A stretch of DNA of 64,000 nt from an uncultured Tenacibaculum sp. (GTDB lineage Bacteria; Bacteroidota; Bacteroidia; Flavobacteriales; Flavobacteriaceae), in the NCBI RefSeq assembly GCF_947495995.1, contig NZ_CANMAX010000006.1, positions 62,001 to 126,000 of the forward strand, in the 5' to 3' direction. Positions 1 to 64,000 of the stretch are shown piece by piece. The translations under genes were made by a program, and so were the position numbers. How positions within the stretch are numbered: position 1 is the first letter of the stretch; each line of letters starts with the position of its first letter. The notes under the pieces are model-generated. The model saw only the letters and a list, made by a program, of their open reading frames with translations. It had not been told where the DNA came from and did not search any database.

Positions 1-650
1 TTTTAGAAGGAATTCAAAAAGAATTTAATGGAACAATTTCAATTGCCGATTTAATTGTTTTAGCTGGTAATACAGGTGTGGAAGAAGCTGCTAAAAATGC
101 AGGACACGAAGTTAGTGTTCCTTTTTCTCAAGGAAGAGGTGACGCTACTCAAGAACAAACAGATTTAGAATCTTTCAGTCATTTAGAACCTCTAGCAGAT
201 GGATTTAGAAATTATATCAATCGGAAACTAAAGAATGTTGCAGATGAAGATTTACTTGTAGATCGTGCCAATTTATTAACGCTTTCTATTCCTGAAATGA
301 CAGTTTTAGTTGGAGGTTTACGTGTATTAGGAGCTAATTACAATAACTCTAAACATGGAGTATTTACTGATACTGTAGGAAGTTTAACTAACGATTTCTT
401 TACAAACATTTTAGATTTTGCGCTAACTTGGAAAGCTACCTCATCTGATGATAAAGAATTTGCTGGTAGTGATCGTAGAACTGGTGCTACTAAATTCACT
501 GGAACTAGAGCTGATTTAATTTTTGGTTCAAATACAGAATTAAGAGCAGTTTGTGAAGTTTACGGTGCTAATGATGGTCAAGAAAAATTCGTTAACGATT
601 TTGTAAAAGCTTGGGCAAAAGTAATGGACTTAGACAGATTTGATTTATAA
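1..650 (+). CDS. katG: Catalase-peroxidase KatG, C-terminal part (5' truncated by window edge)
   Basis: This is the last part of a bifunctional haem catalase-peroxidase, which removes H2O2 and organic peroxides. The frame is open from the first base, so the 5' end and the haem-binding half lie outside the window. The visible ~216 residues match the C-terminal peroxidase-like domain of KatG: the stretches [36 protein letters not shown]-like ([15 protein letters not shown]) and the closing [16 protein letters not shown] are very typical of the family. The gene ends in TAA followed by a strong hairpin terminator, so it is the last gene of its transcript. Family assignment is near certain; nothing can be said about its start or promoter. 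Confidence 0.95.
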
Positions 651-672
651 TCATTTTCAATATTTATTACCC

Positions 673-706
673 AAAAAAGACCAGAATTAGTTCTGGTCTT
701 TTTTTA
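673..706 (+). terminator. Rho-independent terminator after katG
   Basis: A 14-bp perfect stem (673-686 with 691-704) carries a four-base TTAG loop and runs into a T tract. It lies 22 bases after the katG stop and separates katG from the following operon. The A-rich left arm would also let it work on the other strand. Confidence 0.9.
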
Positions 707-757
707 TGTCTAATTTTTTTAACACTCGATATTATTTAGAATAGTTTGAAATTACTT

Positions 758-765
758 TATATTTG
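758..765 (+). promoter_or_regulatory. Bacteroidota -7 element upstream of the His-rich small gene
   Basis: TATATTTG matches the Bacteroidota -7 consensus TAnnTTTG exactly. It lies 27 bases upstream of the TTG start at 793, giving a leader of about 20 bases. No convincing -33 TTG at the right spacing was found, so the call rests on the -7 box and its position. Confidence 0.55.
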
Positions 766-792
766 CAACTTTGATGCAATAAACCCTTAAAA

Positions 793-1140
793 TTGAAAAA
801 ACTCCAAAGCATAACAGGTTTCTTTCTGTCTTGTGTTATCTTATTAACACACTTTGTTGTTTTATTTCATACACTTCAGCACCAAAATCATCATGAAATC
901 CATCAGCATTCAGATGATATATCGCATACTGACCAATTACTACAAAACTCTGAGATTGATGAAGATTGTAATATTTGCAAAATTTATGTAGATGTAGATT
1001 TCAAAGAAGATCAAATTTTAAATTCAGAATTTTCTCATACTGAATTTTTCAGCAATAAAGTTTCACAAAGAAAAAATTCTTTTACTTCTCTTGTACTTTA
1101 TTCCAAGCAATCGAGATCACCACCTTTACATACAATTTAG
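793..1140 (+). CDS. Small histidine-rich membrane-anchored or secreted protein, putative metal binder
   Basis: This 115-residue protein of unknown function starts at a TTG codon; no in-frame ATG lies upstream, and the -7 box at 758-765 fits this start. Residues 4-27 form a hydrophobic signal or membrane segment. A histidine cluster follows (HTLQHQNHHEIHQHSDD, ~26-42), then a CxxC pair (DCNICK, ~58-63), and the protein ends with SRSPPLHTI. Signal, His cluster, CxxC and a C-terminal Pro-Pro are reminiscent of small metal-linked proteins such as DUF2946 or the HYC_CC_PP type, but I cannot assign it to either. It comes first before an ABC/TonB operon, with a 134-base gap and no terminator between, so a periplasmic metal-binding role is a reasonable inference. 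Confidence 0.6.
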   Translation: MKKLQSITGFFLSCVILLTHFVVLFHTLQHQNHHEIHQHSDDISHTDQLLQNSEIDEDCNICKIYVDVDFKEDQILNSEFSHTEFFSNKVSQRKNSFTSLVLYSKQSRSPPLHTI

Positions 1141-1274
1141 TACTATAACTAATACATAAAGCAACTGCTTTTTATTAGTTAACATGTACTTCTTTTTCAA
1201 GCTAGCAAAATAATTGCTACATATCAAAATCTTACTCTGTAAGAATATATCTATTATTTTTTAATACCATCGTT

Positions 1275-1967
1275 ATGTTAGAAGCAAAAAAGCTTAACAT
1301 GCGCTACAACGATAAAATAGCGCTCAAAGATTTAAGTTTTTCAGTAGCTCCGGGAGAAATCTTTTGTCTATTAGGACAAAACGGAGCTGGTAAAACTACT
1401 ACAATCAATATTTTTCTTGGTTTATTAGAACCAACATCTGGAGAAGCTTTAATAAATAATTCTTCTATTACTAGTGATTCGTCTATTAGAAGTTCTATTG
1501 CATACATTCCTGAAATTGTTCAATTATACGGCAATTTATCAGGATTGGAAAACTTAGATTTTTTTAGTCGTTTAGCTGGTTTTAATTACAATGAAGAAGA
1601 ACTTTCTCAATATTTAATAAAAGCCAATTTACAACCAGAAGCTTTTAAACAAAAATTAAGTACTTACTCTAAAGGTATGCGACAAAAAGTAGGTATTGCA
1701 ATTGCATTAGCAAAAAACGCTACTTACATTTTAATGGATGAACCTACATCTGGTTTAGATCCAAAAGCTTCTGTTGAGTTTGCTAATACTTGTAAAGAGT
1801 TATCGGCTAACGGAGTTGGGGTTCTTATGGCTACACACGACATTTTTAATGCAGTAAACATTTGTGCTCGAATTGGAATAATGAAAGAGGGAACATTAGT
1901 TCATATCGCTGAAACAGAAAATATTTCTGCACAAGAATTACAAGAATTATACATCAAAACAATTTAA
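1275..1967 (+). CDS. ABC transporter ATP-binding protein (ABC-2 type partner)
   Basis: This 230-residue cytoplasmic ATPase subunit has all nucleotide-binding motifs: Walker A GQNGAGKTT at 34-42, signature YSKGMRQ at 131-137, Walker B YILMDEP at 151-157 and H-loop THD at 187-189. It lacks a long C-terminal extension. This short form with the GMRQK signature is typical of CcmA/NatA/NosF-like ATPases that drive ABC-2 membrane subunits. Its likely partners are the two permeases at 4486-5934 and 5936-7276, although a TonB receptor gene lies between. The start is the ATG at 1275. The substrate is unknown; the context suggests metal or metallophore handling. Confidence 0.85.
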   Translation: MLEAKKLNMRYNDKIALKDLSFSVAPGEIFCLLGQNGAGKTTTINIFLGLLEPTSGEALINNSSITSDSSIRSSIAYIPEIVQLYGNLSGLENLDFFSRLAGFNYNEEELSQYLIKANLQPEAFKQKLSTYSKGMRQKVGIAIALAKNATYILMDEPTSGLDPKASVEFANTCKELSANGVGVLMATHDIFNAVNICARIGIMKEGTLVHIAETENISAQELQELYIKTI

Positions 1968-1986
1968 CCAATATAAATACTAAATA

Positions 1987-4482
1987 ATGAACTTTAGAAA
2001 GTTAGTACTTGGAATCTTTGCATTTCTGGTACATGTAAGTTTTTCACAATCTAAAATCACGGGGAAGGTTTTAGATACTGACAATACTCCAATCTTAGGA
2101 GCGAACATAATTCTAATTAGTGAAGCACAACAGAAGAAAGGTGTTGCTACTGATTTTGACGGTAACTTTATGATTAACACTAGTAAAAGCGGAACATATA
2201 CACTTCGTGTCACTTTTGTAGGATTTGAAACAGTGATTAAATCAATTACAATTTCAGAAAATGAAAATCTAGATTTAGGAACGATCATTTTAAAAGATTC
2301 TGCTGAGATGTTACAATCAGTAGAAATAATTGGTAGAAAACGAAACGATTATAACAGTGATTACTCTTTTTCAGCAACAAAAATTGCTATAAAAAATAAA
2401 GAATTACCTCAAGCTGTTTCTACAGTTACCAAGGAACTTATCTCAGATCGTCAAGCATTTCAATTAACAGAAGCTGTAAAAACAGTAAGTAATGTTTCAG
2501 TAACAGGTTTATATAACCATTACAACATTCGTGGTATTACTCAGGCAGATGACGGACAAGTAGTAAATGGTATGCGTACGCGTCAATACTATTTTATTCA
2601 ACCAATAACCTCACATTTAGAACGTGTAGAAGTAATAAAAGGACCTTCATCTGTTACTTTTTCTAGTGCAGATCCTGGAGGAACTGTAAATATGGTTACT
2701 AAAAAACCTTTAAAAGAAAACTACAGAGAGATATCAATGTCTACTGGAAGTTTTGGGACATTAAGAGCAACTGCTGATTTTACTGGACCTTTAAATGAAG
2801 AAAAGACTTTATTATACCGTTTCAATACAGCATATCAAGAAGCAGATTCTTTTAGAGATATTGTAAATAGCAATACGTTTTTAGTAACCCCATCACTAAG
2901 TTATGTTCCTAATGAAAATACAGCTCTTAATGTTGAAATGATTTACAGCAACGGAGAAGGAAACTTAGATAGAGGTCAGCCTATTTTTACTGCTGTAGGA
3001 GCTGATTATGATCCAAGTAGTACACCAATTAGTTTAAATCCAGGTGCTGCAAATGATTTCTATAAAACAAAAGAAATAATGTTCATGGCAAGTTTTAGCA
3101 AGAAGTTTACTGAAAACTTTGGATTTAACGCTCAATACATGAAGCAAACTTGGGACGAAGATTTACAAGAACACAGAATTGATGCTTTTAACCAAGCATA
3201 TGATATTAGTGGAAATGTAGTTCCGAACTTAGCTGCAATGCGTTATGCTGAGAGACAACAATCTTGGAATACAGATAACTTAAGTGCATATTTTAATTAT
3301 GACATTAAGCATGATAATATCACTAATAAAATTTTAGTTGGTTATGATGCTACTCGTTGGGAAAGAAAAATTGGCGGACAAAATTCTGCTAGAAGATATT
3401 TACTAACTGACGGAACTATAGGTAGATTTAGACCAGGAACAAGTGATCCAAACGATTTTCAACAAGAAAACGGTTTATTAGTTCCTGCTGTGCCACACTT
3501 TGATTTAACAAATCCTTTTAACGGAATTAGAAATACGAGTAACTATGCACTTTCTCAGTTTCAAATTCCTGCGAACTTAACATCTTCAGATGGAATTTAT
3601 ATTCAGAATCAATTCAAAATAGGAAAGTTCTCAGCTTTAATTAATTTAAGATACGAGTGGTTTTCTGATATTTTTGATTATCAAGGAGATGAGCAAAAAT
3701 TTACGCAACAAGCTTTTATTCCAAGACTTGGAGCAACGTATGAGGTTACTAAAGACATTAGCGTATACACTACATATTTAGAAGGTTTTCAACCACATAC
3801 AAATACGGTATCATTATCTCCTTCAGCAGAAGGTTTCTTTTGGGCTGGTTCTCCAGGAAGATTTGATCCTTTAGAAAGTAGTTTAATTGAATTTGGAGCT
3901 AAAGGTTCATTCTTAAACGGAAAAGTAAATGCAAACTTTGCTTTATTTGAAGTAACTCAGAAAAACATTTTACTCGGAGATACTTTTGATACAGATAATT
4001 TAACTACAAGAGGTGAGCAACGAAGTAGAGGTTTTGAAATGGATGTTTCTGGTTTTGTTACTCCGAATTTCCAAGTTACAGCTTCTTATGGTTATACAGA
4101 CGCTAAAATTGTAGACGATTCTATCTTAGAATTTATTGGAGAAAGAATTGGAGGTGCTCCAAAGCATAATGCAAATATTTGGGGTCGTTACGACTTTACA
4201 AATAAAACCTTAAAAGGAATTGGTATTGGTTTAGGTGCACAATATGTAGATGAAAGATACACTTGGTATAATCCAACGTATTTACCTGAAAGAGCTTTAT
4301 TACCTCAATACACTGTTTTTGATGCAGCTGTGTATTATAAACCAAATAATACAGGTATTCAATTAACACTTAAGGTGAACAATTTATTTGATAAAACATA
4401 TTGGTTAGGTGGACTTAATCCATCGAGATTGGCTCCTGGTGCTCCAAGAAATATATTATTAAATGCAACCTATAAATTTTAA
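1987..4482 (+). CDS. TonB-dependent outer-membrane receptor, siderophore type
   Basis: This 831-residue outer-membrane receptor should take up a chelated metal or similar ligand using TonB-ExbBD energy. A signal peptide (1-20, ending in SFSQ) precedes a carboxypeptidase-regulatory-like domain (ITGKVLDTDNTPILGANI, ~24-105) that is usual in Bacteroidota receptors. The plug follows (~130-240), with YNIRG, RVEVIKGPSSVTFSS and GGTVNMVTKKP; this wording is typical of the FhuA/FecA siderophore class rather than SusC. The remainder is beta-barrel, ending in an aromatic residue (NATYKF). It starts 19 bases after the ATPase gene and ends 3 bases before the first permease, so it is cotranscribed with the ABC genes. 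The ligand cannot be read from sequence. Confidence 0.9.
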   Translation: MNFRKLVLGIFAFLVHVSFSQSKITGKVLDTDNTPILGANIILISEAQQKKGVATDFDGNFMINTSKSGTYTLRVTFVGFETVIKSITISENENLDLGTIILKDSAEMLQSVEIIGRKRNDYNSDYSFSATKIAIKNKELPQAVSTVTKELISDRQAFQLTEAVKTVSNVSVTGLYNHYNIRGITQADDGQVVNGMRTRQYYFIQPITSHLERVEVIKGPSSVTFSSADPGGTVNMVTKKPLKENYREISMSTGSFGTLRATADFTGPLNEEKTLLYRFNTAYQEADSFRDIVNSNTFLVTPSLSYVPNENTALNVEMIYSNGEGNLDRGQPIFTAVGADYDPSSTPISLNPGAANDFYKTKEIMFMASFSKKFTENFGFNAQYMKQTWDEDLQEHRIDAFNQAYDISGNVVPNLAAMRYAERQQSWNTDNLSAYFNYDIKHDNITNKILVGYDATRWERKIGGQNSARRYLLTDGTIGRFRPGTSDPNDFQQENGLLVPAVPHFDLTNPFNGIRNTSNYALSQFQIPANLTSSDGIYIQNQFKIGKFSALINLRYEWFSDIFDYQGDEQKFTQQAFIPRLGATYEVTKDISVYTTYLEGFQPHTNTVSLSPSAEGFFWAGSPGRFDPLESSLIEFGAKGSFLNGKVNANFALFEVTQKNILLGDTFDTDNLTTRGEQRSRGFEMDVSGFVTPNFQVTASYGYTDAKIVDDSILEFIGERIGGAPKHNANIWGRYDFTNKTLKGIGIGLGAQYVDERYTWYNPTYLPERALLPQYTVFDAAVYYKPNNTGIQLTLKVNNLFDKTYWLGGLNPSRLAPGAPRNILLNATYKF

Positions 4483-4485
4483 TAG

Positions 4486-5934
4486 ATGAAGAAACAAGTT
4501 GTTATTTTAATAGCAAAACAGTTCTTTAAAAAGACCTTTAACTCTAAAGGTCTTTTAGCTCTATTAGCTATTTTCTTAGTAATTCTTGTTTATGTTACTG
4601 TAGATGGCTGGAATGCTTTTGAAGCAAATCATCATACTATCGAACATCATCAAGATAAAGCAAGAAAAAGTTGGGAAGATAATCCAGATAAGCATCCGCA
4701 TCGTATGGCTCACTTCGGAACTTTTGCCTTTCGAATGCAACATCCGTTACGAATATTTGATTCTGGAATTGAAAGCTATACTGGAAACTCTATTTTCTTA
4801 GAAGCACACAGACAAAATACAGCTAACTTTTCTGAAGCAAGTTTATCAACTGGCTTAGTTCGTTTTGGTGATTTAAACATAGCTATGTTACTTCAGTTAA
4901 TTTTACCGTTAATTATTTTCTTCGTTGGTTACGCTACTATTACTTCAGAAAAAGAAAGCGGAACATTAAAAATCTATTACACTCAAGGTGTAAAGATGAA
5001 AGAACTATTATTCGGAAAATCGTTAGGTTTATTTTTAATTGCTGCGTTGTTTTTTATTCCTGCCTTAATAGCACTTTGGAGTATTACTCTAGTAGATGAT
5101 TTTACTATTGAAAACGGAGCGGTATTAACACGAATTGTTCTTATAACTCTTTGTTATATTTTATTCTACGCTATTTTAAGTTGTATTTCAGTAATTGTAT
5201 CTGGAAAAAGTGCAAATTCGAATAAAGCTTTGTTGAGTTTATTGGGCGGATGGTTATTATTTTTTATCATTATTCCTAAAACTTCTCAAGTTGTTGGTAA
5301 TTCGATTTATCCGAACTTATCTAAGATCGAATTTAGAGCTGAAGTTGAAGAAGAAGTTTCAAAAAAAGGTGATAGTCACGATCCTAATGATCCACATTTT
5401 AATAGACTTCGTGATTCAATTTTAAAAGTTCACAATGTTACTGATGTAAAAGATTTACCCTTCAATTATAGTGGTTTTCTTATGAGTAAAGGTGAAGAAC
5501 AAACGGCTTTAATTTATAATCAAGAGCAAGACAAATTAATTCAATCGTATAAAAACCAAAACAGTATCACAAACAGTTTGGTAATTTTCAATCCTTATTT
5601 GGCGATTAAAAACTTATCCATGAGTTTATCTGGAACAGACTTTACAACTTATGTAGGATTTTTAAATCAGACTGAAGATTACAGATACAAACAATCACAA
5701 TATATGAACGAATTACAAATGAAATTCATTAGTAACAAAGCTACAAGTAGCGAAGGTAAAGTTCATGTTGTTGGAAAAGAATACTGGAAATCTGCTCCTA
5801 AATTTGAATACAAGTTTTTATCAGTAAGCAAAACAATTCAAAATCAAATCTTGGCTTTAGTAAGTCTTTTTGTTTGGTTAATTGCTTCTTTTATAATTAT
5901 GATAAAATTTTCTAACCGTTTTAAAATTATCTAA
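4486..5934 (+). CDS. ABC-2 type permease with large histidine-rich periplasmic loop (DUF3526-like)
   Basis: This 482-residue inner-membrane permease has one TM near the N-terminus (~23-41), a large extracytoplasmic region, then a block of TMs (~130-270), another soluble stretch and a final TM near the C-terminus. This is the layout of NosY/DUF3526-type ABC-2 subunits. The first loop is rich in histidine: HH and HH pairs, then HPH, MAH and MQHP within residues ~48-86. The segment EKESGTLKIYYTQGV after the second TM is the usual ABC-2 coupling region. The gene sits 3 bases after the TonB receptor and 1 base before a second permease. The His-rich loop suggests contact with a metal ion or metal complex, which is inference. 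DUF3526 membership is by recall of its motif pattern. Confidence 0.8.
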   Translation: MKKQVVILIAKQFFKKTFNSKGLLALLAIFLVILVYVTVDGWNAFEANHHTIEHHQDKARKSWEDNPDKHPHRMAHFGTFAFRMQHPLRIFDSGIESYTGNSIFLEAHRQNTANFSEASLSTGLVRFGDLNIAMLLQLILPLIIFFVGYATITSEKESGTLKIYYTQGVKMKELLFGKSLGLFLIAALFFIPALIALWSITLVDDFTIENGAVLTRIVLITLCYILFYAILSCISVIVSGKSANSNKALLSLLGGWLLFFIIIPKTSQVVGNSIYPNLSKIEFRAEVEEEVSKKGDSHDPNDPHFNRLRDSILKVHNVTDVKDLPFNYSGFLMSKGEEQTALIYNQEQDKLIQSYKNQNSITNSLVIFNPYLAIKNLSMSLSGTDFTTYVGFLNQTEDYRYKQSQYMNELQMKFISNKATSSEGKVHVVGKEYWKSAPKFEYKFLSVSKTIQNQILALVSLFVWLIASFIIMIKFSNRFKII

Positions 5935-5935
5935 A

Positions 5936-7276
5936 GTGTATACATTATTAATAAAACAGTTTTTTAGATCGAAAACCGTACTACTTGCCTTTGGAATTTT
6001 AATGCTTTTAGGAATTCTTGGTATTAGTACAGGACGACAGTTTCTTAATCAGAAACAAACTACAATTGAAAAAACTACTGAACAACAAAAAAAGCATATC
6101 GAAAATCAGGTGCACCTGCACAAAGATGACATCGGATTGTTGTTATACTATTTAAAGTTTTCGTTCATTAATGATTTACAACCTACTGCTGGCTTAGCTA
6201 TTGGACAAAGTGATGTGAATTCTCATATTCAAAATGTAAAAATTTTAAATCTTGAGGGACAAAAATATGATACTGATTTAGTAAACCCAATGCGTTTGCA
6301 AGTGGGAAATTTAGATCTTAGTTTTCTTATTATTTTCTTATTTCCTTTAGTAATTATTGCTTTAAACTTCAATACTCTGTCAGAAGAAGAAGAAAACGGA
6401 ACTTGGAAAATGGTGACAATTCAAGGTAAATCTACTTTTCAGTATTTACTCATGAAACTATCCATCAGATTACTATTTGTTTCTATTGTTTTGGCAGTTT
6501 TATTTTTACTCGCAAAAGTGATTTTAGAAATTCCTTTTTCTGGTGATTTTCTTAACATGATCATCATCAGCTATAGTTATATTCTTTTCTGGTTTGTACT
6601 TTGTTTCTTTGTTATCACATTGAGAAAATCATCAAATGCAAATGCAATTACGTTATTAACTAGCTGGTTGGTATTAGTTGTTTTTTTACCAGTATTGGTA
6701 AACAATTACATTACTAATAAATTTCCTGTTGGTGAAGCATTAAGTATGACGATAAAGCAACGTGATGAATATCATAAAAGATGGGATACCGACAAGCAAG
6801 AAACTATGAAAAAGTTTTATGCGCATTATCCTCAATTTTCAAAATATACTGTTGAAGACAAAGGTTTTTCTTGGGTTTGGTATTATGCAATGCAACAAAT
6901 GGGAGATGATGAATCTAAGCTAGAACGTACGCAGATGTATAATAAAATTGAAAAGAGAGCTGAATTGAGTAGAAAAATTGCTCAGTTTTTCCCGCCTTTA
7001 CAAGTGCAATTATCTATGAATACAATTGCAAACACAAGTTTAGCACAGCATGTAAAGTTTTTGAACGCTACTTCTGATTTTCATGAAAGAAAACGTTTGG
7101 ACTTCTATCCTAGAATTTTTGAGAATGAAAGCGTAAATTCTGTTGATTGGAAAAACTATAAACCAGAGTTTTTTAAAGCAGAAAACAACTTTAGCTTAAT
7201 AAAAACGATTATTCCAATTCTTTTATTAACCTTAATTTTGTTAGGCTCAAGTCTTTTTATACACTTCAGAAAATAA
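5936..7276 (+). CDS. ABC-2 type permease, second subunit (DUF3526-like)
   Basis: This 446-residue inner-membrane protein has the same layout as the preceding permease: an N-terminal TM (~12-32), a long outer loop, a TM block (~125-255), a soluble stretch, and a C-terminal TM ending at residue 446. The coupling-like segment EEEENGTWKMVTIQGKS matches the place of EKESGTLKIYYTQG in its partner. It starts at GTG one base after the preceding stop, which suggests translational coupling. Together the two would form a heterodimeric membrane core for the ATPase at 1275-1967. ABC-2 complexes are usually exporters or extractors, so its pairing with a TonB receptor gene is unexpected. Confidence 0.8.
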   Translation: MYTLLIKQFFRSKTVLLAFGILMLLGILGISTGRQFLNQKQTTIEKTTEQQKKHIENQVHLHKDDIGLLLYYLKFSFINDLQPTAGLAIGQSDVNSHIQNVKILNLEGQKYDTDLVNPMRLQVGNLDLSFLIIFLFPLVIIALNFNTLSEEEENGTWKMVTIQGKSTFQYLLMKLSIRLLFVSIVLAVLFLLAKVILEIPFSGDFLNMIIISYSYILFWFVLCFFVITLRKSSNANAITLLTSWLVLVVFLPVLVNNYITNKFPVGEALSMTIKQRDEYHKRWDTDKQETMKKFYAHYPQFSKYTVEDKGFSWVWYYAMQQMGDDESKLERTQMYNKIEKRAELSRKIAQFFPPLQVQLSMNTIANTSLAQHVKFLNATSDFHERKRLDFYPRIFENESVNSVDWKNYKPEFFKAENNFSLIKTIIPILLLTLILLGSSLFIHFRK

Positions 7277-7282
7277 ATCAAA

Positions 7283-8335
7283 ATGAAATATTTAATTGGT
7301 ATTCTATGTTTTTTGTGCACTAACGCATTGTTTAGTCAGTTTTCTTTTCAAGGAGAAACTATCACGGCTGGAACAAAGAAACATTTTAAGATTCCTATTT
7401 CAGATAAAAATCATAATACATTTATTCCAATAACTGTTTTCTGTGGAATAGAAAAAGGACCTACTTTAGGAATAACCGCTGGTGTTCATGGTTATGAATA
7501 TCCACCAATTATAGCAGGACAACGATTGATTAAAAGTATAGATCCTAAAACTTTGAAAGGAATCGTAATTTTAGTTCAAATTGCTAATGTTGGTAGTTTT
7601 TCAAATAGATCTCCGTTTGTAAACGCTCTGGATAAAAAAAACTTAAATAGAACTTTTCCAGGAGACGCTAACGGTACTGTTACTGAAAAGATTGCTGATT
7701 TCATCACCAAAAATGTAATTGCAAAATCAGATTTTTTTCTTGATGTTCATGCTGGAGATGCTTCAGAAGATTTAATGCCTTATTCGGCTTATTACTCTAA
7801 TAAATCAATGAATTCAGCATCTTCCGCTGGAAGAAAAATGGCGGAAGCATTACTTTTTGATCATATCGTTATTTTTAATACTGACGGAAAAGATTATGTA
7901 AAAAAAGATAAGCCTAGTTTATATTGCTCTGCGGAGGCTTTTAAAAGAAATATTCCTTCAGTAGACATTGAATGTGGACGATTAGGAATGGTTGAAAATG
8001 CAGCTGTCCTTAACATAGAAAAAGGTATACTGAATATGTTATTGCATTTAAACATGAGAGTTAGCTTAGAAAAGTCAATTCAGAAAAATTCATATTTATT
8101 TATTGAAGATCGCACTTATCAGAGTAGTTCTTATGATGGAATCTTTTATCCTGTAAAGAAATCTGGAGATTATATTGCAGAAGGAATGACCATTGGAAAA
8201 GTAACCGATTATTTCGGTAAAACACTCGAAACGATCTACGCTAAAGCTGATGGTATAATTCTGCTAACTATAGGAACTCCACCTGTAAATAAAGGAGAAA
8301 CATTATTAGTTATTGGAAATGTAAAAAAACATTAA
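7283..8335 (+). CDS. Exported zinc deacylase, succinylglutamate desuccinylase/aspartoacylase (AstE/AspA) family
   Basis: This 350-residue M14-like metallohydrolase of the AstE/AspA family should cleave an N-acyl or amide bond. The zinc and substrate residues are present: HGYE (H69, E72), NRTFPG (N122, R123), DVHAG (H156) and a later acidic residue in DIECG (E230) that matches the general base position. The C-terminal ~80 residues form the usual beta domain. Unlike cytosolic AstE and aspartoacylase, it has a clear signal peptide (1-18, ending LFSQ), so it acts in the periplasm or outside. It is the last gene of the TonB/ABC operon, 6 bases after the second permease, and ends in a terminator. 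The substrate may be what the TonB receptor imports; that is inference. Confidence 0.82.
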   Translation: MKYLIGILCFLCTNALFSQFSFQGETITAGTKKHFKIPISDKNHNTFIPITVFCGIEKGPTLGITAGVHGYEYPPIIAGQRLIKSIDPKTLKGIVILVQIANVGSFSNRSPFVNALDKKNLNRTFPGDANGTVTEKIADFITKNVIAKSDFFLDVHAGDASEDLMPYSAYYSNKSMNSASSAGRKMAEALLFDHIVIFNTDGKDYVKKDKPSLYCSAEAFKRNIPSVDIECGRLGMVENAAVLNIEKGILNMLLHLNMRVSLEKSIQKNSYLFIEDRTYQSSSYDGIFYPVKKSGDYIAEGMTIGKVTDYFGKTLETIYAKADGIILLTIGTPPVNKGETLLVIGNVKKH

Positions 8336-8360
8336 AAGCCTTAATCAATTAAGGCTTTTT
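8334..8360. terminator. Bidirectional terminator shared by convergent genes
   Basis: An 11-bp perfect stem (8334-8344 with 8349-8359) with loop TCAA has a poly-A left edge and poly-T right edge. It includes the last bases of the deacylase stop and the stop codon of the convergent AI-2E family gene, so both messages end within it. Confidence 0.85.
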
Positions 8361-9372
8361 CTTTTTCCTCTAAATATCCTTTTATATAAATCTCTTTTAT
8401 CAGGAACAATAGTATTGCCATAACTGGTGTAGCTAATATTAAACCTAAATATCCTGTAAATATTCCTAAAACGATTTGAGCAATTAAAATTAAAGCCATT
8501 GGAAAAGATATAGCTTCTCTTTGTATTAGTGGTGTAATTATATTACTCTCTAAAATTTGTATTCCTGTATATAATACAAAAACGTATAATACATATTCTT
8601 CACCTTTTACAAATGCTATTAACAATGCTGGTATTAATGCTATTATTGGTCCGATATTGGGAATAAAAGCTGATAAAGTTGCTATTATTGCTAACGATAA
8701 AGCCAATGGTATTTTTAATAAATACAAACCAATTCCTGTAAAAACACCTACTATTAACATTGACAAAATTTTACCTACCAACCATCTTTGTAAAATAGTA
8801 CCAATCTTACTTATATGTTTAGATACTGTACTTCTTTTTTCTACGGGAAACAATACTGTCATTCCTTTAACATATACTGAAGGTTCCATAGAAAAAAACA
8901 GTCCTAAAATAATTATGATGTAAAAATCACCAAAGAATCCAAAAATAGAGTTAAAGAAAAACTTTATGTTTTTTGTAAAATCTTTATTCTTGGTAGTTTG
9001 ATTAATTGTATCAGCAATAAAACTTAAAGCTTCATTAGATTTTACTTTTTCTTTTACTTGATTTATCGCTTCTGGCAATTCTATTTTTAAATCTAAAATC
9101 TGTTCTGCTACTCTAGGGTAAAGTAAATACAGTAAAAAACTAATTGAAATGAAACTTATGGTAATTACTATTGATGTAATAATTGATTTTTTAAGTTTTG
9201 GTATCAGTTCTTTTATTCTATTACTAATACCGTTAAATATTAGTGCTATTAGTACACCTCCTAAAATCAAAAGCAAAATTCTAAAAGAAAAAATTATAAA
9301 CAACACTAGTAATAATATTAATACTATAACACTTGTTATTTTTATTGTCTTTGATAAAGGATTGGAATTCAT
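8341..9372 (-). CDS. AI-2E family / PerM-like membrane transporter
   Basis: This 343-residue polytopic inner-membrane protein has about seven to eight hydrophobic segments: two at the N-terminus (~12-45), one near 62-85, then a block from ~145 to the end. The arrangement, with a soluble region between the third and fourth TMs and a C-terminal block containing IPNIGPIIALIPA and the closing LGLILATPVMAILLFLI, is characteristic of the AI-2E transporter / PerM family (PF01594). Members include TqsA and sodium/proton antiporters, so the family name does not prove autoinducer transport. It stands alone on the minus strand, and its stop codon lies inside the shared terminator. Confidence 0.88.
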   Translation of the reverse strand: MNSNPLSKTIKITSVIVLILLLVLFIIFSFRILLLILGGVLIALIFNGISNRIKELIPKLKKSIITSIVITISFISISFLLYLLYPRVAEQILDLKIELPEAINQVKEKVKSNEALSFIADTINQTTKNKDFTKNIKFFFNSIFGFFGDFYIIIILGLFFSMEPSVYVKGMTVLFPVEKRSTVSKHISKIGTILQRWLVGKILSMLIVGVFTGIGLYLLKIPLALSLAIIATLSAFIPNIGPIIALIPALLIAFVKGEEYVLYVFVLYTGIQILESNIITPLIQREAISFPMALILIAQIVLGIFTGYLGLILATPVMAILLFLIKEIYIKGYLEEKEKALID

Positions 9373-9443
9373 ATATAAATTGATTAATTACTACTCAAAA
9401 GTAACCTCAGAAATTAAAGTTGCTTACCCCTTATGATTTTTTG

Positions 9444-9497
9444 ATTGACTCATTTAAAAATAGTGATTGAGTTAATGTTAATAGCTATTGAGTTAAT
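9444..9497 (+). promoter_or_regulatory. Three phased direct repeats upstream of the ytxH-like operon
   Basis: ATTGAGTTAAT occurs exactly twice, at 9466-9476 and 9487-9497, and a related ATTGACTCATT begins at 9444. Repeat starts are 22 and 21 bases apart, about two helical turns, so a regulator would meet them on one face of the DNA. The last repeat ends 19 bases before the -7 box at 9517. This arrangement suits an activator site; the protein is unknown. Confidence 0.45.
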
Positions 9498-9516
9498 AAG
9501 AAAGCTATTCCGGTTA

Positions 9517-9524
9517 TAATTTTG
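9517..9524 (+). promoter_or_regulatory. -7 promoter element of the ytxH-like operon
   Basis: TAATTTTG matches TAnnTTTG. It lies 34 bases upstream of the ATG at 9559. No good -33 TTG is seen at standard spacing, consistent with a promoter that needs an activator bound to the repeats at 9444-9497. Confidence 0.5.
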
Positions 9525-9558
9525 TAACTGCATTTATTAACATTAAAAAACAATCAAT

Positions 9559-9918
9559 ATGAGTAACAACAATAATATTTTAGGAGTACTTTTAGGTGTT
9601 GCAGCTGGTGCCGGCTTAGGTATTTTATTTGCTCCTGATAAAGGAAGTAAAACAAGAAAAAAAATAGCCGATAGCGCTATAGCTACTAAAGAAACTATTA
9701 TAGATGAAGCTAATTCTATAAGCGAAGAACTAAGTAATAAAGCTGAAAGTTTATCTAATAATATTTCTGATTCAATTCATTCGAAAAAAAGCAGCTTAGA
9801 AGATAAAATCGAAGAGATTATAAAAGATGCTAGTTACAAAACCGATGATATTATAACCAACTTAGAAGAGAAATTAAAAGTATTAAAAGCTAAGAACAAA
9901 AAACTACAAACAAAGTAA
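9559..9918 (+). CDS. YtxH domain-containing protein
   Basis: This 119-residue protein starts with a glycine-rich hydrophobic segment ([28 protein letters not shown], ~9-35), the hallmark of the YtxH family (PF12732). A long charged helix with heptad-like spacing follows, rich in Ser, Asn and Lys (~40-119). It is probably tethered to the inner membrane by the N-terminal segment, with a coiled-coil tail. YtxH proteins are linked to general stress responses in Bacillus, but their molecular role is unknown. It is the first gene of a three-gene unit; its TAA overlaps the next gene's ATG by one base. Confidence 0.85.
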
Positions 9919-10280
9919 TGTCTATTTTAAAATCTATAGATACTACATCAGAAAAAGCAGTTCATAAGACTGAAGAGTTTTTAAATCATTCTAAAAAATA
10001 TTATGAGTTAAAGATTTTTCAAATATTGACATCATCTATTAGCTTAATTTTCAGATTTGCCATTGTAGGTATTTTCTTACTCATTGCTTTTATTTTTTTA
10101 GCGGTTTTTGCTTCATCTGCTATTGGAAACTATCTTGATAGTGAGGTTTTAGGATATATAATTGTAGCTCTTATTTTTATTCTTTTTGCTTTTGTAGGAT
10201 ATCTAGGGAAAAATTATATCGAGAATAAAGTAATAGAAAGTTTATCTAAAAAATATTTTGACGATGAAGAAATCTTATAG
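9918..10280 (+). CDS. Holin superfamily III-like / Phage_holin_3_6 family membrane protein
   Basis: This 120-residue inner-membrane protein has an amphipathic, lysine-rich N-terminus (~1-40) and then two close TM helices (~45-70 and ~80-100). It matches the Phage_holin_3_6 (DUF1469) layout of bacterial YqjE-like proteins. No phage gene surrounds it, so the holin label is a family name, not a function. It overlaps the YtxH stop by one base and its own stop lies inside the next gene, which indicates tight coupling. In Flavobacteriaceae such YtxH/holin-like pairs appear to be a conserved envelope-stress unit, which is from memory. Confidence 0.75.
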   Translation: MSILKSIDTTSEKAVHKTEEFLNHSKKYYELKIFQILTSSISLIFRFAIVGIFLLIAFIFLAVFASSAIGNYLDSEVLGYIIVALIFILFAFVGYLGKNYIENKVIESLSKKYFDDEEIL

Positions 10281-10467
10281 AAATCAAAAAGAAATAGCGA
10301 AAGAACTAAAAAAATTAAAATTACAACGAAAAATAGCTTTTGAAGAAATAAAATTAATTAAGCATGAATTTAAAGAAGATATATCCATAAATAATTGGAT
10401 CACTACAGCTATAAAAACGATAACTAGAATAGGTGTATTTAATCTAGTAAGAAAAATAGTACGATAA
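10264..10467 (+). CDS. Small basic protein, third gene of the YtxH/holin-like operon
   Basis: This 67-residue protein (MKKSYRNQKEIAKELKK...) is strongly basic, with a long predicted helix (~8-45) and a short hydrophobic C-terminal stretch (TAIKTITRIGVFNLVRKIV). A TTG six bases upstream is in frame, but the ATG at 10264 is preferred; it overlaps the preceding gene by 17 bases. The pattern resembles small flavobacterial proteins of the DUF6327 type found with holin-like genes, but I recall this only loosely. Function is unknown; the shape suggests a peripheral membrane partner of the two proteins encoded before it. Confidence 0.65.
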   Translation: MKKSYRNQKEIAKELKKLKLQRKIAFEEIKLIKHEFKEDISINNWITTAIKTITRIGVFNLVRKIVR

Positions 10468-10492
10468 CTTCTCTAACAGATTAGAGTAAAAT

Positions 10493-10521
10493 AAAAAAGA
10501 AGAGCTAAGCTCTTCTTTTTT
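10493..10521. terminator. Bidirectional terminator
   Basis: A 13-bp perfect stem (10493-10505 with 10509-10521) with a three-base loop is A-rich on the left and T-rich on the right. It ends the ytxH-like operon on the plus strand and can serve the minus-strand response-regulator operon whose last codon is at 10591. Confidence 0.85.
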
Positions 10522-10590
10522 ATTTTATTGTGTTTACTGAAGTTTTTATATTATCCTAATAATTTCAGAAATTCTTCAGCATCTCATAAA

Positions 10591-11754
10591 TTATTTACTC
10601 GCAAATAAATTAATATCATTTGCCGATACTGTTTTTTCTCCTAAAATAATTAAACGCTCAACTACATTGCGTAACTCACGAATATTACCTGTCCAATCGT
10701 ATTCTTGTAAAAGCTTGATTGCTTCATCTGAAAATTCCTTTTTAGGATTTCCTTGTTCTTTAGCAATCTTATCTGCAAAGAAATTAACTAATGCAGGTAT
10801 ATCTTCTCTCCTATCGTTTAATGCAGGAACTTTAATTAAAATAACAGCTAGTCTATGGTATAAATCTTCACGGAAACGGCCTTCTTCTATTTCCTTTTTT
10901 AAATCTTTGTTAGTTGCCGCTAAAACTCGAACATTAACTTTAATATCTTTATCTGAACCAACTCTAGAAATTCTATTTTCTTGTAAAGCTCTTAACACTT
11001 TTGCTTGTGCAGATAAACTCATATCTCCAATTTCATCTAAGAAAATAGTTCCGCCATTTGCTGCTTCAAACTTACCTGCTCTATCTTTATTTGCTCCAGT
11101 AAAACTTCCTTTTACATGACCAAACAATTCACTTTCTATCAATTCAGACGGAATAGCCGCACAGTTAACTTCAATCATTGGTGCTTTAGATCTATCCGAC
11201 TTTTCATGTAACCAATGTGCTACCAATTCTTTTCCAGTTCCATTCGGACCAGTAATTAAAACTCTAGCATCTGTAGCTGCTACTTTTTCAATAATATCTT
11301 TAATATGAGTAATAGCATCACTATCGCCTATCATCTCATAATTCTTGCTTACCTTCTTTTTTAAACGTTTGTTTTCTACAACAAGTTCTTTTCTATCTAG
11401 TGCATTACGAACTGTATTTAATAAACGATTTAAATCTGGCGGTTTAGAAATATAATCAAAAGCTCCTAAACGCATTGTATTTACTGCGGTATCTAAGTCA
11501 CCATGACCAGAAATCATTACCATTGGTATTTCTGGTTTAATTTTTTTAGCTTTTTCTAATACCTCAACACCATCCATTTTTGGCATTTTAATATCACAAA
11601 GTACAAGATCGTAATCGTTATTTTTTATCAGTTCAATTCCTGCTAAACCATCTTCAGCCTCTTCAACTTGATAACTATCACTTTCTTCTGATATAATTTT
11701 TTTTAGTACTCGACGAATTGCAGCTTCGTCTTCTATAATTAATATTTTAGACAT
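10591..11754 (-). CDS. NtrC-family sigma-54 response regulator lacking a DNA-binding domain
   Basis: This 387-residue cytoplasmic regulator has a receiver domain (1-120) with phosphoacceptor D54 in LVLCDIKMPKMDG and a K in YISKPP. A sigma-54 AAA+ domain follows (~140-370), with Walker A GPNGTGKE at 169-176, the sigma-54 loop as GSFTGA at 216-221 instead of GAFTGA, and Walker B GGTIFLDEIGD at 234-244. It ends about 20 residues after the conserved WTGNIRELRNVVER segment, so the Fis-type helix-turn-helix is missing. It may therefore act from solution on sigma-54 polymerase. Similar lengths are usual for flavobacterial homologues as far as I recall. No histidine kinase is next to it; its start overlaps the upstream membrane-protein gene by 8 bases. 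Confidence 0.9.
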   Translation of the reverse strand: MSKILIIEDEAAIRRVLKKIISEESDSYQVEEAEDGLAGIELIKNNDYDLVLCDIKMPKMDGVEVLEKAKKIKPEIPMVMISGHGDLDTAVNTMRLGAFDYISKPPDLNRLLNTVRNALDRKELVVENKRLKKKVSKNYEMIGDSDAITHIKDIIEKVAATDARVLITGPNGTGKELVAHWLHEKSDRSKAPMIEVNCAAIPSELIESELFGHVKGSFTGANKDRAGKFEAANGGTIFLDEIGDMSLSAQAKVLRALQENRISRVGSDKDIKVNVRVLAATNKDLKKEIEEGRFREDLYHRLAVILIKVPALNDRREDIPALVNFFADKIAKEQGNPKKEFSDEAIKLLQEYDWTGNIRELRNVVERLIILGEKTVSANDINLFASK

Positions 11755-12364
11755 ATAGTATGTTTTTATTCAGTATGCTTAAAATTTCTGTTTTATTTTC
11801 TTGAAAATACGGTTCTTCGTACTTAACAAAAAGAAATTTATCGTTTTTCTTTTTAAACCTAATCAAAGACTGTTCCTCAATTAAAGAAAACTCTATAAAA
11901 TCTTCCCACAAGTAGTCTTCAAAGTAATTTCCTTTAGTAACTAAACCTTGCTTTGTATAATAGAAAATGCGATTATCATGTATCCCAAAACTAATAAGCT
12001 GGGTTAAAGAAATTATAAAGTAAGCATAATGATTGGTTGTGGAATCAGAAAAGAAATCACTAAAATCATTAGGTTTAAACTCTAGTAAATAGTCATATTT
12101 TATAAATAAGTATAATAGAATAATTGCAACGATAAAAATTAGAAAATCCCAAAATTTTGATCTAAATAATTCAATTTTACCTAATGATATTCTATTCTTA
12201 TTTCCAAAATAAATCATGAGTAATTCATATAGTTTAACTACTATTAGAGCAATAACTAAGAATAAAAAAAACTCAATAGATAATTGAAAATCAATTGCGT
12301 TGAACAAAAAAAATAACCCAAAACAAACTAATAATAATGCACTTAATACTTTTCTTATTTTCAT
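11747..12364 (-). CDS. Hypothetical membrane protein overlapping the response regulator
   Basis: This 205-residue protein has about four hydrophobic segments (~7-25, 28-52, 72-90 and 111-128), followed by a soluble C-terminal ~75 residues. In that tail a run of short strands (RIFYYTKQGLVTKGNYFEDYLWEDF...) looks like the PH-like domain of YcxB-type or EbsA-type small membrane proteins; this is a guess from pattern only. The gene lies immediately upstream of the response regulator on the same strand and overlaps it by 8 bases, so they are cotranslated. It has no kinase motifs. A sensory or modulating role toward the regulator is possible but unproved. Confidence 0.55.
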   Translation of the reverse strand: MKIRKVLSALLLVCFGLFFLFNAIDFQLSIEFFLFLVIALIVVKLYELLMIYFGNKNRISLGKIELFRSKFWDFLIFIVAIILLYLFIKYDYLLEFKPNDFSDFFSDSTTNHYAYFIISLTQLISFGIHDNRIFYYTKQGLVTKGNYFEDYLWEDFIEFSLIEEQSLIRFKKKNDKFLFVKYEEPYFQENKTEILSILNKNILYV

Positions 12365-12387
12365 TAATTTTTGATAATTATAACTTT

Positions 12388-12903
12388 TTAGAAATTTGTC
12401 ATTTCTAATATTTTATTTTCTCCTTCTTTAAGCTCAAAATGTCTCATAATACCTCCTCCTCCATCAAAAATCATAAAAGCAACTATATAGTATTTACCCG
12501 GAGGTAAGTTTGTATATTCAAAAGTTCCGTCTGCATTACATGTCATTTTTTTTGTATCGTGATATCCCTTAGGATCTGGAGTAAACTTTGGAATTCCATC
12601 TCCCGCAAATACAAAATCGGCTTTTTTATCCTTGTAAATATGAGATAATCGTTCTTCAGAATATCGTGTATAAGGCATTAACTCTACACTGAACTCTTCT
12701 CCGAAACGAATGGCTCCTTCTTTGGGTTTAAATTTTGCTATTCCTTTTATTGTGGCTGTTCCTTTATTTTTAAACCATGTTACCTTTTCCGTTTCAAATG
12801 AACTTTTAATTTCAATTATTTCTTTTTCTTTTGTTTCTTTTTTTACTTGATTACAACTTGTAATTAATATTGAAAAGATTAAAAAGTAACATTGAAATTT
12901 CAT
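12388..12903 (-). CDS. Lipoprotein with carboxypeptidase-regulatory-like fold
   Basis: This 171-residue lipoprotein has a type II signal peptide: a hydrophobic run followed by ILITSC, with the lipidated cysteine at residue 17. The mature part is mostly beta. Its segment GTFEYTNLPPGKYYIVAF resembles the core of transthyretin/carboxypeptidase-regulatory domains found on many Bacteroidota surface proteins. No catalytic motif is visible. It lies 23 bases upstream of the membrane-protein gene and 22 bases downstream of the MscS gene on the same strand, so it may belong to the same transcript. Function unknown. Confidence 0.6.
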   Translation of the reverse strand: MKFQCYFLIFSILITSCNQVKKETKEKEIIEIKSSFETEKVTWFKNKGTATIKGIAKFKPKEGAIRFGEEFSVELMPYTRYSEERLSHIYKDKKADFVFAGDGIPKFTPDPKGYHDTKKMTCNADGTFEYTNLPPGKYYIVAFMIFDGGGGIMRHFELKEGENKILEMTNF

Positions 12904-12925
12904 CTTATTAAATTTATAAGGTTAA

Positions 12926-13756
12926 TTATTCTGGCTTGGTATATAAATGAACATCTCTTTGTGGGAATGGGATATTTATATTGTGTTCTCTAAACAATTC
13001 TTCAATTCTGAATCTTAAATCACTTTGAATAATAGCTAATTGAAAACTATTATGAATAGTAAAAATGATTTCAAAATCGAGTGAACTATCTCCAAAATCT
13101 TTAAATAAAACTACTGGTTCTGGACTTTTAAGAATATTTTGATGTTCATTAGCTGTTTGTAACAATAGCTTTTTTACTAACTGAACATCTGTTCCGTAAG
13201 CTACACCAACATTTACTGAACTTTTAGTTTTACTTCCGTTTTGTGTCCAATTGTATAAGCTATTTTTTAAATACAAATGGTTAGGAATTACTAAAACTTT
13301 GTTTTCTATGGTAACTGCTCTAGTGGTTCTTAGTTTGATATCTATTACTCTACCTACTTTTCCATCAATTTCAATATAGTCACCAACATGAACACTTTGA
13401 TCCATAATAATAAAAATCCCAGAGATTATATCTTGAAAAAAAGTTTGGAGTGCCAAACCAACACCAATTAATAACGCAGTAGAAGCAGCAAAAACAGCAG
13501 TTATTTGTACTCCTGAACTTTGTAACGTTATTAAAAAGATTATAATATATAACAACCATTTTCCGAAAGAGAAGACAGTATCAAACTTATTCTTGTCCTG
13601 AGCCTGTAACTTTCCTTTTACATATCGCTTAAAGATTTTTAAAAGGAATGAAGCAAGAAAAATCACTGTCCCAAGAATGAGCAGTGATTTTACGCTGATG
13701 CTTATATGATCGTTATAATGAAATGTATAATTTAATATCTTATTAAGTTCTTTCAT
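12926..13756 (-). CDS. Small-conductance mechanosensitive channel, MscS family
   Basis: This 276-residue inner-membrane channel opens under membrane tension and releases solutes after osmotic downshock. Three hydrophobic helices occupy ~22-40, 66-82 and 87-118. The third carries the Ala/Gly-rich pore pattern LLIGVGLALQTFFQDIISGIFII, followed directly by the beta domain start VGDYIEIDGKVGRVIDIKLRTT and then VIPNHLYLKNSLYNWT. The length matches the minimal MscS family. The gene lies 9 bases after the ABC permease gene. The family call is firm; gating and ion preference cannot be judged. Confidence 0.92.
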   Translation of the reverse strand: MKELNKILNYTFHYNDHISISVKSLLILGTVIFLASFLLKIFKRYVKGKLQAQDKNKFDTVFSFGKWLLYIIIFLITLQSSGVQITAVFAASTALLIGVGLALQTFFQDIISGIFIIMDQSVHVGDYIEIDGKVGRVIDIKLRTTRAVTIENKVLVIPNHLYLKNSLYNWTQNGSKTKSSVNVGVAYGTDVQLVKKLLLQTANEHQNILKSPEPVVLFKDFGDSSLDFEIIFTIHNSFQLAIIQSDLRFRIEELFREHNINIPFPQRDVHLYTKPE

Positions 13757-13765
13757 TTAGATTGT

Positions 13766-15091
13766 TTAAGAACTATAACGAATCCATTTCCATAAATCCT
13801 TATAGTTTGCTTTTTTACCATACATTAGAATTCCTACTCTATAGATTTTAGCAGCAATCCAAACTGCACTCATAAATGTAAGAATTAATATTAATAATGA
13901 TACTAAAATTTCCCACCAAGCTACTCCAAACGGAATACGCATTAACATTACGATTGGTGAAGTAAATGGAATGTATGAGAAAATTACAGATATTGGTCCG
14001 TGTGGATCGTTAATTACAGTAAAGAAACCAACATATACACCTAATATTAAAGGTAACATTATTGGAGTCATAAACTGTTGTGAATCTGTTTCACTATCTA
14101 CTGCTGCTCCAATAGCTGCAAATAAAGAACTGTATAACATGTATCCTCCGAAGAAATAGAAAATAAACAACACAAACATTTTAAGTAATGGTAAATCTAA
14201 AACTCCTTGAATTATTTTTTCAAATTTACTCATATCCGCAGCTTGTTTAATAGCTTCCATTTGTTCTGCAGAAACTTGAGCCGATTGCATATCAGAAATA
14301 TTTATTCCTAAAATCATAGGTAATAATAAACTCAAAACAAAAATGATAATTCCCCAGATAAAAAACTGTAATAGTCCCGCTGAAGCGTTACCAATAATTT
14401 TACCTAGCATCAATTGAAATGGCTTTACAGAAGAAACGATTACTTCGATAATTCTACTTGTTTTTTCTTCAATAACACTACGCATTACAGAAGTTCCGTA
14501 AATCAACACAAACATAAATAGTAAATATCCCGCTGCACCTCCAGCGATGATACTTGCCACGTTTTTTGCTTTTGATGACTTTTCTCCAGAGAAATTAAAC
14601 ATTTTAATATCTGCTGAAATTCTAGATTTTTTAATTTTATCTAAATCTATTCCGAAACTGGTGAGTTTTAAATTCTTGAGCTTAGATTCTACCTTGCCTT
14701 CTATATTTCCCATTACGGTTAAACTTGGTGAATCTTTAGAATAGAATTCAATTGACTTAGCTATTGTTTCTAAACTATCCTTTTTAGGTATATATATAGC
14801 TCCGTAATAATTTCCTTTCTCTACTTTCTTTTTGGTTTCTTCTATACCTAGTTTTGTATAATCTTCAAATTGAACTGTTTTAGAATCTTTGAATACACCA
14901 TCAGAAAAAACACCCGATTCATCAACAAAAACAATCTTTTTTACTTTCTCATCATTTTTCTTTGTTAAAAAGAACACCAATGCTCCCATTCCTACCATTA
15001 AAAATGGACTTAAGAATGTCATAATAATAAATGATCTGTTTTTTACCTTGGCAATAAACTCGCGCTTAATTATTAGTTTTAATTTCTTCAT
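13766..15091 (-). CDS. ABC-2 type permease, NatB/YhaP-like
   Basis: This 441-residue membrane subunit of an ABC exporter has a TM near the N-terminus (~20-43), a long extracytoplasmic region (~45-180), then about five TMs from ~183 to the end. The segment VIEEKTSRIIEVIVSSVKPFQLMLGKIIG is the strongly conserved cytosolic coupling region of the NatB/YhaP family (PF12698). Its ATPase partner is encoded one base upstream. NatAB-type systems export sodium or act in envelope and antibiotic stress; the substrate here is unknown. The MscS gene follows closely, which may hint at an osmotic or envelope-stress theme. Confidence 0.9.
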   Translation of the reverse strand: MKKLKLIIKREFIAKVKNRSFIIMTFLSPFLMVGMGALVFFLTKKNDEKVKKIVFVDESGVFSDGVFKDSKTVQFEDYTKLGIEETKKKVEKGNYYGAIYIPKKDSLETIAKSIEFYSKDSPSLTVMGNIEGKVESKLKNLKLTSFGIDLDKIKKSRISADIKMFNFSGEKSSKAKNVASIIAGGAAGYLLFMFVLIYGTSVMRSVIEEKTSRIIEVIVSSVKPFQLMLGKIIGNASAGLLQFFIWGIIIFVLSLLLPMILGINISDMQSAQVSAEQMEAIKQAADMSKFEKIIQGVLDLPLLKMFVLFIFYFFGGYMLYSSLFAAIGAAVDSETDSQQFMTPIMLPLILGVYVGFFTVINDPHGPISVIFSYIPFTSPIVMLMRIPFGVAWWEILVSLLILILTFMSAVWIAAKIYRVGILMYGKKANYKDLWKWIRYSS

Positions 15092-15092
15092 C

Positions 15093-16022
15093 TTAGTTCG
15101 TTTTGTTTATTGTTTGAATAAAAATATCGTTAGCACTTGGTACCAATTCAACAAAATGATTTACTTCTCCTTTAGAAGTTAAAAATGACAATAAATCGTT
15201 AGCAGTATTATCGTTTTTAAGTTTCACGTTTAATTTCACCCCATCATTTAATGATTTAAAATCTGCTGGTGAAACTTCAAAATTCTGACTTAATTGTTGT
15301 TGAATTTCATTCGGATTGTCTGTTTTCAATCCAACTTCAAAAACATTAGTTCTGTATTCACGTTTAATATCGCTTAATTTTCCATCAAGAATTTTATTTG
15401 ATTTATTAATTAAAGCAATGTAATCACACATTTCTTCTACACTTTCCATTCTGTGTGTAGAAAATATAATTGTTGCGCCTTCGTCTCTTAATTGTAAAAT
15501 CTCTTTAGCAATTAATTGTGCGTTAATTGGATCAAATCCTGAAAAAGGTTCATCAAAAATTAAAAGCTTTGGTTGATGCAAAACAGTAACGATAAACTGT
15601 ACTTTTTGAGCCATACCTTTCGATAACTCTTCTATTTTCTTATTCCACCAAGCAGTGATATCAAACTTTTCGAACCAATATTTTAATCTCTTTTTTGCTT
15701 CAGTTTTACTCATTCCTTTTAATTGAGCTAAATACAAAGCTTGATCTCCCACTTTCATCGATTTATATAATCCTCTTTCTTCTGGCAGATAACCAATTTG
15801 TTCGATATGATGCGGAGCAAGTTTTTCACCATCTAAAATTACTTCACCACTATCTGGCATTGTAATCTGATTAATAATTCTAATAAGTGAAGTTTTTCCT
15901 GCACCATTAGGACCTAAAAGTCCGAATACACTTCCTTTGGGAATATGCATTGAAACATTATTTAATGCAGTATAATCTCCATAGCGCTTTACCACATTAT
16001 TTATTTCTAATAAATTACTCAT
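15093..16022 (-). CDS. ABC transporter ATP-binding protein, NatA-like with C-terminal DUF4162-type domain
   Basis: This 309-residue ATPase has Walker A GPNGAGKTS (~38-46), signature ELSKGMAQK and Walker B LLIFDEPFSGFDP, followed by the H-loop in STHRMESVEEM. After the nucleotide-binding domain comes an extra ~80-residue region (~225-309) with the strand pattern of the DUF4162 domain found on NatA/YhaQ ATPases. The stop lies one base before the start of the permease, so the two are translated as a pair. It is the first gene of the minus-strand unit and is preceded by a large intergenic region with a possible -7 box on the minus strand. Confidence 0.92.
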   Translation of the reverse strand: MSNLLEINNVVKRYGDYTALNNVSMHIPKGSVFGLLGPNGAGKTSLIRIINQITMPDSGEVILDGEKLAPHHIEQIGYLPEERGLYKSMKVGDQALYLAQLKGMSKTEAKKRLKYWFEKFDITAWWNKKIEELSKGMAQKVQFIVTVLHQPKLLIFDEPFSGFDPINAQLIAKEILQLRDEGATIIFSTHRMESVEEMCDYIALINKSNKILDGKLSDIKREYRTNVFEVGLKTDNPNEIQQQLSQNFEVSPADFKSLNDGVKLNVKLKNDNTANDLLSFLTSKGEVNHFVELVPSANDIFIQTINKTN

Positions 16023-16065
16023 TGATTTTTGGTTATTTGATTATAGCTTGATCTAGTATACATCA

Positions 16066-16073
16066 CAAACTTA
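16066..16073 (-). promoter_or_regulatory. Possible -7 element of the NatAB-like operon
   Basis: Read on the minus strand this is TAAGTTTG, an exact match to TAnnTTTG, 44 bases upstream of the ATPase start. No -33 TTG is found at standard spacing, so confidence is limited. Confidence 0.4.
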
Positions 16074-16421
16074 CACACTTTTAAGAGTATTAGTATGAGA
16101 ATAAAACAATATGTTACATTATTTTATTTTTTCATTACTTATTTTAAAGTTAATATAATTATTCAGTAATAAATATCAACTGCTGTAAAAAGAAGATAAA
16201 ACTTGAAATATTTTATTTTCATCTCTATTGAAAATTATAATTTCTCTGTGAAAACTTCATCAACACAAACATTAAAATTGAATTCGATTTAAGCAAACTT
16301 ACTTGTAGAACCCGTTACTGGTCAATTCCGTCACTTTCCCAAAAAACTGATAATCTCTTAAAAATATTGAAGTTATAATCCCATAATCTCAATTTCTGAT
16401 ATTAATTAATCGTTAAAATTT

Positions 16422-16437
16422 ATTATGCATGCATAAT
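16422..16437. promoter_or_regulatory. Palindromic operator candidate O1 for the MarR regulator
   Basis: ATTATGCATGCATAAT is a 16-bp perfect palindrome centred between 16429 and 16430. It shares the core TATGCATGCATA with the second site 29 bases downstream. Palindromes of this size are typical MarR dimer sites, and the regulator gene begins 57 bases downstream. Confidence 0.65.
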
Positions 16438-16445
16438 TTTTTCTC

Positions 16446-16471
16446 AATTTACTATGCATGCATAATAAATT
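16446..16471. promoter_or_regulatory. Palindromic operator candidate O2 overlapping the marR promoter
   Basis: The core TATGCATGCATA (16453-16464) extends to a 26-bp palindrome with a single mismatched pair (C16452 with A16465). It covers the expected -33 region of the promoter whose -7 box is at 16476-16483, so a bound dimer should block transcription. This implies autorepression of marR and, by read-through, control of the fad genes. Confidence 0.65.
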
Positions 16472-16475
16472 TTTA

Positions 16476-16483
16476 TATCTTTG
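16476..16483 (+). promoter_or_regulatory. -7 element of the marR-fadNAE promoter
   Basis: TATCTTTG matches TAnnTTTG and is followed only 10 bases later by the ATG at 16494. The expected transcription start, about 4-7 bases after the box, would leave almost no leader. Confidence 0.6.
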
Positions 16484-16493
16484 AAACTGTTAT

Positions 16494-16952
16494 ATGGATA
16501 AAAGTAAATCAATAGATCATCAATTACGTGCTACATGGCAAGCTGTAGCTAAGATGTATAATGAACAAGCCTCTAAACATGATAGTACGATGGCCATGGC
16601 TTTTGTATTATTAAATATTGATTACGAAGAAGGAACTCCTTCTACTTCTCTTGGACCAATGATGGGAATGGAACCTACTAGTCTTTCTAGAATTTTAAAA
16701 TCAATGGAAGACAAAGGTTTAATTACAAGAACAAAAAACCCAGAAGATGGTAGAAGCGTAATTATAAAGTTAACTGAGTTCGGTAAAGAAAAACGTGAAA
16801 TATCTAAAGGTCATGTTTATCAGTTCAACAACAAAGTAAGAGAGCGCTTAACAGATAAAGAAATTCAAAGTTTTTTTAAAGTAACAGAAATTATAAACAA
16901 GCTTATAGCTGAAAAAAAGATATACGGTGATATATCTTCTCAGGCTGTATAA
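16494..16952 (+). CDS. MarR family transcriptional regulator of the beta-oxidation operon
   Basis: This 152-residue winged-helix regulator has the MarR fold: N-terminal dimer helix (~8-35), DNA-recognition helix region LGPMMGMEPTSLSRILKSMEDKGLI (~52-78), the wing with TRTKNPEDGRSVIIKLTEFGKE (~78-102) and C-terminal dimer helices. The conserved DGRS wing motif is intact. It lies 21 bases upstream of fadN on the same strand, directly after two palindromic sites. It probably represses itself and the fad genes and releases DNA on binding a fatty acid or acyl-CoA; this is inference by analogy with other fatty-acid regulators. Confidence 0.9.
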   Translation: MDKSKSIDHQLRATWQAVAKMYNEQASKHDSTMAMAFVLLNIDYEEGTPSTSLGPMMGMEPTSLSRILKSMEDKGLITRTKNPEDGRSVIIKLTEFGKEKREISKGHVYQFNNKVRERLTDKEIQSFFKVTEIINKLIAEKKIYGDISSQAV

Positions 16953-16973
16953 AAATTCAAACCTATATAAGTA

Positions 16974-19382
16974 ATGAGCAAAAGAAGAATTAAAAAGGTA
17001 GCGATTATTGGATCAGGTATCATGGGATCTGGTATCGCTTGTCACTTTGCTAACATCGGTGTTGATGTATTACTTTTGGACATTGTACCAAGAGAATTAA
17101 CAGACAAAGAGAAAGCAAAAGGATTAACTCTAGAAGATAAAGTTGTTCGTAATCGTTTAGTAAACGATGCTTTAACGGCTTCACTAAAATCTAAACCGTC
17201 CCCTATCTACAACAAAAAGTTTGCTGATAGAATTACTACAGGTAATATTGATGACGATTTACATTTAATCAAAGATGTTGATTGGGTAATGGAAGTTGTT
17301 GTTGAACGTTTAGACATTAAACAAAGTGTATTCGAAAAAGTAGAAAAATATCGTACTCCTGGTACTATTATTTCTTCAAATACTTCTGGTATTCCTATCA
17401 AATTCATGAATGAAGGAAGAAGCGAAGATTTCAGAAAACACTTTGCGGTAACTCACTTCTTTAACCCACCTCGTTACTTAAAATTATTCGAAGTTGTTCC
17501 TGGACCAGATTGTAAGCAAGAAGTTACTGACTTCTTAATGGAATATGGAGATAAGTTCTTAGGAAAAACTTCTGTATTAGCTAAAGATACTCCTGCTTTT
17601 ATTGGAAACCGTATTGGAATTTTCGGAATCCAATCGTTATTCCACCAAGTAAAAGAATTAGGTTTAACAGTAGAAGAAGTTGATAAATTAACAGGACCAG
17701 TAATCGGTCGTCCAAAATCAGCTACTTTCCGTACTGTAGATGTTGTAGGTTTAGATACATTAGTACACGTTGCTAATGGAATTTATGATAATTGTCCAGA
17801 CGACGAAGCTCACGACTTATTTAAATTACCAGATTTCATCAACACAATGATGGAAAATAAATGGTTAGGTAGTAAAACAAAACAAGGTTTCTACAAGAAG
17901 TCTGTAAATGCTGAAGGAAAGAAAGAAATCTTAACGTTAGATTTAGATACGATGGAATATCGTTCTAAAAAGCGTGCTAAGTTTGCTACTCTTGAATTAA
18001 CTAAAACTATAGATAAGCCAATTGATCGTTTTAAAGTATTAGTTGGTGGTAAAGATAAAGCTGGAGAATTCTACCGTAAGAACTTTGCTGCAATGTTTGC
18101 TTATGTTCAAAATAGAATTCCAGAAATTTCTGACGAATTATATAGAATTGATGATGCCATGAAAGCTGGTTTCGGTTGGGAAAATGGACCATTCGAAATT
18201 TGGGATGCTGTTGGAGTTGAGAAAGGTATCGAATTAATGAAAGCTGAAGGAAAAGAGCCTGCTGCTTGGGTTACTGAAATGGTAGCAAAAGGAGAAACTG
18301 CTTTCTATACTGTAAAAGATGGAGCTACATATTATTATGATGTAAATGAAAAAGCTCAGGTTAAAAAGCCTGGTCAAGATGCATTTATCATCTTAGATAA
18401 CATTAGAAAATCTAAAGAAGTATTCAAAAACTCTGGTGTTGTAATTGAAGATTTAGGAGACGGTATCTTAAACTGTGAATTCCAATCTAAAATGAACACA
18501 ATTGGTGGAGATGTTTTAGCTGGATTAAACAAAGCTGTTGACTTAGCTGAAAAAGACTTCGAAGGATTGGTTGTTGGTAACCAAGGAGCAAACTTCTCTG
18601 TAGGAGCAAACATCGGAATGATCTTTATGATGGCTGTTGAGCAAGAGTACGATGAATTAAACATGGCTATTAAGTATTTCCAAGATACGATGATGCGTAT
18701 GCGTTATTCATCTATTCCTGTTATCGCTGCTCCTCACGGAATGGCTTTAGGTGGAGGATGTGAATTATCATTACATGCTGACAAAGTTGTTGCTGCTGCT
18801 GAAACATACATGGGATTAGTAGAATTCGGTGTTGGAGTTATCCCTGGTGGAGGTGGTTCTAAAGAAATGACTTTAAGAGCTTCTGATACTTTCCGTAAAG
18901 GAGATGTTCAATTAAATGTTCTTCAAGAGTATTTCTTAACTATCGGTATGGCTAAAGTATCTACTTCTGCTTACGAAGCATTTGATTTAGGTTTATTACA
19001 ACAAGGAAAAGATGTTGTGGTTGTAAACAGAGATCGTCAAATCGCTGAAGCTAAGAAGCATGCATTATTATTAGCTGACGCAGGATATACTCAACCAGTA
19101 AACCGTAACGATGTACTAGTTCTTGGTAAACAAGCATTAGGTGCATTTATGGTAGCTACTGATTCTATGCAAGCAAGTAGATTCATTTCAGAACACGATC
19201 AAAAGATTGCAAACAAACTAGCTTATGTAATGGCTGGTGGAGATTTATCAGAACCAACAAAAGTTTCTGAACAGTATTTATTAGACGTCGAGCGTGAAGC
19301 GTTCTTAAGTCTAACTACAGAACGTAAAACATTAGAGCGTATTCAGCACATGTTAAAAACTGGTAAACCATTAAGAAACTAA
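16974..19382 (+). CDS. fadN: 3-hydroxyacyl-CoA dehydrogenase / enoyl-CoA hydratase, FadN type
   Basis: This 802-residue bifunctional enzyme performs the hydration and NAD-dependent oxidation steps of fatty-acid beta-oxidation. The dehydrogenase part comes first: the Rossmann motif GSGIMGSGIACHFA at ~12-25, the catalytic region THFFNPPRYLKLFEVV, and the C-terminal dimer domain (~190-420). The crotonase part follows (~490-720), with the oxyanion/acid segment LGGGCELSLHAD and YMGLVEFGVGVIPGGGG. This order is the reverse of E. coli FadB and matches Bacillus FadN (about 790 residues). Neighbouring fadA and fadE follow within 3 and 27 bases, the same gene order as Bacillus fadNAE. All key motifs look intact. 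Confidence 0.95.
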   Translation: MSKRRIKKVAIIGSGIMGSGIACHFANIGVDVLLLDIVPRELTDKEKAKGLTLEDKVVRNRLVNDALTASLKSKPSPIYNKKFADRITTGNIDDDLHLIKDVDWVMEVVVERLDIKQSVFEKVEKYRTPGTIISSNTSGIPIKFMNEGRSEDFRKHFAVTHFFNPPRYLKLFEVVPGPDCKQEVTDFLMEYGDKFLGKTSVLAKDTPAFIGNRIGIFGIQSLFHQVKELGLTVEEVDKLTGPVIGRPKSATFRTVDVVGLDTLVHVANGIYDNCPDDEAHDLFKLPDFINTMMENKWLGSKTKQGFYKKSVNAEGKKEILTLDLDTMEYRSKKRAKFATLELTKTIDKPIDRFKVLVGGKDKAGEFYRKNFAAMFAYVQNRIPEISDELYRIDDAMKAGFGWENGPFEIWDAVGVEKGIELMKAEGKEPAAWVTEMVAKGETAFYTVKDGATYYYDVNEKAQVKKPGQDAFIILDNIRKSKEVFKNSGVVIEDLGDGILNCEFQSKMNTIGGDVLAGLNKAVDLAEKDFEGLVVGNQGANFSVGANIGMIFMMAVEQEYDELNMAIKYFQDTMMRMRYSSIPVIAAPHGMALGGGCELSLHADKVVAAAETYMGLVEFGVGVIPGGGGSKEMTLRASDTFRKGDVQLNVLQEYFLTIGMAKVSTSAYEAFDLGLLQQGKDVVVVNRDRQIAEAKKHALLLADAGYTQPVNRNDVLVLGKQALGAFMVATDSMQASRFISEHDQKIANKLAYVMAGGDLSEPTKVSEQYLLDVEREAFLSLTTERKTLERIQHMLKTGKPLRN

Positions 19383-19385
19383 ACA

Positions 19386-20576
19386 ATGAAAACAGCATAT
19401 ATAGTAAAAGGATATAGAACTGCCGTAGGAAAGTCAAAAAGAGGTGGTTTTAGATTTAAAAGAGCAGATGAATTAGCTGCTGAGACAATTCAACACCTAA
19501 TGAAAAACCTTCCTGAGTTTGACGTTAAGCGTATTGATGATGTAATTGTGGGAAATGCTATGCCAGAAGGATCTCAAGGATTAAACATGGCTCGTATCAT
19601 TTCATTAATAGGATTAAATTCTGTTGATGTACCTGGTGTTACTGTAAACCGTTTTTGTTCTTCAGGATTAGAAACTATTGGTATGGCTGTAGCAAAAATT
19701 CAATCAGGAATGGCTGAGTGTATTATTGCTGGTGGTGCTGAAAGTATGACTTCTGTACCAATGACTGGTTTCAAACCTGAATTAAATTATAATATCGTAA
19801 ACGCTGGTCACGAAGATTATTACTGGGGAATGGGAAATACTGCTGAAGCTGTTGCTCAAGAGTATAAAATTTCTCGTGAAGATCAAGATGAGTTTGCTTT
19901 AAATTCTCACTTAAAAGCATTAAAAGCACAATCTGAAGATCGTTTTCAAGATCAAATCGTTCCTATCGAAGTAGAAGAAACATATATCGATGGTAAAGGA
20001 AAAAAAGCGACACGTAAATTTACTGTAACTAAAGATGAAGGTCCTCGTAAAGGATCTACTATCGAAGGTTTACAAAGATTACGTCCAGTATTTGCTGCTA
20101 ACGGATCTGTTACTGCTGGTAACTCTTCTCAAACAAGTGATGGAGCTGCTTTCGTAATGGTAATGAGTGAAGATATGGTGAAAGAATTAAACCTTGAACC
20201 AATTGCTCGTATGGTAAGTTATGCTGCTGCTGGTGTTCCTCCAAGAATTATGGGAATCGGACCTGTTGCTGCTATTCCAAAAGCATTAAAGCAAGCTGGA
20301 TTACAACAAAACGATATTGACTTAATTGAGTTAAACGAAGCTTTTGCTTCTCAATCATTAGCTGTAATTAGAGAATTAGGCTTAAATCCAGATATAATCA
20401 ACGTAAATGGTGGAGCTATTGCTTTAGGTCATCCATTAGGGTGTACAGGAGCGAAGTTATCTGTTCAATTATTCGACGAAATGCGTAAGCGTGAAATGAA
20501 GAATAAGTACGGAATGGTAACTATGTGTGTAGGTACTGGACAGGGTGCTGCTGGTATTTTTGAATTCTTAAACTAA
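19386..20576 (+). CDS. fadA: Acetyl-CoA C-acyltransferase (3-ketoacyl-CoA thiolase)
   Basis: This 396-residue thiolase cleaves 3-ketoacyl-CoA with CoA to release acetyl-CoA, the last step of each beta-oxidation cycle. The acyl-enzyme cysteine is C91 in VNRFCSSGLETIG, the catalytic histidine is H349 in GGAIALGHPLGCTGA, and the second cysteine is C381 in TMCVGTGQGAAG. The length is normal for the degradative thiolases. It starts 3 bases after fadN and forms the trifunctional beta-oxidation module with it. Domains are complete and no oddity was seen. Confidence 0.95.
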   Translation: MKTAYIVKGYRTAVGKSKRGGFRFKRADELAAETIQHLMKNLPEFDVKRIDDVIVGNAMPEGSQGLNMARIISLIGLNSVDVPGVTVNRFCSSGLETIGMAVAKIQSGMAECIIAGGAESMTSVPMTGFKPELNYNIVNAGHEDYYWGMGNTAEAVAQEYKISREDQDEFALNSHLKALKAQSEDRFQDQIVPIEVEETYIDGKGKKATRKFTVTKDEGPRKGSTIEGLQRLRPVFAANGSVTAGNSSQTSDGAAFVMVMSEDMVKELNLEPIARMVSYAAAGVPPRIMGIGPVAAIPKALKQAGLQQNDIDLIELNEAFASQSLAVIRELGLNPDIINVNGGAIALGHPLGCTGAKLSVQLFDEMRKREMKNKYGMVTMCVGTGQGAAGIFEFLN

Positions 20577-20603
20577 CGTAACAAAAAATTATAATACAAA
20601 AAG

Positions 20604-22415
20604 ATGGCTGAAACATTAAATAAAGACATTTTACGAGGAGGACAGTTCTTAGTAAAAGAAACTCAATGTGAAGATATATTTACTCCTGAAGATTTTACTG
20701 AGGAGCAAACAATGATGAGAGATGCGGTTATCGAATTTAACGACCGTGAAATTATTCCTCATAAGACTCGTTTCGAGGCTAAAGATTATGCATTAACTGA
20801 AGAAACTATGCGTAAAGCAGGTGAATTAGGTTTCTTAGGTGTTGCTGTTCCTGAAGCTTATGGAGGATTAGGAATGGGATTTGTTTCTACTATGTTAACA
20901 TGTGATTACATTTCTAGTGGAACTGGATCTTTTAGTACTGCTTTTGGTGCTCACACTGGTATTGGTACTATGCCAATTACTTTATACGGAACAGAAGAGC
21001 AAAAGCAAAAATTTGTTCCTGCTTTAGCTATGGGTGAGCGTTTTGGTGCTTACTGTTTAACTGAGCCAGGTGCAGGTTCTGATGCTAACTCTGGTAAGAC
21101 TACTGCTGAGTTAACTGAAGACGGAAAACATTATAAGATTAACGGACAAAAAATGTGGATTTCTAACGCAGGTTTTGCTGAGGTTTTCATCGTTTTTGCT
21201 CGTATCGAAGATGATAAAAATATTACTGGATTTATCTTAGAATATGATAAAGACAATCCTAACGGAGTAACTTTAGGTGAAGAAGAGCACAAATTAGGTA
21301 TTAGAGCTTCTTCTACACGTCAGGTATTCTTTAACGACACATTAGTTCCAGTTGAAAATATGTTATCTGAGCGTGGTGGTGGATTTAAGATCGCGATGAA
21401 CGCATTAAACGTTGGTCGTATTAAATTAGCTGCTGCTTGTTTAGATTCTCAAAGAAGAGTTATTACTGAAGCTGTAAAATATGCTAACGAGCGTAAGCAA
21501 TTTAAAACTCCAATTGGTGAGTTTGGCGCTATCAAATCTAAGTTAGCTGAAATGGCAACTAGCGCTTACGTTGGTGAGTCTGCTTCTTATAGAGCTGCTA
21601 AAAACATTGAAGATAGAATCACTATCCGTGAATCTGAAGGAAACACGCATCAAGAAGCTGAATTAAAAGGTGTTGAAGAATATGCTATCGAATGTTCTAT
21701 CTTAAAAGTTGCAGTTTCTGAAGATATCCAAAACTGTGCTGACGAAGGAATTCAAATCTTTGGGGGTATGGGATTCTCTGAAGAAACTCCAATGGAATCT
21801 GCATGGAGAGATGCTCGTATTGCTCGTATCTATGAAGGTACTAACGAAATTAACAGATTACTTTCTGTTGGAATGTTAGTTAAGAAGGCAATGAAAGGTC
21901 ACGTAGATTTATTAGGACCAGCAACTGCTGTTGGTAATGAATTAATGGGTATTCCTTCTTTCGATGTTCCAGATTTTTCTGAGTTATTCTCTGAAGAAAA
22001 AGATTTAATCGGAAGATTAAAGAAAGTATTCTTAATGGTAGCTGGTGCTGCATTACAAAAGTTCGGTCCAGATTTAGAAAAGCACCAACAGTTATTAACT
22101 GCTGCTTCTAACATCTTAATCGAAATCTACATGGCAGAATCTGGTATCTTAAGAACTGAGAAAAACGTTAAGCGTTTTGGTGAAGATGCACAAAAAGAGC
22201 AAATCGCTATGGCTAAATTATATTTATATAACGCTGTAGAAATTATTACTCAAAGTGCTAGAGAAGGAATCGTTTCTTTCGCTGAAGGTGATGAGCAACG
22301 TATGATGTTAATGGGACTTAAGCGTTTCACTAAATATACAAACTACCCTAACGTAGTTGAGTTACGCAATACTATTGCAGAAAAATTAAAAGCAGAAAAC
22401 AAATACTGCTTCTAA
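20604..22415 (+). CDS. fadE: Acyl-CoA dehydrogenase, FadE (Bacillus-type, long form)
   Basis: This 603-residue FAD enzyme oxidises acyl-CoA to trans-2-enoyl-CoA, the first step of beta-oxidation. The N- and middle domains are clear: LGFLGVAVPEAYGGLGM (~75-92), FGAYCLTEPGAGSDA (~147-161) and KMWISNAGFAEVFIVFARI (~181-199). The catalytic glutamate is E411 in IARIYEGTNEINRL. After the normal ~400-residue core there is a ~170-residue C-terminal helical extension, as in Bacillus FadE (about 594 residues). It is the last gene of the marR-fadNAE unit; a strong terminator follows 68 bases later. Electrons presumably pass to ETF encoded elsewhere. Confidence 0.94.
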   Translation: MAETLNKDILRGGQFLVKETQCEDIFTPEDFTEEQTMMRDAVIEFNDREIIPHKTRFEAKDYALTEETMRKAGELGFLGVAVPEAYGGLGMGFVSTMLTCDYISSGTGSFSTAFGAHTGIGTMPITLYGTEEQKQKFVPALAMGERFGAYCLTEPGAGSDANSGKTTAELTEDGKHYKINGQKMWISNAGFAEVFIVFARIEDDKNITGFILEYDKDNPNGVTLGEEEHKLGIRASSTRQVFFNDTLVPVENMLSERGGGFKIAMNALNVGRIKLAAACLDSQRRVITEAVKYANERKQFKTPIGEFGAIKSKLAEMATSAYVGESASYRAAKNIEDRITIRESEGNTHQEAELKGVEEYAIECSILKVAVSEDIQNCADEGIQIFGGMGFSEETPMESAWRDARIARIYEGTNEINRLLSVGMLVKKAMKGHVDLLGPATAVGNELMGIPSFDVPDFSELFSEEKDLIGRLKKVFLMVAGAALQKFGPDLEKHQQLLTAASNILIEIYMAESGILRTEKNVKRFGEDAQKEQIAMAKLYLYNAVEIITQSAREGIVSFAEGDEQRMMLMGLKRFTKYTNYPNVVELRNTIAEKLKAENKYCF

Positions 22416-22482
22416 CAATATTAGCCTTCGGGCTTAACAATTTCTTCAACTTTTATAGGTTTTAGAATTTAGTTGTTTGTTT

Positions 22483-22517
22483 AAAGATCACTAATTTTAC
22501 TTAGTGATCTTTTTTTG
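22483..22517 (+). terminator. Terminator of the fad operon
   Basis: A 12-bp perfect stem (22483-22494 with 22501-22512) with a six-base loop runs straight into a T tract ending near 22517. Confidence 0.88.
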
Positions 22518-22548
22518 TTTTTATATTTTAACAACTTCTTTGAAAAAC

Positions 22549-22556
22549 TATATTTG
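22549..22556 (+). promoter_or_regulatory. -7 element upstream of the first AraC-type gene
   Basis: TATATTTG matches TAnnTTTG and lies 27 bases upstream of the TTG start at 22584. It supports that start codon. Confidence 0.5.
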
Positions 22557-22583
22557 CTTTAATTTCATTTAAAAACAAACAAA

Positions 22584-23720
22584 TTGCAAGACTTCTTCCT
22601 ATTTATAATTTATTCTGGAATTACACTAAATCTTTTATTGATTCTTCTTGTTATAAATAGGTTTAAAAAGCAATTTTCAAATCAGATATTAGTATTCATA
22701 TTAGTATGCTTACTTATTTTGTTTTTAACTTATGCTTCTTCATATATTAAAAGTGATCACATTAGTGCTATAATACTTCCTCTAGGGGCTATTATATATA
22801 TGGCTTTAGGTCCATTACTCTTAAATTATGTACAAGCCATTTATAGTAAAATCACTATCCAAAAAGTGATTAAAGATTTAATTCCTTTCTTTATTGGATT
22901 GCTAACGTTTACATTACCTAGTTATATTCTTAAAGATCCAACAAATGAACAAGGATTTAATTATGCTACTTTAATCTATATAATTCCTTTTTTAGGTTCT
23001 ATATACTTTATTTACTGTTTGTACAATTGCTATAAAACTTTAAAAAAATACAGAACTACACTTAAAAAAGATTACTCTTTTACAAAAAACATCGATTTAA
23101 AATGGTTTTCTATATGGGTGAATGGATTGGTCGTTTTATTAATAATTGATTTGATTTGCGGTGGAATATTATTCGCTTATCCTTCTCTTCAACTGGTACT
23201 TTTTATTAATCTTTTGTACTTGACAGGATTAATTTGGTATATGGGATATTATGGATTAAATCAATCTCAAGTTTTTATAACAACTCAAGAAATAGAGAAA
23301 ACAGAAACTAAAGTAAACAACTCTTCTCCTACTCTAATTCAATCTGATGAGTTTATAGATTTAAAGAAAAAAATAAAGCAATTATTTGAAGAGAATCATA
23401 TATTTAAACAACAGAATTTAACACTGCGTGAAACAGCATCTACTCTTGAAATTTCAGATAAAAAACTTTCTAATTTTATTAATCAGCATCTAAAAACTAG
23501 TTTTTACGATTATATAAATTCATATCGAATTGAACATTTCAAAGAAAGAATTCGTAAAGGTGATTCTAATCAATTAACCTTGCTTGCCATTGCATACGAT
23601 TCTGGTTTTAATTCTAAAGCAACTTTTAATAGAGTATTTAAAAATTCAGAAGGAATAACTCCTCTTCAGTATAAAAAAAGTATCGAAAAAGGTATCACTG
23701 CTTCCAATGAGTCGATTTGA
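22584..23720 (+). CDS. Membrane-anchored AraC family transcriptional regulator
   Basis: This 378-residue protein has an N-terminal membrane domain with about seven TM helices (~4-230) joined by a linker (~235-265) to a C-terminal AraC-type double helix-turn-helix (~275-375). The domain shows LTLRETASTLEISDKKLSNFINQHLKTSFYDYINSYR and AIAYDSGFNSKATFNRVFKNSEGITPLQYKK, the standard AraC recognition pattern. The start is a TTG, placed just before the first hydrophobic segment and downstream of a -7 box. The regulator probably senses a membrane or extracytoplasmic signal. The CPBP protease gene follows after a 50-base gap and may be its target; a similar regulator lies at 26570. Confidence 0.88.
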   Translation: MQDFFLFIIYSGITLNLLLILLVINRFKKQFSNQILVFILVCLLILFLTYASSYIKSDHISAIILPLGAIIYMALGPLLLNYVQAIYSKITIQKVIKDLIPFFIGLLTFTLPSYILKDPTNEQGFNYATLIYIIPFLGSIYFIYCLYNCYKTLKKYRTTLKKDYSFTKNIDLKWFSIWVNGLVVLLIIDLICGGILFAYPSLQLVLFINLLYLTGLIWYMGYYGLNQSQVFITTQEIEKTETKVNNSSPTLIQSDEFIDLKKKIKQLFEENHIFKQQNLTLRETASTLEISDKKLSNFINQHLKTSFYDYINSYRIEHFKERIRKGDSNQLTLLAIAYDSGFNSKATFNRVFKNSEGITPLQYKKSIEKGITASNESI

Positions 23721-23770
23721 TTCTTGTTTATCAGTTGATTTGCTCAAAATTTTAAAAGAGTATCAACTTT

Positions 23771-24613
23771 ATGAACACTACAATTCAATCAAAAACAAAA
23801 CAGAAATCAGATCTCAAAAAGTCTTTAAATTACATTTTTTTAGTTCTTATTATTTCATGGACGGTAGGTTTTACTACGTATAATTTATTAGATAGTTCAT
23901 CTGGCATTATCGTTAGAGCTATAGCAGAATTATCAATTGCAATTATGCCTGCTTTGTTAGCCATAATAATTAATAAACGAGAAGGCGGAAATTGGAAATC
24001 GCTTAACTTTTTCAAGCCATCTGCCAAAGGAATATTCTTAGCAATCTTCATTCCTTTACTTTATGTAAGTATTGATTTCTTTATTCAAATTTCATTAGGA
24101 TTTCGAACTAGTCCTGATTGGTCTATTTTAGGAACTTTTCCTAAAAATATAGCGTTACTAATTTTTGGTTATTTAGCTATGACTATATTAGTAATGGGTG
24201 AAGAAATTGGATGGAGAGGTTATTTGCAAGACAAACTTTTTAATTCTTATGGGAAGTTTAAAGGTGTTTTTATACTTGGATTTGTATGGGGTATTTGGCA
24301 TTTACCTGCTGCATTACTTGGTTACAATTTTCAAGATTATCCTTACATAGAAGCTTTTGTTACTTATCCGCTTATATGTATCGCTTCATCAATAATTATT
24401 GCATACATCGGATTTAACAAACATTCAATATTTATTGCTGCTTTTTTTCATGCTGCCAACAATCATTTTAAAGTAACGGTATTATCTACTACCAAAGTAA
24501 TTGACAATTTCAATTTCATGTTGATTAGTAACTTTATTTGTATCGATTTAATTTTAATCTTCGGTTTCTTATACTGGAGAAAAATTAAGAAACAAGAGCA
24601 ATTAGAAAAATAG
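23771..24613 (+). CDS. CPBP family intramembrane glutamic/metal protease (Abi/Rce1-like)
   Basis: This 280-residue polytopic membrane protein has about eight TM helices. The CPBP/Abi motifs are present: GEEIGWRGYLQ (~143-153) supplies the paired glutamates and arginine, VWGIWHLPA (~176-184) supplies the first histidine motif, and FFHAANNH (~226-233) supplies the second. Family members include eukaryotic Rce1 and bacterial proteins tied to peptide maturation or immunity, but most have no known substrate. It follows the membrane AraC regulator on the same strand. No peptide or bacteriocin gene was found beside it, so the substrate is unknown. Confidence 0.88.
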   Translation: MNTTIQSKTKQKSDLKKSLNYIFLVLIISWTVGFTTYNLLDSSSGIIVRAIAELSIAIMPALLAIIINKREGGNWKSLNFFKPSAKGIFLAIFIPLLYVSIDFFIQISLGFRTSPDWSILGTFPKNIALLIFGYLAMTILVMGEEIGWRGYLQDKLFNSYGKFKGVFILGFVWGIWHLPAALLGYNFQDYPYIEAFVTYPLICIASSIIIAYIGFNKHSIFIAAFFHAANNHFKVTVLSTTKVIDNFNFMLISNFICIDLILIFGFLYWRKIKKQEQLEK

Positions 24614-24620
24614 CGTTACA

Positions 24621-24655
24621 AAAAAGCTCAATGAAGATCTCATTGAGCTTTTTAA
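24621..24655. terminator. Bidirectional terminator between the CPBP gene and the convergent secreted enzyme
   Basis: A 14-bp stem (24621-24634 with 24640-24653) with a five-base loop is flanked by A's on the left and T's on the right, so it can stop transcripts from both convergent genes. Confidence 0.88.
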
Positions 24656-24672
24656 TTAACATCTTATCTTAT

Positions 24673-26328
24673 TTACTTAATCACTAAAGACTTCGTTTTT
24701 ACTGTTCCGTTTTTACTTGTAAACTGAACAACGTACAATCCTTTTGATAAATCTGAGACAGATACCTCTGCATTAGAATTTTCTACAATTACTTTTTTCT
24801 TTACTATTCCTAAAACATCAATAATAGCAACTTCTCCTGCGATTATGTTATTAATATTTATAGTATTCACTGCTGGATTTGGCCAAACTTTAAATACATT
24901 TTCTAATTCTGTAATTTCTTCTTTTTCCATAACATTAGCTCTTCTAGAGATATTATTTTCTTTTGTTCTTAAGCTGATAGCATCTAAATAACCATCATTC
25001 GATGTTCCTCTATTTCTTTCACTTAATAAAACAACTCTAATTTTTCGTGTTCCTGCTGGAGCAATTCTTTCATTTGTTACCTCTTCCCAACTAGAACTTC
25101 TATTTTTCCAACCACTATCAAAACTTGATAATACATTATCATTAGAACTTCTATATTCTAATTTAATTCTTGCTCTGTCATTACCACGATAAGATCTAAT
25201 AAATCCTTCAAAATAAAAAGACTGTAATCCGTTATCAATAGCGTTTGCATACGATTGTACATTTACATCTTGATAAACTTCTCCTGAACTAGAATTTCCA
25301 AACCAAAAAATATAATTTCCTTGTTTAGCAGTTGGATAACCGTTACGTCCGCCACGAACTCTAATGCTACTTCCAGAAACTTGAGTCCAACTACTTAAAT
25401 TACTTTCTTCTGCACTGTACTGATTTAATAAATTATCTCCATAACTTGAATCACCACCATTATCTCCTACCCCATTTTCCTCAGGAATATCATAAGTTAC
25501 CATCATAGCACGATGATCACTTGTGTAATTACTTAATTTAACCTCTGCTTCATCATTTGTTGGTCCGTATCGAACAGCATTTTTAGCAACAACATTTGTT
25601 CCTCTATGATAGATAATATCAATTCTATCATACACTTCATTTGAAGATCTTCTTGGAGTCCAAGTATCTCCAGGATTTAATATTTCATTCGGATACACTT
25701 CTCGCCAAGAATCTTTCAATCCAACATTAGTTGCTTTTCTACTAGCTGGCCAAGCTACTTTTAACGCATGAACGTTTGCATTAGCCGCTCTTGTAGTCCA
25801 ATCTAGATGACTCGGTTCATTAAAATCTCCAGTAAAAAACACAGGAGCTCCAGCTGGAACCCAGCTTTGTATTGTGTTTATAATACTAGTCATTTCATTA
25901 CCTCTAGTTCTGTTTGCTGAATTAATCGCAGCAGATTCTGATCTTATATTTCTATCACGAATTTCATAAGGTTCATAAGGATATGACGTTAGATGTGCAT
26001 TAAACACATAAATTTTTAATCCGTCTGGTAATGTAATTTCAACTCCAGAAGAATTTGTTGAAGTAATAGGATAACGAGAAATAACAGCGACACTACTACT
26101 AACAGAATGGTAATAAAACCCTAGTGAATTTGCAATACTACGAGCTGCTCCATAAGATTCTTGAAGACCAATAACATCTGCTCCAGAAGCTCTTACTACA
26201 TTTAATGCAGAATTACTACTAGTTGAATACAACTTATTAAAAGTCATTACTTTTAAACTGTTTTGTGAATTAACTACACTCAAGAAGCATAGGAACATCA
26301 CGATACATAAAAAGGAGGTTTGTTTCAT
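24673..26328 (-). CDS. Secreted endonuclease/exonuclease/phosphatase-fold enzyme with T9SS sorting domain
   Basis: This 551-residue secreted phosphodiesterase-fold hydrolase has a signal peptide (1-22, ending VVNSQ), an EEP domain (~24-280), a beta-rich region (~295-455) resembling a carbohydrate- or membrane-binding module, and a T9SS type A C-terminal domain (~475-551) with VWPNPAV and SKGLYVVQF. The EEP catalytic residues are visible: N31 in TFNKL, E57 in IGLQES, GDFNEPSHLDW and SDHRAMM. Substrates in this fold include DNA, RNA, sphingomyelin and inositol phosphates, and the sequence does not decide between them. Export by the type IX system fits porU, porV and gldJ at 51-57 kb. A terminator separates it from the convergent CPBP gene. 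Confidence 0.88.
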   Translation of the reverse strand: MKQTSFLCIVMFLCFLSVVNSQNSLKVMTFNKLYSTSSNSALNVVRASGADVIGLQESYGAARSIANSLGFYYHSVSSSVAVISRYPITSTNSSGVEITLPDGLKIYVFNAHLTSYPYEPYEIRDRNIRSESAAINSANRTRGNEMTSIINTIQSWVPAGAPVFFTGDFNEPSHLDWTTRAANANVHALKVAWPASRKATNVGLKDSWREVYPNEILNPGDTWTPRRSSNEVYDRIDIIYHRGTNVVAKNAVRYGPTNDEAEVKLSNYTSDHRAMMVTYDIPEENGVGDNGGDSSYGDNLLNQYSAEESNLSSWTQVSGSSIRVRGGRNGYPTAKQGNYIFWFGNSSSGEVYQDVNVQSYANAIDNGLQSFYFEGFIRSYRGNDRARIKLEYRSSNDNVLSSFDSGWKNRSSSWEEVTNERIAPAGTRKIRVVLLSERNRGTSNDGYLDAISLRTKENNISRRANVMEKEEITELENVFKVWPNPAVNTININNIIAGEVAIIDVLGIVKKKVIVENSNAEVSVSDLSKGLYVVQFTSKNGTVKTKSLVIK

Positions 26329-26545
26329 TTTTAATGAATTTAAATTTAGAAGGTTATAATTGTTTTAATTAAAAGATGTCCGAAATTAATTCACTAAAAT
26401 TTTGAGAATACTAAGCTTGAATTAACTTTTTGTTAAGTTGTTTTTATTAGATTTTATACTGTAACAAACCATAATTTTTATTGTTTATAAGTAATACACT
26501 CTAATTAACTTGCTTATTTTAGAGGAAGAAAATTTAACACAATAG

Positions 26546-26553
26546 TATCTTTA
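26546..26553 (+). promoter_or_regulatory. Possible -7 element of the second AraC-type gene
   Basis: TATCTTTA matches seven of the fixed and free positions of TAnnTTTG, with the final G replaced by A. It lies 16 bases before the ATG at 26570. No clear -33 element. Confidence 0.35.
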
Positions 26554-26569
26554 ATATTAAGATTTATAT

Positions 26570-27688
26570 ATGCAAATACAATTATCTTTTTTTGATTTAT
26601 CTGTATTAATTGGAATTACCACAGGAATAATTTGTAGTATTATTCTACTAAAAAAATCATCTATTAAAAAGTCGAATAAATTTCTAGCATTGGGAATTTT
26701 AGCTTTTGTTTGGTTGAACACAAAAATGCTACTATTATCACTAAATCTATGGGAAGTTCATGGTTTTGGTTATTTCCCTAACAGTGTAGAAATAGCAATT
26801 CCTCCTCTATTCTACTTCTATTTTAAATCTATTAAGAATACCGAGTTTAAGTTTAGGAAGAAAGATTGGCTACATTTCGCTCCGTTTATTATTTCGCAAA
26901 CGTATGCTATAATAATGTATATCGCTGCAATGCAAACCAGAATATATTCAGAAAAAAGAATAATAACAGAAGCCTTATTTTTTGATCAAGCGAAAAATTT
27001 AGATGAATATATTCTAATGATTATGAGCTGTTGTTATTTATATTTTGGAGGATTAGAACTTAAAAGTTTTATCAATGGTCTTTCTAAAACGAGTACAAAA
27101 CAAAATTCAGAAATTAAATTTTTAAATATTTTATTCGTTTTATTATGCTCGCTTTCTGCACTTCATATTATAAATACTTCTTTAAATTCAGTTTTAGATC
27201 ACACTTATAATTGGAGATGGGCTTTACATCATTCATTAATCGCAACTATGGTTTATTACGTGGCTATAGTTGGTTTTAAAAATGCTGAAATTATTTTACC
27301 TCAAAAAAATAACAAACGAGAGAGTGACATTGATATTTCTATTGTTGAAAAATTAAACAGCGCTATTATTACTGACAAAGTTTTTTTAGACCCTAAACTA
27401 ACCTTAAAGTTGTTAGCTAAGAAATTAGATGTTAATGACACTGTATTATCTAGTACTATTAATGCTCATTTTCAAAAAAACTTTAGATCATTAATTAATC
27501 AAGCTCGAGTCGAAGAAGTTAAAAAGCGCTTATTGAATGGAGAACTTGATAATTTATCACTCTTAGGAATTGCAAAAGAATGTGGTTTTAACTCAGAGGC
27601 TAGTTTTTATCGAATTTTTAAATCTGAAACACAAATTACACCTAAAAAATTTATAGCCAATAATTTAAAGCTAACAGAACTCGCTTAA
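26570..27688 (+). CDS. Membrane-anchored AraC family transcriptional regulator
   Basis: This 372-residue regulator has the same architecture as the one at 22584: about seven N-terminal TM helices (~5-230), a short linker and a C-terminal AraC-type DNA-binding domain (~265-365). The recognition pattern is LTLKLLAKKLDVNDTVLSSTINAHFQKNFRSLINQAR followed by GIAKECGFNSEASFYRIFKSETQITPKKF. Sequence in the membrane half differs clearly from the other copy, so this is not a recent duplication. The head-GIN protein gene follows on the same strand after 123 bases with its own -7 box. Confidence 0.88.
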   Translation: MQIQLSFFDLSVLIGITTGIICSIILLKKSSIKKSNKFLALGILAFVWLNTKMLLLSLNLWEVHGFGYFPNSVEIAIPPLFYFYFKSIKNTEFKFRKKDWLHFAPFIISQTYAIIMYIAAMQTRIYSEKRIITEALFFDQAKNLDEYILMIMSCCYLYFGGLELKSFINGLSKTSTKQNSEIKFLNILFVLLCSLSALHIINTSLNSVLDHTYNWRWALHHSLIATMVYYVAIVGFKNAEIILPQKNNKRESDIDISIVEKLNSAIITDKVFLDPKLTLKLLAKKLDVNDTVLSSTINAHFQKNFRSLINQARVEEVKKRLLNGELDNLSLLGIAKECGFNSEASFYRIFKSETQITPKKFIANNLKLTELA

Positions 27689-27724
27689 ACTATTTCTCAT
27701 TTTATTTATATAACTCTCAAAACT

Positions 27725-27732
27725 TATATTTG
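27725..27732 (+). promoter_or_regulatory. -7 element upstream of the head-GIN gene
   Basis: TATATTTG matches TAnnTTTG and lies about 80 bases upstream of the ATG at 27812, implying a leader of about 75 bases. Confidence 0.45.
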
Positions 27733-27811
27733 AGAGTTAATACTACTGAAAACAAGTAACGTAGCATATTTCATTTTAGTCCTTTGTACAAACACAAAAA
27801 ATATATTTAAA

Positions 27812-28537
27812 ATGAAATTATTTAAAATGCTAACACTAGTTTTCTTTACTTCTTGTTTTACTTTTTGTAATAGTCAAGAAGTTATTGTTGGAAACGGAAT
27901 TCAAACAACAAAAACTGTAAATCCGAAACCTTTTACTGGAATTATAACTTCAAATAATGCTACAATACATATTAGCCAGGGTGACAAGTATGAATTAATT
28001 GTAACTGGAGACAGTAACATTATAGAGCAACATTTAAAGATTAAAACCAAAAACAATAATTGTATAATTAAATTAGAAAAAGGAAACTACAGAAATTACA
28101 ATCTTAATATTGAAATCACTATGCCGAAGATTCAAAAAATCGACGCTTATGGTTCTGACGAAATCGAAATAAACGATTTTACAAATTTGGATGATTTAAG
28201 CTTTCACTCTGTAGGAAGCGGTAATATTAATATCAACAGGATAAATCCAATTCGTAAATGTAGCGCCACAATCATAGGATCTGGTGATATTATTTTCAAT
28301 GAAGAAGTTTCAATAAGAAACATTGATTTAAGAATTATAGGAAGTGGAAAGTTTAGAGGTTATAATATAACTTCTAAAAGTTACCGTATTGTAAACGCTG
28401 GAAGTGGTGATTGTGAAGTAAATGTAACTGATAACTTAAGTGCTTCTATTCCTGGGAGTAGTGATGTTTATTATAAGGGCAATCCGAAAATTCAGTTTAG
28501 TAGTCCTGGTTCTGGAAGATTAATCGACGCTAATTAA
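27812..28537 (+). CDS. Head GIN domain protein (DUF2807 family)
   Basis: This 241-residue exported protein has a signal peptide (~1-22) and then a repetitive beta-strand region typical of the head-GIN/DUF2807 family (PF10988), which forms a right-handed beta solenoid. Family marks are TTKTVNPKPFTGI near the N-terminus and recurring short Gly/Ser turns such as GSGNININ, GSGDIIFN, GSGKFRG, GSGDCEVN and PGSGRLI. The family is abundant in Bacteroidota and its function is unknown. It converges on the DUF4097 pair of the sigma-factor operon, which shares this repetitive beta style. The start ATG follows an A-rich stretch; cellular location is periplasmic or outer membrane. Confidence 0.85.
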   Translation: MKLFKMLTLVFFTSCFTFCNSQEVIVGNGIQTTKTVNPKPFTGIITSNNATIHISQGDKYELIVTGDSNIIEQHLKIKTKNNNCIIKLEKGNYRNYNLNIEITMPKIQKIDAYGSDEIEINDFTNLDDLSFHSVGSGNININRINPIRKCSATIIGSGDIIFNEEVSIRNIDLRIIGSGKFRGYNITSKSYRIVNAGSGDCEVNVTDNLSASIPGSSDVYYKGNPKIQFSSPGSGRLIDAN

Positions 28538-28561
28538 AAATAAGGTTTACGTCTTAAAAGA

Positions 28562-28589
28562 AAAAGATCACTTTTAAAAGTGATCTTTT
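28562..28589. terminator. Bidirectional terminator between head-GIN and DUF4097 genes
   Basis: A 28-bp perfect inverted repeat (28562-28575 with 28576-28589) is flanked by A's on the left and T's on the right. It folds with a short AT loop and ends both convergent transcripts. Confidence 0.85.
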
Positions 28590-28609
28590 CAAATTTATTA
28601 AACTGTTTC

Positions 28610-29419
28610 TTACTTAGACCTGATGATTACATCTCCATTATAATTTTTAAATAGAATCTCTGGTCCTCCACCATTAATAGCTCCTTCAATCCATTTTTCT
28701 ATTTTTACTTTATATCCTTTACCCGAATTTTCTCTATTCACTTTCGTTTTAACTGGTTTTGACTTTAAATCAAAGTCCGTAAAAATATCTCCTCTTTCTG
28801 ACTTTATTCTCACATCAGCTTTAAAACTTTTAGGAAAAGTAATATCTATATCTCCATTCAAGCTACTAAAAGCCATTGGTGTGTTTGGTTTCACTTTTAT
28901 AAAGTTAACCGTAATATCCTGATTTAAAGCATCGGCACTTACCGCTCCACTAATATCTCTTAATGTAATTTTACCATTAGCATTACTCACATCCATAACA
29001 CCATTTATATTTTCTACATAAATTTCCCCACTGTTATATGTCGATAATTTTAAAGAAAAGTTTTTTGGCACTTCTATCTCAAAATCTGTTGTTCCATTTC
29101 TATCAGAATCTACATCAATAGCATTATTATATTCTTTCACACTAAAGTCTAATCCTGTATTAGATATCTGTTTCAAACCTTCTAACTTCTTTTTAACTAT
29201 CTTTCTTTTGTTTCTATAACTTCCTTCTTTTCGTAAAGAAGCTGTTATAAGTACTTCTTTAGTATTTGTTCCTTTTACTTTAATTGAACCGTTAAGAATT
29301 TTCACTTTTAAAAACCCTGGTTTAGAAGCATCTGTTAAAGGCACTTTTACTGTTTCTTGAGCTGTAAGCTGAGATACAACGAAGAAAAAAACACTGATTA
29401 TTATTTTTATTGCTTTCAT
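28610..29419 (-). CDS. DUF4097-type beta-strand repeat protein, second copy of operon
   Basis: This 269-residue exported protein has a signal peptide (~1-20, ending LTAQ) and a repetitive beta region with motifs such as SLKLSTYNSGEIYVENINGVMDVSNANGKITLRD and FSSLNGDIDITFPKSF. These are characteristic of the DUF4097/adhesin-like beta-solenoid family. It is 7 bases downstream of a related gene and is the last gene of the ECF sigma operon. It most likely sits in the periplasm or on the outer membrane. Function unknown; the operon suggests a product induced by, or tuning, envelope sensing. Confidence 0.82.
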   Translation of the reverse strand: MKAIKIIISVFFFVVSQLTAQETVKVPLTDASKPGFLKVKILNGSIKVKGTNTKEVLITASLRKEGSYRNKRKIVKKKLEGLKQISNTGLDFSVKEYNNAIDVDSDRNGTTDFEIEVPKNFSLKLSTYNSGEIYVENINGVMDVSNANGKITLRDISGAVSADALNQDITVNFIKVKPNTPMAFSSLNGDIDITFPKSFKADVRIKSERGDIFTDFDLKSKPVKTKVNRENSGKGYKVKIEKWIEGAINGGGPEILFKNYNGDVIIRSK

Positions 29420-29426
29420 ATTGCTT

Positions 29427-30338
29427 TTATTTTTTTACAATGGCATCTCCATTCAATTGATCGAAATGAAAAGGTACTTTACCACTTCCTATTTTAAAAT
29501 TTCTGTTTTTATAAAGTTTATACTTCACTCCTTTTTTTGAATTCTTTTTTGTTTTAGTAACTCTAGGCGTTGTTCTTTCCACATCAAAATTTGTGTAAAA
29601 GCTTCCATTCATAGTTTTGTAATTAATCTCTGCATCTAATCCATCTTTAAACAAAACATTAATATCTCCATTTAGCGAATTAAACCAGCTTTCTTTTGTC
29701 GGATTTTTAGCATAAGTAATATTGATATCTTTATTTAATGCATTTACATCGGTCTGACCTGCAACATTTTTCATATCAATTGCTCCGTTCACATTATGAA
29801 CAATTAATAATTTTCCTTGAACATTGTCTACTGTAATATTTCCTTTGTTGATTGCTTTTATGTCGATACTTACATTCTTAGGAACTTTCACTTTAAAATC
29901 TAATCGATATTTATAGGTTCTTTTCTTACGGTGCTTGTAATTTCTTCTGCTTCCGAAATTAAACTCATGATGTTCAAAATTCCCTGTTTCTAAATCAAAT
30001 TTAGAATATGGTGAATCCATGTAAATGTAAACTGCATCTCCTTTTCTAGCAGACTTCACTCCTATTTCTTGCATACCTTCTGCAACATCTTGTTTTGTAT
30101 CTGCCGCTACTTTTTTTACAACTTCAATTTTTATGGTTTTACCGTTATAACCTTCTACATCAATTGAGCCGTAAACATTATCGATTACAACAATATTATC
30201 TGGTGATTGTTTTAAAAATTGGTACTCTTCTTTAATAGTTTCAACTTGATTGTATTTCTTTTCTTCTTTGTCAAATTGTGCGTTAATGAATAAGTTACTG
30301 AAAAGTAGTAGTAATAAACTTATTTTAATTGTTTTCAT
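29427..30338 (-). CDS. DUF4097-type beta-strand repeat protein, first copy of operon
   Basis: This 303-residue exported protein has a signal peptide (~1-20, ending FINAQ) and a repeat region of short beta strands: NVYGSIDVEGYNGKTIKIEVVKK, NKGNITVDNVQGKLLIVHNVNGAIDMKNVAG, NSLNGDINVLF. It resembles its neighbour at 28610 in order and wording (SLNGDI is shared), so the pair looks like an old tandem duplication. Basic residues are frequent in the C-terminal third. It lies 78 bases after the HEAT-repeat protein gene and 7 bases before the second copy. Function unknown. Confidence 0.82.
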   Translation of the reverse strand: MKTIKISLLLLLFSNLFINAQFDKEEKKYNQVETIKEEYQFLKQSPDNIVVIDNVYGSIDVEGYNGKTIKIEVVKKVAADTKQDVAEGMQEIGVKSARKGDAVYIYMDSPYSKFDLETGNFEHHEFNFGSRRNYKHRKKRTYKYRLDFKVKVPKNVSIDIKAINKGNITVDNVQGKLLIVHNVNGAIDMKNVAGQTDVNALNKDINITYAKNPTKESWFNSLNGDINVLFKDGLDAEINYKTMNGSFYTNFDVERTTPRVTKTKKNSKKGVKYKLYKNRNFKIGSGKVPFHFDQLNGDAIVKK

Positions 30339-30416
30339 GTTTTTTGGTTTTGATGAATGACTATGTTTATCTCTGTAAAAAGCGACCTAGGACTTGCCAT
30401 TTACATCAAATTATGT

Positions 30417-31211
30417 TTAATATATATTAGATATACTTTCTTCTATTTTCTGTTTTGCACTAGAATTGATATCTTCTTGATCTATTAGCTCTTTAAACGG
30501 CTTTACAGCTTCTTTTTCTTGTAATAAAACCATTACGTCGGCTAATTCTATTTGTACTAATGGTGATTTTTGATGCACTATCGAAGCAACTAATCCTTCT
30601 CTTACAATAGGCATGTCTGTATAATTTTTTAACGATTCTATTGCTGATAAACGAACATTTACATTTTCATCGTTATTTAATGTTGTAAATAATGCCTTGA
30701 TGATTGTTTCGGTTACTTTACTCAGTTTACTCACTTCGTTTACCGCTTGTAACCTTTGATTAGCAGAAGGTTGATCTAATAAAGTTAATACTAATTGTGA
30801 TCGTACTTCTTCGGTTTCTTTTTTAGCGACTTCTATTTCGTCTGAAATTTTCACCTCTGTTTCGTTATTCATTCCTTTTCCTAAAAAGAAACCAATGGTT
30901 AAAATACCAAGAGCATAAAATACTTTTCTAAATGGTAATACTTCTATACGTTTTATGAATTGTACTAATGATGAATCTTTTTGTTCTTTTTCTATTTCAG
31001 AATTCATCATCGCATAAAACTTCATGTCCATTTCCACACTAGGTTCTGGAACTTCTTCTTCATTTACATTCCAGAAAAAACTCATTTCTTCAAATTCTCT
31101 TTTATACTCCGAATGAGTTGCTAATATTTTTTCAAATGCTTTCTTTTTTTCTTCAGAAAGATTTCCTGATAAATAATCGACAATTGCTTCTTTAAACTCT
31201 AAATATTCCAT
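30417..31211 (-). CDS. Putative anti-sigma factor with periplasmic HEAT repeats
   Basis: This 264-residue single-pass membrane protein has a cytoplasmic N-terminal ~95 residues (YLSGNLSEEKKKAFEKIL..., in the style of Bacteroidota anti-sigma N-termini), a TM helix at ~97-113 (YALGILTIGFFLGKGM) and a C-terminal all-helical region (~150-255). That region repeats the HEAT pattern, for example NVRLSAIESLKNYTDMPIVREGLVASI. Its gene starts one base after the ECF sigma stop, the usual place for the cognate anti-sigma. Binding of the sigma factor is inferred from context. The HEAT part would act as the periplasmic sensor or scaffold. Confidence 0.75.
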   Translation of the reverse strand: MEYLEFKEAIVDYLSGNLSEEKKKAFEKILATHSEYKREFEEMSFFWNVNEEEVPEPSVEMDMKFYAMMNSEIEKEQKDSSLVQFIKRIEVLPFRKVFYALGILTIGFFLGKGMNNETEVKISDEIEVAKKETEEVRSQLVLTLLDQPSANQRLQAVNEVSKLSKVTETIIKALFTTLNNDENVNVRLSAIESLKNYTDMPIVREGLVASIVHQKSPLVQIELADVMVLLQEKEAVKPFKELIDQEDINSSAKQKIEESISNIY

Positions 31212-31212
31212 A

Positions 31213-31761
31213 TTACCTCTTGTCTAATGTTAGATAAATCTTTTTTAAATCGTGTAAAGCTCTATGAACTTTAATTCTTGCATTTCCTTCAGAACAACCT
31301 ATAATCTCTCCTAATTCTTTATACTTTAATTCTTTCATTTTACTTAACACTATTAACTCTCTTTTAGCTTCAGGAAGTTGATTAATAGCATTTTTTAAAA
31401 GTATTATTCTCTCCGATTGCTCTATTGTGGTTTCAATATTTTCAGCTGATCCATAATCATACTGTTCTTCTATATCGTATGTTTTGTTTTTATCTTTTCC
31501 TTTAAAATGATCATAATACACGTTTCTTGCAATCTTAAATATCCACGACAAAAAATTACTTTCTTCTGTATATGTATGCTTGTATTTAATTACTCGTATA
31601 AAAACGTTTTGTACTAAATCTTCACATAAACTTGCGTCTTTACTCATTTGAAAGAAAAATCCGAACAAACGTTTTTTATAACGCTCATAAAGAAGTCCCA
31701 ATGTATGGCTCTCTCCTGATTTTACTTTTAGCATTAATGCACTGTCTGATAATGATTCCAA
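31213..31761 (-). CDS. ECF RNA polymerase sigma factor
   Basis: This 182-residue extracytoplasmic-function sigma factor has region 2 at ~22-90, with DLVQNVFIRVIKYK and LSWIFKIARNVYYDHFK, and region 4 at ~125-178, with LPEAKRELIVLSKMKELKYKELGEIIGCSEGNARIKVHRALHDLKK. The start is a TTG (read on the minus strand at 31761); the next ATG at codon 10 would cut the conserved SDSALMLKVKSGE start, so the TTG is preferred. It heads an operon with the HEAT-repeat anti-sigma candidate and two DUF4097 genes. Autoregulation is likely, but I found no consensus -7 box in front of it. Confidence 0.92.
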   Translation of the reverse strand: MESLSDSALMLKVKSGESHTLGLLYERYKKRLFGFFFQMSKDASLCEDLVQNVFIRVIKYKHTYTEESNFLSWIFKIARNVYYDHFKGKDKNKTYDIEEQYDYGSAENIETTIEQSERIILLKNAINQLPEAKRELIVLSKMKELKYKELGEIIGCSEGNARIKVHRALHDLKKIYLTLDKR

Positions 31762-32074
31762 ACTTGTTAAAGTTTTTAAGTTAGTTGTTTGATTAGGTAA
31801 ACTGCCGTTTTTTTAAAACGTTACAATTTATTTTATTTTTTAATTTCTTAATGAACTTTTTGTTTAGTATTAAATACATAAACTGTAATAATTACACTTG
31901 TATTACTGTCTGAATAACTTGTATTTTTTCATAATGTTACAAAAAAAGAATAATACTTTTTATCTCTAACTAATTACCGATCAACTATTAAAAACAAACA
32001 GCTCATCACACTTAACAAACTATAAGTCAAGTTTTTTTCGTAAATTATAGGTGCAATTTTCAAACGCTTTATTT
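31762..32074. other. 313-base divergent intergenic region
   Basis: This AT-rich gap lies between the ECF sigma gene and the universal stress protein gene. No gene, RNA or TAnnTTTG box was recognised. A small hairpin (CGTTTT/AAAACG, 31805-31819) lies in the likely leader of the sigma gene. The sigma gene may use a promoter read by its own product, which would not match the housekeeping consensus. Confidence 0.5.
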
Positions 32075-32923
32075 ATGAAAAGAATATTAGTCCCTGTCGA
32101 TTTTTCCGACCAATCAGAGAATGCGTTAAAAACAGCAGCGCATTATGCAAAAAACTATAATTATGAAATTGTGGCTGTTCATATGCTAGAACTTTCAAGT
32201 GCGATGATGACCAACACAAATACAACTAAAGAAACCGTTCTATATTTAAAATTAGCAGAAAAAAGATTCGACGATTTTTTAGATAAAGACTATTTAAAAG
32301 GTGTAAAAGTAACTCCTATACTAAAGCATTATAAAGTATATAGTGAACTTAATAAGCTATATACTGAAGAAAAAATTGACCTCGTAGTGATGGGATCAAC
32401 TGGTGCTACAGGATTAAAAGAATTTTTAATTGGTTCTAATGCTCAAAAAATAATTCGATATTCAGATGTACCTGTTTTAGTTGTAAAAGATAAATCTATA
32501 GAAAACGGATTTAAGAATGCAATTTTTGCTTGTGATTTTACAGACGATTCAATAAATCCATATAAAAGAATAAAAAGATTTTGTGATGTAATCGGCTTAA
32601 ATATGAAAATAATCTACGTAAATACACCTGGAACTTCATTTATAAGCTCTGCAGAAATGCGAAATTTAGTAAAAGAATTCTTCGAAAAAGCTAAAACAAA
32701 TTCGCATCATATTGACGATGTTGCATACGTATCAGATTACACAATTGAATCAGGTATAGTGAATTACGCAAAAAACAACAACGCTGACATCATTATTATG
32801 ACTACTCACGGTAGAAGTAGCTTCTCTCAAATCTTTGATCATAGTGTAACGGAAGATGTAGTTAACCATGTTAACGTGCCAGTTATGTCGTTCAAAATAC
32901 TGTCAAAAACAGCTTCGAAATAA
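32075..32923 (+). CDS. Universal stress protein with two tandem Usp domains
   Basis: This 282-residue cytoplasmic protein is made of two UspA domains (~1-142 and ~148-275). The first has MKRILVPVDFSDQSENALK and the ATP-binding end motif VVMGSTGATGLKEFLIGSNAQKIIRYSDVPVLVVK. The second ends with IIIMTTHGRSSFSQIFDHSVTEDVVNHVNVPVMSF. A GTG 24 bases upstream is in frame, but the ATG at 32075 starts exactly at the canonical beta strand, so it is preferred. Tandem Usp proteins of this size are common in Bacteroidota. Transcribed alone, upstream of the tRNA. Confidence 0.9.
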   Translation: MKRILVPVDFSDQSENALKTAAHYAKNYNYEIVAVHMLELSSAMMTNTNTTKETVLYLKLAEKRFDDFLDKDYLKGVKVTPILKHYKVYSELNKLYTEEKIDLVVMGSTGATGLKEFLIGSNAQKIIRYSDVPVLVVKDKSIENGFKNAIFACDFTDDSINPYKRIKRFCDVIGLNMKIIYVNTPGTSFISSAEMRNLVKEFFEKAKTNSHHIDDVAYVSDYTIESGIVNYAKNNNADIIIMTTHGRSSFSQIFDHSVTEDVVNHVNVPVMSFKILSKTASK

Positions 32924-32938
32924 AAAAATAAAAAAAAG

Positions 32939-32969
32939 TTTGTCAGTTTCTAAAAACGTTATATATTTG
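32939..32969 (+). promoter_or_regulatory. Promoter of tRNA-Thr with -33 and -7 elements
   Basis: TTTG at 32939-32942 and TATATTTG at 32962-32969 are separated by 19 bases, the best full Bacteroidota promoter match in the window. The tRNA begins 21 bases after the -7 box. Confidence 0.75.
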
Positions 32970-32989
32970 CCACGCTTTTAAAGGCAACA

Positions 32990-33063
32990 GCCGATATAGC
33001 TCAGCTGGCTAGAGCAGCTGATTTGTAATCAGCAGGTCGTGGGTTCGAGTCCCTCTATCGGCT
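32990..33063 (+). tRNA. tRNA-Thr (anticodon TGT)
   Basis: This 74-nt cloverleaf has acceptor arms GCCGATA and TATCGGC, D arm GCTC...GAGC, anticodon stem GCTGA/TCAGC around loop TTTGTAA (anticodon TGT, reading ACA), and T arm with TTCGAGT. The discriminator base is T and the CCA end is not encoded. One T-T pair sits in the T stem. A terminator follows within 8 bases, so this is a monocistronic tRNA. Confidence 0.95.
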
Positions 33064-33070
33064 CAAACAA

Positions 33071-33101
33071 AAAGACATCTTCGAAAAAGATGTCTTTTTT
33101 T
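33071..33101 (+). terminator. Terminator after tRNA-Thr
   Basis: A 10-bp stem (33071-33080 with 33088-33097) with a seven-base loop is followed by T's to 33101. Confidence 0.88.
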
Positions 33102-33116
33102 ATGCCCTATTTTTTC

Positions 33117-33124
33117 TAAATTTG
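33117..33124 (+). promoter_or_regulatory. -7 element upstream of udk
   Basis: TAAATTTG matches TAnnTTTG and lies 18 bases before the udk ATG. The -33 region falls in the T tract of the preceding terminator. Confidence 0.55.
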
Positions 33125-33142
33125 CTCACATATTAAACTACA

Positions 33143-33757
33143 ATGAAAAATATTTTTATCATAGGAATTGCTGGAGGAACTGGAAGTGGAAAAACTACTG
33201 TAGTAAATCAAATTATAAACGAACTTCCACCAGATGAAGTTTGTGTTATATCTCAAGATTCTTATTACAACGCTACAGATAATTTAACCTATGATCAGCG
33301 TTCTAAAATCAATTTCGATCATCCAAGAGCTATTGACTTTGATTTATTGGTTGAACATTTAAAAGAATTAAAAAAAAATAAGATCATAGAACAACCTGTT
33401 TATTCTTTTGTTACACACAATAGAACTAAAGACACAATAAAAACTCACCCAAGGAAAGTAGTTATTGTAGAAGGAATTCTTATTTTTAACAATAAAGAAC
33501 TTAGAGATTTGTGCGACATCAAAATATTTGTACATGCAGATGCTGATGAACGTTTAATCCGAAGAGTTAAAAGAGATATTACAGAACGTGGAAGAGATAT
33601 TAACGAAGTACTAACACGTTACCAAGACACTTTGAAACCAATGCATCAAGAGTTTATTGAGCCGACAAAAAATTATGCAGATATCATTATCCCAAATGAT
33701 CGCTATAACACTGTAGCCATAGACATTGTAAGAACGGTAATTAGCGAAAGATTATAA
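33143..33757 (+). CDS. udk: Uridine kinase
   Basis: This 204-residue cytoplasmic kinase phosphorylates uridine and cytidine to their monophosphates in pyrimidine salvage. The P-loop GGTGSGKTT is at residues 11-19, followed by the nucleoside-binding SQDSYY and NFDHPRAIDF segments and the lid region RLIRRVKRDITERGRDINEVL. Length and motif order are standard. It leads an operon in which the divIC-like, mutA, secreted-protein, mutB and psd genes follow with gaps or overlaps of a few bases. The cdd gene for cytidine salvage is elsewhere in the window (57600). Confidence 0.95.
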   Translation: MKNIFIIGIAGGTGSGKTTVVNQIINELPPDEVCVISQDSYYNATDNLTYDQRSKINFDHPRAIDFDLLVEHLKELKKNKIIEQPVYSFVTHNRTKDTIKTHPRKVVIVEGILIFNNKELRDLCDIKIFVHADADERLIRRVKRDITERGRDINEVLTRYQDTLKPMHQEFIEPTKNYADIIIPNDRYNTVAIDIVRTVISERL

Positions 33758-33760
33758 TAC

Positions 33761-34078
33761 ATGAATTTTAATTCACTAAAAAACAAACCTTTCTTTAAAG
33801 TAATTACTAATGTATATTTAGTAATTCTTACTGTTTTTGTAGTATGGATGCTTTTTTTTGATGAAAACTCGTATTTAAACCATCGAGAATTCAATAAAGA
33901 AATAAAAGAACTCCAAACTTGGAATTCATATCATAAAAAGAAAATTGCTGAGGATAAAGAAACGATAAGAAAACTTCAAGATTCATTAGAACTTGAACGC
34001 TTTGCTAGAGAAAAATACTTAATGAAAAAGGAAAACGAAGATATTTACATAATCGAATTTGATACCATTAAAAAGTAA
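33761..34078 (+). CDS. Septum formation initiator, FtsB/DivIC-like
   Basis: This 105-residue bitopic division protein has a short cytoplasmic N-terminus, one TM helix (~15-33) and a periplasmic coiled coil (~45-90) rich in Glu, Lys and Leu. The conserved region ERFAREKYLMKKENEDIYIIEFD closes the protein, which is the usual FtsB/DivIC ending. It should join FtsL and FtsQ in the divisome. The gene starts 3 bases after udk and its stop overlaps the mutA start by one base. The same udk-divIC-mutA order is, as I recall, common in Flavobacteriaceae. Confidence 0.85.
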   Translation: MNFNSLKNKPFFKVITNVYLVILTVFVVWMLFFDENSYLNHREFNKEIKELQTWNSYHKKKIAEDKETIRKLQDSLELERFAREKYLMKKENEDIYIIEFDTIKK

Positions 34079-35430
34079 TGAATAATTTTTTATTTGATGA
34101 ATTTGAAGGGGTTTCAGAGAAAGCTTGGAAACAAAAAATTCAAGTTGACTTAAAAGGCCTTGATTATAATGAAACTTTATTGTGGCACACTAATGAAGGC
34201 ATTACCGTTAAACCTTTTTATTCAAAAGAAGATCAAACCCATCAACATTTGCAATTACCCGAAAACGATTTCTTTATTTGTGAGACGGTTTTTGTAGACG
34301 ATGTAAATATTGCAAACAAACTAGCAGTTGATGCTTTAAATAGAGGTGCAAATGCTATTGAATTTGTGGTTGACAAAACATTTGACATCGATGTTCTTTT
34401 AGTCAACATTGATATCAATTCAAACATTAGATTTTATTTTAAGTTTAATTTCCTTGATGCAGATTTTGTAGAAAAATTATCAAAAGCAACAAATAGCTCT
34501 AACTGCTATTTCAATATTGATATTATTGGAAACCTAGCCAAAACAGGAAATTGGTTTACTAACTTAAAATCTGATCACGAACAATTAGAGAAAATTACAA
34601 CGCAAAATAACAGTATTGCAGTCAACGCTTCTATATATCAAAATGCAGGAGCAAATTGTACGCAACAGTTAGCATATGCTTTAGCACACGCAAATGAATA
34701 TTTAAATCATTTCGAAGGTAATATTGCAGATAAAATTCATTTTAATTTTTCTGTTGGTAGCAATTACTTTTTTGAAATCGCGAAACTTAGAGCTTTTAGA
34801 ATTCTTTGGAACGCTTTACTAAAAGAATACGGTATAGAAAATAAAGAAGACGCTCACATTTTCACACAGCCATCACTTCGTAATAAAACATTATATGATT
34901 ACAACGTAAACATGCTTCGTACTACTTCTGAAAGTATGAGTGCTGTTTTAGGTGGAACCAATACTGTTTCCAATGTTTCTTATGATGAAATATTTCATAA
35001 GTCAAATGAATTTGGAGAACGTATTTCTAGAAACCAATTATTAGTTTTAAAAGAAGAAAGCGGATTTGAAAATGCTCAACATTTTGCAGACGGAAGCTAT
35101 TATATAGAATCAATCACGCAACAGTTAGCAGAAAACGCTTTAGAAATTTTCAAACAAATTGAGCAAGGTGGCGGATTTTTAAAGCAACTAAAAGAAGGTA
35201 TTATTCAACGTAAAATTGAAGAATCTGCTCAAAAAGAACAAGAACTTTTTGACAACGGAAATCTAGTTTTATTAGGGACCAATAAAATTCAGAACGATAA
35301 AGATCAAATGAAAAATGATTTAGAATTATTTCCTTTTGTAAAAAAACGTTTAGAAAAAACTTTAATCCAGCCAATCATTCAAAAACGATTAGCAGAAAAA
35401 TTAGAGCAACAACGACTAGAAGATGAGTAA
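34078..35430 (+). CDS. mutA: Methylmalonyl-CoA mutase, small (beta) subunit
   Basis: This 450-residue protein is the non-catalytic subunit of the heterodimeric B12-dependent methylmalonyl-CoA mutase, which interconverts succinyl-CoA and methylmalonyl-CoA. It shows the mutase TIM-barrel pattern (AWKQKIQVDLKGLDYNETLLWHTNEGITVKPFYS; FSVGSNYFFEIAKLRAFRILW; TTSESMSAVLGGTNTVSNVSYD). It is far shorter than actinobacterial MutA (about 620-640 residues) because the C-terminal degenerate B12-like domain is absent. I believe this short form is normal for flavobacteria. The ATG overlaps the preceding stop, and 8 bases at the 3' end overlap the unknown gene that precedes mutB. Confidence 0.9.
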   Translation: MNNFLFDEFEGVSEKAWKQKIQVDLKGLDYNETLLWHTNEGITVKPFYSKEDQTHQHLQLPENDFFICETVFVDDVNIANKLAVDALNRGANAIEFVVDKTFDIDVLLVNIDINSNIRFYFKFNFLDADFVEKLSKATNSSNCYFNIDIIGNLAKTGNWFTNLKSDHEQLEKITTQNNSIAVNASIYQNAGANCTQQLAYALAHANEYLNHFEGNIADKIHFNFSVGSNYFFEIAKLRAFRILWNALLKEYGIENKEDAHIFTQPSLRNKTLYDYNVNMLRTTSESMSAVLGGTNTVSNVSYDEIFHKSNEFGERISRNQLLVLKEESGFENAQHFADGSYYIESITQQLAENALEIFKQIEQGGGFLKQLKEGIIQRKIEESAQKEQELFDNGNLVLLGTNKIQNDKDQMKNDLELFPFVKKRLEKTLIQPIIQKRLAEKLEQQRLEDE

Positions 35431-36121
35431 ATTCTTACATATATTATTTTTCGTATTTATTACTCAAATAACTCACTCACAAATAATCAATCCTAAAAGA
35501 GATTCATTCTCTTCCAGAAAAAATCGTTTAATAGATAACATGGTTGATCATTTTGAAGATATTATTTGTAAAAAATACCGAATAGATAAAAATCATGCTC
35601 ACAATGCATTTAAAAAATATATAATTGCTTTAAATAATAACTTTCATTTTATAACTCAAGATTCAAAGCAAAAGAAAACAATCGACAGCACTTTTGTTAC
35701 TAAAAAATCTATCAAACTACTTTTAAATTCGGACCGAATATTAAAAGACTATATTTGGATAAAAGAAAAAGAAAATAGAACTCGACAAGGGTTTAAAAGT
35801 TTATCAGAGCTTGACTCTGAAACTATAAATAAAATGAGTCCAACTACTTTAAAGTGGTTCAAGGAACAAGAAAAAAGGAACGACATATTAGTTATAAATT
35901 ATTTTGACTCTTTTTCTGAAAAAACAATGACTGAAGCAAACAATAAAGATTTGACTGATTTAATTACCTCCTTTAGAGAAACTTCAGGTTACTCACCTCA
36001 AATAACAGCATCTGCTTTATTAAATTTAAAAGAAGAAGATTACAAAAACCTAGCTATAAAAACCTTTATAGCTTTTCAATTATATTACGCTTACCTAAAC
36101 TCACATGTAACTTATGAGTAG
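35423..36121 (+). CDS. Unknown secreted protein encoded between the two mutase subunits
   Basis: This 232-residue protein of unknown function has a signal peptide (~1-19, ending ITHSQ), so it leaves the cytoplasm, unlike both flanking mutase subunits. The mature part is highly charged and mostly helical, with basic patches ([34 protein letters not shown]) and no known catalytic motif. It has only one cysteine in the mature region. It overlaps mutA by 8 bases and mutB by 8 bases, so it is translated as part of the same message. Similar insertions may exist in related genomes, but I recall no family name. Confidence 0.7.
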
Positions 36122-38177
36122 AAAAGATATTTCCAATATAAAAATAGACAACAGTTCAACTTCTGAAAAAAAGAGTTTCGAACATGAAAAGTTTGTAGCT
36201 GGTATTGCTCCGAATTTACGAGGACCGTATTCTACAATGTATGTTAGAAGACCTTGGACTATTCGTCAATATGCAGGTTTTTCTACTGCTGAAGAAAGTA
36301 ATGCTTTTTATAGAAGAAACTTAGCTGCTGGACAAAAAGGTTTATCCGTTGCTTTCGATTTAGCAACGCACAGAGGTTACGACTCAGATCACGAAAGAGT
36401 TCAAGGTGATGTTGGAAAAGCTGGTGTTGCCATAGATTCTGTGGAAGACATGAAGGTATTATTCGATCAAATACCTTTAGATAAGATGTCGGTTTCTATG
36501 ACAATGAACGGAGCCGTATTACCTATTCTTGCTTTTTATATTATTGCTGCTGAAGAACAAGGCGTAAAACCAGAACAATTAGCAGGAACTATTCAAAATG
36601 ATATTTTAAAGGAGTTTATGGTTAGAAATACTTATATCTATCCTCCTACTCCTTCAATGAAAATTATTGCTGATATTTTCGAATATACTAGTAATAATAT
36701 GCCAAAGTTCAATTCAATTTCTATTTCTGGATACCATATGCAAGAAGCTGGAGCAACTCCAGAAATTGAATTAGCATATACATTAGCCGATGGATTGGAA
36801 TACATTAAGACTGGTTTAGCTGCCGGAATGGATATTGACGCTTTTGCTCCAAGATTATCTTTTTTCTGGGCCATTGGAATGAATCATTTTACTGAAATTG
36901 CAAAAATGCGCGCTGGTAGAATGTTATGGGCAAAACTGGTAAAACAATTCAACCCAAAGAATCCAAAATCTTTAGCACTAAGAACACACTGTCAAACAAG
37001 CGGATGGAGTTTAACAGAGCAAGACCCTTTTAACAATGTAGCAAGAACAGCAATTGAAGCAATGGCTGCTGCTTTTGGTGGAACACAAAGCTTACACACC
37101 AATGCTTTAGATGAAGCGATTGCATTACCTACAGATTTCTCTGCTCGTATTGCAAGAAACACTCAAATTTATCTACAACAGGAAACTCACATAACGAAAA
37201 CTGTTGACCCTTGGGCAGGAAGTTATCACTTAGAACAACTTACAGAAGAAATCACTAACAAAGCTTGGAAATTAATTCAAGAGGTTGATGAATTAGGAGG
37301 AATGACAAAAGCTATCGAAAAAGGTATTCCCAAGATGAGAATTGAAGAAGCGGCTGCAATTAAGCAAGCTCGAATTGATAGTGGTCAAGATGTAATTGTT
37401 GGTGTAAACAAATATCAATTAGAACAAGAAGATCCTTTACATATTTTAGAGGTAGACAACGAAGCTGTTCGTAAATCTCAAATTGATCGTTTAGACGATT
37501 TAAAAGCGAAAAGAAATCAAGCTGAAGTTGATCAATGCCTAGCGGATTTAACAAAATGTGCAGAAACTGGTAACGGAAATTTACTAGGTTTAGCAGTTAA
37601 AGCTGCAAGAAAAAGAGCTACATTAGGTGAAATTTCAGATGCTTTAGAATCTATTTTTGGTAGACATAAAGCAGTACATAAAACCATATCTGGCGTGTAT
37701 AGTAAAGAAATAAAAGACGATTCGTTATTCAAAAAAGCTAGTGAATTAGCCGATAACTTTGCTGAACTTGAAGGTAGAAGACCAAGAATAATGATTGCTA
37801 AACTAGGTCAAGATGGTCATGATCGTGGTGCAAAAGTTGTTGCCACTGGTTATGCTGACTTAGGATTTGATGTAGATGTTGGTCCGCTTTTCCAAACACC
37901 AAAAGAAGCAGCCAAACAAGCTATTGAGAATGATGTTCATATTTTAGGAATTTCATCTTTAGCAGCAGGACATAAAACATTAGTTCCTCAAGTAATTGGA
38001 GAATTAAAAAATTATGGTCGTGAAGATATTATGGTAATTGTTGGTGGTGTAATTCCAGCTCAAGATTATCAGTTTTTATTTGATGCTGGTGCTGTTGGAG
38101 TTTTCGGACCAGGAACAAAAATTGCACAAGCTGCAATTGACATGTTAGAAATTTTAATTGATAGTGTAGAAGAATAA
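36114..38177 (+). CDS. mutB: Methylmalonyl-CoA mutase, large (alpha) subunit
   Basis: This 687-residue subunit carries the active site and cobalamin. The N-terminal TIM-barrel part (~20-530) shows [27 protein letters not shown], the substrate segment [23 protein letters not shown] and [19 protein letters not shown]. The C-terminal B12 domain (~555-685) has the DxHxxG motif as [12 protein letters not shown] with ligand H569, and the later GISSLAAGH and VVGGVIP segments. Length is a little below actinobacterial MutB (about 730). It overlaps the preceding unknown gene by 8 bases and lies 2 bases before psd. The pathway is propionate/odd-chain or branched amino-acid breakdown, which suits the fad genes in the same window. 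Confidence 0.95.
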
Positions 38178-38179
38178 TC

Positions 38180-39058
38180 ATGCAAATAAAATTCATCAAT
38201 AGAAAAACAGGCAAAACAGAAATCGAAACTCCTCCTGGAGAAGGTTTTTTGAAACTTTTATACAACAATCCGTTTGGAAAAATGCTATTTCTTCCTTTGG
38301 TAAAACGTAAATTTTTATCTGAATGGTACGGAAGAAAAATGAATAAAAAATCTTCTACAAAAAAAATAGAAGGTTTTGTTGCTGATCTAAACATTGATAT
38401 TTCTGAAGCTAAAAAATCTATTGATGAGTTTACATCTTTCAACGATTTTTTCTATCGTGAATTAAAACCTGAGGCTAGACCAATAGAAAACGGATTCATA
38501 TCTCCTGGTGATGGAAAATTATTAGCGTTCGAAAATATCGAAGATGTACATAATTTCTTTGTTAAAGGAAGAAAATTTACATTAAATGAATTTTTAAGTG
38601 ATAAAACATTAGCAGAAAAATATAAAAATGCTTCTTTGTTAATTTTACGATTAGCTCCGAATGATTATCACAGATATCATTTTCCATATGAAGGAATTCC
38701 ATCTTCTTCAACAAAAATAAAAGGGGATTATCTATCTGTCTCACCCTACGCCTTAGCATCCAACTTTACAACTGTATTTTGCGAAAACAAACGTGAATAT
38801 TGTATTTTAAAAACTGAAGACAAAGGTGATATCTTATTAGCGCCTGTTGGAGCAACCATGGTAGGTAGTATTTTAGAAACCTACACAGCAAATTCTCCTG
38901 TTAACAAAGGTGATGAAATGGGCTATTTTGCTTTTGGCGGATCTACAATTGTAGTCTTGGTTGATAAAGACAAAATTCAGATTGATAGTGATATTTTAGA
39001 AAACACTAAAAATCAGATTGAAACCTTTGTTAAAATGGGCGAACAAATAGGAAATTAA
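38180..39058 (+). CDS. psd: Phosphatidylserine decarboxylase proenzyme
   Basis: This 292-residue membrane-associated enzyme makes phosphatidylethanolamine from phosphatidylserine. The pyruvoyl-forming self-cleavage site is FGGSTIV with S255, so the chain splits into a ~254-residue beta and a ~38-residue alpha subunit; the motif reads GGST rather than the E. coli LGST, as in several other phyla. Other marks are FNDFFYRELKPEARP (~90-104), SPGDG (~111-115), RLAPNDYHRYHFP (the DYHR His, ~162-174) and the long central beta region. It starts 2 bases after mutB and closes the operon. The link of a lipid enzyme with the mutase operon has no obvious metabolic reason. Confidence 0.92.
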   Translation: MQIKFINRKTGKTEIETPPGEGFLKLLYNNPFGKMLFLPLVKRKFLSEWYGRKMNKKSSTKKIEGFVADLNIDISEAKKSIDEFTSFNDFFYRELKPEARPIENGFISPGDGKLLAFENIEDVHNFFVKGRKFTLNEFLSDKTLAEKYKNASLLILRLAPNDYHRYHFPYEGIPSSSTKIKGDYLSVSPYALASNFTTVFCENKREYCILKTEDKGDILLAPVGATMVGSILETYTANSPVNKGDEMGYFAFGGSTIVVLVDKDKIQIDSDILENTKNQIETFVKMGEQIGN

Positions 39059-39131
39059 TTTGTCTTAATTTTAACTTATTCTAAAGATTAAAAATCACTT
39101 CTACTCACAAGTTATTTCTTGTAACTTTCCG

Positions 39132-39139
39132 TAACTTTG
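39132..39139 (+). promoter_or_regulatory. -7 element upstream of ccsBA
   Basis: TAACTTTG matches TAnnTTTG, 25 bases before the ATG at 39165. GTAACTTT occurs twice in tandem here (39121-39128 and 39131-39138), and an ACAAG/CTTGT hairpin lies just upstream at 39107-39122. No standard -33 TTG was found. Confidence 0.5.
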
Positions 39140-39164
39140 CACAGTTTTATCTACGCAATTTACA

Positions 39165-42100
39165 ATGAAGAAAATCTTAAATATATTATACTCTACTCGT
39201 TTAATGGCTGTGTTATTTTTTGTTTTTGCAGCCGCAATGGGAATTGCTACATTTATAGAAAATGACTTTGGAACTCAAACAGCAAAAAAACTAGTGTACA
39301 ACACTTGGTGGTTTGAGTTAATCATGGTATTCTTTATCATTAATTTCTTTGGAAATATTTTCAGATACAAATTATTAAGAAAAGAAAAATGGACTGTTTT
39401 TATGTTTCATATTGCTTTTCTTTTCATAATTATTGGTGCAGGAATTACAAGATATATTGGTTATGAAGGAATGATGATTATCGATGAAGGAGAATCTACT
39501 AACATTTTCTTGTCAGACGTTAATTATCTTAATGCTACTATTGATGATAATGCTTCTCAAAAAACATATGATGAAAAATTATTATTATCAGCTTGGGGAA
39601 AAAATAGCAAAGACTTCACTTTTAAATTTCAACCAAACAAAAGTAAACCAGCTAATGAAATTAACTTTAAACTTGTGGATTACATTCCTTGGTCTGAGAA
39701 AAAATTAGTCTTAGATGAAAATGGAGTTGAACATTTATTCTTTGTAGAAAGTTCTAGCGGTAGTCGTCATGAACATTACATTAAAAGAGGAACTATTCAA
39801 AACATTCACAATATTTTAGTTGGATTTGATGCTCCAAATAGAAACGCTAATATTAATTTCTTTTACGAAGGAAAAAACTTAAAATTCACTTCTAAAGTAG
39901 ATGGAAATTGGTTGCGTATGGCAGATCAAAAACGTGGTCAAATAGTTAAAGACAGTGCTCAACATTTTCAGTTTTTAACGCTTCATAATGTAGACGGACT
40001 TCAGTTTGTAATCCCTCGTCCTGCCGAAAAAGGTGAAGTAAAAACTGTTCGTGGTAAAAAAGATGATAAAAAGTTTGACACTGTGGTTTTCGATATTTCA
40101 TGTAATGGAGAAACAAAACAAGTAGAATTTGTTGGAGGTCAATTTAACACCAGTAACAAACAAGATTTAACTATTGGAGGTTTAAATATTAGAGCTTGGT
40201 ATGGTGCAAAATTATTACAAACTCCGTTTAATGTTAAGCTAAACGATTTTCAATTAGAGAAATATCCAGGATCTGAAACTGCTTCTTCATACGCTAGTGA
40301 AGTTTCCGTAATTGACAATAATGATTCTTTCGATTACAGAATTTACATGAATCACATTTTAGATTACAAAGGCTATAAATTCTTTCAAGCGAGTTACAAA
40401 AACGAAGGACAAGCTATTGAACAAACTCACTTATCTGTAAATCATGATTTCTGGGGAACGTTTGTTACCTACCTAGGATATTCACTTTTATATATTGGTT
40501 TAATTTCTATGTTATTTGCTAAACATACTCGATTCGATAGTTTGAAAAAACAACTAAAAAAACTTCAAAATAAAAGAGCTGTACTTTTCTTACCATTAGT
40601 ATTCTCATTCGGATTAACTTTTGGTCAACACGAGACACACAAAAACCTTCTTTCCGAAGAAAAAATAGATAGTATTTTACAAGCAAATAGTGTAGATATA
40701 AAACATGCAGATAAGTTCAGTAAAATTGTAATTCAAGATGCTGGAGGAAGAATGAAGCCTGCACATACATTTGCATCAGAACTTGTAAGAAAAGTTTCAC
40801 ATTCAGATAGTTTTAAAGGAATGACTCCAAGTCAGATTTTACTTTCTATGACTGAATATCCTCGATTCTGGTTTCAAGTGCCGTTTATATATCTTGAAAG
40901 AGGAAATTATAAAATACGAGAAGCTTTAGATTTACCTAAAGATGCTACGCACGCACGATTTATTGATTTTTATGATACGAAAGGAAATTCAAAAATCAGC
41001 AAATTAATTGGTGAAGCACAGAAGAAAAAGATTCAGAATAAATTTGAGCAAGATGTTATTAAAATTGAAAAGCGTTTATGGTTATTAAACCAAGCTATTG
41101 GAGGAGGAATTTTAAAAATATATCCTATTCCAAACGATGAGAATAACAAGTGGGTTTCACAACCTGAAACTTCTCAAGCTCCTTTTAGAGGAACCGACTC
41201 TGTTTTCGTGAAGCAATCTTTACCAGTTTACCTACAATTATTACAAGAAGCGAAAAAATCGAATGATTATACTGAAGCAGGAAAAATATTAGATGGTATT
41301 AAAAAATTCCAAAACAAATATGGAAGTGAAGTACTTCCTTCTGAGACAAAAATAAATGCGGAAATTCTTTACAACAAAGCTAAAATATTCCCTAAGCTTG
41401 CTAAATACTATGGTTTAGTAAGTGTACTTTTAATTGTTTTTGTAATTCTTCAGATCTTTTACAATAAGAAAGTATTTAAATCAATATCAAAGATTTTAAT
41501 TTACTCTATAATTGGATTATTTCTAATTCAAACATCAGGATTAATTGTTAGATGGTATATTTCTGGTCATGCTCCATGGAGTAATGCGTATGAAAGTGTT
41601 ATTTATGTTGCTTGGGCTACAATGCTGTTTGGTTTAACTTTAGGAAGAAAATCTTCACTAACAATTGGTGCTGCTACATTTGTTTCTGCTATAATTCTTG
41701 CATTTGCAAATCAATATTGGATAGATCCAGAAATAGCAAACTTACAACCGGTACTTAACTCTTGGTGGGTTTTAGTTCATGTATCTATTATTGTTGCTAG
41801 TTATGGACCTTTCTCATTAAGTATGATTTTAGGAGTTTTAGCGTTGATATTATTAATCTTTAAAAACGAAAAAAATCATAAAAAGATAGATGAGAACGTT
41901 AAAGAAGTTACCTTAATTAATGAAATGTCTTTAACTGTTGGTGTAGTAATGCTTACCGTTGGAAACTTCTTAGGAGGGATGTGGGCCAATGAAAGTTGGG
42001 GACGTTATTGGGGATGGGATCCTAAAGAAACTTGGGCTTTAATCTCAATAATGGTTTGTGCTTTTGTTTTACACATGCGATTAATACCAGGACTTCGAGG

Positions 42101-42308
42101 TAAAATAGCTTTCAATTTCATGTCTGCTTTCTCTTACCTTTCTATTATGATGACTTTTTTTGGAGTTAACTTCTATTTATCTGGATTACATTCATACGCT
42201 AGTGGAGATAGAGTCGTTACACCTAAAGAAGCATACATTTATATTGCTGTACTTATTTTAATTACTGTTGCTGCTTGGCTTAGAAACAAAAAGTTTTCTC
42301 AAAAGTAA
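39165..42308 (+). CDS. ccsBA: Fused cytochrome c biogenesis protein CcsB-CcsA (ResB-ResC)
   Basis: This 1047-residue inner-membrane protein carries System II cytochrome c maturation, moving haem to the periplasm and attaching it to CXXCH apocytochromes. The N-terminal ResB/CcsB part (~1-470) has TMs near 12-32, 48-66, 77-96 and 425-445 around a large periplasmic domain. A middle linker (~480-740) follows, then the CcsA part (~745-1040) with the haem-binding tryptophan-rich motif SWGRYWGWDPKETWALIS (W949 lies in it) and conserved histidines (GHAPWSN, LVHVSIIVASY, GLHSYASGD). Fusion of the two halves is usual in Bacteroidota. It has its own promoter and stands before a small membrane-protein gene. 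Confidence 0.94.
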   Translation: MKKILNILYSTRLMAVLFFVFAAAMGIATFIENDFGTQTAKKLVYNTWWFELIMVFFIINFFGNIFRYKLLRKEKWTVFMFHIAFLFIIIGAGITRYIGYEGMMIIDEGESTNIFLSDVNYLNATIDDNASQKTYDEKLLLSAWGKNSKDFTFKFQPNKSKPANEINFKLVDYIPWSEKKLVLDENGVEHLFFVESSSGSRHEHYIKRGTIQNIHNILVGFDAPNRNANINFFYEGKNLKFTSKVDGNWLRMADQKRGQIVKDSAQHFQFLTLHNVDGLQFVIPRPAEKGEVKTVRGKKDDKKFDTVVFDISCNGETKQVEFVGGQFNTSNKQDLTIGGLNIRAWYGAKLLQTPFNVKLNDFQLEKYPGSETASSYASEVSVIDNNDSFDYRIYMNHILDYKGYKFFQASYKNEGQAIEQTHLSVNHDFWGTFVTYLGYSLLYIGLISMLFAKHTRFDSLKKQLKKLQNKRAVLFLPLVFSFGLTFGQHETHKNLLSEEKIDSILQANSVDIKHADKFSKIVIQDAGGRMKPAHTFASELVRKVSHSDSFKGMTPSQILLSMTEYPRFWFQVPFIYLERGNYKIREALDLPKDATHARFIDFYDTKGNSKISKLIGEAQKKKIQNKFEQDVIKIEKRLWLLNQAIGGGILKIYPIPNDENNKWVSQPETSQAPFRGTDSVFVKQSLPVYLQLLQEAKKSNDYTEAGKILDGIKKFQNKYGSEVLPSETKINAEILYNKAKIFPKLAKYYGLVSVLLIVFVILQIFYNKKVFKSISKILIYSIIGLFLIQTSGLIVRWYISGHAPWSNAYESVIYVAWATMLFGLTLGRKSSLTIGAATFVSAIILAFANQYWIDPEIANLQPVLNSWWVLVHVSIIVASYGPFSLSMILGVLALILLIFKNEKNHKKIDENVKEVTLINEMSLTVGVVMLTVGNFLGGMWANESWGRYWGWDPKETWALISIMVCAFVLHMRLIPGLRGKIAFNFMSAFSYLSIMMTFFGVNFYLSGLHSYASGDRVVTPKEAYIYIAVLILITVAAWLRNKKFSQK

Positions 42309-42332
42309 ATTTTCATTTATATAAGAATAACG

Positions 42333-42340
42333 TACATTTG
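42333..42340 (+). promoter_or_regulatory. -7 element upstream of the small membrane/TPR-like gene
   Basis: TACATTTG matches TAnnTTTG and lies 23 bases before the ATG at 42364. No clear -33 TTG. Confidence 0.5.
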
Positions 42341-42363
42341 TCGCAAAATTAGAATGAATAAAT

Positions 42364-42879
42364 ATGTTTAATAAGAATATAAAACTAGGCTTAGCTTTTT
42401 TAACTTTTGCATGGGCCGTATATGAATTTTCTCAAGGTCACATTGGTAATGGTATAGCTATATTATTACTTACAGGAATTTTTATTCTATTCTATTTTAA
42501 AAATGAATTTATTTTACTTGCTTTTTTGAAGTTAAGAACTCAAGATTTCGATGGAGCTAAAAAATGGTTGAGTTATATTAAAAACCCTGAGACTGCATTA
42601 ACACTTAAACAACAAGGTTATTACAATTACCTTCATGGTACAATGCTTTCTCAAACCAATTTAACTCAAGCAGAAAAATTCTTAAAAAAAGCTGTAAAGC
42701 TTGGGTTATCTATGGATCATGATATGGCTATGGCTAAATTACAGTTAGCAAGTATAGCAATGTCTAAAAGAAGAAAGAGGGAAGCAACTACATTAATGAA
42801 TGAAGCAAAAAAGTTAGATAAACATGGAATGTTGAAAGAGCAAATTCAAATGCTTAAACAACAAATGAAGAGAATTTAA
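42364..42879 (+). CDS. Small membrane protein with TPR-like cytoplasmic tail
   Basis: This 171-residue protein has two close TM helices (~8-25 and ~29-47) and a soluble helical tail (~50-171). The tail has the TPR-like rhythm of paired helices (LKQQGYYNYLHGTMLSQTNLTQAEKFLKKAVKLGLSMDHDMAMAKLQLASIAMSKRRKREATTLMNEAKKL). The tail is basic, so it is likely cytoplasmic. I cannot give a family with certainty; DUF2892-like annotation is possible. It lies between ccsBA and the polysaccharide genes with its own -7 box, and need not belong to either pathway. Confidence 0.65.
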   Translation: MFNKNIKLGLAFLTFAWAVYEFSQGHIGNGIAILLLTGIFILFYFKNEFILLAFLKLRTQDFDGAKKWLSYIKNPETALTLKQQGYYNYLHGTMLSQTNLTQAEKFLKKAVKLGLSMDHDMAMAKLQLASIAMSKRRKREATTLMNEAKKLDKHGMLKEQIQMLKQQMKRI

Positions 42880-42937
42880 TCTGTAAAAATGCCATTATTT
42901 AATTAATTGTATCTTTACTCCAATTGATTCGTGATTG

Positions 42938-44836
42938 ATGATTAGAAATTTTCTTTTAAAAGCTCTTAACAGACATGCCTCTCACTGGCTAGTTTTAATA
43001 ATAGATACTATCCTTGTAGGCTTATCATTTATTTTAGCTTACACTATAAGATTTACTTCTTTGAACTTTAATGTCAAAGATTTAACTTTTCAGATACCTT
43101 TTGTTTGTCTTATTTTTTTAGTTAGTTTTTGGCTAGTAGGTTCCAATAAAGGAATAATAAGACACACTGGTACAAGAGATGCTTTTAATGTATTTATTGG
43201 TGTTACTTTAGCTTCAATGGCTATTGTATTTATGGTCGCAATTAATAATGTCTATAAGATTATTCCTTGGTTTACCATACCTAAAACTATAGCTTTAACT
43301 CATTACTTCATTACTATTTTCGTATTAGTAGTTTGTCGATTTATTTTTAAGGCCTTTTATGAAATTATTTCATCCGAATTAAAAGATATCACCAACGTTA
43401 TGATTTATGGTGCTGGTGATTCAGGTTTGATAACTTATGGTGCATTAAATAGAGACACTAGGAATAATTATGAAGTAATTGGATTTATCGATGATGATAA
43501 AAACAAGGTTGGTAAAAAAATTGATCGAGTTAAAATTTATAGTAGATCACAAATCACCAAGAAATTCGTAGATCATAAAGAAATTGATGAAATTATTTTC
43601 TCTATACAAAATATTAAGTCTGAAAGATTACTCTATTTAACTGACAGGCTACTAGAATTAGGAGTAAAACCTAAGATTGTTCCTCCGTTTTCAAAATGGA
43701 TTGGAGGAGATTTTGAGGCTAATCAAATTAAACAAGTAAAAATTGAAGATTTACTAGATAGAAAACCAATATCTATTGATAACCCAATTGTAAAACGAGA
43801 TGTTAACAATAAAGTTATTCTTGTAACTGGAGCAGCAGGTTCTATAGGAAGTGAAATATCTAGACAGATCTGTAAATACAATCACAAACATTTAGTTTTA
43901 ATAGATCAAGCAGAATCACCTCTGTACGAAATACAACAAGAATTATTAAGAAAAGGCATTGAAAACTTTACTTCTATTGTTGCTGATGTAAGAGATCTGA
44001 CTCGAATGGAATCTGTTTTTAATGAATTCAAGCCTGATAAAGTTTATCATGCTGCGGCATATAAACATGTTCCTTTAATGGAGGAAAGCCCATATGAAGC
44101 GATTAAAATAAATATTGCTGGAACAAAAAACATAGCTGATCTATCTGTAAAGCATAAAGTTGATCGTTTCGTTATGGTCTCAACAGATAAGGCTGTCAAT
44201 CCTACTAATGTTATGGGAGCGACAAAAAGAGTAGCTGAAATGTATATTAGTTGTTTAAGTAATACTTCTAATACAACAAAATTCACTACAACACGTTTTG
44301 GTAATGTTTTAGGATCTAACGGGTCTGTAATTCCTTTATTCAAAAAACAAATAGAAAATGGAGGACCGCTAACAGTCACACACAAAGATATCACTAGATA
44401 TTTCATGACGATACCTGAAGCTTGTCAGCTTGTTATCGAAGCAGGTACTATGGGAGAAGGTGGTGAAATTTATATTTTTGACATGGGTAAGTCTGTTAAA
44501 ATATTTGATATTGCGAAAAGAATGATCCATCTTTCAGGTCTAAAATTCCCAGAGGATATTGATATTAAGATTACTGGTTTAAGACCTGGAGAAAAACTAT
44601 ATGAGGAATTATTAGCTAATGGTGAAAACACAACTCCTACCTATCATGAAAAAATTATGATTGCTAAAACTCAAAATTTAAATGTAGATAAAATAAAGGA
44701 TCTTATTGAGAATCTTTGTTTTGAAAATCTAGATTATCAAAATAGTAAATCTGTTAAATTAATAAAAGAAATAGTACCTGAGTTTAAATCAAATAATTCT
44801 ATTTACGAGAAATTAGATGATAAGATTTTAAATTAA
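42938..44836 (+). CDS. Membrane-bound UDP-sugar 4,6-dehydratase/epimerase, FlaA1/WbpM/CapD type
   Basis: This 632-residue enzyme should convert UDP-GlcNAc to a 4-keto-6-deoxy sugar for capsule, O-antigen or glycoprotein glycans. Four TM helices occupy ~17-130, a first Rossmann-like CoA/NAD-binding domain follows (GAGDSGLITYGALNR, ~155-170), and then the catalytic extended SDR domain (~285-570) with VTGAAGSIGSEISRQI, AAAYKHVPLMEE and VSTDKAVNPTNVMGATKR. In this subfamily the usual SDR Tyr-x3-Lys appears as Met-x3-Lys, as seen here. A TTG 3 bases upstream is in frame; ATG at 42938 is preferred. The Wza-like gene follows after 34 bases. Confidence 0.9.
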   Translation: MIRNFLLKALNRHASHWLVLIIDTILVGLSFILAYTIRFTSLNFNVKDLTFQIPFVCLIFLVSFWLVGSNKGIIRHTGTRDAFNVFIGVTLASMAIVFMVAINNVYKIIPWFTIPKTIALTHYFITIFVLVVCRFIFKAFYEIISSELKDITNVMIYGAGDSGLITYGALNRDTRNNYEVIGFIDDDKNKVGKKIDRVKIYSRSQITKKFVDHKEIDEIIFSIQNIKSERLLYLTDRLLELGVKPKIVPPFSKWIGGDFEANQIKQVKIEDLLDRKPISIDNPIVKRDVNNKVILVTGAAGSIGSEISRQICKYNHKHLVLIDQAESPLYEIQQELLRKGIENFTSIVADVRDLTRMESVFNEFKPDKVYHAAAYKHVPLMEESPYEAIKINIAGTKNIADLSVKHKVDRFVMVSTDKAVNPTNVMGATKRVAEMYISCLSNTSNTTKFTTTRFGNVLGSNGSVIPLFKKQIENGGPLTVTHKDITRYFMTIPEACQLVIEAGTMGEGGEIYIFDMGKSVKIFDIAKRMIHLSGLKFPEDIDIKITGLRPGEKLYEELLANGENTTPTYHEKIMIAKTQNLNVDKIKDLIENLCFENLDYQNSKSVKLIKEIVPEFKSNNSIYEKLDDKILN

Positions 44837-44870
44837 AATTATTTATTACATTCGCGAAAAATTTTGACAT

Positions 44871-45647
44871 ATGCAAAAAGCTTTTAAAGTCGTTATATTT
44901 ATAATTTCCCTAAGTTTAATTCTAACTTCTTGCGTTTCTAAGAGAGATATTACTTATTTTCAAAACGATCAAATCGATCAAACTAAGGTTTCAAACTCAT
45001 ATAAAACAATACTCAAACCTGATGATTTATTACAAATAACTATATCTGCTTTAGATTTTGAATCGGTAAAATCTTTTAACTTACCAGCTGTTAATTTTTC
45101 AACAACGACGAATAATGCAGTTGGATCTCCTCAACAACAATCATATTTAATAGATAACAATGGTTATATAGATTTCCCTGTGATTGGAAAATTAAAAATT
45201 GGAGGATTAACAAGAAATCAAACTATTGATTTACTTAAGGATAAACTAGACCCTGATTATGTGAAAAACCCGACTATTAATATAAGAATCGCTAATTATT
45301 CAGTAACTATTTTAGGGGATGTCAGAAGACCTGGAACATACACAATACCAAATGAAAGAATTACTATACTAGAAGCAATTGGTTTAGCAGGGGATTTAAA
45401 TATTACTGGAAAAAGAAATACCATAAAAGTATTCAGAGAAATTAATGGTAAAAAGGTAGAATTCTCAATAGATTTGAGATCAAACAAGATCTTTACTTCT
45501 CCTGTTTATTATCTTCAACAGAATGACTTAGTATATGTGGATCAAAACAAATCATCTTCTCAAGATGCTGCATTCAATAGAAATACTGGTTTGTTTGTTT
45601 CAATCGGATCTATTATTGTTTCATTAATTGCTGTACTAACAAGATAA
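44871..45647 (+). CDS. Polysaccharide export outer-membrane lipoprotein, Wza-like
   Basis: This 258-residue lipoprotein has a lipobox ending LILTSC (cysteine at residue 22) and a polysaccharide export (poly_export) domain beginning LKPDDLLQITISAL (~45-58), then a SLBB-like region (RIANYSVTILGDVRRPGTYTIPNERITILEAIGLAGDL, ~145-182). A hydrophobic C-terminal segment (~238-257) could be a second membrane anchor, as in other Bacteroidota Wza-like proteins. It would form the outer-membrane gate for capsule or exopolysaccharide. It lies 5 bases before the Wzc-like kinase, its usual partner in Wzy-dependent export. Confidence 0.92.
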   Translation: MQKAFKVVIFIISLSLILTSCVSKRDITYFQNDQIDQTKVSNSYKTILKPDDLLQITISALDFESVKSFNLPAVNFSTTTNNAVGSPQQQSYLIDNNGYIDFPVIGKLKIGGLTRNQTIDLLKDKLDPDYVKNPTINIRIANYSVTILGDVRRPGTYTIPNERITILEAIGLAGDLNITGKRNTIKVFREINGKKVEFSIDLRSNKIFTSPVYYLQQNDLVYVDQNKSSSQDAAFNRNTGLFVSIGSIIVSLIAVLTR

Positions 45648-45652
45648 ATATC

Positions 45653-48025
45653 ATGATGGAGAATCAAAACATTAATGAAAATGACACAATAAATATACGT
45701 GCTGAAATTGAAAAGTACTTATTTCATTGGAAGTGGTTTACTATTGGAGTGATTATAAGTATAACTTTTGCTTTTTTATATTTAAGATATAACACTCCAA
45801 AATATTCAGCAAGTACAACTATACTAATAAAAGATAATAAAAAATCTGGTATATCAACAGAATTAGAAGCATTCAAAGATTTAGGTATTATTGGTGGAGG
45901 ATCTAGTAATAATCCTGACAATGAAATTGAAATCCTAAAATCTAGAAAAATACTTCGAGATGTTATAATAAAATTAAACTTAACTACTAAATATATTACT
46001 GAAGGTAGAGTAAAAAACTCAGAAATATATAATTTATCTCCAATTTTATTTAAAATAAAAGACTCTTCGATTCTAAATAAAATTGATAGAAATAAATCTT
46101 TCTCTATTAAGATTAAAACTCAAAATAGTTTCAAAATATCTGATATAAAAGGAAATGTTCTTTTTGATGATGTGAATTTCTCTCAAAATTTCAATACTGA
46201 AGAATTAGGAGATATTACAATTGAAAAAACTGAATTATTCAATATAAATTCTATTGATGGTAAATTAATTGTTAGTATATTCCCTATAGATAAAGTAATA
46301 GATCAATTAATAAATTCAGTATACATTTCTCCTATAAATAAGAACTCTAGTGTACTAAAGTTAAAACTTCAATCTACTGTACTAAAAAAAGCTGAAGACA
46401 TTTTAAATGCTATTGTAAAGCAATACAATCTAGACGCCATAAAAGATAAAAGTGAAGTTTCAGGTAAAACAATAGAGTTTATAGATGAAAGATTAACAGA
46501 AGTAGGTAAAGAACTTGCTATTATAGAGGATAAAGTCAAAAACTTTAAAAAAAGAAATAATGTTACAGATATTGAGTCTGAAGCTAAATTAGCGTTAACA
46601 ACCAAGAATTCAACTCAAGAAAAGATTATACAAGCAAATATTCAATTAAAAATAACAACGGCATTAATTAAAGAACTAAATGAATCTGAAGGCAGATTGC
46701 CCCCTAATTTAGGTTTAGAAGACCCTAATATTGCTAAGACTATAAGTGAATATAATGTTTTATTAAGTAAGAAAAATAAATTGTTAAAGAGTGCTGGTAT
46801 AAAAAATTCTGTTGTAATAGAGCTACAATCTGACATCTCTAACTTAAAAAAAGCTTTAAAAATTGGATTGAACAATCAATTAAAAGCAATACAATTTAAC
46901 TTAGATAACCTTAATAAAGCATCTGCAACAATGCGCGCACAGATATCATCTATCCCAACTAAAGAAAGAGAATTCTTAGATATAGCTAGACAACAAGAAA
47001 TTATTGCTACTTTGTATTCTTATCTTTTAAAAAAGAGAGAAGAAACTGCGATTTCTTTAGCTGTGACAGTTGATAATGCAAAAATAATTGATTCAGCTTA
47101 TGGATCGGATATTCCTATTTCTCCTAAAAAGAAAATTATATTTTTAGGAGCTTTAATTATGGGAATTATTATTCCTTTTATAATAATATATTTGAGAGAT
47201 TTATTGGACACTAAAGTCCATACTAAAAAAGATATAGAAGATTTAACTTCGGTTCCTTTTATTGGAGATGTTCCTCATAACGAAACCAATCAGAAAATTG
47301 TTGTAAACTCTGATGCTAGATCTAGTACAGCTGAAGCATTTAGATTGATCCGTACTAATTTAGATTTTATGTTATCTAATAAAAAATCTGAAGGAGGTAA
47401 AACAATTTTTATAACATCTACCACCAGTGGAGAAGGAAAATCTTTCATCTCTATTAATTTGGCTGCTACTTTAGCTTTGTCAGGAAAAAAAGTAATTTTA
47501 GTTGGTATGGATCTTCGTGCTCCTAAAGTAACAGAATACTTAGGAATTCCTGATCGTAAAGGTATTACTAACTACATTGCTGATGATAGTTTAACTATAA
47601 ATGATTTAAAGTTTAGAGTACCTGAATTAAAAGGATTGGATATTGTTTCTTCTGGTGTAATTCCACCAAATCCTGCTGAACTTTTAATGTCTGATCGTGT
47701 ACAAGATGGCTTATTTGAAGAACTTAAGAAATCTTACGATTATGTTCTTGTAGATACTGCTCCTGTAAATTTAGTTACTGATACACTTCTAATTGCTAAA
47801 AAAGCAGACGTATTTTTATACATAACTCGTGCTAACTATTTAGATAAGAGATTACTTACAGTTCCTGATACAATGTACAGAGACAAAAAGTTACCTAACA
47901 TGGCTATTATACTAAATGACACTGACATGACTAGAGGTTATGGATATGGCTACGGATATGGTTATGGATACGGTAATGTTCAAGACACAAAAGATCCATG
48001 GTATAAAAGGATTTTCAATAGATAA
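45653..48025 (+). CDS. Polysaccharide co-polymerase and BY-kinase, Wzc-like
   Basis: This 790-residue inner-membrane tyrosine autokinase sets polysaccharide chain length and export. A first TM (~23-42) and a second (~497-517) flank a long periplasmic coiled-coil region (~50-490, including the Wzz domain and G-rich neck). The cytoplasmic BY-kinase (~540-760) has Walker A TSTTSGEGKS (~588-597), Walker A' VILVGMDLRAP and Walker B YDYVLVDTAPV. The C-terminus carries a Gly-Tyr repeat with six tyrosines (762-774), the autophosphorylation tail. It starts 5 bases after the Wza-like gene. The cognate phosphatase candidate is encoded convergently at 48079-48816. Confidence 0.94.
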   Translation: MMENQNINENDTINIRAEIEKYLFHWKWFTIGVIISITFAFLYLRYNTPKYSASTTILIKDNKKSGISTELEAFKDLGIIGGGSSNNPDNEIEILKSRKILRDVIIKLNLTTKYITEGRVKNSEIYNLSPILFKIKDSSILNKIDRNKSFSIKIKTQNSFKISDIKGNVLFDDVNFSQNFNTEELGDITIEKTELFNINSIDGKLIVSIFPIDKVIDQLINSVYISPINKNSSVLKLKLQSTVLKKAEDILNAIVKQYNLDAIKDKSEVSGKTIEFIDERLTEVGKELAIIEDKVKNFKKRNNVTDIESEAKLALTTKNSTQEKIIQANIQLKITTALIKELNESEGRLPPNLGLEDPNIAKTISEYNVLLSKKNKLLKSAGIKNSVVIELQSDISNLKKALKIGLNNQLKAIQFNLDNLNKASATMRAQISSIPTKEREFLDIARQQEIIATLYSYLLKKREETAISLAVTVDNAKIIDSAYGSDIPISPKKKIIFLGALIMGIIIPFIIIYLRDLLDTKVHTKKDIEDLTSVPFIGDVPHNETNQKIVVNSDARSSTAEAFRLIRTNLDFMLSNKKSEGGKTIFITSTTSGEGKSFISINLAATLALSGKKVILVGMDLRAPKVTEYLGIPDRKGITNYIADDSLTINDLKFRVPELKGLDIVSSGVIPPNPAELLMSDRVQDGLFEELKKSYDYVLVDTAPVNLVTDTLLIAKKADVFLYITRANYLDKRLLTVPDTMYRDKKLPNMAIILNDTDMTRGYGYGYGYGYGYGNVQDTKDPWYKRIFNR
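47936..47974 (+). repeat. Gly-Tyr codon repeat encoding the tyrosine tail of the Wzc-like kinase
   Basis: Thirteen codons encode alternating Gly and Tyr (seven Gly, six Tyr). Both GGT/GGA/GGC and TAT/TAC are used in mixed order, so selection acts on the peptide rather than a simple DNA slip repeat, although 6-base slippage could still change the number of tyrosines. Confidence 0.85.
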
Positions 48026-48031
48026 AAAATA

Positions 48032-48082
48032 GTAACAATAAAAAAAGGATGAATTTAAAATTCATCCTTTTTTTATTGTTAC
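48032..48082. terminator. Very long perfect hairpin terminator shared by wzc-like and cpsB-like genes
   Basis: A 24-bp perfect stem (48032-48055 with 48059-48082) has a three-base TAA loop. It contains an A7 run on one arm and T7 on the other, so it can end transcripts from either side. It includes the stop codon of the convergent phosphatase gene (48079-48081). Confidence 0.88.
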
Positions 48083-48816
48083 ATTAAGAATTTATTATTG
48101 TTCTTAATCAATGTTTCAATCTTCTTATGGTTCTTTTTTGTTCCGATTTTCTCTAGAAGTTTTAAGTGATTGTGATGATGAGTATCTGTACCTACAAAAT
48201 CATATAAACCTTCTTTAATCAACTTCTCCGCGGTAGACTGTACTCCTTTTCCATATTGTTCAGTAAGTGACAATAAATTCAATTGGAATAAACAACCAGC
48301 TTTTTTTAGTTTATAAAAGTTTTGGAAATCTTTATGATAGAAAGCATAACGTTCTGGATGCGCTAAAACTGGTTTATATCCTTTTAATTGAATTTCAAAT
48401 AAAATATCGTATAAATTATAAGGCGCATTGAAATAAGACATCTCAACAAGGATGAAATTGTCTTTAAGTGTTAAAATATTATCCTCATTCAATAGTTGAG
48501 AAAATTTCTCATCCATCATATACTCAGCAGCAGCTTGAATTTTCACATCGATTCCTTTTTCTGCTAAAGCATTATTTACTTCATCTAGTTTTTCTTTTAT
48601 AAATTCTGGAGTATTTGGATATACATCTCCTAAAATATGAGGAGTAGTTATAAAATTTTCGATTCCGTAAGATTTCATTTTTATAATTAATGAAATACTA
48701 TCCTCTATATTTTTAGCTCCGTCATCAATCCCTGGCAAAAGGTGTGAATGTATATCAATAAAACTACTATCAAAAAACGAAGTAAGCGGTATTTTCTTTT
48801 CTTTTAAAAAAAACAT
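48079..48816 (-). CDS. Tyrosine-protein phosphatase, CpsB/CapC/YwqE family (PHP fold)
   Basis: This 245-residue manganese-dependent PHP phosphatase should dephosphorylate the tyrosine tail of the Wzc-like kinase. Metal motifs are visible: SFIDIHSHLLPGIDDGAK (~16-33), TTPHI (~60-64), ILVEMSY (~109-115), LAHPERY (~137-143) and VGTDTHHHNH (~211-220). A longer reading frame extends 37 codons upstream, but that part has no family similarity by eye and would run into the upstream promoter region. The ATG at 48816 gives the usual length. The gene is convergent with the kinase and shares its terminator, so kinase and phosphatase are not in one operon. Confidence 0.9.
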   Translation of the reverse strand: MFFLKEKKIPLTSFFDSSFIDIHSHLLPGIDDGAKNIEDSISLIIKMKSYGIENFITTPHILGDVYPNTPEFIKEKLDEVNNALAEKGIDVKIQAAAEYMMDEKFSQLLNEDNILTLKDNFILVEMSYFNAPYNLYDILFEIQLKGYKPVLAHPERYAFYHKDFQNFYKLKKAGCLFQLNLLSLTEQYGKGVQSTAEKLIKEGLYDFVGTDTHHHNHLKLLEKIGTKKNHKKIETLIKNNNKFLM

Positions 48817-48905
48817 AATTTCATTTAAATCTAATGTAAAATTAAAGTATTTAATCAAAAGTTCAACTTTTATTTCGACGAAAACGTTTGAAATTTTCTC
48901 ACCTA

Positions 48906-48936
48906 TTGTATATCCAAATTCTAACATATATATTTG
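48906..48936 (+). promoter_or_regulatory. Promoter of the N-acetylhexosamine kinase gene
   Basis: TTG at 48906-48908 and TATATTTG at 48929-48936 are 20 bases apart, a good Bacteroidota promoter. It lies just upstream of the ATG at 48958 and excludes the longer reading frame that would begin at a TTG inside the -7 box. Confidence 0.7.
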
Positions 48937-48957
48937 GTTAAAACATCAACTAAAACA

Positions 48958-49809
48958 ATGATTTTAATAGCAGACGGAGGTTCTACAAAAGCTGATTGGA
49001 TAGCTTTAGATAGCAACAAAAATGAAGTATTTAGAGTACGTACATTGGGATTAAATCCTGCTGTAATTCAAGAGGAAGAGTTAAAGAATCGTATTATAAA
49101 TATGTTTCAATTAATTAACATCAAAGATGAAGTTACAGAGGTACATTTTTATGGAGCTGGGTGTGGTACTCCTAAACCTGTACAAATCTTAAATAAAGTA
49201 ATGCAAGAAATTTTCAGCAATGCAGAAATAAATATTGCTGAAGATATGCTAGCTGCAGTATATGCTGCCTCTGGAAAAGAGCCTGCTATAGTTTGTATTT
49301 TAGGTACTGGTTCTAATAGCTGTTATTATAATGGAACCGATATGGAAATGGTTGCGGCTTCGCTAGGTTATACAATTATGGATGAAGCTAGTGGTAATTA
49401 TTTTGGAAAAAAATTAATTAGAGACTATTACTATAGTCAAATGCCGAAGAAAATTGCAGAAAAGTTTGCTAATGAATATGATTTAGATGCTGATCATATA
49501 AAATTCAACCTATATAAACAACCTAATCCGAACATGTATCTTGCTACATTTGCTAAGTTTATGTTTGAATTTAAGGAAGAAAAATACATTAAGAAAATTA
49601 TCAAAAAAGGGTTTGAAGAGTTTTTTAAATACAGAGTTCTTCCCTACAAAAAAGATGCTTCTACTCCTATATATTTTATTGGATCAATCGCTCACTATTT
49701 CGGAGATATACTTGAAAAAGTGGCTAAAAAATATGACTTAAAAATATCTGGTGTAATACAAAGACCAATAGACAATTTGTTAGATTATCATAAAGCAAAT
49801 ATTAATTAA
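48958..49809 (+). CDS. BadF/BadG/BcrA/BcrD-type ATPase, likely N-acetylglucosamine kinase
   Basis: This 283-residue ASKHA-fold kinase has ADGGSTKADWIAL at ~5-17 (phosphate 1), ILGTGSNSCYYNG (~118-130, phosphate 2) and a closing region with IYFIGSIAHYFGDIL (~240-254). The motif set matches flavobacterial BadF/BcrA proteins usually called N-acetylglucosamine kinase, which recycle cell-wall or chitin sugars. It lacks the Fe-S cysteines of benzoyl-CoA reductase activases, so that role is unlikely. The gene ends in an 8-base convergent overlap with murF, which also points to peptidoglycan metabolism, though the overlap itself is no proof. Confidence 0.82.
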   Translation: MILIADGGSTKADWIALDSNKNEVFRVRTLGLNPAVIQEEELKNRIINMFQLINIKDEVTEVHFYGAGCGTPKPVQILNKVMQEIFSNAEINIAEDMLAAVYAASGKEPAIVCILGTGSNSCYYNGTDMEMVAASLGYTIMDEASGNYFGKKLIRDYYYSQMPKKIAEKFANEYDLDADHIKFNLYKQPNPNMYLATFAKFMFEFKEEKYIKKIIKKGFEEFFKYRVLPYKKDASTPIYFIGSIAHYFGDILEKVAKKYDLKISGVIQRPIDNLLDYHKANIN

Positions 49810-51067
49810 TATAAGCTAAAGATCTTTCTAATGCCATACCGCGAGAGCCTTTTATTAAAAGGCTTTTGTTTTTTAATTTATTTTCTTCGAGATAGTTCCT
49901 AAGCCCATCAAATTCTTTGAATTTTAAATGATCTCCTTTTGAAACTACAGTTGAAAACTGATTTCCTACTAGAATTATTTCCTGAAAATTCAACGTATCA
50001 CATAAATCAGCTATTTCTTGATGTTCAACTTGAGATGTATTCCCTAATTCAAACATGTCGCCAAGAATAACAATTTTTGATTTTTCGCTTTTAGTCTGAT
50101 TGAAATTTTCAAGAGCGGCACGCATGCTTGTCGGATTAGCATTATAAGCATCAAGAATAATATTATTACTACCTTTAACTACGATTTGAGATCTATTATT
50201 TTCTGAAATATAACTTTCAATTGCTTCTTTTATCTTGACAACATCAACATTAAAATAACTTCCAATAGTTACTGCACAAGCTATATTATTATAATTATAA
50301 GATCCTATTAAGTTACTTCCGATTTCAAAATCTTTAAATTTGAATTTCACATTGGGATCAGCACTAATAAATGATAAACTCTCTTCGATAAAAATTCTAT
50401 TCGCATTTTCTGTTTTTTGTAACTGAATAGGATCATTTTGATTTACAAAAATCTTCTTATCATTTTCAATTAAAAAATCATATAATTCAGATTTTGCTTC
50501 AATAACTCCTTCTACAGAACCAAAACCTTCTATGTGTGCTTTTCCAAAATTCGTTATATATCCGAAATCAGGCTCTGCAATATTGGATAGAAAAGCAATT
50601 TCTTTGTGATGATTTGCTCCCATTTCAACAATACCAATTTCAGTTTCTGCTGTCATTGATAATAAAGTCAAAGGTACTCCTATGTGATTATTAAGATTCC
50701 CTTTAGTCGCATTTGTATTAAACTTCTGTTTCAATACAACATCTATAAGTTCTTTCGTAGTCGTTTTACCATTACTACCGGTTAAACCAATAATAGGAAT
50801 ATTAAGTTTGTTTCTATGATAATTAGCTAAAGATTGTAATGTTTCAAGCACATTATCAACTAAGATTATATTATCATTAGTTTTAAATTCTTCTTCATCT
50901 ACTACAGCATAAATTGCACCTTTCTTCAAAGCTTCTTCAACAAAAGTATTTCCGTTAAAATTAGCTCCTTTAAGCGCAAAATAAATAGTGTTTTTGCGTA
51001 TTTTTCTTGTATCTGTATCAACTAAATAATACTGACTATATAAATTATATAAACCTTCCAAATTCAT
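49802..51067 (-). CDS. murF: UDP-N-acetylmuramoyl-tripeptide--D-alanyl-D-alanine ligase
   Basis: This 421-residue cytoplasmic Mur ligase adds D-Ala-D-Ala to UDP-MurNAc-tripeptide, the last cytoplasmic step of the peptidoglycan stem. The ATP loop is GLTGSNGKTTTKELI (~95-109), followed by ATKGNLNNHIGVPLTLL, the EMGANHHKEIAFLSNIAEPDFGYITNFGKAHIEGFGS segment, and DAYNANPTSMRAALENF in the C-terminal domain. The longer frame (eight extra codons) would start inside the gldJ terminator, so the ATG at 51067 is chosen. The gene lies downstream of gldJ on the same strand, but the terminator between them suggests separate or partial read-through transcription. Its stop overlaps the convergent kinase gene by 8 bases. 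Confidence 0.92.
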   Translation of the reverse strand: MNLEGLYNLYSQYYLVDTDTRKIRKNTIYFALKGANFNGNTFVEEALKKGAIYAVVDEEEFKTNDNIILVDNVLETLQSLANYHRNKLNIPIIGLTGSNGKTTTKELIDVVLKQKFNTNATKGNLNNHIGVPLTLLSMTAETEIGIVEMGANHHKEIAFLSNIAEPDFGYITNFGKAHIEGFGSVEGVIEAKSELYDFLIENDKKIFVNQNDPIQLQKTENANRIFIEESLSFISADPNVKFKFKDFEIGSNLIGSYNYNNIACAVTIGSYFNVDVVKIKEAIESYISENNRSQIVVKGSNNIILDAYNANPTSMRAALENFNQTKSEKSKIVILGDMFELGNTSQVEHQEIADLCDTLNFQEIILVGNQFSTVVSKGDHLKFKEFDGLRNYLEENKLKNKSLLIKGSRGMALERSLAYIN

Positions 51068-51080
51068 ATTGTAAAAATAA

Positions 51081-51108
51081 AAAAACCTCACTTAAAAGTG
51101 AGGTTTTT
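51081..51108 (-). terminator. Terminator after gldJ
   Basis: An 11- to 13-bp stem (51081-51093 with 51096-51108) is rich in C/G at its centre and A/T at its ends. It lies 21 bases after the gldJ stop and just before murF. On the minus strand the T tract follows the stem. Confidence 0.8.
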
Positions 51109-51129
51109 GATTTTATAATTGATTACAAT

Positions 51130-52827
51130 TTATCTTCTTGAATAACTGTATCTAGGTGTAGCAGTTTTCTTTTGATCTCTTACCATTGGACCTACTTTGT
51201 CAGTTGCACATCTAAAACCAATAAAGTTTGTAGAAATGTACTCTGGGAAATATCTTCTCTGAGCTGGATCTAACCAATACTCTCTATCTGCCCAAGAACC
51301 ACCTTTATACACTCTAGTTTTATTACTAATTAATGTAGTTCTTCTTTTCTTGTCGTATTCTAAATTAGAAATGACATTACCTAAAGTATCTCTTTCACTT
51401 TCTGGTCTGATTGGAGAATCGTACATTCTTGGAACTCTCTGATCTTCATCAGCATCAAAGTTTTTTGTAGACTTCTTGTCTCCATCATTTAAATCAGAAT
51501 TATCAGCAAAAGAATAATTTCTTCTCATATAAGTATCATCCTTTGTAATTGGGATATATTTAATTGTTCCAGGTAAAGCTTTAGGAACAATACTTCCATT
51601 TACTAAAGTATCAATCTCTACTTCACTATCATCAACGATAACTACTTTACCATTTTCGTCGATTAGTTTTTTTGTATAAATATTTCCTCTGAAATAGTTG
51701 AAATCATTTGCTTCAGCATCTACAATTGGTCTATATACATCAGATACCCATTCTGCAACGTTTCCTGACATATCGTATAATCCGAATGCATTTGGTGGAT
51801 AACTTCTAACTGCGTTAGGAATATCTGCTCCATCACTACTCCATCCTGCAATACCACTATAGTTACCTCTTCCTTGTTTGAAGTTAGCTAACTGATCTCC
51901 TCTTTTAGAACGAGATCTGTTTCTTGTATACTTACCAGTCCAAGCATATTTCTTTCTACCTCTAATATTATTATATTCTCTATTTTCAAAAATAGCTTTT
52001 GCAGCATACTCCCACTCTGTTTCTGTAGGTAATCTGAATTTTTGAGATAAAATACCATCTGAAGAAGTTACTTGTCTACCAGTAAATGATCCTTTAGCTG
52101 GTTTTGGTTCTCCTTTCTTTCTTGGTACAGGAATACCTTTTTTGTAGATTGTTGAATCTCCATCAAAAAGAACGTAAGGATCTGTTAAGTAGACATCAGT
52201 ATCGAAGTTATTTCTTCCTTTAAACTCTAAAGAATCTTCTTTAAAGATATTAGTAATAACACCTTTATCCATTAAGATTTTTAAGTTTACCGCATTTGTT
52301 CTCCACTTACAGTATTGATTTGCTTGAATCCAAGTTACACCAACTACTGGGTAATCTGAATATGCAGGGTGTCTTAAATAACTTTCTGAAAGTAAGTTTG
52401 TATTTCCTAATCCTTTTCTCCAAACTAAAGTATCTGGTAAGATAGAAGGATAAATATGCTTGAATTGTGGATCTGAAGGAGGGAATACATCTTTTGTGTA
52501 TTGCATAAATAAACCATACTCAGAGTTGGTTACCTCAGCTTCATCCATGTAAAACGAACGAACGTGCATTTGTTTTGGAGTAGTATTCCAATCAAACATT
52601 ACATCATCTTGAACTAATCCCATTGTAAAAGTTCCACCTTCAATGTGTACCATACCTGCAGGCGTAGTACCATCTTTAAATTCTCCTTTTACATAGTTCC
52701 CGTAGTTTGGATCATTAAAATTCCATCCTGTTAGAGAAGATTTACCAGAGCTTCTTCTTGAACTATTACAAGAAAAAATCATTGCGGAGATAACTAGTAA
52801 ACCTAATAATTTTAACGTACTTCTCAT
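51130..52827 (-). CDS. gldJ: Gliding motility / T9SS-associated lipoprotein GldJ
   Basis: This 565-residue outer-membrane lipoprotein is needed for gliding and type IX secretion in Flavobacterium. The lipobox is SAMIFSC with C20. The body is an FGE-sulfatase (formylglycine-generating enzyme) fold: MVHIEGGTFTMG (~59-70), FYMDEAEVTNSEYGLFMQ (~92-109), YPVVGVTWIQANQYCKWR (~162-179), KFRLPTETEWEYAAKA, GLYDMSGNVAEWVSD and YKGGSWADREYW. It is unlikely to be an active oxidase; GldJ and GldK are structural. It lies divergent from porU with 185 bases between. Upstream I found no consensus -7 box on the minus strand. Confidence 0.95.
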   Translation of the reverse strand: MRSTLKLLGLLVISAMIFSCNSSRRSSGKSSLTGWNFNDPNYGNYVKGEFKDGTTPAGMVHIEGGTFTMGLVQDDVMFDWNTTPKQMHVRSFYMDEAEVTNSEYGLFMQYTKDVFPPSDPQFKHIYPSILPDTLVWRKGLGNTNLLSESYLRHPAYSDYPVVGVTWIQANQYCKWRTNAVNLKILMDKGVITNIFKEDSLEFKGRNNFDTDVYLTDPYVLFDGDSTIYKKGIPVPRKKGEPKPAKGSFTGRQVTSSDGILSQKFRLPTETEWEYAAKAIFENREYNNIRGRKKYAWTGKYTRNRSRSKRGDQLANFKQGRGNYSGIAGWSSDGADIPNAVRSYPPNAFGLYDMSGNVAEWVSDVYRPIVDAEANDFNYFRGNIYTKKLIDENGKVVIVDDSEVEIDTLVNGSIVPKALPGTIKYIPITKDDTYMRRNYSFADNSDLNDGDKKSTKNFDADEDQRVPRMYDSPIRPESERDTLGNVISNLEYDKKRRTTLISNKTRVYKGGSWADREYWLDPAQRRYFPEYISTNFIGFRCATDKVGPMVRDQKKTATPRYSYSRR

Positions 52828-53012
52828 GTATTAACTTCTTTTTTTAGGGTCTGCCAATTTACAACATTTAAAATTCATATTAATATATAAATATAATAAT
52901 TTTGAATTATCTAATGAATACTCAATCTTAACGATTGTTTTTTCACTTTATTATATTAATCTTGTAAAATGAATACTAACCTACAAAAGGTCTCGTTATA
53001 TTAGAACATTAC

Positions 53013-56000
53013 ATGAAAAAAAAGTCACTTTTTATCCTAATATTTTTCAGTCTTTTTGCTTTTAGTCAAAGTAGAAATTCTGTACTCTCAAATGGTGAGT
53101 GGTATAAATTCGCTATTGACACTACTGGCGTATTCAAAATTGATGCTAATTTCTTATCTAGCCTAGGTATTAACATAAACGCTGTGAACCCCAAAAATAT
53201 TAAAATATATGGGAATGGAGGTAAATTATTACCAGAATTAGCTTCTGAATTTAGATATGATGATTTACAAGAGAATTCAATCTTTGTTCGTGGTGAAAAT
53301 GATGATAGATTTAACGCTGATGATTTTATACTTTTTTATGGTGTAGGTCCACATAGTTGGGATGTTAATATTACCAACGAAACTGCTACTCATCGCCAGA
53401 ATATCTATACCGACAAGGCTTTTTATTTTATTAATATTTCTGATACTCCAGGGAAAAGAATAACTAATGCTTCTCCTGTTACAAATGCTTCTACTGCTAC
53501 GCTAACTAGTTTTGACGATTTTATTTTTTATGAACGAGAAGAAACAAATTTACTTGCAGTTGGGCGATTATGGTTTGGAGAGAGCTTTAGTTTTGAAAAT
53601 AATCAGACTTTTTCAATTCCATTTGATAAAGCTTTAACAGGCTCAAATGTTGCTGTAAGAGTAACTGCTGTTACTCAATCAACGACTACATCTAATATGA
53701 ATATTACAGCAAACGGAAGTAATTTATCAACTATCGGCTTCCCTCCTGTCTCAACTTCTTCTTCATCTGGACTAGCCAGATATGGTACTAGTACCGGTAC
53801 AACTAATGCAGCAAATACTATTTCTATAAATATTATATACAATAATAATGGTAATCCTTCTGCAAATGCTTATCTAGATTATATTGAAGTAGTTGGAAAA
53901 AAACAACTAATAGCAGATGATAAACAATTTACATTTAGAAGCTTTGAACAAGCTAAAAGTGCAGGAGCAATTACTTTTCAAATTCAAGATGCTTCAAATA
54001 TTACGAATGTTTGGGATGTTAGTGACCCAATAAATCCGACTAATATTAGTAATGAAGATACTACTTCTGCCAATTTTATTTTTACCGCTTTAGGTGGTAA
54101 TTTAAATGAATATATTGTTTCCAATGATAATGATTATTTTTCGCCTGAAAGAATCAATACTTCTTCAGTAAGCAATCAGAATTTACATGGATTAGTTGAT
54201 ATTGATTATTTAGTTATTACCAATACTAATTTAATTCCTCAAGCACAGAGATTAGCAGATTATCACGAACAAAATTCTAATTTCACTACTAGAGTGGTAG
54301 AAGTTGGAGATATTTTTAATGAATTTTCTTCTGGTGCTCCTGATATAGTTGGTATTCGAGATTTTATAAAACATTTACATGATAATAGTACTCGTAAATT
54401 AAAATACGTTTGCTTTTTTGGTGATTCTTCATACGATTTTAAAGATCGTTTAACCGGGAATAATAATATCGTCCCTACTTTTCATGCTGAAAATAGTTTC
54501 GACCTAGTGGCTTCATATGTTACTGATGATTTTTATGTAATGATTGAAGATAGCGACGGTAGAATGTTATCTTCTGATACTATTGATATCACTTCTGGAA
54601 GAATACCAGTTACTACAATTCAAGAAGCAACTACTGTTATTGATAAAATTTTAAGTTATTACGATACTGAATCTTTTGGTGACTGGAGAAATAATATCAC
54701 CTTAATCGCTGATGATATTGACGAAAATTCTGATAGAACGCTTCAATCTGGATTAGAAGAAGTTGCTGATAGTATTAAAAAGTATAAACCTATTTTTAAT
54801 ATCAATAAGATTTATGCAGATGCATTCAGGCAAGAAAATTCTTCGGGTGGTGAACGTTATCCTGATGTAAAAGATGCCATAACTAATACTATGGAAAAAG
54901 GTGCCCTAGCTTTTAATTATTTTGGTCATGGTGGTGAAGACGGACTAGCAGCTGAGCGTATTTTAGAAGTTCCTCAAATACAAGGATTCAATAACTTCAA
55001 TACATTACCTTTATTTATTACAGTTACATGTGAATTTTCAAGATTTGATAATCCTTTGAGAGATACTGCTGGAGAACAATTATTCTTAAATGAAAATGGT
55101 GGAGCAGTTAGTATGATTACAACTACTAGAGATGTCTTTATATTTTTAGGTGAAGCTTTTAATAAGGAATTGGCAAAATATGTTTTTGATTTTGATAATT
55201 CCGACGATAGTATTGCTACAAATTTGATTAAAACAAAAAACGAGACTTCTAGTAATCAACGATTTTTCATTTTTTATTTTGGTGATCCTGCAATGAAATT
55301 GGCTATTCCAAAACCAGATGTAAGAATAACTAAAGTTAATGATGTAGATATTACGCAGCCAATAGATACGTTAAAAGCTTTATCACGAATAAAACTAGAA
55401 GGTATTGTAAGTGATAATAGCGGAATTCCTTTATCTAATTTTAATGGAACAGTATTTACTACAATATTTGATAAACCTATTGATAAAACAACATTAGATA
55501 ATGATGGTTTTGGCATTGTAAACACATTCGATTCTCAAGAGAGTAAAATCTTCAGAGGTAAATCTTCTGTTCAAAACGGACAATTTGAATTCGAATTTAT
55601 TGTTCCAAAAGATATTAAAATTACCAATGGTAACGGAAAAATTAGTTTGTATGCCCTAAATGAAAATGAAGATAAAGCTGGTGTAAATTTCGATATTGTT
55701 GTCGGTGGCATCAATGAAAATGCTCCTGAAGACACAATCGGACCAGAACTTGCTGCATTCATGAATGATGAATCTTTTGTTGATGGCGGAACCACGAATT
55801 CTTCTCCAAACCTTATTTTAAAACTATCAGATATTAGCGGAATCAACACATCTATTACTGCTGTTGATCATGATATTGTAGCTATTTTGGATGACAATCA
55901 AGCTGAACCAATTATTCTAAATGATTTTTACGAAACCGAGCTTAACGACTTTACGAAAGGAGAAGTAAACTTTAAATTTAGAGATTTAGATGTTGGTTTG

Positions 56001-56393
56001 CATACCCTTAAAATAAAAGCTTGGGATACTTATAATAATTCTTCTGAAATCACGTTAAATTTTGAGGTTATAAGCGATACCAAACTTTCTCTAGAAAATG
56101 TATTAAATTATCCTAATCCATTTACTAATTATACAGAGTTCTGGTTTAACCATAATAAACCTAACGAACCTTTAGAAGTTCAAGTGCAGGTTTTCACTGT
56201 TTCAGGAAAATTAGTAAAAACAATTAACCAAACTGTACAGACAAATGGAGGTTTATCAAGATCTATAACTTGGAATGGTTTAGATGATTTTGGTAATAAA
56301 ATAGGTAAAGGAGTTTATGTGTATAAAATCAAAGTTACTTCTTCGGTTAGTAATTTAACTTCAGAGAAGTATGAGAAATTAGTTATCCTATAA
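53013..56393 (+). CDS. porU: Type IX secretion system sortase PorU (gingipain-family C25 peptidase)
   Basis: This 1126-residue outer-membrane enzyme removes the C-terminal sorting domain of T9SS cargo and attaches it to lipopolysaccharide or a like anchor. A signal peptide (~1-18, ending FAFSQ) leads to N-terminal beta domains, then the C25 catalytic domain (~395-760). The catalytic pair is H639 in YFGHGGEDGL and C673 in TVTCEFSRFDNP. C-terminal beta domains end with a T9SS-type CTD-like region (LENVLNYPNPFTNYTEFWFNHN ... GKGVYVYKIKV). The spacing of H and C matches Porphyromonas PorU. It lies directly before porV, the usual partner gene, and divergent from gldJ. Confidence 0.95.
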   Translation: MKKKSLFILIFFSLFAFSQSRNSVLSNGEWYKFAIDTTGVFKIDANFLSSLGININAVNPKNIKIYGNGGKLLPELASEFRYDDLQENSIFVRGENDDRFNADDFILFYGVGPHSWDVNITNETATHRQNIYTDKAFYFINISDTPGKRITNASPVTNASTATLTSFDDFIFYEREETNLLAVGRLWFGESFSFENNQTFSIPFDKALTGSNVAVRVTAVTQSTTTSNMNITANGSNLSTIGFPPVSTSSSSGLARYGTSTGTTNAANTISINIIYNNNGNPSANAYLDYIEVVGKKQLIADDKQFTFRSFEQAKSAGAITFQIQDASNITNVWDVSDPINPTNISNEDTTSANFIFTALGGNLNEYIVSNDNDYFSPERINTSSVSNQNLHGLVDIDYLVITNTNLIPQAQRLADYHEQNSNFTTRVVEVGDIFNEFSSGAPDIVGIRDFIKHLHDNSTRKLKYVCFFGDSSYDFKDRLTGNNNIVPTFHAENSFDLVASYVTDDFYVMIEDSDGRMLSSDTIDITSGRIPVTTIQEATTVIDKILSYYDTESFGDWRNNITLIADDIDENSDRTLQSGLEEVADSIKKYKPIFNINKIYADAFRQENSSGGERYPDVKDAITNTMEKGALAFNYFGHGGEDGLAAERILEVPQIQGFNNFNTLPLFITVTCEFSRFDNPLRDTAGEQLFLNENGGAVSMITTTRDVFIFLGEAFNKELAKYVFDFDNSDDSIATNLIKTKNETSSNQRFFIFYFGDPAMKLAIPKPDVRITKVNDVDITQPIDTLKALSRIKLEGIVSDNSGIPLSNFNGTVFTTIFDKPIDKTTLDNDGFGIVNTFDSQESKIFRGKSSVQNGQFEFEFIVPKDIKITNGNGKISLYALNENEDKAGVNFDIVVGGINENAPEDTIGPELAAFMNDESFVDGGTTNSSPNLILKLSDISGINTSITAVDHDIVAILDDNQAEPIILNDFYETELNDFTKGEVNFKFRDLDVGLHTLKIKAWDTYNNSSEITLNFEVISDTKLSLENVLNYPNPFTNYTEFWFNHNKPNEPLEVQVQVFTVSGKLVKTINQTVQTNGGLSRSITWNGLDDFGNKIGKGVYVYKIKVTSSVSNLTSEKYEKLVIL

Positions 56394-56401
56394 TAAAATC
56401 A

Positions 56402-56409
56402 TATATTTG
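56402..56409 (+). promoter_or_regulatory. -7 element upstream of porV
   Basis: TATATTTG matches TAnnTTTG, only 9 bases after the porU stop and 23 bases before the porV ATG. It suggests porV can be transcribed on its own in addition to read-through from porU. Confidence 0.5.
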
Positions 56410-56431
56410 TCAAAATAATGTTAAAATCAAA

Positions 56432-57523
56432 ATGAAAAAATTACTATTACTAATTCTAGCTATTTCCGCAACGGGTATCAAAATGAACGCCCAAGTCGAT
56501 TCTAAAGCAATTACAACATCTTTACCTTTCTTATTAATTACTTCTGATGCAAGAGCCGGTGGTATGGGAGATATTGGTGTTGCTACATCTGCAGATGCTT
56601 TCTCTTTATTTCATAACCCTGCAAAAATTGCTTTTAATAGTAATAAATTAAGTATTGGAGGAAATTATGTGCCTTGGTTAAGAAACTTAACTGATGATAT
56701 TTTCGCTGGTAACTTATCAGTTGTAAACAGATTTAGTGAAAATAGTGCTTGGGGAGCAGATTTAAAGTTTTTCTCATTAGGTCAAATTGATTTAACAGAT
56801 CAAGCTGGTTTACCTACAGGTTTTAAAAACCCAACAGAATTTGCAATTTCTGGATACTACTCTCTTAAATTAAGTGAAAAATTCTCTATGGGAGTTGGTT
56901 TAAAATATATTAACTCTAACTTAGATGTAGACGATTCTTTAGAAGCAGTTAACTCCTTCGCTGTTGATATTTCTGCATACTACCAATCTGATGAAGAAAA
57001 CTATGGGACTTTTAATGGTCGATACAGAATTGGTTTAAATGTAGCTAACATCGGTCCTAAAGTAGAATACACTCCTGGAGAAGAAAACTTCATTCCAACT
57101 ATCGCAAAATTAGGTGGTGGATTTGATTTCATTTTTGATGACTTCAATACATTAGGTGTTAATGTAGAATTTAGAAAATTATTAGTTCCTTCAAGCGGAA
57201 CTCAATCTGAAAGAGGTTGGTTCGAAGGAATGTTCACATCTTTATTAGATCGTAGCTTCAGTGAAGAATTACAAGAAGTTAACTGGTCTTTAGGTGCTGA
57301 GTATTTATATAACAATGCATTTGCAGTAAGAGCAGGATATTTTAATGAAAGTGAAGTTAAAGGAAATAGAAAATATTTCACTTTAGGAGCTGGATTTACA
57401 GCTAACGCTTTCAACGTTGATTTATCTTATTTAGTTAACGTTTCTGACGTAAATAATCCTTTAGAAAATACATTACGTTTTTCTATATCATTTGATTTAG
57501 GTGAGATTTACGAAGATTATTAG
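56432..57523 (+). CDS. porV: Type IX secretion system outer-membrane channel component PorV
   Basis: This 363-residue outer-membrane beta-barrel of the FadL-like family carries T9SS cargo from the SprA translocon to PorU. It has a signal peptide (~1-21, ending MNAQ) and the highly conserved segment SLPFLLITSDARAGGMGDIGVATSADAFSLFHNPAKIAF (~30-69), which is diagnostic for PorV. It ends in alternating strands to a final FSISFDLGEIYEDY. It follows porU by 38 bases and is closed by a terminator. Motifs and length are standard. Confidence 0.95.
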   Translation: MKKLLLLILAISATGIKMNAQVDSKAITTSLPFLLITSDARAGGMGDIGVATSADAFSLFHNPAKIAFNSNKLSIGGNYVPWLRNLTDDIFAGNLSVVNRFSENSAWGADLKFFSLGQIDLTDQAGLPTGFKNPTEFAISGYYSLKLSEKFSMGVGLKYINSNLDVDDSLEAVNSFAVDISAYYQSDEENYGTFNGRYRIGLNVANIGPKVEYTPGEENFIPTIAKLGGGFDFIFDDFNTLGVNVEFRKLLVPSSGTQSERGWFEGMFTSLLDRSFSEELQEVNWSLGAEYLYNNAFAVRAGYFNESEVKGNRKYFTLGAGFTANAFNVDLSYLVNVSDVNNPLENTLRFSISFDLGEIYEDY

Positions 57524-57548
57524 TATCTTTCCAACATAAAAACATTAA

Positions 57549-57577
57549 AGAAGCAGTCAATCATGACTGCTTTTTTT
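57549..57577 (+). terminator. Terminator after porV
   Basis: A 9-bp stem (57551-57559 with 57564-57572) with loop ATCA is followed by T's to 57577. Confidence 0.85.
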
Positions 57578-57599
57578 AGCTACTATTGAATTTGAATAC

Positions 57600-58082
57600 A
57601 TGAAAAAAATAAATTTCTCCTCTCAAGCTATCATTTATGATGATGTTTCCGAATTAAGCATTGAAGATCAAAATATGATCAAAGAAGCAAACATTGCTAA
57701 AGAAACTTCTTACGCACCATATTCTCAATTTAATGTCGGTGCTGCTATCTTGTTAGAAAATGGCGTTGTCATTCACGGTAGTAATCAAGAAAGCGCTGCG
57801 TATCCTTCTGGAATGTGTGCAGAACGTGTAGCCGTTTGGAAAGCAGGATCTGAATATCCTAATGTGAAAATTTTAAAACTAGCTATTGTAGCTTCTTCAA
57901 AAACCACTAAAGTGGATAAACCCGTTGGTCCTTGTGGAGCGTGTAGACAAACTTTATTAGATTATGAAGTAAATCAAAAAGCTCCTTTCGAAGTTATTTT
58001 TATGGGAGAAGTGGGAAAAGTAATTAAAACAGAATCTTTAGTTTCTTTATTACCTTTTTCATTCGATAGCAGTTATTTATGA
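57600..58082 (+). CDS. cdd: Cytidine deaminase
   Basis: This 160-residue zinc hydrolase deaminates cytidine and deoxycytidine for pyrimidine salvage. The zinc motifs are CAERVAVWK (~78-86, Cys and catalytic Glu) and PCGACRQ (~115-121). The substrate loop SYAPYSQFNVGAAI (~38-51) is standard. The length is a little above the 130-140 residues of homotetrameric enzymes because of an N-terminal extension of ~25 residues. It lies 22 bases after the porV terminator; cdd next to porV is a recurrent flavobacterial arrangement as I recall. It works in the same salvage path as udk. Confidence 0.93.
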   Translation: MKKINFSSQAIIYDDVSELSIEDQNMIKEANIAKETSYAPYSQFNVGAAILLENGVVIHGSNQESAAYPSGMCAERVAVWKAGSEYPNVKILKLAIVASSKTTKVDKPVGPCGACRQTLLDYEVNQKAPFEVIFMGEVGKVIKTESLVSLLPFSFDSSYL

Positions 58083-58150
58083 TTATTCATTAACATAAGT
58101 TAATTTTTAGTTTTTCATCAATAAAAACACCTAAAAAAAGAAAATTCATT

Positions 58151-58168
58151 AACGAAAACGTTTTTTCT
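58151..58168 (+). terminator. Possible weak terminator after cdd
   Basis: AACG-AAAA-CGTT forms a four-pair hairpin followed by T's. The short stem makes this a weak call. Confidence 0.3.
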
Positions 58169-58342
58169 TCAAATATCACAATTGTTAAATATTCATTTTT
58201 TAACCCTATAAAATTATTAATTCTAAAAAATACACTATTCAAAATAAGAATCTGTTAAAAGTGAAATATCCTTTTGATTTTAAATAGGTTTAATAATACA
58301 AAACCTGTTTATTTGTTACTTCCCTAGATAAAATTTTAGCAA

Positions 58343-59407
58343 ATGAAGGTAGTAATAACAGGAACAGGAAGCTATATTCCAACAATAAAAAAGGAGAATA
58401 ATAAATTTACTTCAAACAGATTTTTAAATGCCGATGGAACTCCTTTTAATTCCTGTAATACCGAAATCATTGAAAAATTTAAATCTATCACTGGTATTGT
58501 AGAAAGACGATATGCTGAACATGATTATAATGCTTCTGATTTAGGTTTTTTTGCTGCAAAAAATGCAATTGAAAATGCCAACATCGATCCAGAAACTATC
58601 GACTATATTATTTTAGCTCACAATTTTGGAGATGTAAATAAATCTGGAATTCAAAGTGATATTATTCCTAGTCTTGCTACTAGAGTAAAGCATTTACTTC
58701 AAATTGAGAATCCGAACTGTATTGCTTACGATATTTTATTTGGTTGCCCAGGTTGGGTAGAAGGTGTAATTCAAGCTCAAGCATTTATAAAAGCTGGAAT
58801 TGCAAAAAAAGCCTTAGTTATTGGAGCAGAAACATTATCAAGAGTAATCGATAAACACGATCGAGATTCTATGATTTATAGTGATGGTGCGGGTGCTTGT
58901 ATTGTTGAATCTTCAGAGAACGGTGTTGACACTGGAATTTTAGGTCATGCTTCACAAACATTTTCAAAAGACGAAGCTTATCATCTTTTCTTTGGAAATT
59001 CTTATGATAAAAATAAAGATGAAAATGTGCGTTATATAAAAATGCACGGTAGAAAGATTTATGAATTTGCATTAACCCACGTACCTAAAGCTATGAAAAC
59101 AGCTTTAGATAAAAGTAATATCGAAATTGATGAAGTTCGAAAAGTTTTTATTCATCAAGCCAATGAAAAAATGGATGAAGCGATAATCAAACGTTTTTAC
59201 CGTTTATACAAGAAACCTGTCCCTAAAGATATCATGCCTATGAGCATTCATAAATTAGGAAATAGTTCTGTAGCAACAGTTCCTACACTATTAGATTTGG
59301 TTTTAAAAGGAGAAATTGAAGGTCACGATTTACAAAAAGGTGATATTTTTATTTTAGCTTCAGTTGGTGCTGGTATGAATATCAATGCAATAGTGTACAG
59401 ATATTAA
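58343..59407 (+). CDS. 3-oxoacyl-ACP synthase III-like (KAS III / FabH family) enzyme
   Basis: This 354-residue condensing enzyme of the KAS III family has the triad C135 in LFGCPGWVEG, H271 in FIHQANEKMDEA and N307 in HKLGNSSVATVP. The active-site context FGCPGW differs from the ACAGF of housekeeping FabH, and the protein is some 35 residues longer. It could therefore make a specialised beta-ketoacyl or hydroxy product rather than initiate general fatty-acid synthesis. It stands alone, with no acyl carrier protein or ketoreductase beside it. A 260-base gap before it contains no gene; guaA follows 48 bases later with its own -7 box. Confidence 0.88.
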   Translation: MKVVITGTGSYIPTIKKENNKFTSNRFLNADGTPFNSCNTEIIEKFKSITGIVERRYAEHDYNASDLGFFAAKNAIENANIDPETIDYIILAHNFGDVNKSGIQSDIIPSLATRVKHLLQIENPNCIAYDILFGCPGWVEGVIQAQAFIKAGIAKKALVIGAETLSRVIDKHDRDSMIYSDGAGACIVESSENGVDTGILGHASQTFSKDEAYHLFFGNSYDKNKDENVRYIKMHGRKIYEFALTHVPKAMKTALDKSNIEIDEVRKVFIHQANEKMDEAIIKRFYRLYKKPVPKDIMPMSIHKLGNSSVATVPTLLDLVLKGEIEGHDLQKGDIFILASVGAGMNINAIVYRY

Positions 59408-59444
59408 TTTCTAAAAAATATAGGCAAAAATAAATTCAAACTAT

Positions 59445-59452
59445 TATTTTTG
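59445..59452 (+). promoter_or_regulatory. -7 element immediately before guaA
   Basis: TATTTTTG matches TAnnTTTG and ends only 3 bases before the ATG at 59456. If functional, transcription would begin at or very near the start codon. It makes the in-frame TTG at 59450, inside the box, an unlikely start. Confidence 0.45.
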
Positions 59453-59455
59453 CGG

Positions 59456-60991
59456 ATGCAACAACACAACGTATTAATATTAGATTTTGGTTCGCAATAC
59501 ACTCAGTTAATTGCGCGTAGAGTAAGAGAGTTGAATATTTACTGTGAAATTCATCCTTACAATAAGATTCCACAAAACTTAAACGAATTTAAAGCTGTTA
59601 TTTTATCAGGTAGTCCTTCATCTGTTCGATCAGAAGAAGCTCCACACCCAGATCTTTCTGAAATAAGAGGTAAAAAACCTTTATTAGCAGTTTGTTATGG
59701 TGCTCAATATTTAGCTCATTTTTCAGGAGGTTTAGTCGCTCCTTCTAATACTAGAGAGTATGGAAGAGCAAACTTATCTTTCATTAAAGAAGAAGAACAA
59801 TTTTTAAATGGTATTTCTGAAGGAAGCCAAGTATGGATGAGTCATTCAGATACTATAAAAGAATTACCTACTAATGGTGTACTTTTAGCTAGTACTAAAG
59901 ATGTAGAAAATGCAGCGTATAAAATTGAAGGTGAAACTACTTTTGCTATTCAATTTCACCCAGAAGTTTATCACTCTACAGATGGAACTAAATTATTAAA
60001 GAACTTTTTAGTTGATATCGCAGGAGTAGCACAAAACTGGACACCAAATTCATTTGTTGAATCTACAGTTTCTTCATTAAAAGAAAAGATCGGAAACGAT
60101 AAAGTAATTTTAGGTTTATCTGGTGGTGTAGATTCTACAGTAGCTGGAGTTTTATTACATAAAGCTATTGGTGATAATTTACATTGTATCTTCGTAAATA
60201 ACGGATTATTACGTAAAGATGAGTACAAAAGTGTACTTAAGCAATACGAAGGAATGGGATTAAACGTTAAAGGAGTAGATGCTTCTGAAAGATTTTTAAA
60301 TGCTTTAGAGGGAATTAGTGATCCTGAAACGAAAAGAAAAACTATCGGTAGAGTATTTATTGAAGTTTTTGATGATGAAGCAGCAAAAGTTGAAAATGCA
60401 AAATGGTTAGCTCAAGGAACAATTTATCCTGATGTTATTGAATCTGTTTCAGTGAATGGCGGACCTTCAGCAACTATTAAAAGTCATCATAATGTAGGTG
60501 GATTACCAGACTTTATGAAATTACAAGTGGTTGAACCACTTCGTATGATTTTTAAAGATGAAGTAAGACGTGTTGGTGCTTCTATGGGAATTGATAAAGA
60601 ATTGTTAGGTAGACATCCATTTCCTGGACCAGGTTTGGCTATTAGAATTCTTGGAGATATCACTTCAGAAAAAGTTCGTATTTTGCAAGAAGTAGACGCT
60701 ATATTTATTAACGGATTAAAAGAATCTGGTTTATACGACAAAGTTTGGCAAGCCGGAGCTATTTTATTACCAGTTAATTCTGTAGGTGTAATGGGAGATG
60801 AAAGAACTTACGAAAAAGTAGTTGCTTTAAGAGCTGTAGAAAGTACTGATGGTATGACAGCAGATTGGGTAAATTTACCTTATGAGTTCTTACAAAACAT
60901 ATCTAATAAAATAATTAATAATGTGAAAGGTGTAAATAGAGTTGTTTACGATATTAGCTCTAAACCACCAGCAACAATAGAATGGGAATAA
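59456..60991 (+). CDS. guaA: GMP synthase (glutamine-hydrolysing)
   Basis: This 511-residue cytoplasmic enzyme makes GMP from XMP, ATP and glutamine. The class I amidotransferase domain (~1-190) has [19 protein letters not shown], the nucleophile cysteine in [14 protein letters not shown] and the His/Glu pair in QFHPEVYHS. The PP-loop ATPase domain (~200-385) has [16 protein letters not shown], and the C-terminal dimer domain ends KPPATIEWE. All motifs are intact and the length is standard. The KAS III-like gene upstream and the LysM gene downstream (26 bases) are on the same strand. Confidence 0.97.
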
Positions 60992-61017
60992 TCGTACTTA
61001 AGTAGTTATTGAATTAT

Positions 61018-62919
61018 ATGAATAAGATTAAATTTTGGGCTTTTACTTTAGTTTTAGCTATGCTAGTATCTTGTAGTCAACAAAAAAGATACATTTCTTA
61101 TAAAGTAAAAGAAGGTGAAAGTATGCGAGAAATCGCTGAACGTATTAATGTTAAGACGGAAGATTTAGTTCGTTTAAATCCTGATGTAGGAGAAAATCCG
61201 TCAACTAATAGTGTTATTATTGTACCGAATCCGAAGTACAAAAAACAAATACCATTAATACAAGAACCTAAAGAAGATAAAGATACTGATGTAGTGAAAG
61301 ACGAAACTATAACAGACACTTCATCAGATAATGACAATACTACTAAAGACGAAGAAAATACAGATATCGCTGCTAAAGCAGATTCTACACAAATCGTAAG
61401 AACAGTTATTGAATTTAAAAAACATACTGTTCAACCAGGAGAAACTGTATATAGAATTACAAAACAGTACGATATTTCTAAAGAGGAATTAATCAATTTA
61501 AATCCTCAATATCCAAGATTGAGAGACAACTATTTAGATGTCGGTCAGGTTTTAAAAGTAAAAGTAGCGGAAAAGAAAATTGTTTACTTATCTCGTGAAG
61601 AAGACTTAAAAAATCATGTTACTCACACAGTTAAATCTAAAGAAACAGTTTATAGTTTAACACGTTTCTATAATATTACTAAGGAAGATTTAATGAATCT
61701 GAATCCGGAATATCCAGAGATCGAAGATAATCAATTACAAATCGGACAAGTATTAAGAATTCGTAATATAGCTGATAATGTAGAAACATATTCATCTGAA
61801 ATGTTTATTGACAGTATTGCTGATATCGAAGAAAATATTAAAGTAGCTTTACTATTACCATTTAGAGCAGATGAATACAATGGAAAAGACTATGAAGATA
61901 TTTTTGACACATCAAAAGCTGATCGTGGAAATGCAAACTTAGCAAACTTGGTTACCGACTTTTTCATGGGAAGTGAAATAGCAATCGATTCTATTAAAAG
62001 CTTAGGGATTAAAGTTGATGTTTCTGTTTTCGATACAGGAAACAGAGGAAAGAATATTGAACAAATTTTGGAGAAAGAACTTTTAAATGAAATGAATGCG
62101 ATTATCGGTCCATTTTATTCTGACAAAGTATCATCTGTGGCTAAATCTGCTGATGCTCCAGTAATTTTCCCTCACTTTTCTAGAAATCAAAGTCAATTTT
62201 CATCTTCTAAAATTGTAAAATCTGCACCAGATAAAATAACACGTAGTGAAGTTTTAGCTAATTATTTAAGTAAAATCCATGATGGGGAAAGTATTTTTAT
62301 AGTTTCTGACGGAACAGAAGTTTCTGATGCACAAGCTAAAGAAATGACGAAAATCCTAAGAGATAATGATTCTATAAAAGATGTTTTTGTTTTAAAGCCA
62401 GAAAAAGGATATATTAAAAAAGAGCGTTTTACAGATAAAATGAAACCAAATTCTAGTAGTTGGGTTATTATTGCTACAGATGAAACTGCACTAGTTGCAA
62501 ATGCTGTAAATAGTATGGTTGTTTTACCAGAAGGTTTATCTGCAAAAGTATTTGCTATTTCTAAAGGATCATCTTACGAAAATGTAGACAACAATACTTT
62601 AGCTAGAATCGGTTTTACTTATGTAACCGATAACTACGCTAATTATGATGATAAAAACTTAAAAGATTTCATTAATAAATACAAAGCTAAAAACAACGAT
62701 ATTCCTTCGCAATACGCTGTCCGTGGTTTTGATATTACATTTGATGTATTAATGCGTTTAGCTTCTGGAGAAAAGCTTTTACACACATATAAGCAAGGTT
62801 CATCTATTCGTTTAGAAAACAAGTTTGAATTTGATAAAAAACTTTTTGGTAGTGTATATAACAAAGGATTATTTATCGTTAAATACAATCCTGATTTAAC
62901 GCTACAAAGAATTAAATAA
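61018..62919 (+). CDS. LysM lipoprotein with periplasmic-binding/LpoA-like C-terminal domain
   Basis: This 633-residue envelope protein starts at ATG 61018 (an in-frame TTG 9 bases upstream is rejected). A lipobox, MLVSC, puts the lipidated cysteine at ~residue 19. Three LysM domains follow: ~26-75 (YKVKEGESMREIAERI), ~140-190 (HTVQPGETVYRITKQYD) and ~202-252 (HTVKSKETVYSLTRFYN), with an acidic low-complexity linker between the first and second. The remainder (~275-633) resembles a type I periplasmic-binding or LpoA-like fold (IKVALLLPFRADEYN, NAIIGPFYSDKVSSVAKSADAPVIFPHF). Binding to peptidoglycan is well supported; the ligand or partner of the C-terminal part is unknown. It lies 26 bases after guaA. 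Confidence 0.85.
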   Translation: MNKIKFWAFTLVLAMLVSCSQQKRYISYKVKEGESMREIAERINVKTEDLVRLNPDVGENPSTNSVIIVPNPKYKKQIPLIQEPKEDKDTDVVKDETITDTSSDNDNTTKDEENTDIAAKADSTQIVRTVIEFKKHTVQPGETVYRITKQYDISKEELINLNPQYPRLRDNYLDVGQVLKVKVAEKKIVYLSREEDLKNHVTHTVKSKETVYSLTRFYNITKEDLMNLNPEYPEIEDNQLQIGQVLRIRNIADNVETYSSEMFIDSIADIEENIKVALLLPFRADEYNGKDYEDIFDTSKADRGNANLANLVTDFFMGSEIAIDSIKSLGIKVDVSVFDTGNRGKNIEQILEKELLNEMNAIIGPFYSDKVSSVAKSADAPVIFPHFSRNQSQFSSSKIVKSAPDKITRSEVLANYLSKIHDGESIFIVSDGTEVSDAQAKEMTKILRDNDSIKDVFVLKPEKGYIKKERFTDKMKPNSSSWVIIATDETALVANAVNSMVVLPEGLSAKVFAISKGSSYENVDNNTLARIGFTYVTDNYANYDDKNLKDFINKYKAKNNDIPSQYAVRGFDITFDVLMRLASGEKLLHTYKQGSSIRLENKFEFDKKLFGSVYNKGLFIVKYNPDLTLQRIK

Positions 62920-62933
62920 GTTCTACAACTCAT

Positions 62934-62975
62934 AAAAATAAAAAGGTGTCTAAAATTAGACACCTTTTTATTTTT
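62934..62975. terminator. Bidirectional terminator between the LysM gene and rfbD
   Basis: A stem of about 19 bp (62934-62952 with 62957-62975) with loop AAAT and a GGTGTCTA core is A-rich on the left and T-rich on the right. It lies between two convergent genes and can stop both. Confidence 0.88.
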
Positions 62976-63013
62976 TTCATTTCAGAAATTTCTTTTTACT
63001 CAAGTAAGTATAA

Positions 63014-63874
63014 TTAATTTTGAATAATCTTTATGCATTCTTTCAATGAATCTTTCCAATACGGAATTTCAATATCAAAATCTTCTTTAATTCTGGATTT
63101 ATTTAAAAGTGAATAGTTTGGTCGTTTTGCGGGAGTTGGGTAATCTTTAGTTTCAATTGGATTAATTTCACAATCTATATTTGCTAACTCCATAATACAT
63201 TTTGCGAAATCGTACCAAGATAAAACACCCTCATTTGAATAATGGTATATTTTAGATCTATTTTGAAAATCTTTATCTAATAAAAATAAACATAAATTTG
63301 CTAGATCTTTAGCATAAGTTGGAGAACCTATTTGATCAAATATTACATTTAAATTTTCTCTCTCTTCTCCCAAACGCATCATTGTTTTCACAAAGTTATT
63401 TCCAAAACTAGAATACACCCAAGATGTTCTTATAATAATTCCATCTATCATAGAATTTAAAATAAGCTCTTCTCCTACTCTTTTTGTTTTCCCATAAATT
63501 CCTATCGGATCTACATCATCGGTTTCTTTATAAGGAATGTGATTTGTTCCATTAAATACATAATCTGTAGAAATATGTATTAGTTTACTGTTTTTAACTT
63601 TAACTAAAGCTGAAAGTATATTCTTAACTCCTAAAACATTAACAGCCTCTGCTTTTTCTATTTCTGATTCTGCCTTATCTACTGCTGTATAAGCAGCACA
63701 ATTTATTACAACTGAAATGTTATGCTCAGTTATATAATTTTTGATAATTTCTGATTGAGTAATATCTAGACTTTTAGAATCTTCAAAAAAGAAATTATAT
63801 TCTTTGTAAGCATCTGATTCTACTTGTATTTCTGAACCTAATTGTCCTTTTGCTCCAGTTACTAGTATATTCAT
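63014..63874 (-). CDS. rfbD: dTDP-4-dehydrorhamnose reductase
   Basis: This 286-residue extended-SDR enzyme makes dTDP-L-rhamnose, the last step of the rhamnose donor pathway used in O-antigen, capsule or glycan synthesis. The NAD(P) motif is ILVTGAKGQLGSEI (~3-16), followed by NCAAYTAVDKAE (~63-74), the catalytic STDYVFNG with Y-x3-K in YGKTKRVGEE, and IIRTSWVYSSFGNNFVKTM. A frame with eight more codons exists, but the ATG at 63874 starts at the first beta strand and lies one base after the rfbC stop. It is cotranscribed with rfbC. Confidence 0.94.
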   Translation of the reverse strand: MNILVTGAKGQLGSEIQVESDAYKEYNFFFEDSKSLDITQSEIIKNYITEHNISVVINCAAYTAVDKAESEIEKAEAVNVLGVKNILSALVKVKNSKLIHISTDYVFNGTNHIPYKETDDVDPIGIYGKTKRVGEELILNSMIDGIIIRTSWVYSSFGNNFVKTMMRLGEERENLNVIFDQIGSPTYAKDLANLCLFLLDKDFQNRSKIYHYSNEGVLSWYDFAKCIMELANIDCEINPIETKDYPTPAKRPNYSLLNKSRIKEDFDIEIPYWKDSLKECIKIIQN

Positions 63875-63875
63875 T

Positions 63876-64000
63876 TTAATAGGTAAATGGGCTTTCAAAG
63901 TTTTTAAAGAGTTCTAATTTAGTATCCTTTTCAGAAAGTTTTACTTCTTCTTTGTTTATCTTCCAATCTATTTGTAAGTTTTCGTCATTCCACATGATTC
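63876..64000 (-). CDS. rfbC: dTDP-4-dehydrorhamnose 3,5-epimerase, C-terminal end (truncated by window edge)
   Basis: Read on the minus strand from the window edge, 40 codons and a TAA remain: IMWNDENLQIDWKI is the conserved tail motif of RfbC, followed by LSEKDTKLELFKN and a final FESPFTY. The rest of the gene is outside the window. Its stop lies one base upstream of the rfbD start, which confirms an rfbC-rfbD order and presumably further rfb genes beyond 64000. Confidence 0.88.
   Translation of the reverse strand, partial: IMWNDENLQIDWKINKEEVKLSEKDTKLELFKNFESPFTY

Follow-up and report, generated by a model that had tools for sequence, protein, structure and literature searches.

A probable Zur-controlled zinc-acquisition operon with two DUF3526 permeases in marine Bacteroidota

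Which metal is handled, and in which direction, by an operon that combines a siderophore-type TonB-dependent receptor (TBDT) with an ABC-2 transporter and an exported amidohydrolase? We examined such an operon in a stretch of 64,000 nucleotides from an uncultured Tenacibaculum sp. (the window). Its six plus-strand genes formed one unit, and the ORFs and Pfam matches confirmed all six components named in an initial annotation. The small first gene was separated from the ATPase gene by 134 nt. The following gaps were 19, 3, 1 and 6 nt, within the 1–20 bases first reported, and the only convincing terminator found in a scan of the unit was the one already placed at the operon end. By eye, the gene upstream was the C-terminus of katG, terminated by a hairpin and T-run at ~676–707. 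The features were:

758 to 765, plus strand: predicted -7 promoter element TATATTTG (TAnnTTTG type; sequence reading and Bacteroidota promoter consensus)
763 to 779, plus strand: predicted Zur operator TTGCAACTTTGATGCAA, one mismatch to the consensus TTGCAACnnnGTTGCAA, overlapping the -7 element
793 to 1140, plus strand: first gene, small exported or membrane-anchored His/CxxC protein (ORF; conserved residues in relatives)
1275 to 1967, plus strand: ABC transporter ATPase, putative ZnuG counterpart (Pfam ABC_tran 1.8e-29)
1987 to 4482, plus strand: TonB-dependent receptor of the siderophore-receptor type, putative ZnuK counterpart in role (Pfam, TIGR01783)
4486 to 5934, plus strand: ABC-2 permease 1 (DUF3526), with invariant H72, H76, E106, H108 and E337 (Pfam, NosY profile and fold)
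5936 to 7276, plus strand: ABC-2 permease 2 (DUF3526), in which the invariant His site is missing (Pfam, NosY fold match)
7283 to 8335, plus strand: exported AstE/AspA-type (DoeB-like) metallo-amidohydrolase, a lineage-specific accessory (Pfam, active-site motifs, PDB relatives)
8334 to 8359, plus strand: bidirectional intrinsic terminator at the operon end (11-pair stem, T tail on either strand)

The small protein had a TTG start, 10 His, a C59xxC62 motif and a C-terminal RSPP. Its H26, H30, C59 and P110-P111 were invariant in 28 relatives, with C62 and R108 kept in at least 90%, and many related operons start with a similar H...H...CxxC...PP protein. There was no trustworthy match for it in Pfam or NCBIfam, and an attempt to name its family found nothing convincing there.

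With respect to regulation, a palindrome with the consensus TTGCAACnnnGTTGCAA overlapped the predicted promoter of the operon. TAnnTTTG is the known Bacteroidota -7 consensus, and the element beside the operator was conserved in Tenacibaculum-type loci. The whole genome had just two operator sites with 0–1 mismatch, one at the operon promoter and one in the putative zur/merC-folE intergenic region. An intergenic site with two mismatches lay in a run of genes that included an HMA lipoprotein and a ZigA-like COG0523 GTPase (NF038288, 2e-171). In the related loci (n = 58) we detected 21 sites at 0–1 mismatch, against 0.4 expected, nearly all preceding zur, merC, COG0523 genes or this transporter operon. 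The predicted operator is common to the operon, the putative zur gene and other zinc-homeostasis genes, as in a Zur regulon. In the phylum sample, a box with at most two mismatches was present in 10/24 zinc-type and 1/16 type C loci (Fisher p 0.03), and one with at most one mismatch in 6/24 and 0/16 (p 0.06). This contrast, modest by itself, agrees in direction with control by Zur. Against such control counts that several orthologous operons, including Tenacibaculum ones, had no recognisable operator (L033/L055, L057, L061, L071). The putative zur product is a Fur-family protein called Zur from its genomic context; the family models fail to separate Zur from Fur, and its score was slightly higher with Fur models.

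The 7-3-7 form of the operator was derived from the related loci. It took the place of a pattern with a 5-nt centre, TTGCAAnnnnnTTGCAA, rejected with 413 matches at two mismatches against 433 for the reversed control. At up to three mismatches the 7-3-7 form gave 207 vs 172 matches in the whole genome, close to noise, and we therefore used only the 0–1-mismatch sites and the positions of the 2-mismatch sites. Another palindrome, TAGCAAAATAATTGCTA (~1203–1219, in the gap that follows the small gene), was not conserved in relatives and was dropped.

The ATPase, TBDT and permeases 1 and 2 recurred, with their order kept, in dozens of loci that span several Bacteroidota families. Co-conservation, the check attached to the initial annotation, thus held for a four-gene core but not for the AstE-like gene, which was part of the unit in only 9/58 loci (8 with the duplicate records L033/L055 counted once; the set includes the window itself, L052). 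These loci belonged solely to Tenacibaculum and one Seonamhaeicola MAG. Recurrent neighbours of related operons were a Fur-family regulator, MerC, GTP cyclohydrolase I and COG0523, and no biosynthetic family recurred among the linked genes of the related loci. In 14 control genomes, DUF3526 was detected in Caulobacter only.

Both permeases carried a DUF3526 domain (2e-28 and 1e-26), each plus ABC2_membrane_2 (Pfam). The outer loop of permease 1 is indeed His-rich, as first proposed (His 49, 50, 54, 55, 70, 72, 76, 86 and 108). H72, H76 and H108, together with E106 and E337, were invariant in 60/60 sequences, and the invariant residues sit in large periplasmic segments. In 16 DUF3526 loci with no zinc context, neither permease had the three His, and this candidate metal site, tracking the zinc context, would tie DUF3526 to zinc. 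Permease 1 matched NosY by profile (2.1e-12) and its 11 best fold matches were NosY; for permease 2 the best fold matches were NosY chains (probability 1.00, E 0.02). The receptor had Plug, TonB barrel and N-terminal CarboxypepD_reg domains (Pfam) and scored 277 bits with TIGR01783 (NCBIfam TonB-siderophor), above the cut-off of 223.5. Its nearest solved relatives in the PDB were the enantio-pyochelin receptor, FhuA and FoxA, all siderophore receptors, which counts against a zinc reading.

The predicted Zur operator, the zinc-regulon neighbours and the invariant His/Glu site bear out the earlier proposal of metal handling, and because of them we infer that the metal is most likely zinc. Taken together, this operon of marine Bacteroidota probably serves to acquire zinc under Zur control, as a ZnuK/ZnuGHI-type system, and it looks like the counterpart of a little-studied zinc system of Caulobacter. 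ZnuA was not found in this genome, and the sole ABC-3 match reads as FecCD-like, with ZnuB absent as well. ZnuA was present in 0/11 sampled genomes with this operon type vs 128/296 in the sample (counts uncorrected for phylogeny). The operon may stand in for the absent ZnuABC. The two ZIP genes of the genome could import zinc, which counts against the zinc-acquisition reading.

We propose that, in zinc-replete cells, a Fur-family repressor (Zur) would sit on the palindrome over the promoter, and that the six genes would be made when zinc falls. The TonB receptor would bring zinc, free or complexed, through the outer membrane. The ATPase and the two NosY-like permeases would form a heterodimeric ABC-2 machine with a large periplasmic part, in which the invariant HxxxH and ExH (plus Glu) site of permease 1 could replace a separate binding protein. 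ATP hydrolysis would push zinc onward, most likely to the cytoplasm, substituting for ZnuABC. At the inner membrane, on its outer face, the small HxxxH/CxxC protein might buffer zinc or pass it on. That the ABC-2 part alone transports zinc inward we put at about even; ABC-2 systems usually export or act outside the membrane, which counts against import.

The AstE-like protein matched AstE_AspA_cat (Pfam, 4e-26) and keeps H69xxE72, NRTFPG, H156 and E230; H69, E72, H156 and E230 were invariant in 8 relatives, aligned with 3cdx. Its PDB relatives were 3cdx (4e-23), 3na6 and DoeB (6twl/6twm), and it failed the DoeB equivalog TIGR02994 (112 bits vs a cut-off of 402.7). We consider it an accessory gene. 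In Tenacibaculum and a relative, it may hydrolyse an amide-linked zinc ligand imported by the receptor. It could well act instead outside the transport chemistry, as a Zur-regulated accessory or back-up metalloenzyme, with the rest of the zinc-starvation model unchanged; we hold this possible, if somewhat short of likely. Its narrow occurrence within the unit fits such a role, as do a distant exported relative (40%) in an unrelated gene context in G052 and the frequent presence of accessory or back-up enzymes in Zur regulons, e.g., amiA/amiC, folE2 and pyrC2 (PMC6103462). However, the protein retains the zinc-ligand pattern H..E..H and would therefore need metal itself. Moreover, the genome showed no exported AstE with a housekeeping role; its two other copies adjoin ATP-grasp-like genes.

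The place of action is also debatable. NosDFY acts in the periplasm, and a similar mechanochemical device, with ATP-moved periplasmic domains that either take zinc from its ligand or carrier or load it into a periplasmic acceptor, would leave import to the ZIP proteins. The NosY matches by profile and fold, the periplasmic position of the invariant residues, the export of the small HxxxH/CxxC protein and AstE, and the ZIP genes favour this reading, but a NosD-like partner is missing and the complementary pattern with ZnuA suits import better. We regard it as doubtful. The initial annotation had suggested a chelator cycle for a metal it did not name; with zinc as that metal, a small zinc-binding molecule would leave through the ABC-2 part, return in loaded form through the TBDT and be cleaved by AstE in the periplasm. 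A siderophore-type receptor, the frequency of exporters among ABC-2 families and an AstE-type amidase in the same unit agree with it. Yet biosynthesis genes do not recur next to the operon, most operons are without AstE, an outer-membrane export partner is absent, the periplasmic His/Glu site is left without a role, and NosY, the closest relative of solved structure, is part of a complex that handles a metal; chelator recycling or secretion is thus improbable. An operon serving iron or copper, controlled by Fur or by a copper regulator and with zinc neighbours only by coincidence, seems to us similarly hard to credit. NosY is the permease of a copper system, and both the FhuA/FoxA/pyochelin relatives of the receptor and the Fur scores of the regulator point that way, but the operator is common to ZigA-type COG0523, MerC and FolE genes, and the Caulobacter counterpart is zinc/Zur-regulated (PMC4176598).

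Returning to zinc acquisition, a more specific version appears unlikely: a NosY-like ABC-2 machine that needs no binding protein, acts on zinc at the built-in periplasmic HxxxH/ExH site and uses ATP to detach the metal, in the periplasm, from a ligand supplied by the receptor, which in Tenacibaculum would then be broken down by a periplasmic amidase dedicated to it. Whether a metal can be taken up by an ABC-2 transporter that has no binding protein, or is instead passed on outside the membrane, is a question made testable here. Zinc acquisition in Bacteroidota is poorly described, and the operon suggests an importer for genomes without ZnuABC, connects DUF3526 with NosDFY, an ABC-2 complex of solved structure that is linked to a metal, and gives the phylum a predicted Zur operator. 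In the open-access literature searched, this gene set is not the subject of any zinc study and DUF3526 is not named, and the accessible parts of two Flavobacteriales papers (PMC11960050, PMC9976891) do not describe the operon.

Among known systems, ZnuABC would share the Zur-controlled high-affinity zinc role, but it is a different ABC class with a binding protein, which the operon lacks in a genome without ZnuA and ZnuB. Siderophore receptors (TIGR01783; FhuA, FoxA) share family and PDB matches with the operon receptor; unlike them, the latter goes together with ABC-2 genes and predicted control by Zur, with no siderophore ABC importer alongside. The metal-linked NosDFY complex has a permease that resembles those of the operon in fold and profile. 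In contrast, it serves copper and N2O reductase where zinc is predicted here, and uses one permease instead of two different ones; the operon permeases are ~200 residues longer than NosY, largely in two periplasmic segments, and neither the ORFs nor the Pfam matches of the unit include a NosD-like gene. DoeB and AstE/AspA proteins (6twl, 3cdx) share the catalytic domain and active-site motifs with the operon AstE, which differs by an N-terminal signal-like helix and is therefore probably periplasmic.

The closest system is that of Caulobacter crescentus, whose znuK (TBDT) and znuGHI (ABC-2 ATPase, two ABC-2 permeases), CC1517–CC1520, are repressed and bound by Zur, with znuK required for growth under zinc depletion (PMC4176598). 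The gene set initially held to lack a named system thus has one for its core. The Caulobacter control genome gave no ZnuA match. There, znuK and znuG have separate promoter sites, whereas here the receptor lies within the operon; the operator is GTTAn5TAAC there and TTGCAACn3GTTGCAA here; and the accessible text names neither a small His/CxxC protein nor AstE. GTTAn5TAAC operators were sought in Sphingomonas loci and not found. Separately, GATATn3ATATC-like palindromes, two mismatches from the Caulobacter pattern, precede the ATPase gene in L086, L088 and L089. We judged likeness to ZnuG/H/I by gene set, with Sphingomonas loci having an adjacent divergent TBDT (L088, L089) as sequence stand-in; their homologues (~30–35% identity) keep the invariant permease residues. 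Common to both systems are an operator in the shared promoter region and the ZnuK/ZnuGHI-type arrangement found in this operon, in which the genes for an ABC-2 ATPase and a pair of ABC-2 permeases adjoin that for a TonB receptor (PMC4176598).

All six genes of the initial annotation were confirmed at their positions, and its domain calls were backed by Pfam and NCBIfam: a small His/CxxC protein, an ATPase, a TonB receptor (TBDT), two DUF3526 ABC-2 permeases and an AstE-like amidohydrolase. The intergenic spacing from gene 1 to gene 6 was 134, 19, 3, 1 and 6 nt, and a strong bidirectional terminator was found at the 3′ end. The genome is Tenacibaculum-like, with its closest loci in Tenacibaculum. 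The gene 5′ of the operon (window 1-650) seems to encode the C-terminal end of a catalase-peroxidase (KatG), and the same gene lies 5′ of the operon in several Tenacibaculum loci.

Co-conservation of the gene set held in related loci for a four-gene core and failed for AstE. In the loci collected with permease 1 as query, the order ATPase-TBDT-permease 1-permease 2 was conserved in genomes labelled Tenacibaculum, Polaribacter, Kordia, Aquimarina, Maribacter, Cyclobacteriaceae, Chryseolinea-type and Pedobacter. The ABC genes stood without a receptor in two Saprospiraceae loci, and in a few related loci the ATPase gene was placed last. Only Tenacibaculum loci and a single Seonamhaeicola MAG had AstE after permease 2. 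Many of these operons began with a relative of the small opener, in which H26, H30, one Cys and the terminal PP were invariant (28 sequences) and one further Cys and an Arg almost invariant. In L034:825-3390, L059 and L061, the small protein and ATPase were duplicated in tandem 5′ of the operon, the extra ATPase having just 54–56% identity to that of the window.

DUF3526 was detected in 46 of 296 Bacteroidota genomes chosen independently of the operon, and 40 of these loci were inspected. A TBDT lay directly inside the transporter unit in 11 (L125-L134, L147). Several of 13 further loci (type B) had COG0523, DUF3299-like or FtsX genes adjoining the transporter. Sixteen loci (type C) had a weaker DUF3526 match, no TBDT, COG0523, DUF3299-like or FtsX genes, and mostly a different upstream gene pair. 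The type C loci (L148-L163) encoded a ~500-aa exported protein (NPCBM_assoc match in L150), a ~250-aa PDZ-like protein, an ATPase and two permeases; no zinc genes accompanied them. The zinc-linked type B operons L135, L136, L138 and L142 encoded a protein of 726-755 aa (DUF5916/CBM9_1 match in L135, the other copies similar by eye), which could be an outer-membrane partner replacing the TBDT.

Recurring neighbours were a Fur-family regulator, a MerC protein, GTP cyclohydrolase I (folE) and COG0523 GTPases. The COG0523 protein of the window’s genome matched the zinc metallochaperone GTPase ZigA (2e-171; 570 bits, slightly below the cut-off of 600). The regulator is a putative Zur, named from its neighbours and operator context; family models did not tell it apart from Fur. 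Promoters of these zinc-context genes carried the palindrome TTGCAACnnnGTTGCAA. At 0-1 mismatch, 21 sites were found in 1.15 Mb of loci versus 0.4 expected under a first-order Markov model, the motif being derived from the same loci and the sites not being 21 independent events, because the loci include near-duplicate records and relatives. Nearly all were 5′ of zur, merC, COG0523 or the DUF3526 transporter. The window’s genome had only two such sites, one between zur and merC-folE and one in the window:

763-779, predicted operator, 13 nt 5′ of the first gene, overlapping the TATATTTG promoter element

Some orthologous operons among the related loci scanned had no recognisable site. Elsewhere in the window’s genome, L182:9252-14930 is a putatively Zur-linked run of a ZigA-like GTPase, a LolD/FtsX-type ABC transporter, a DUF3299-like protein and a 5′-nucleotidase-like pair, followed by a 2-mismatch intergenic operator site and an HMA lipoprotein.

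Neither ZnuA nor an ABC-3 permease was found in the window’s genome, where the single weak permease match reads as FecCD; two ZIP genes were present. No ZnuA turned up in the 11 genomes that have a window-type receptor in the unit (G000, the window’s own, and G052, G078, G136, G189, G205, G221, G233, G257, G261 and G296), whereas 128/296 genomes of the whole sample had it (Fisher p 0.003, phylogeny ignored). Type B genomes often had ZnuA.

Hydropathy predicts two large periplasmic segments in permease 1 (~46-126 and ~270-445). H72, H76, E106, H108 and E337 were invariant in 60 permease 1 sequences, including Sphingomonas and an Opitutae MAG, in alignments weighted mostly to marine Flavobacteriia. 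In the 16 type C loci the three histidines were absent from both permeases, and the two glutamates were retained in some. NosDFY is the ABC complex of nitrous oxide reductase for copper handling, and NosY is its permease. The 11 best PDB matches of the permease 1 AlphaFold model (pLDDT 89) were all NosY chains, and its sequence profile matched NosY at 2e-12; NosY was also the top match of permease 2, more weakly (E 0.02).

We favour a route in which zinc would enter through the TBDT, bind to a periplasmic site on the ABC-2 machine itself and be driven onward by it, probably into the cytoplasm. The relation to NosDFY leaves room for a machine that acts wholly within the periplasm. Export of a chelator by the ABC-2 part, as initially proposed, found no support in the gene neighbourhoods. 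In AstE, which is exported, the metal and catalytic residues are retained; hydrolysis of an imported zinc ligand is one possible role, and that of an accessory enzyme tied to the regulon another. Two AstE paralogues of the same genome (L183:8213-10044 and L184:8684-11073) have no obvious signal peptide and adjoin ATP-grasp-like genes, possibly as amide-making/amide-breaking pairs.

In Sphingomonas (L086, L088, L089), GATATn3ATATC-like palindromes in the promoter region 5′ of the ATPase, which in L088 and L089 is divergent from a TBDT, are possible alphaproteobacterial Zur sites. In Caulobacter crescentus, according to PMC4176598, Zur binds and represses the TBDT gene znuK and znuGHI, the genes for the ATPase and two permeases of an ABC-2 system; growth under zinc depletion requires znuK and znuL. 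A text search of that paper found no znuGHI mutant, and ABC-2 transport in Caulobacter is therefore also annotation-based. Of the 14 control genomes, Caulobacter alone had DUF3526, and it was not among the controls with ZnuA. Given this gene set, the predicted Zur control and DUF3526, the operon is best classed as a Bacteroidota version of the znuK/znuGHI system, the proteins being likened by family and gene content. New in comparison are the receptor within the operon, the small H/CxxC opener and the optional AstE, together with a predicted Bacteroidota operator, the relation of the permeases to NosY and the invariant permease 1 site.
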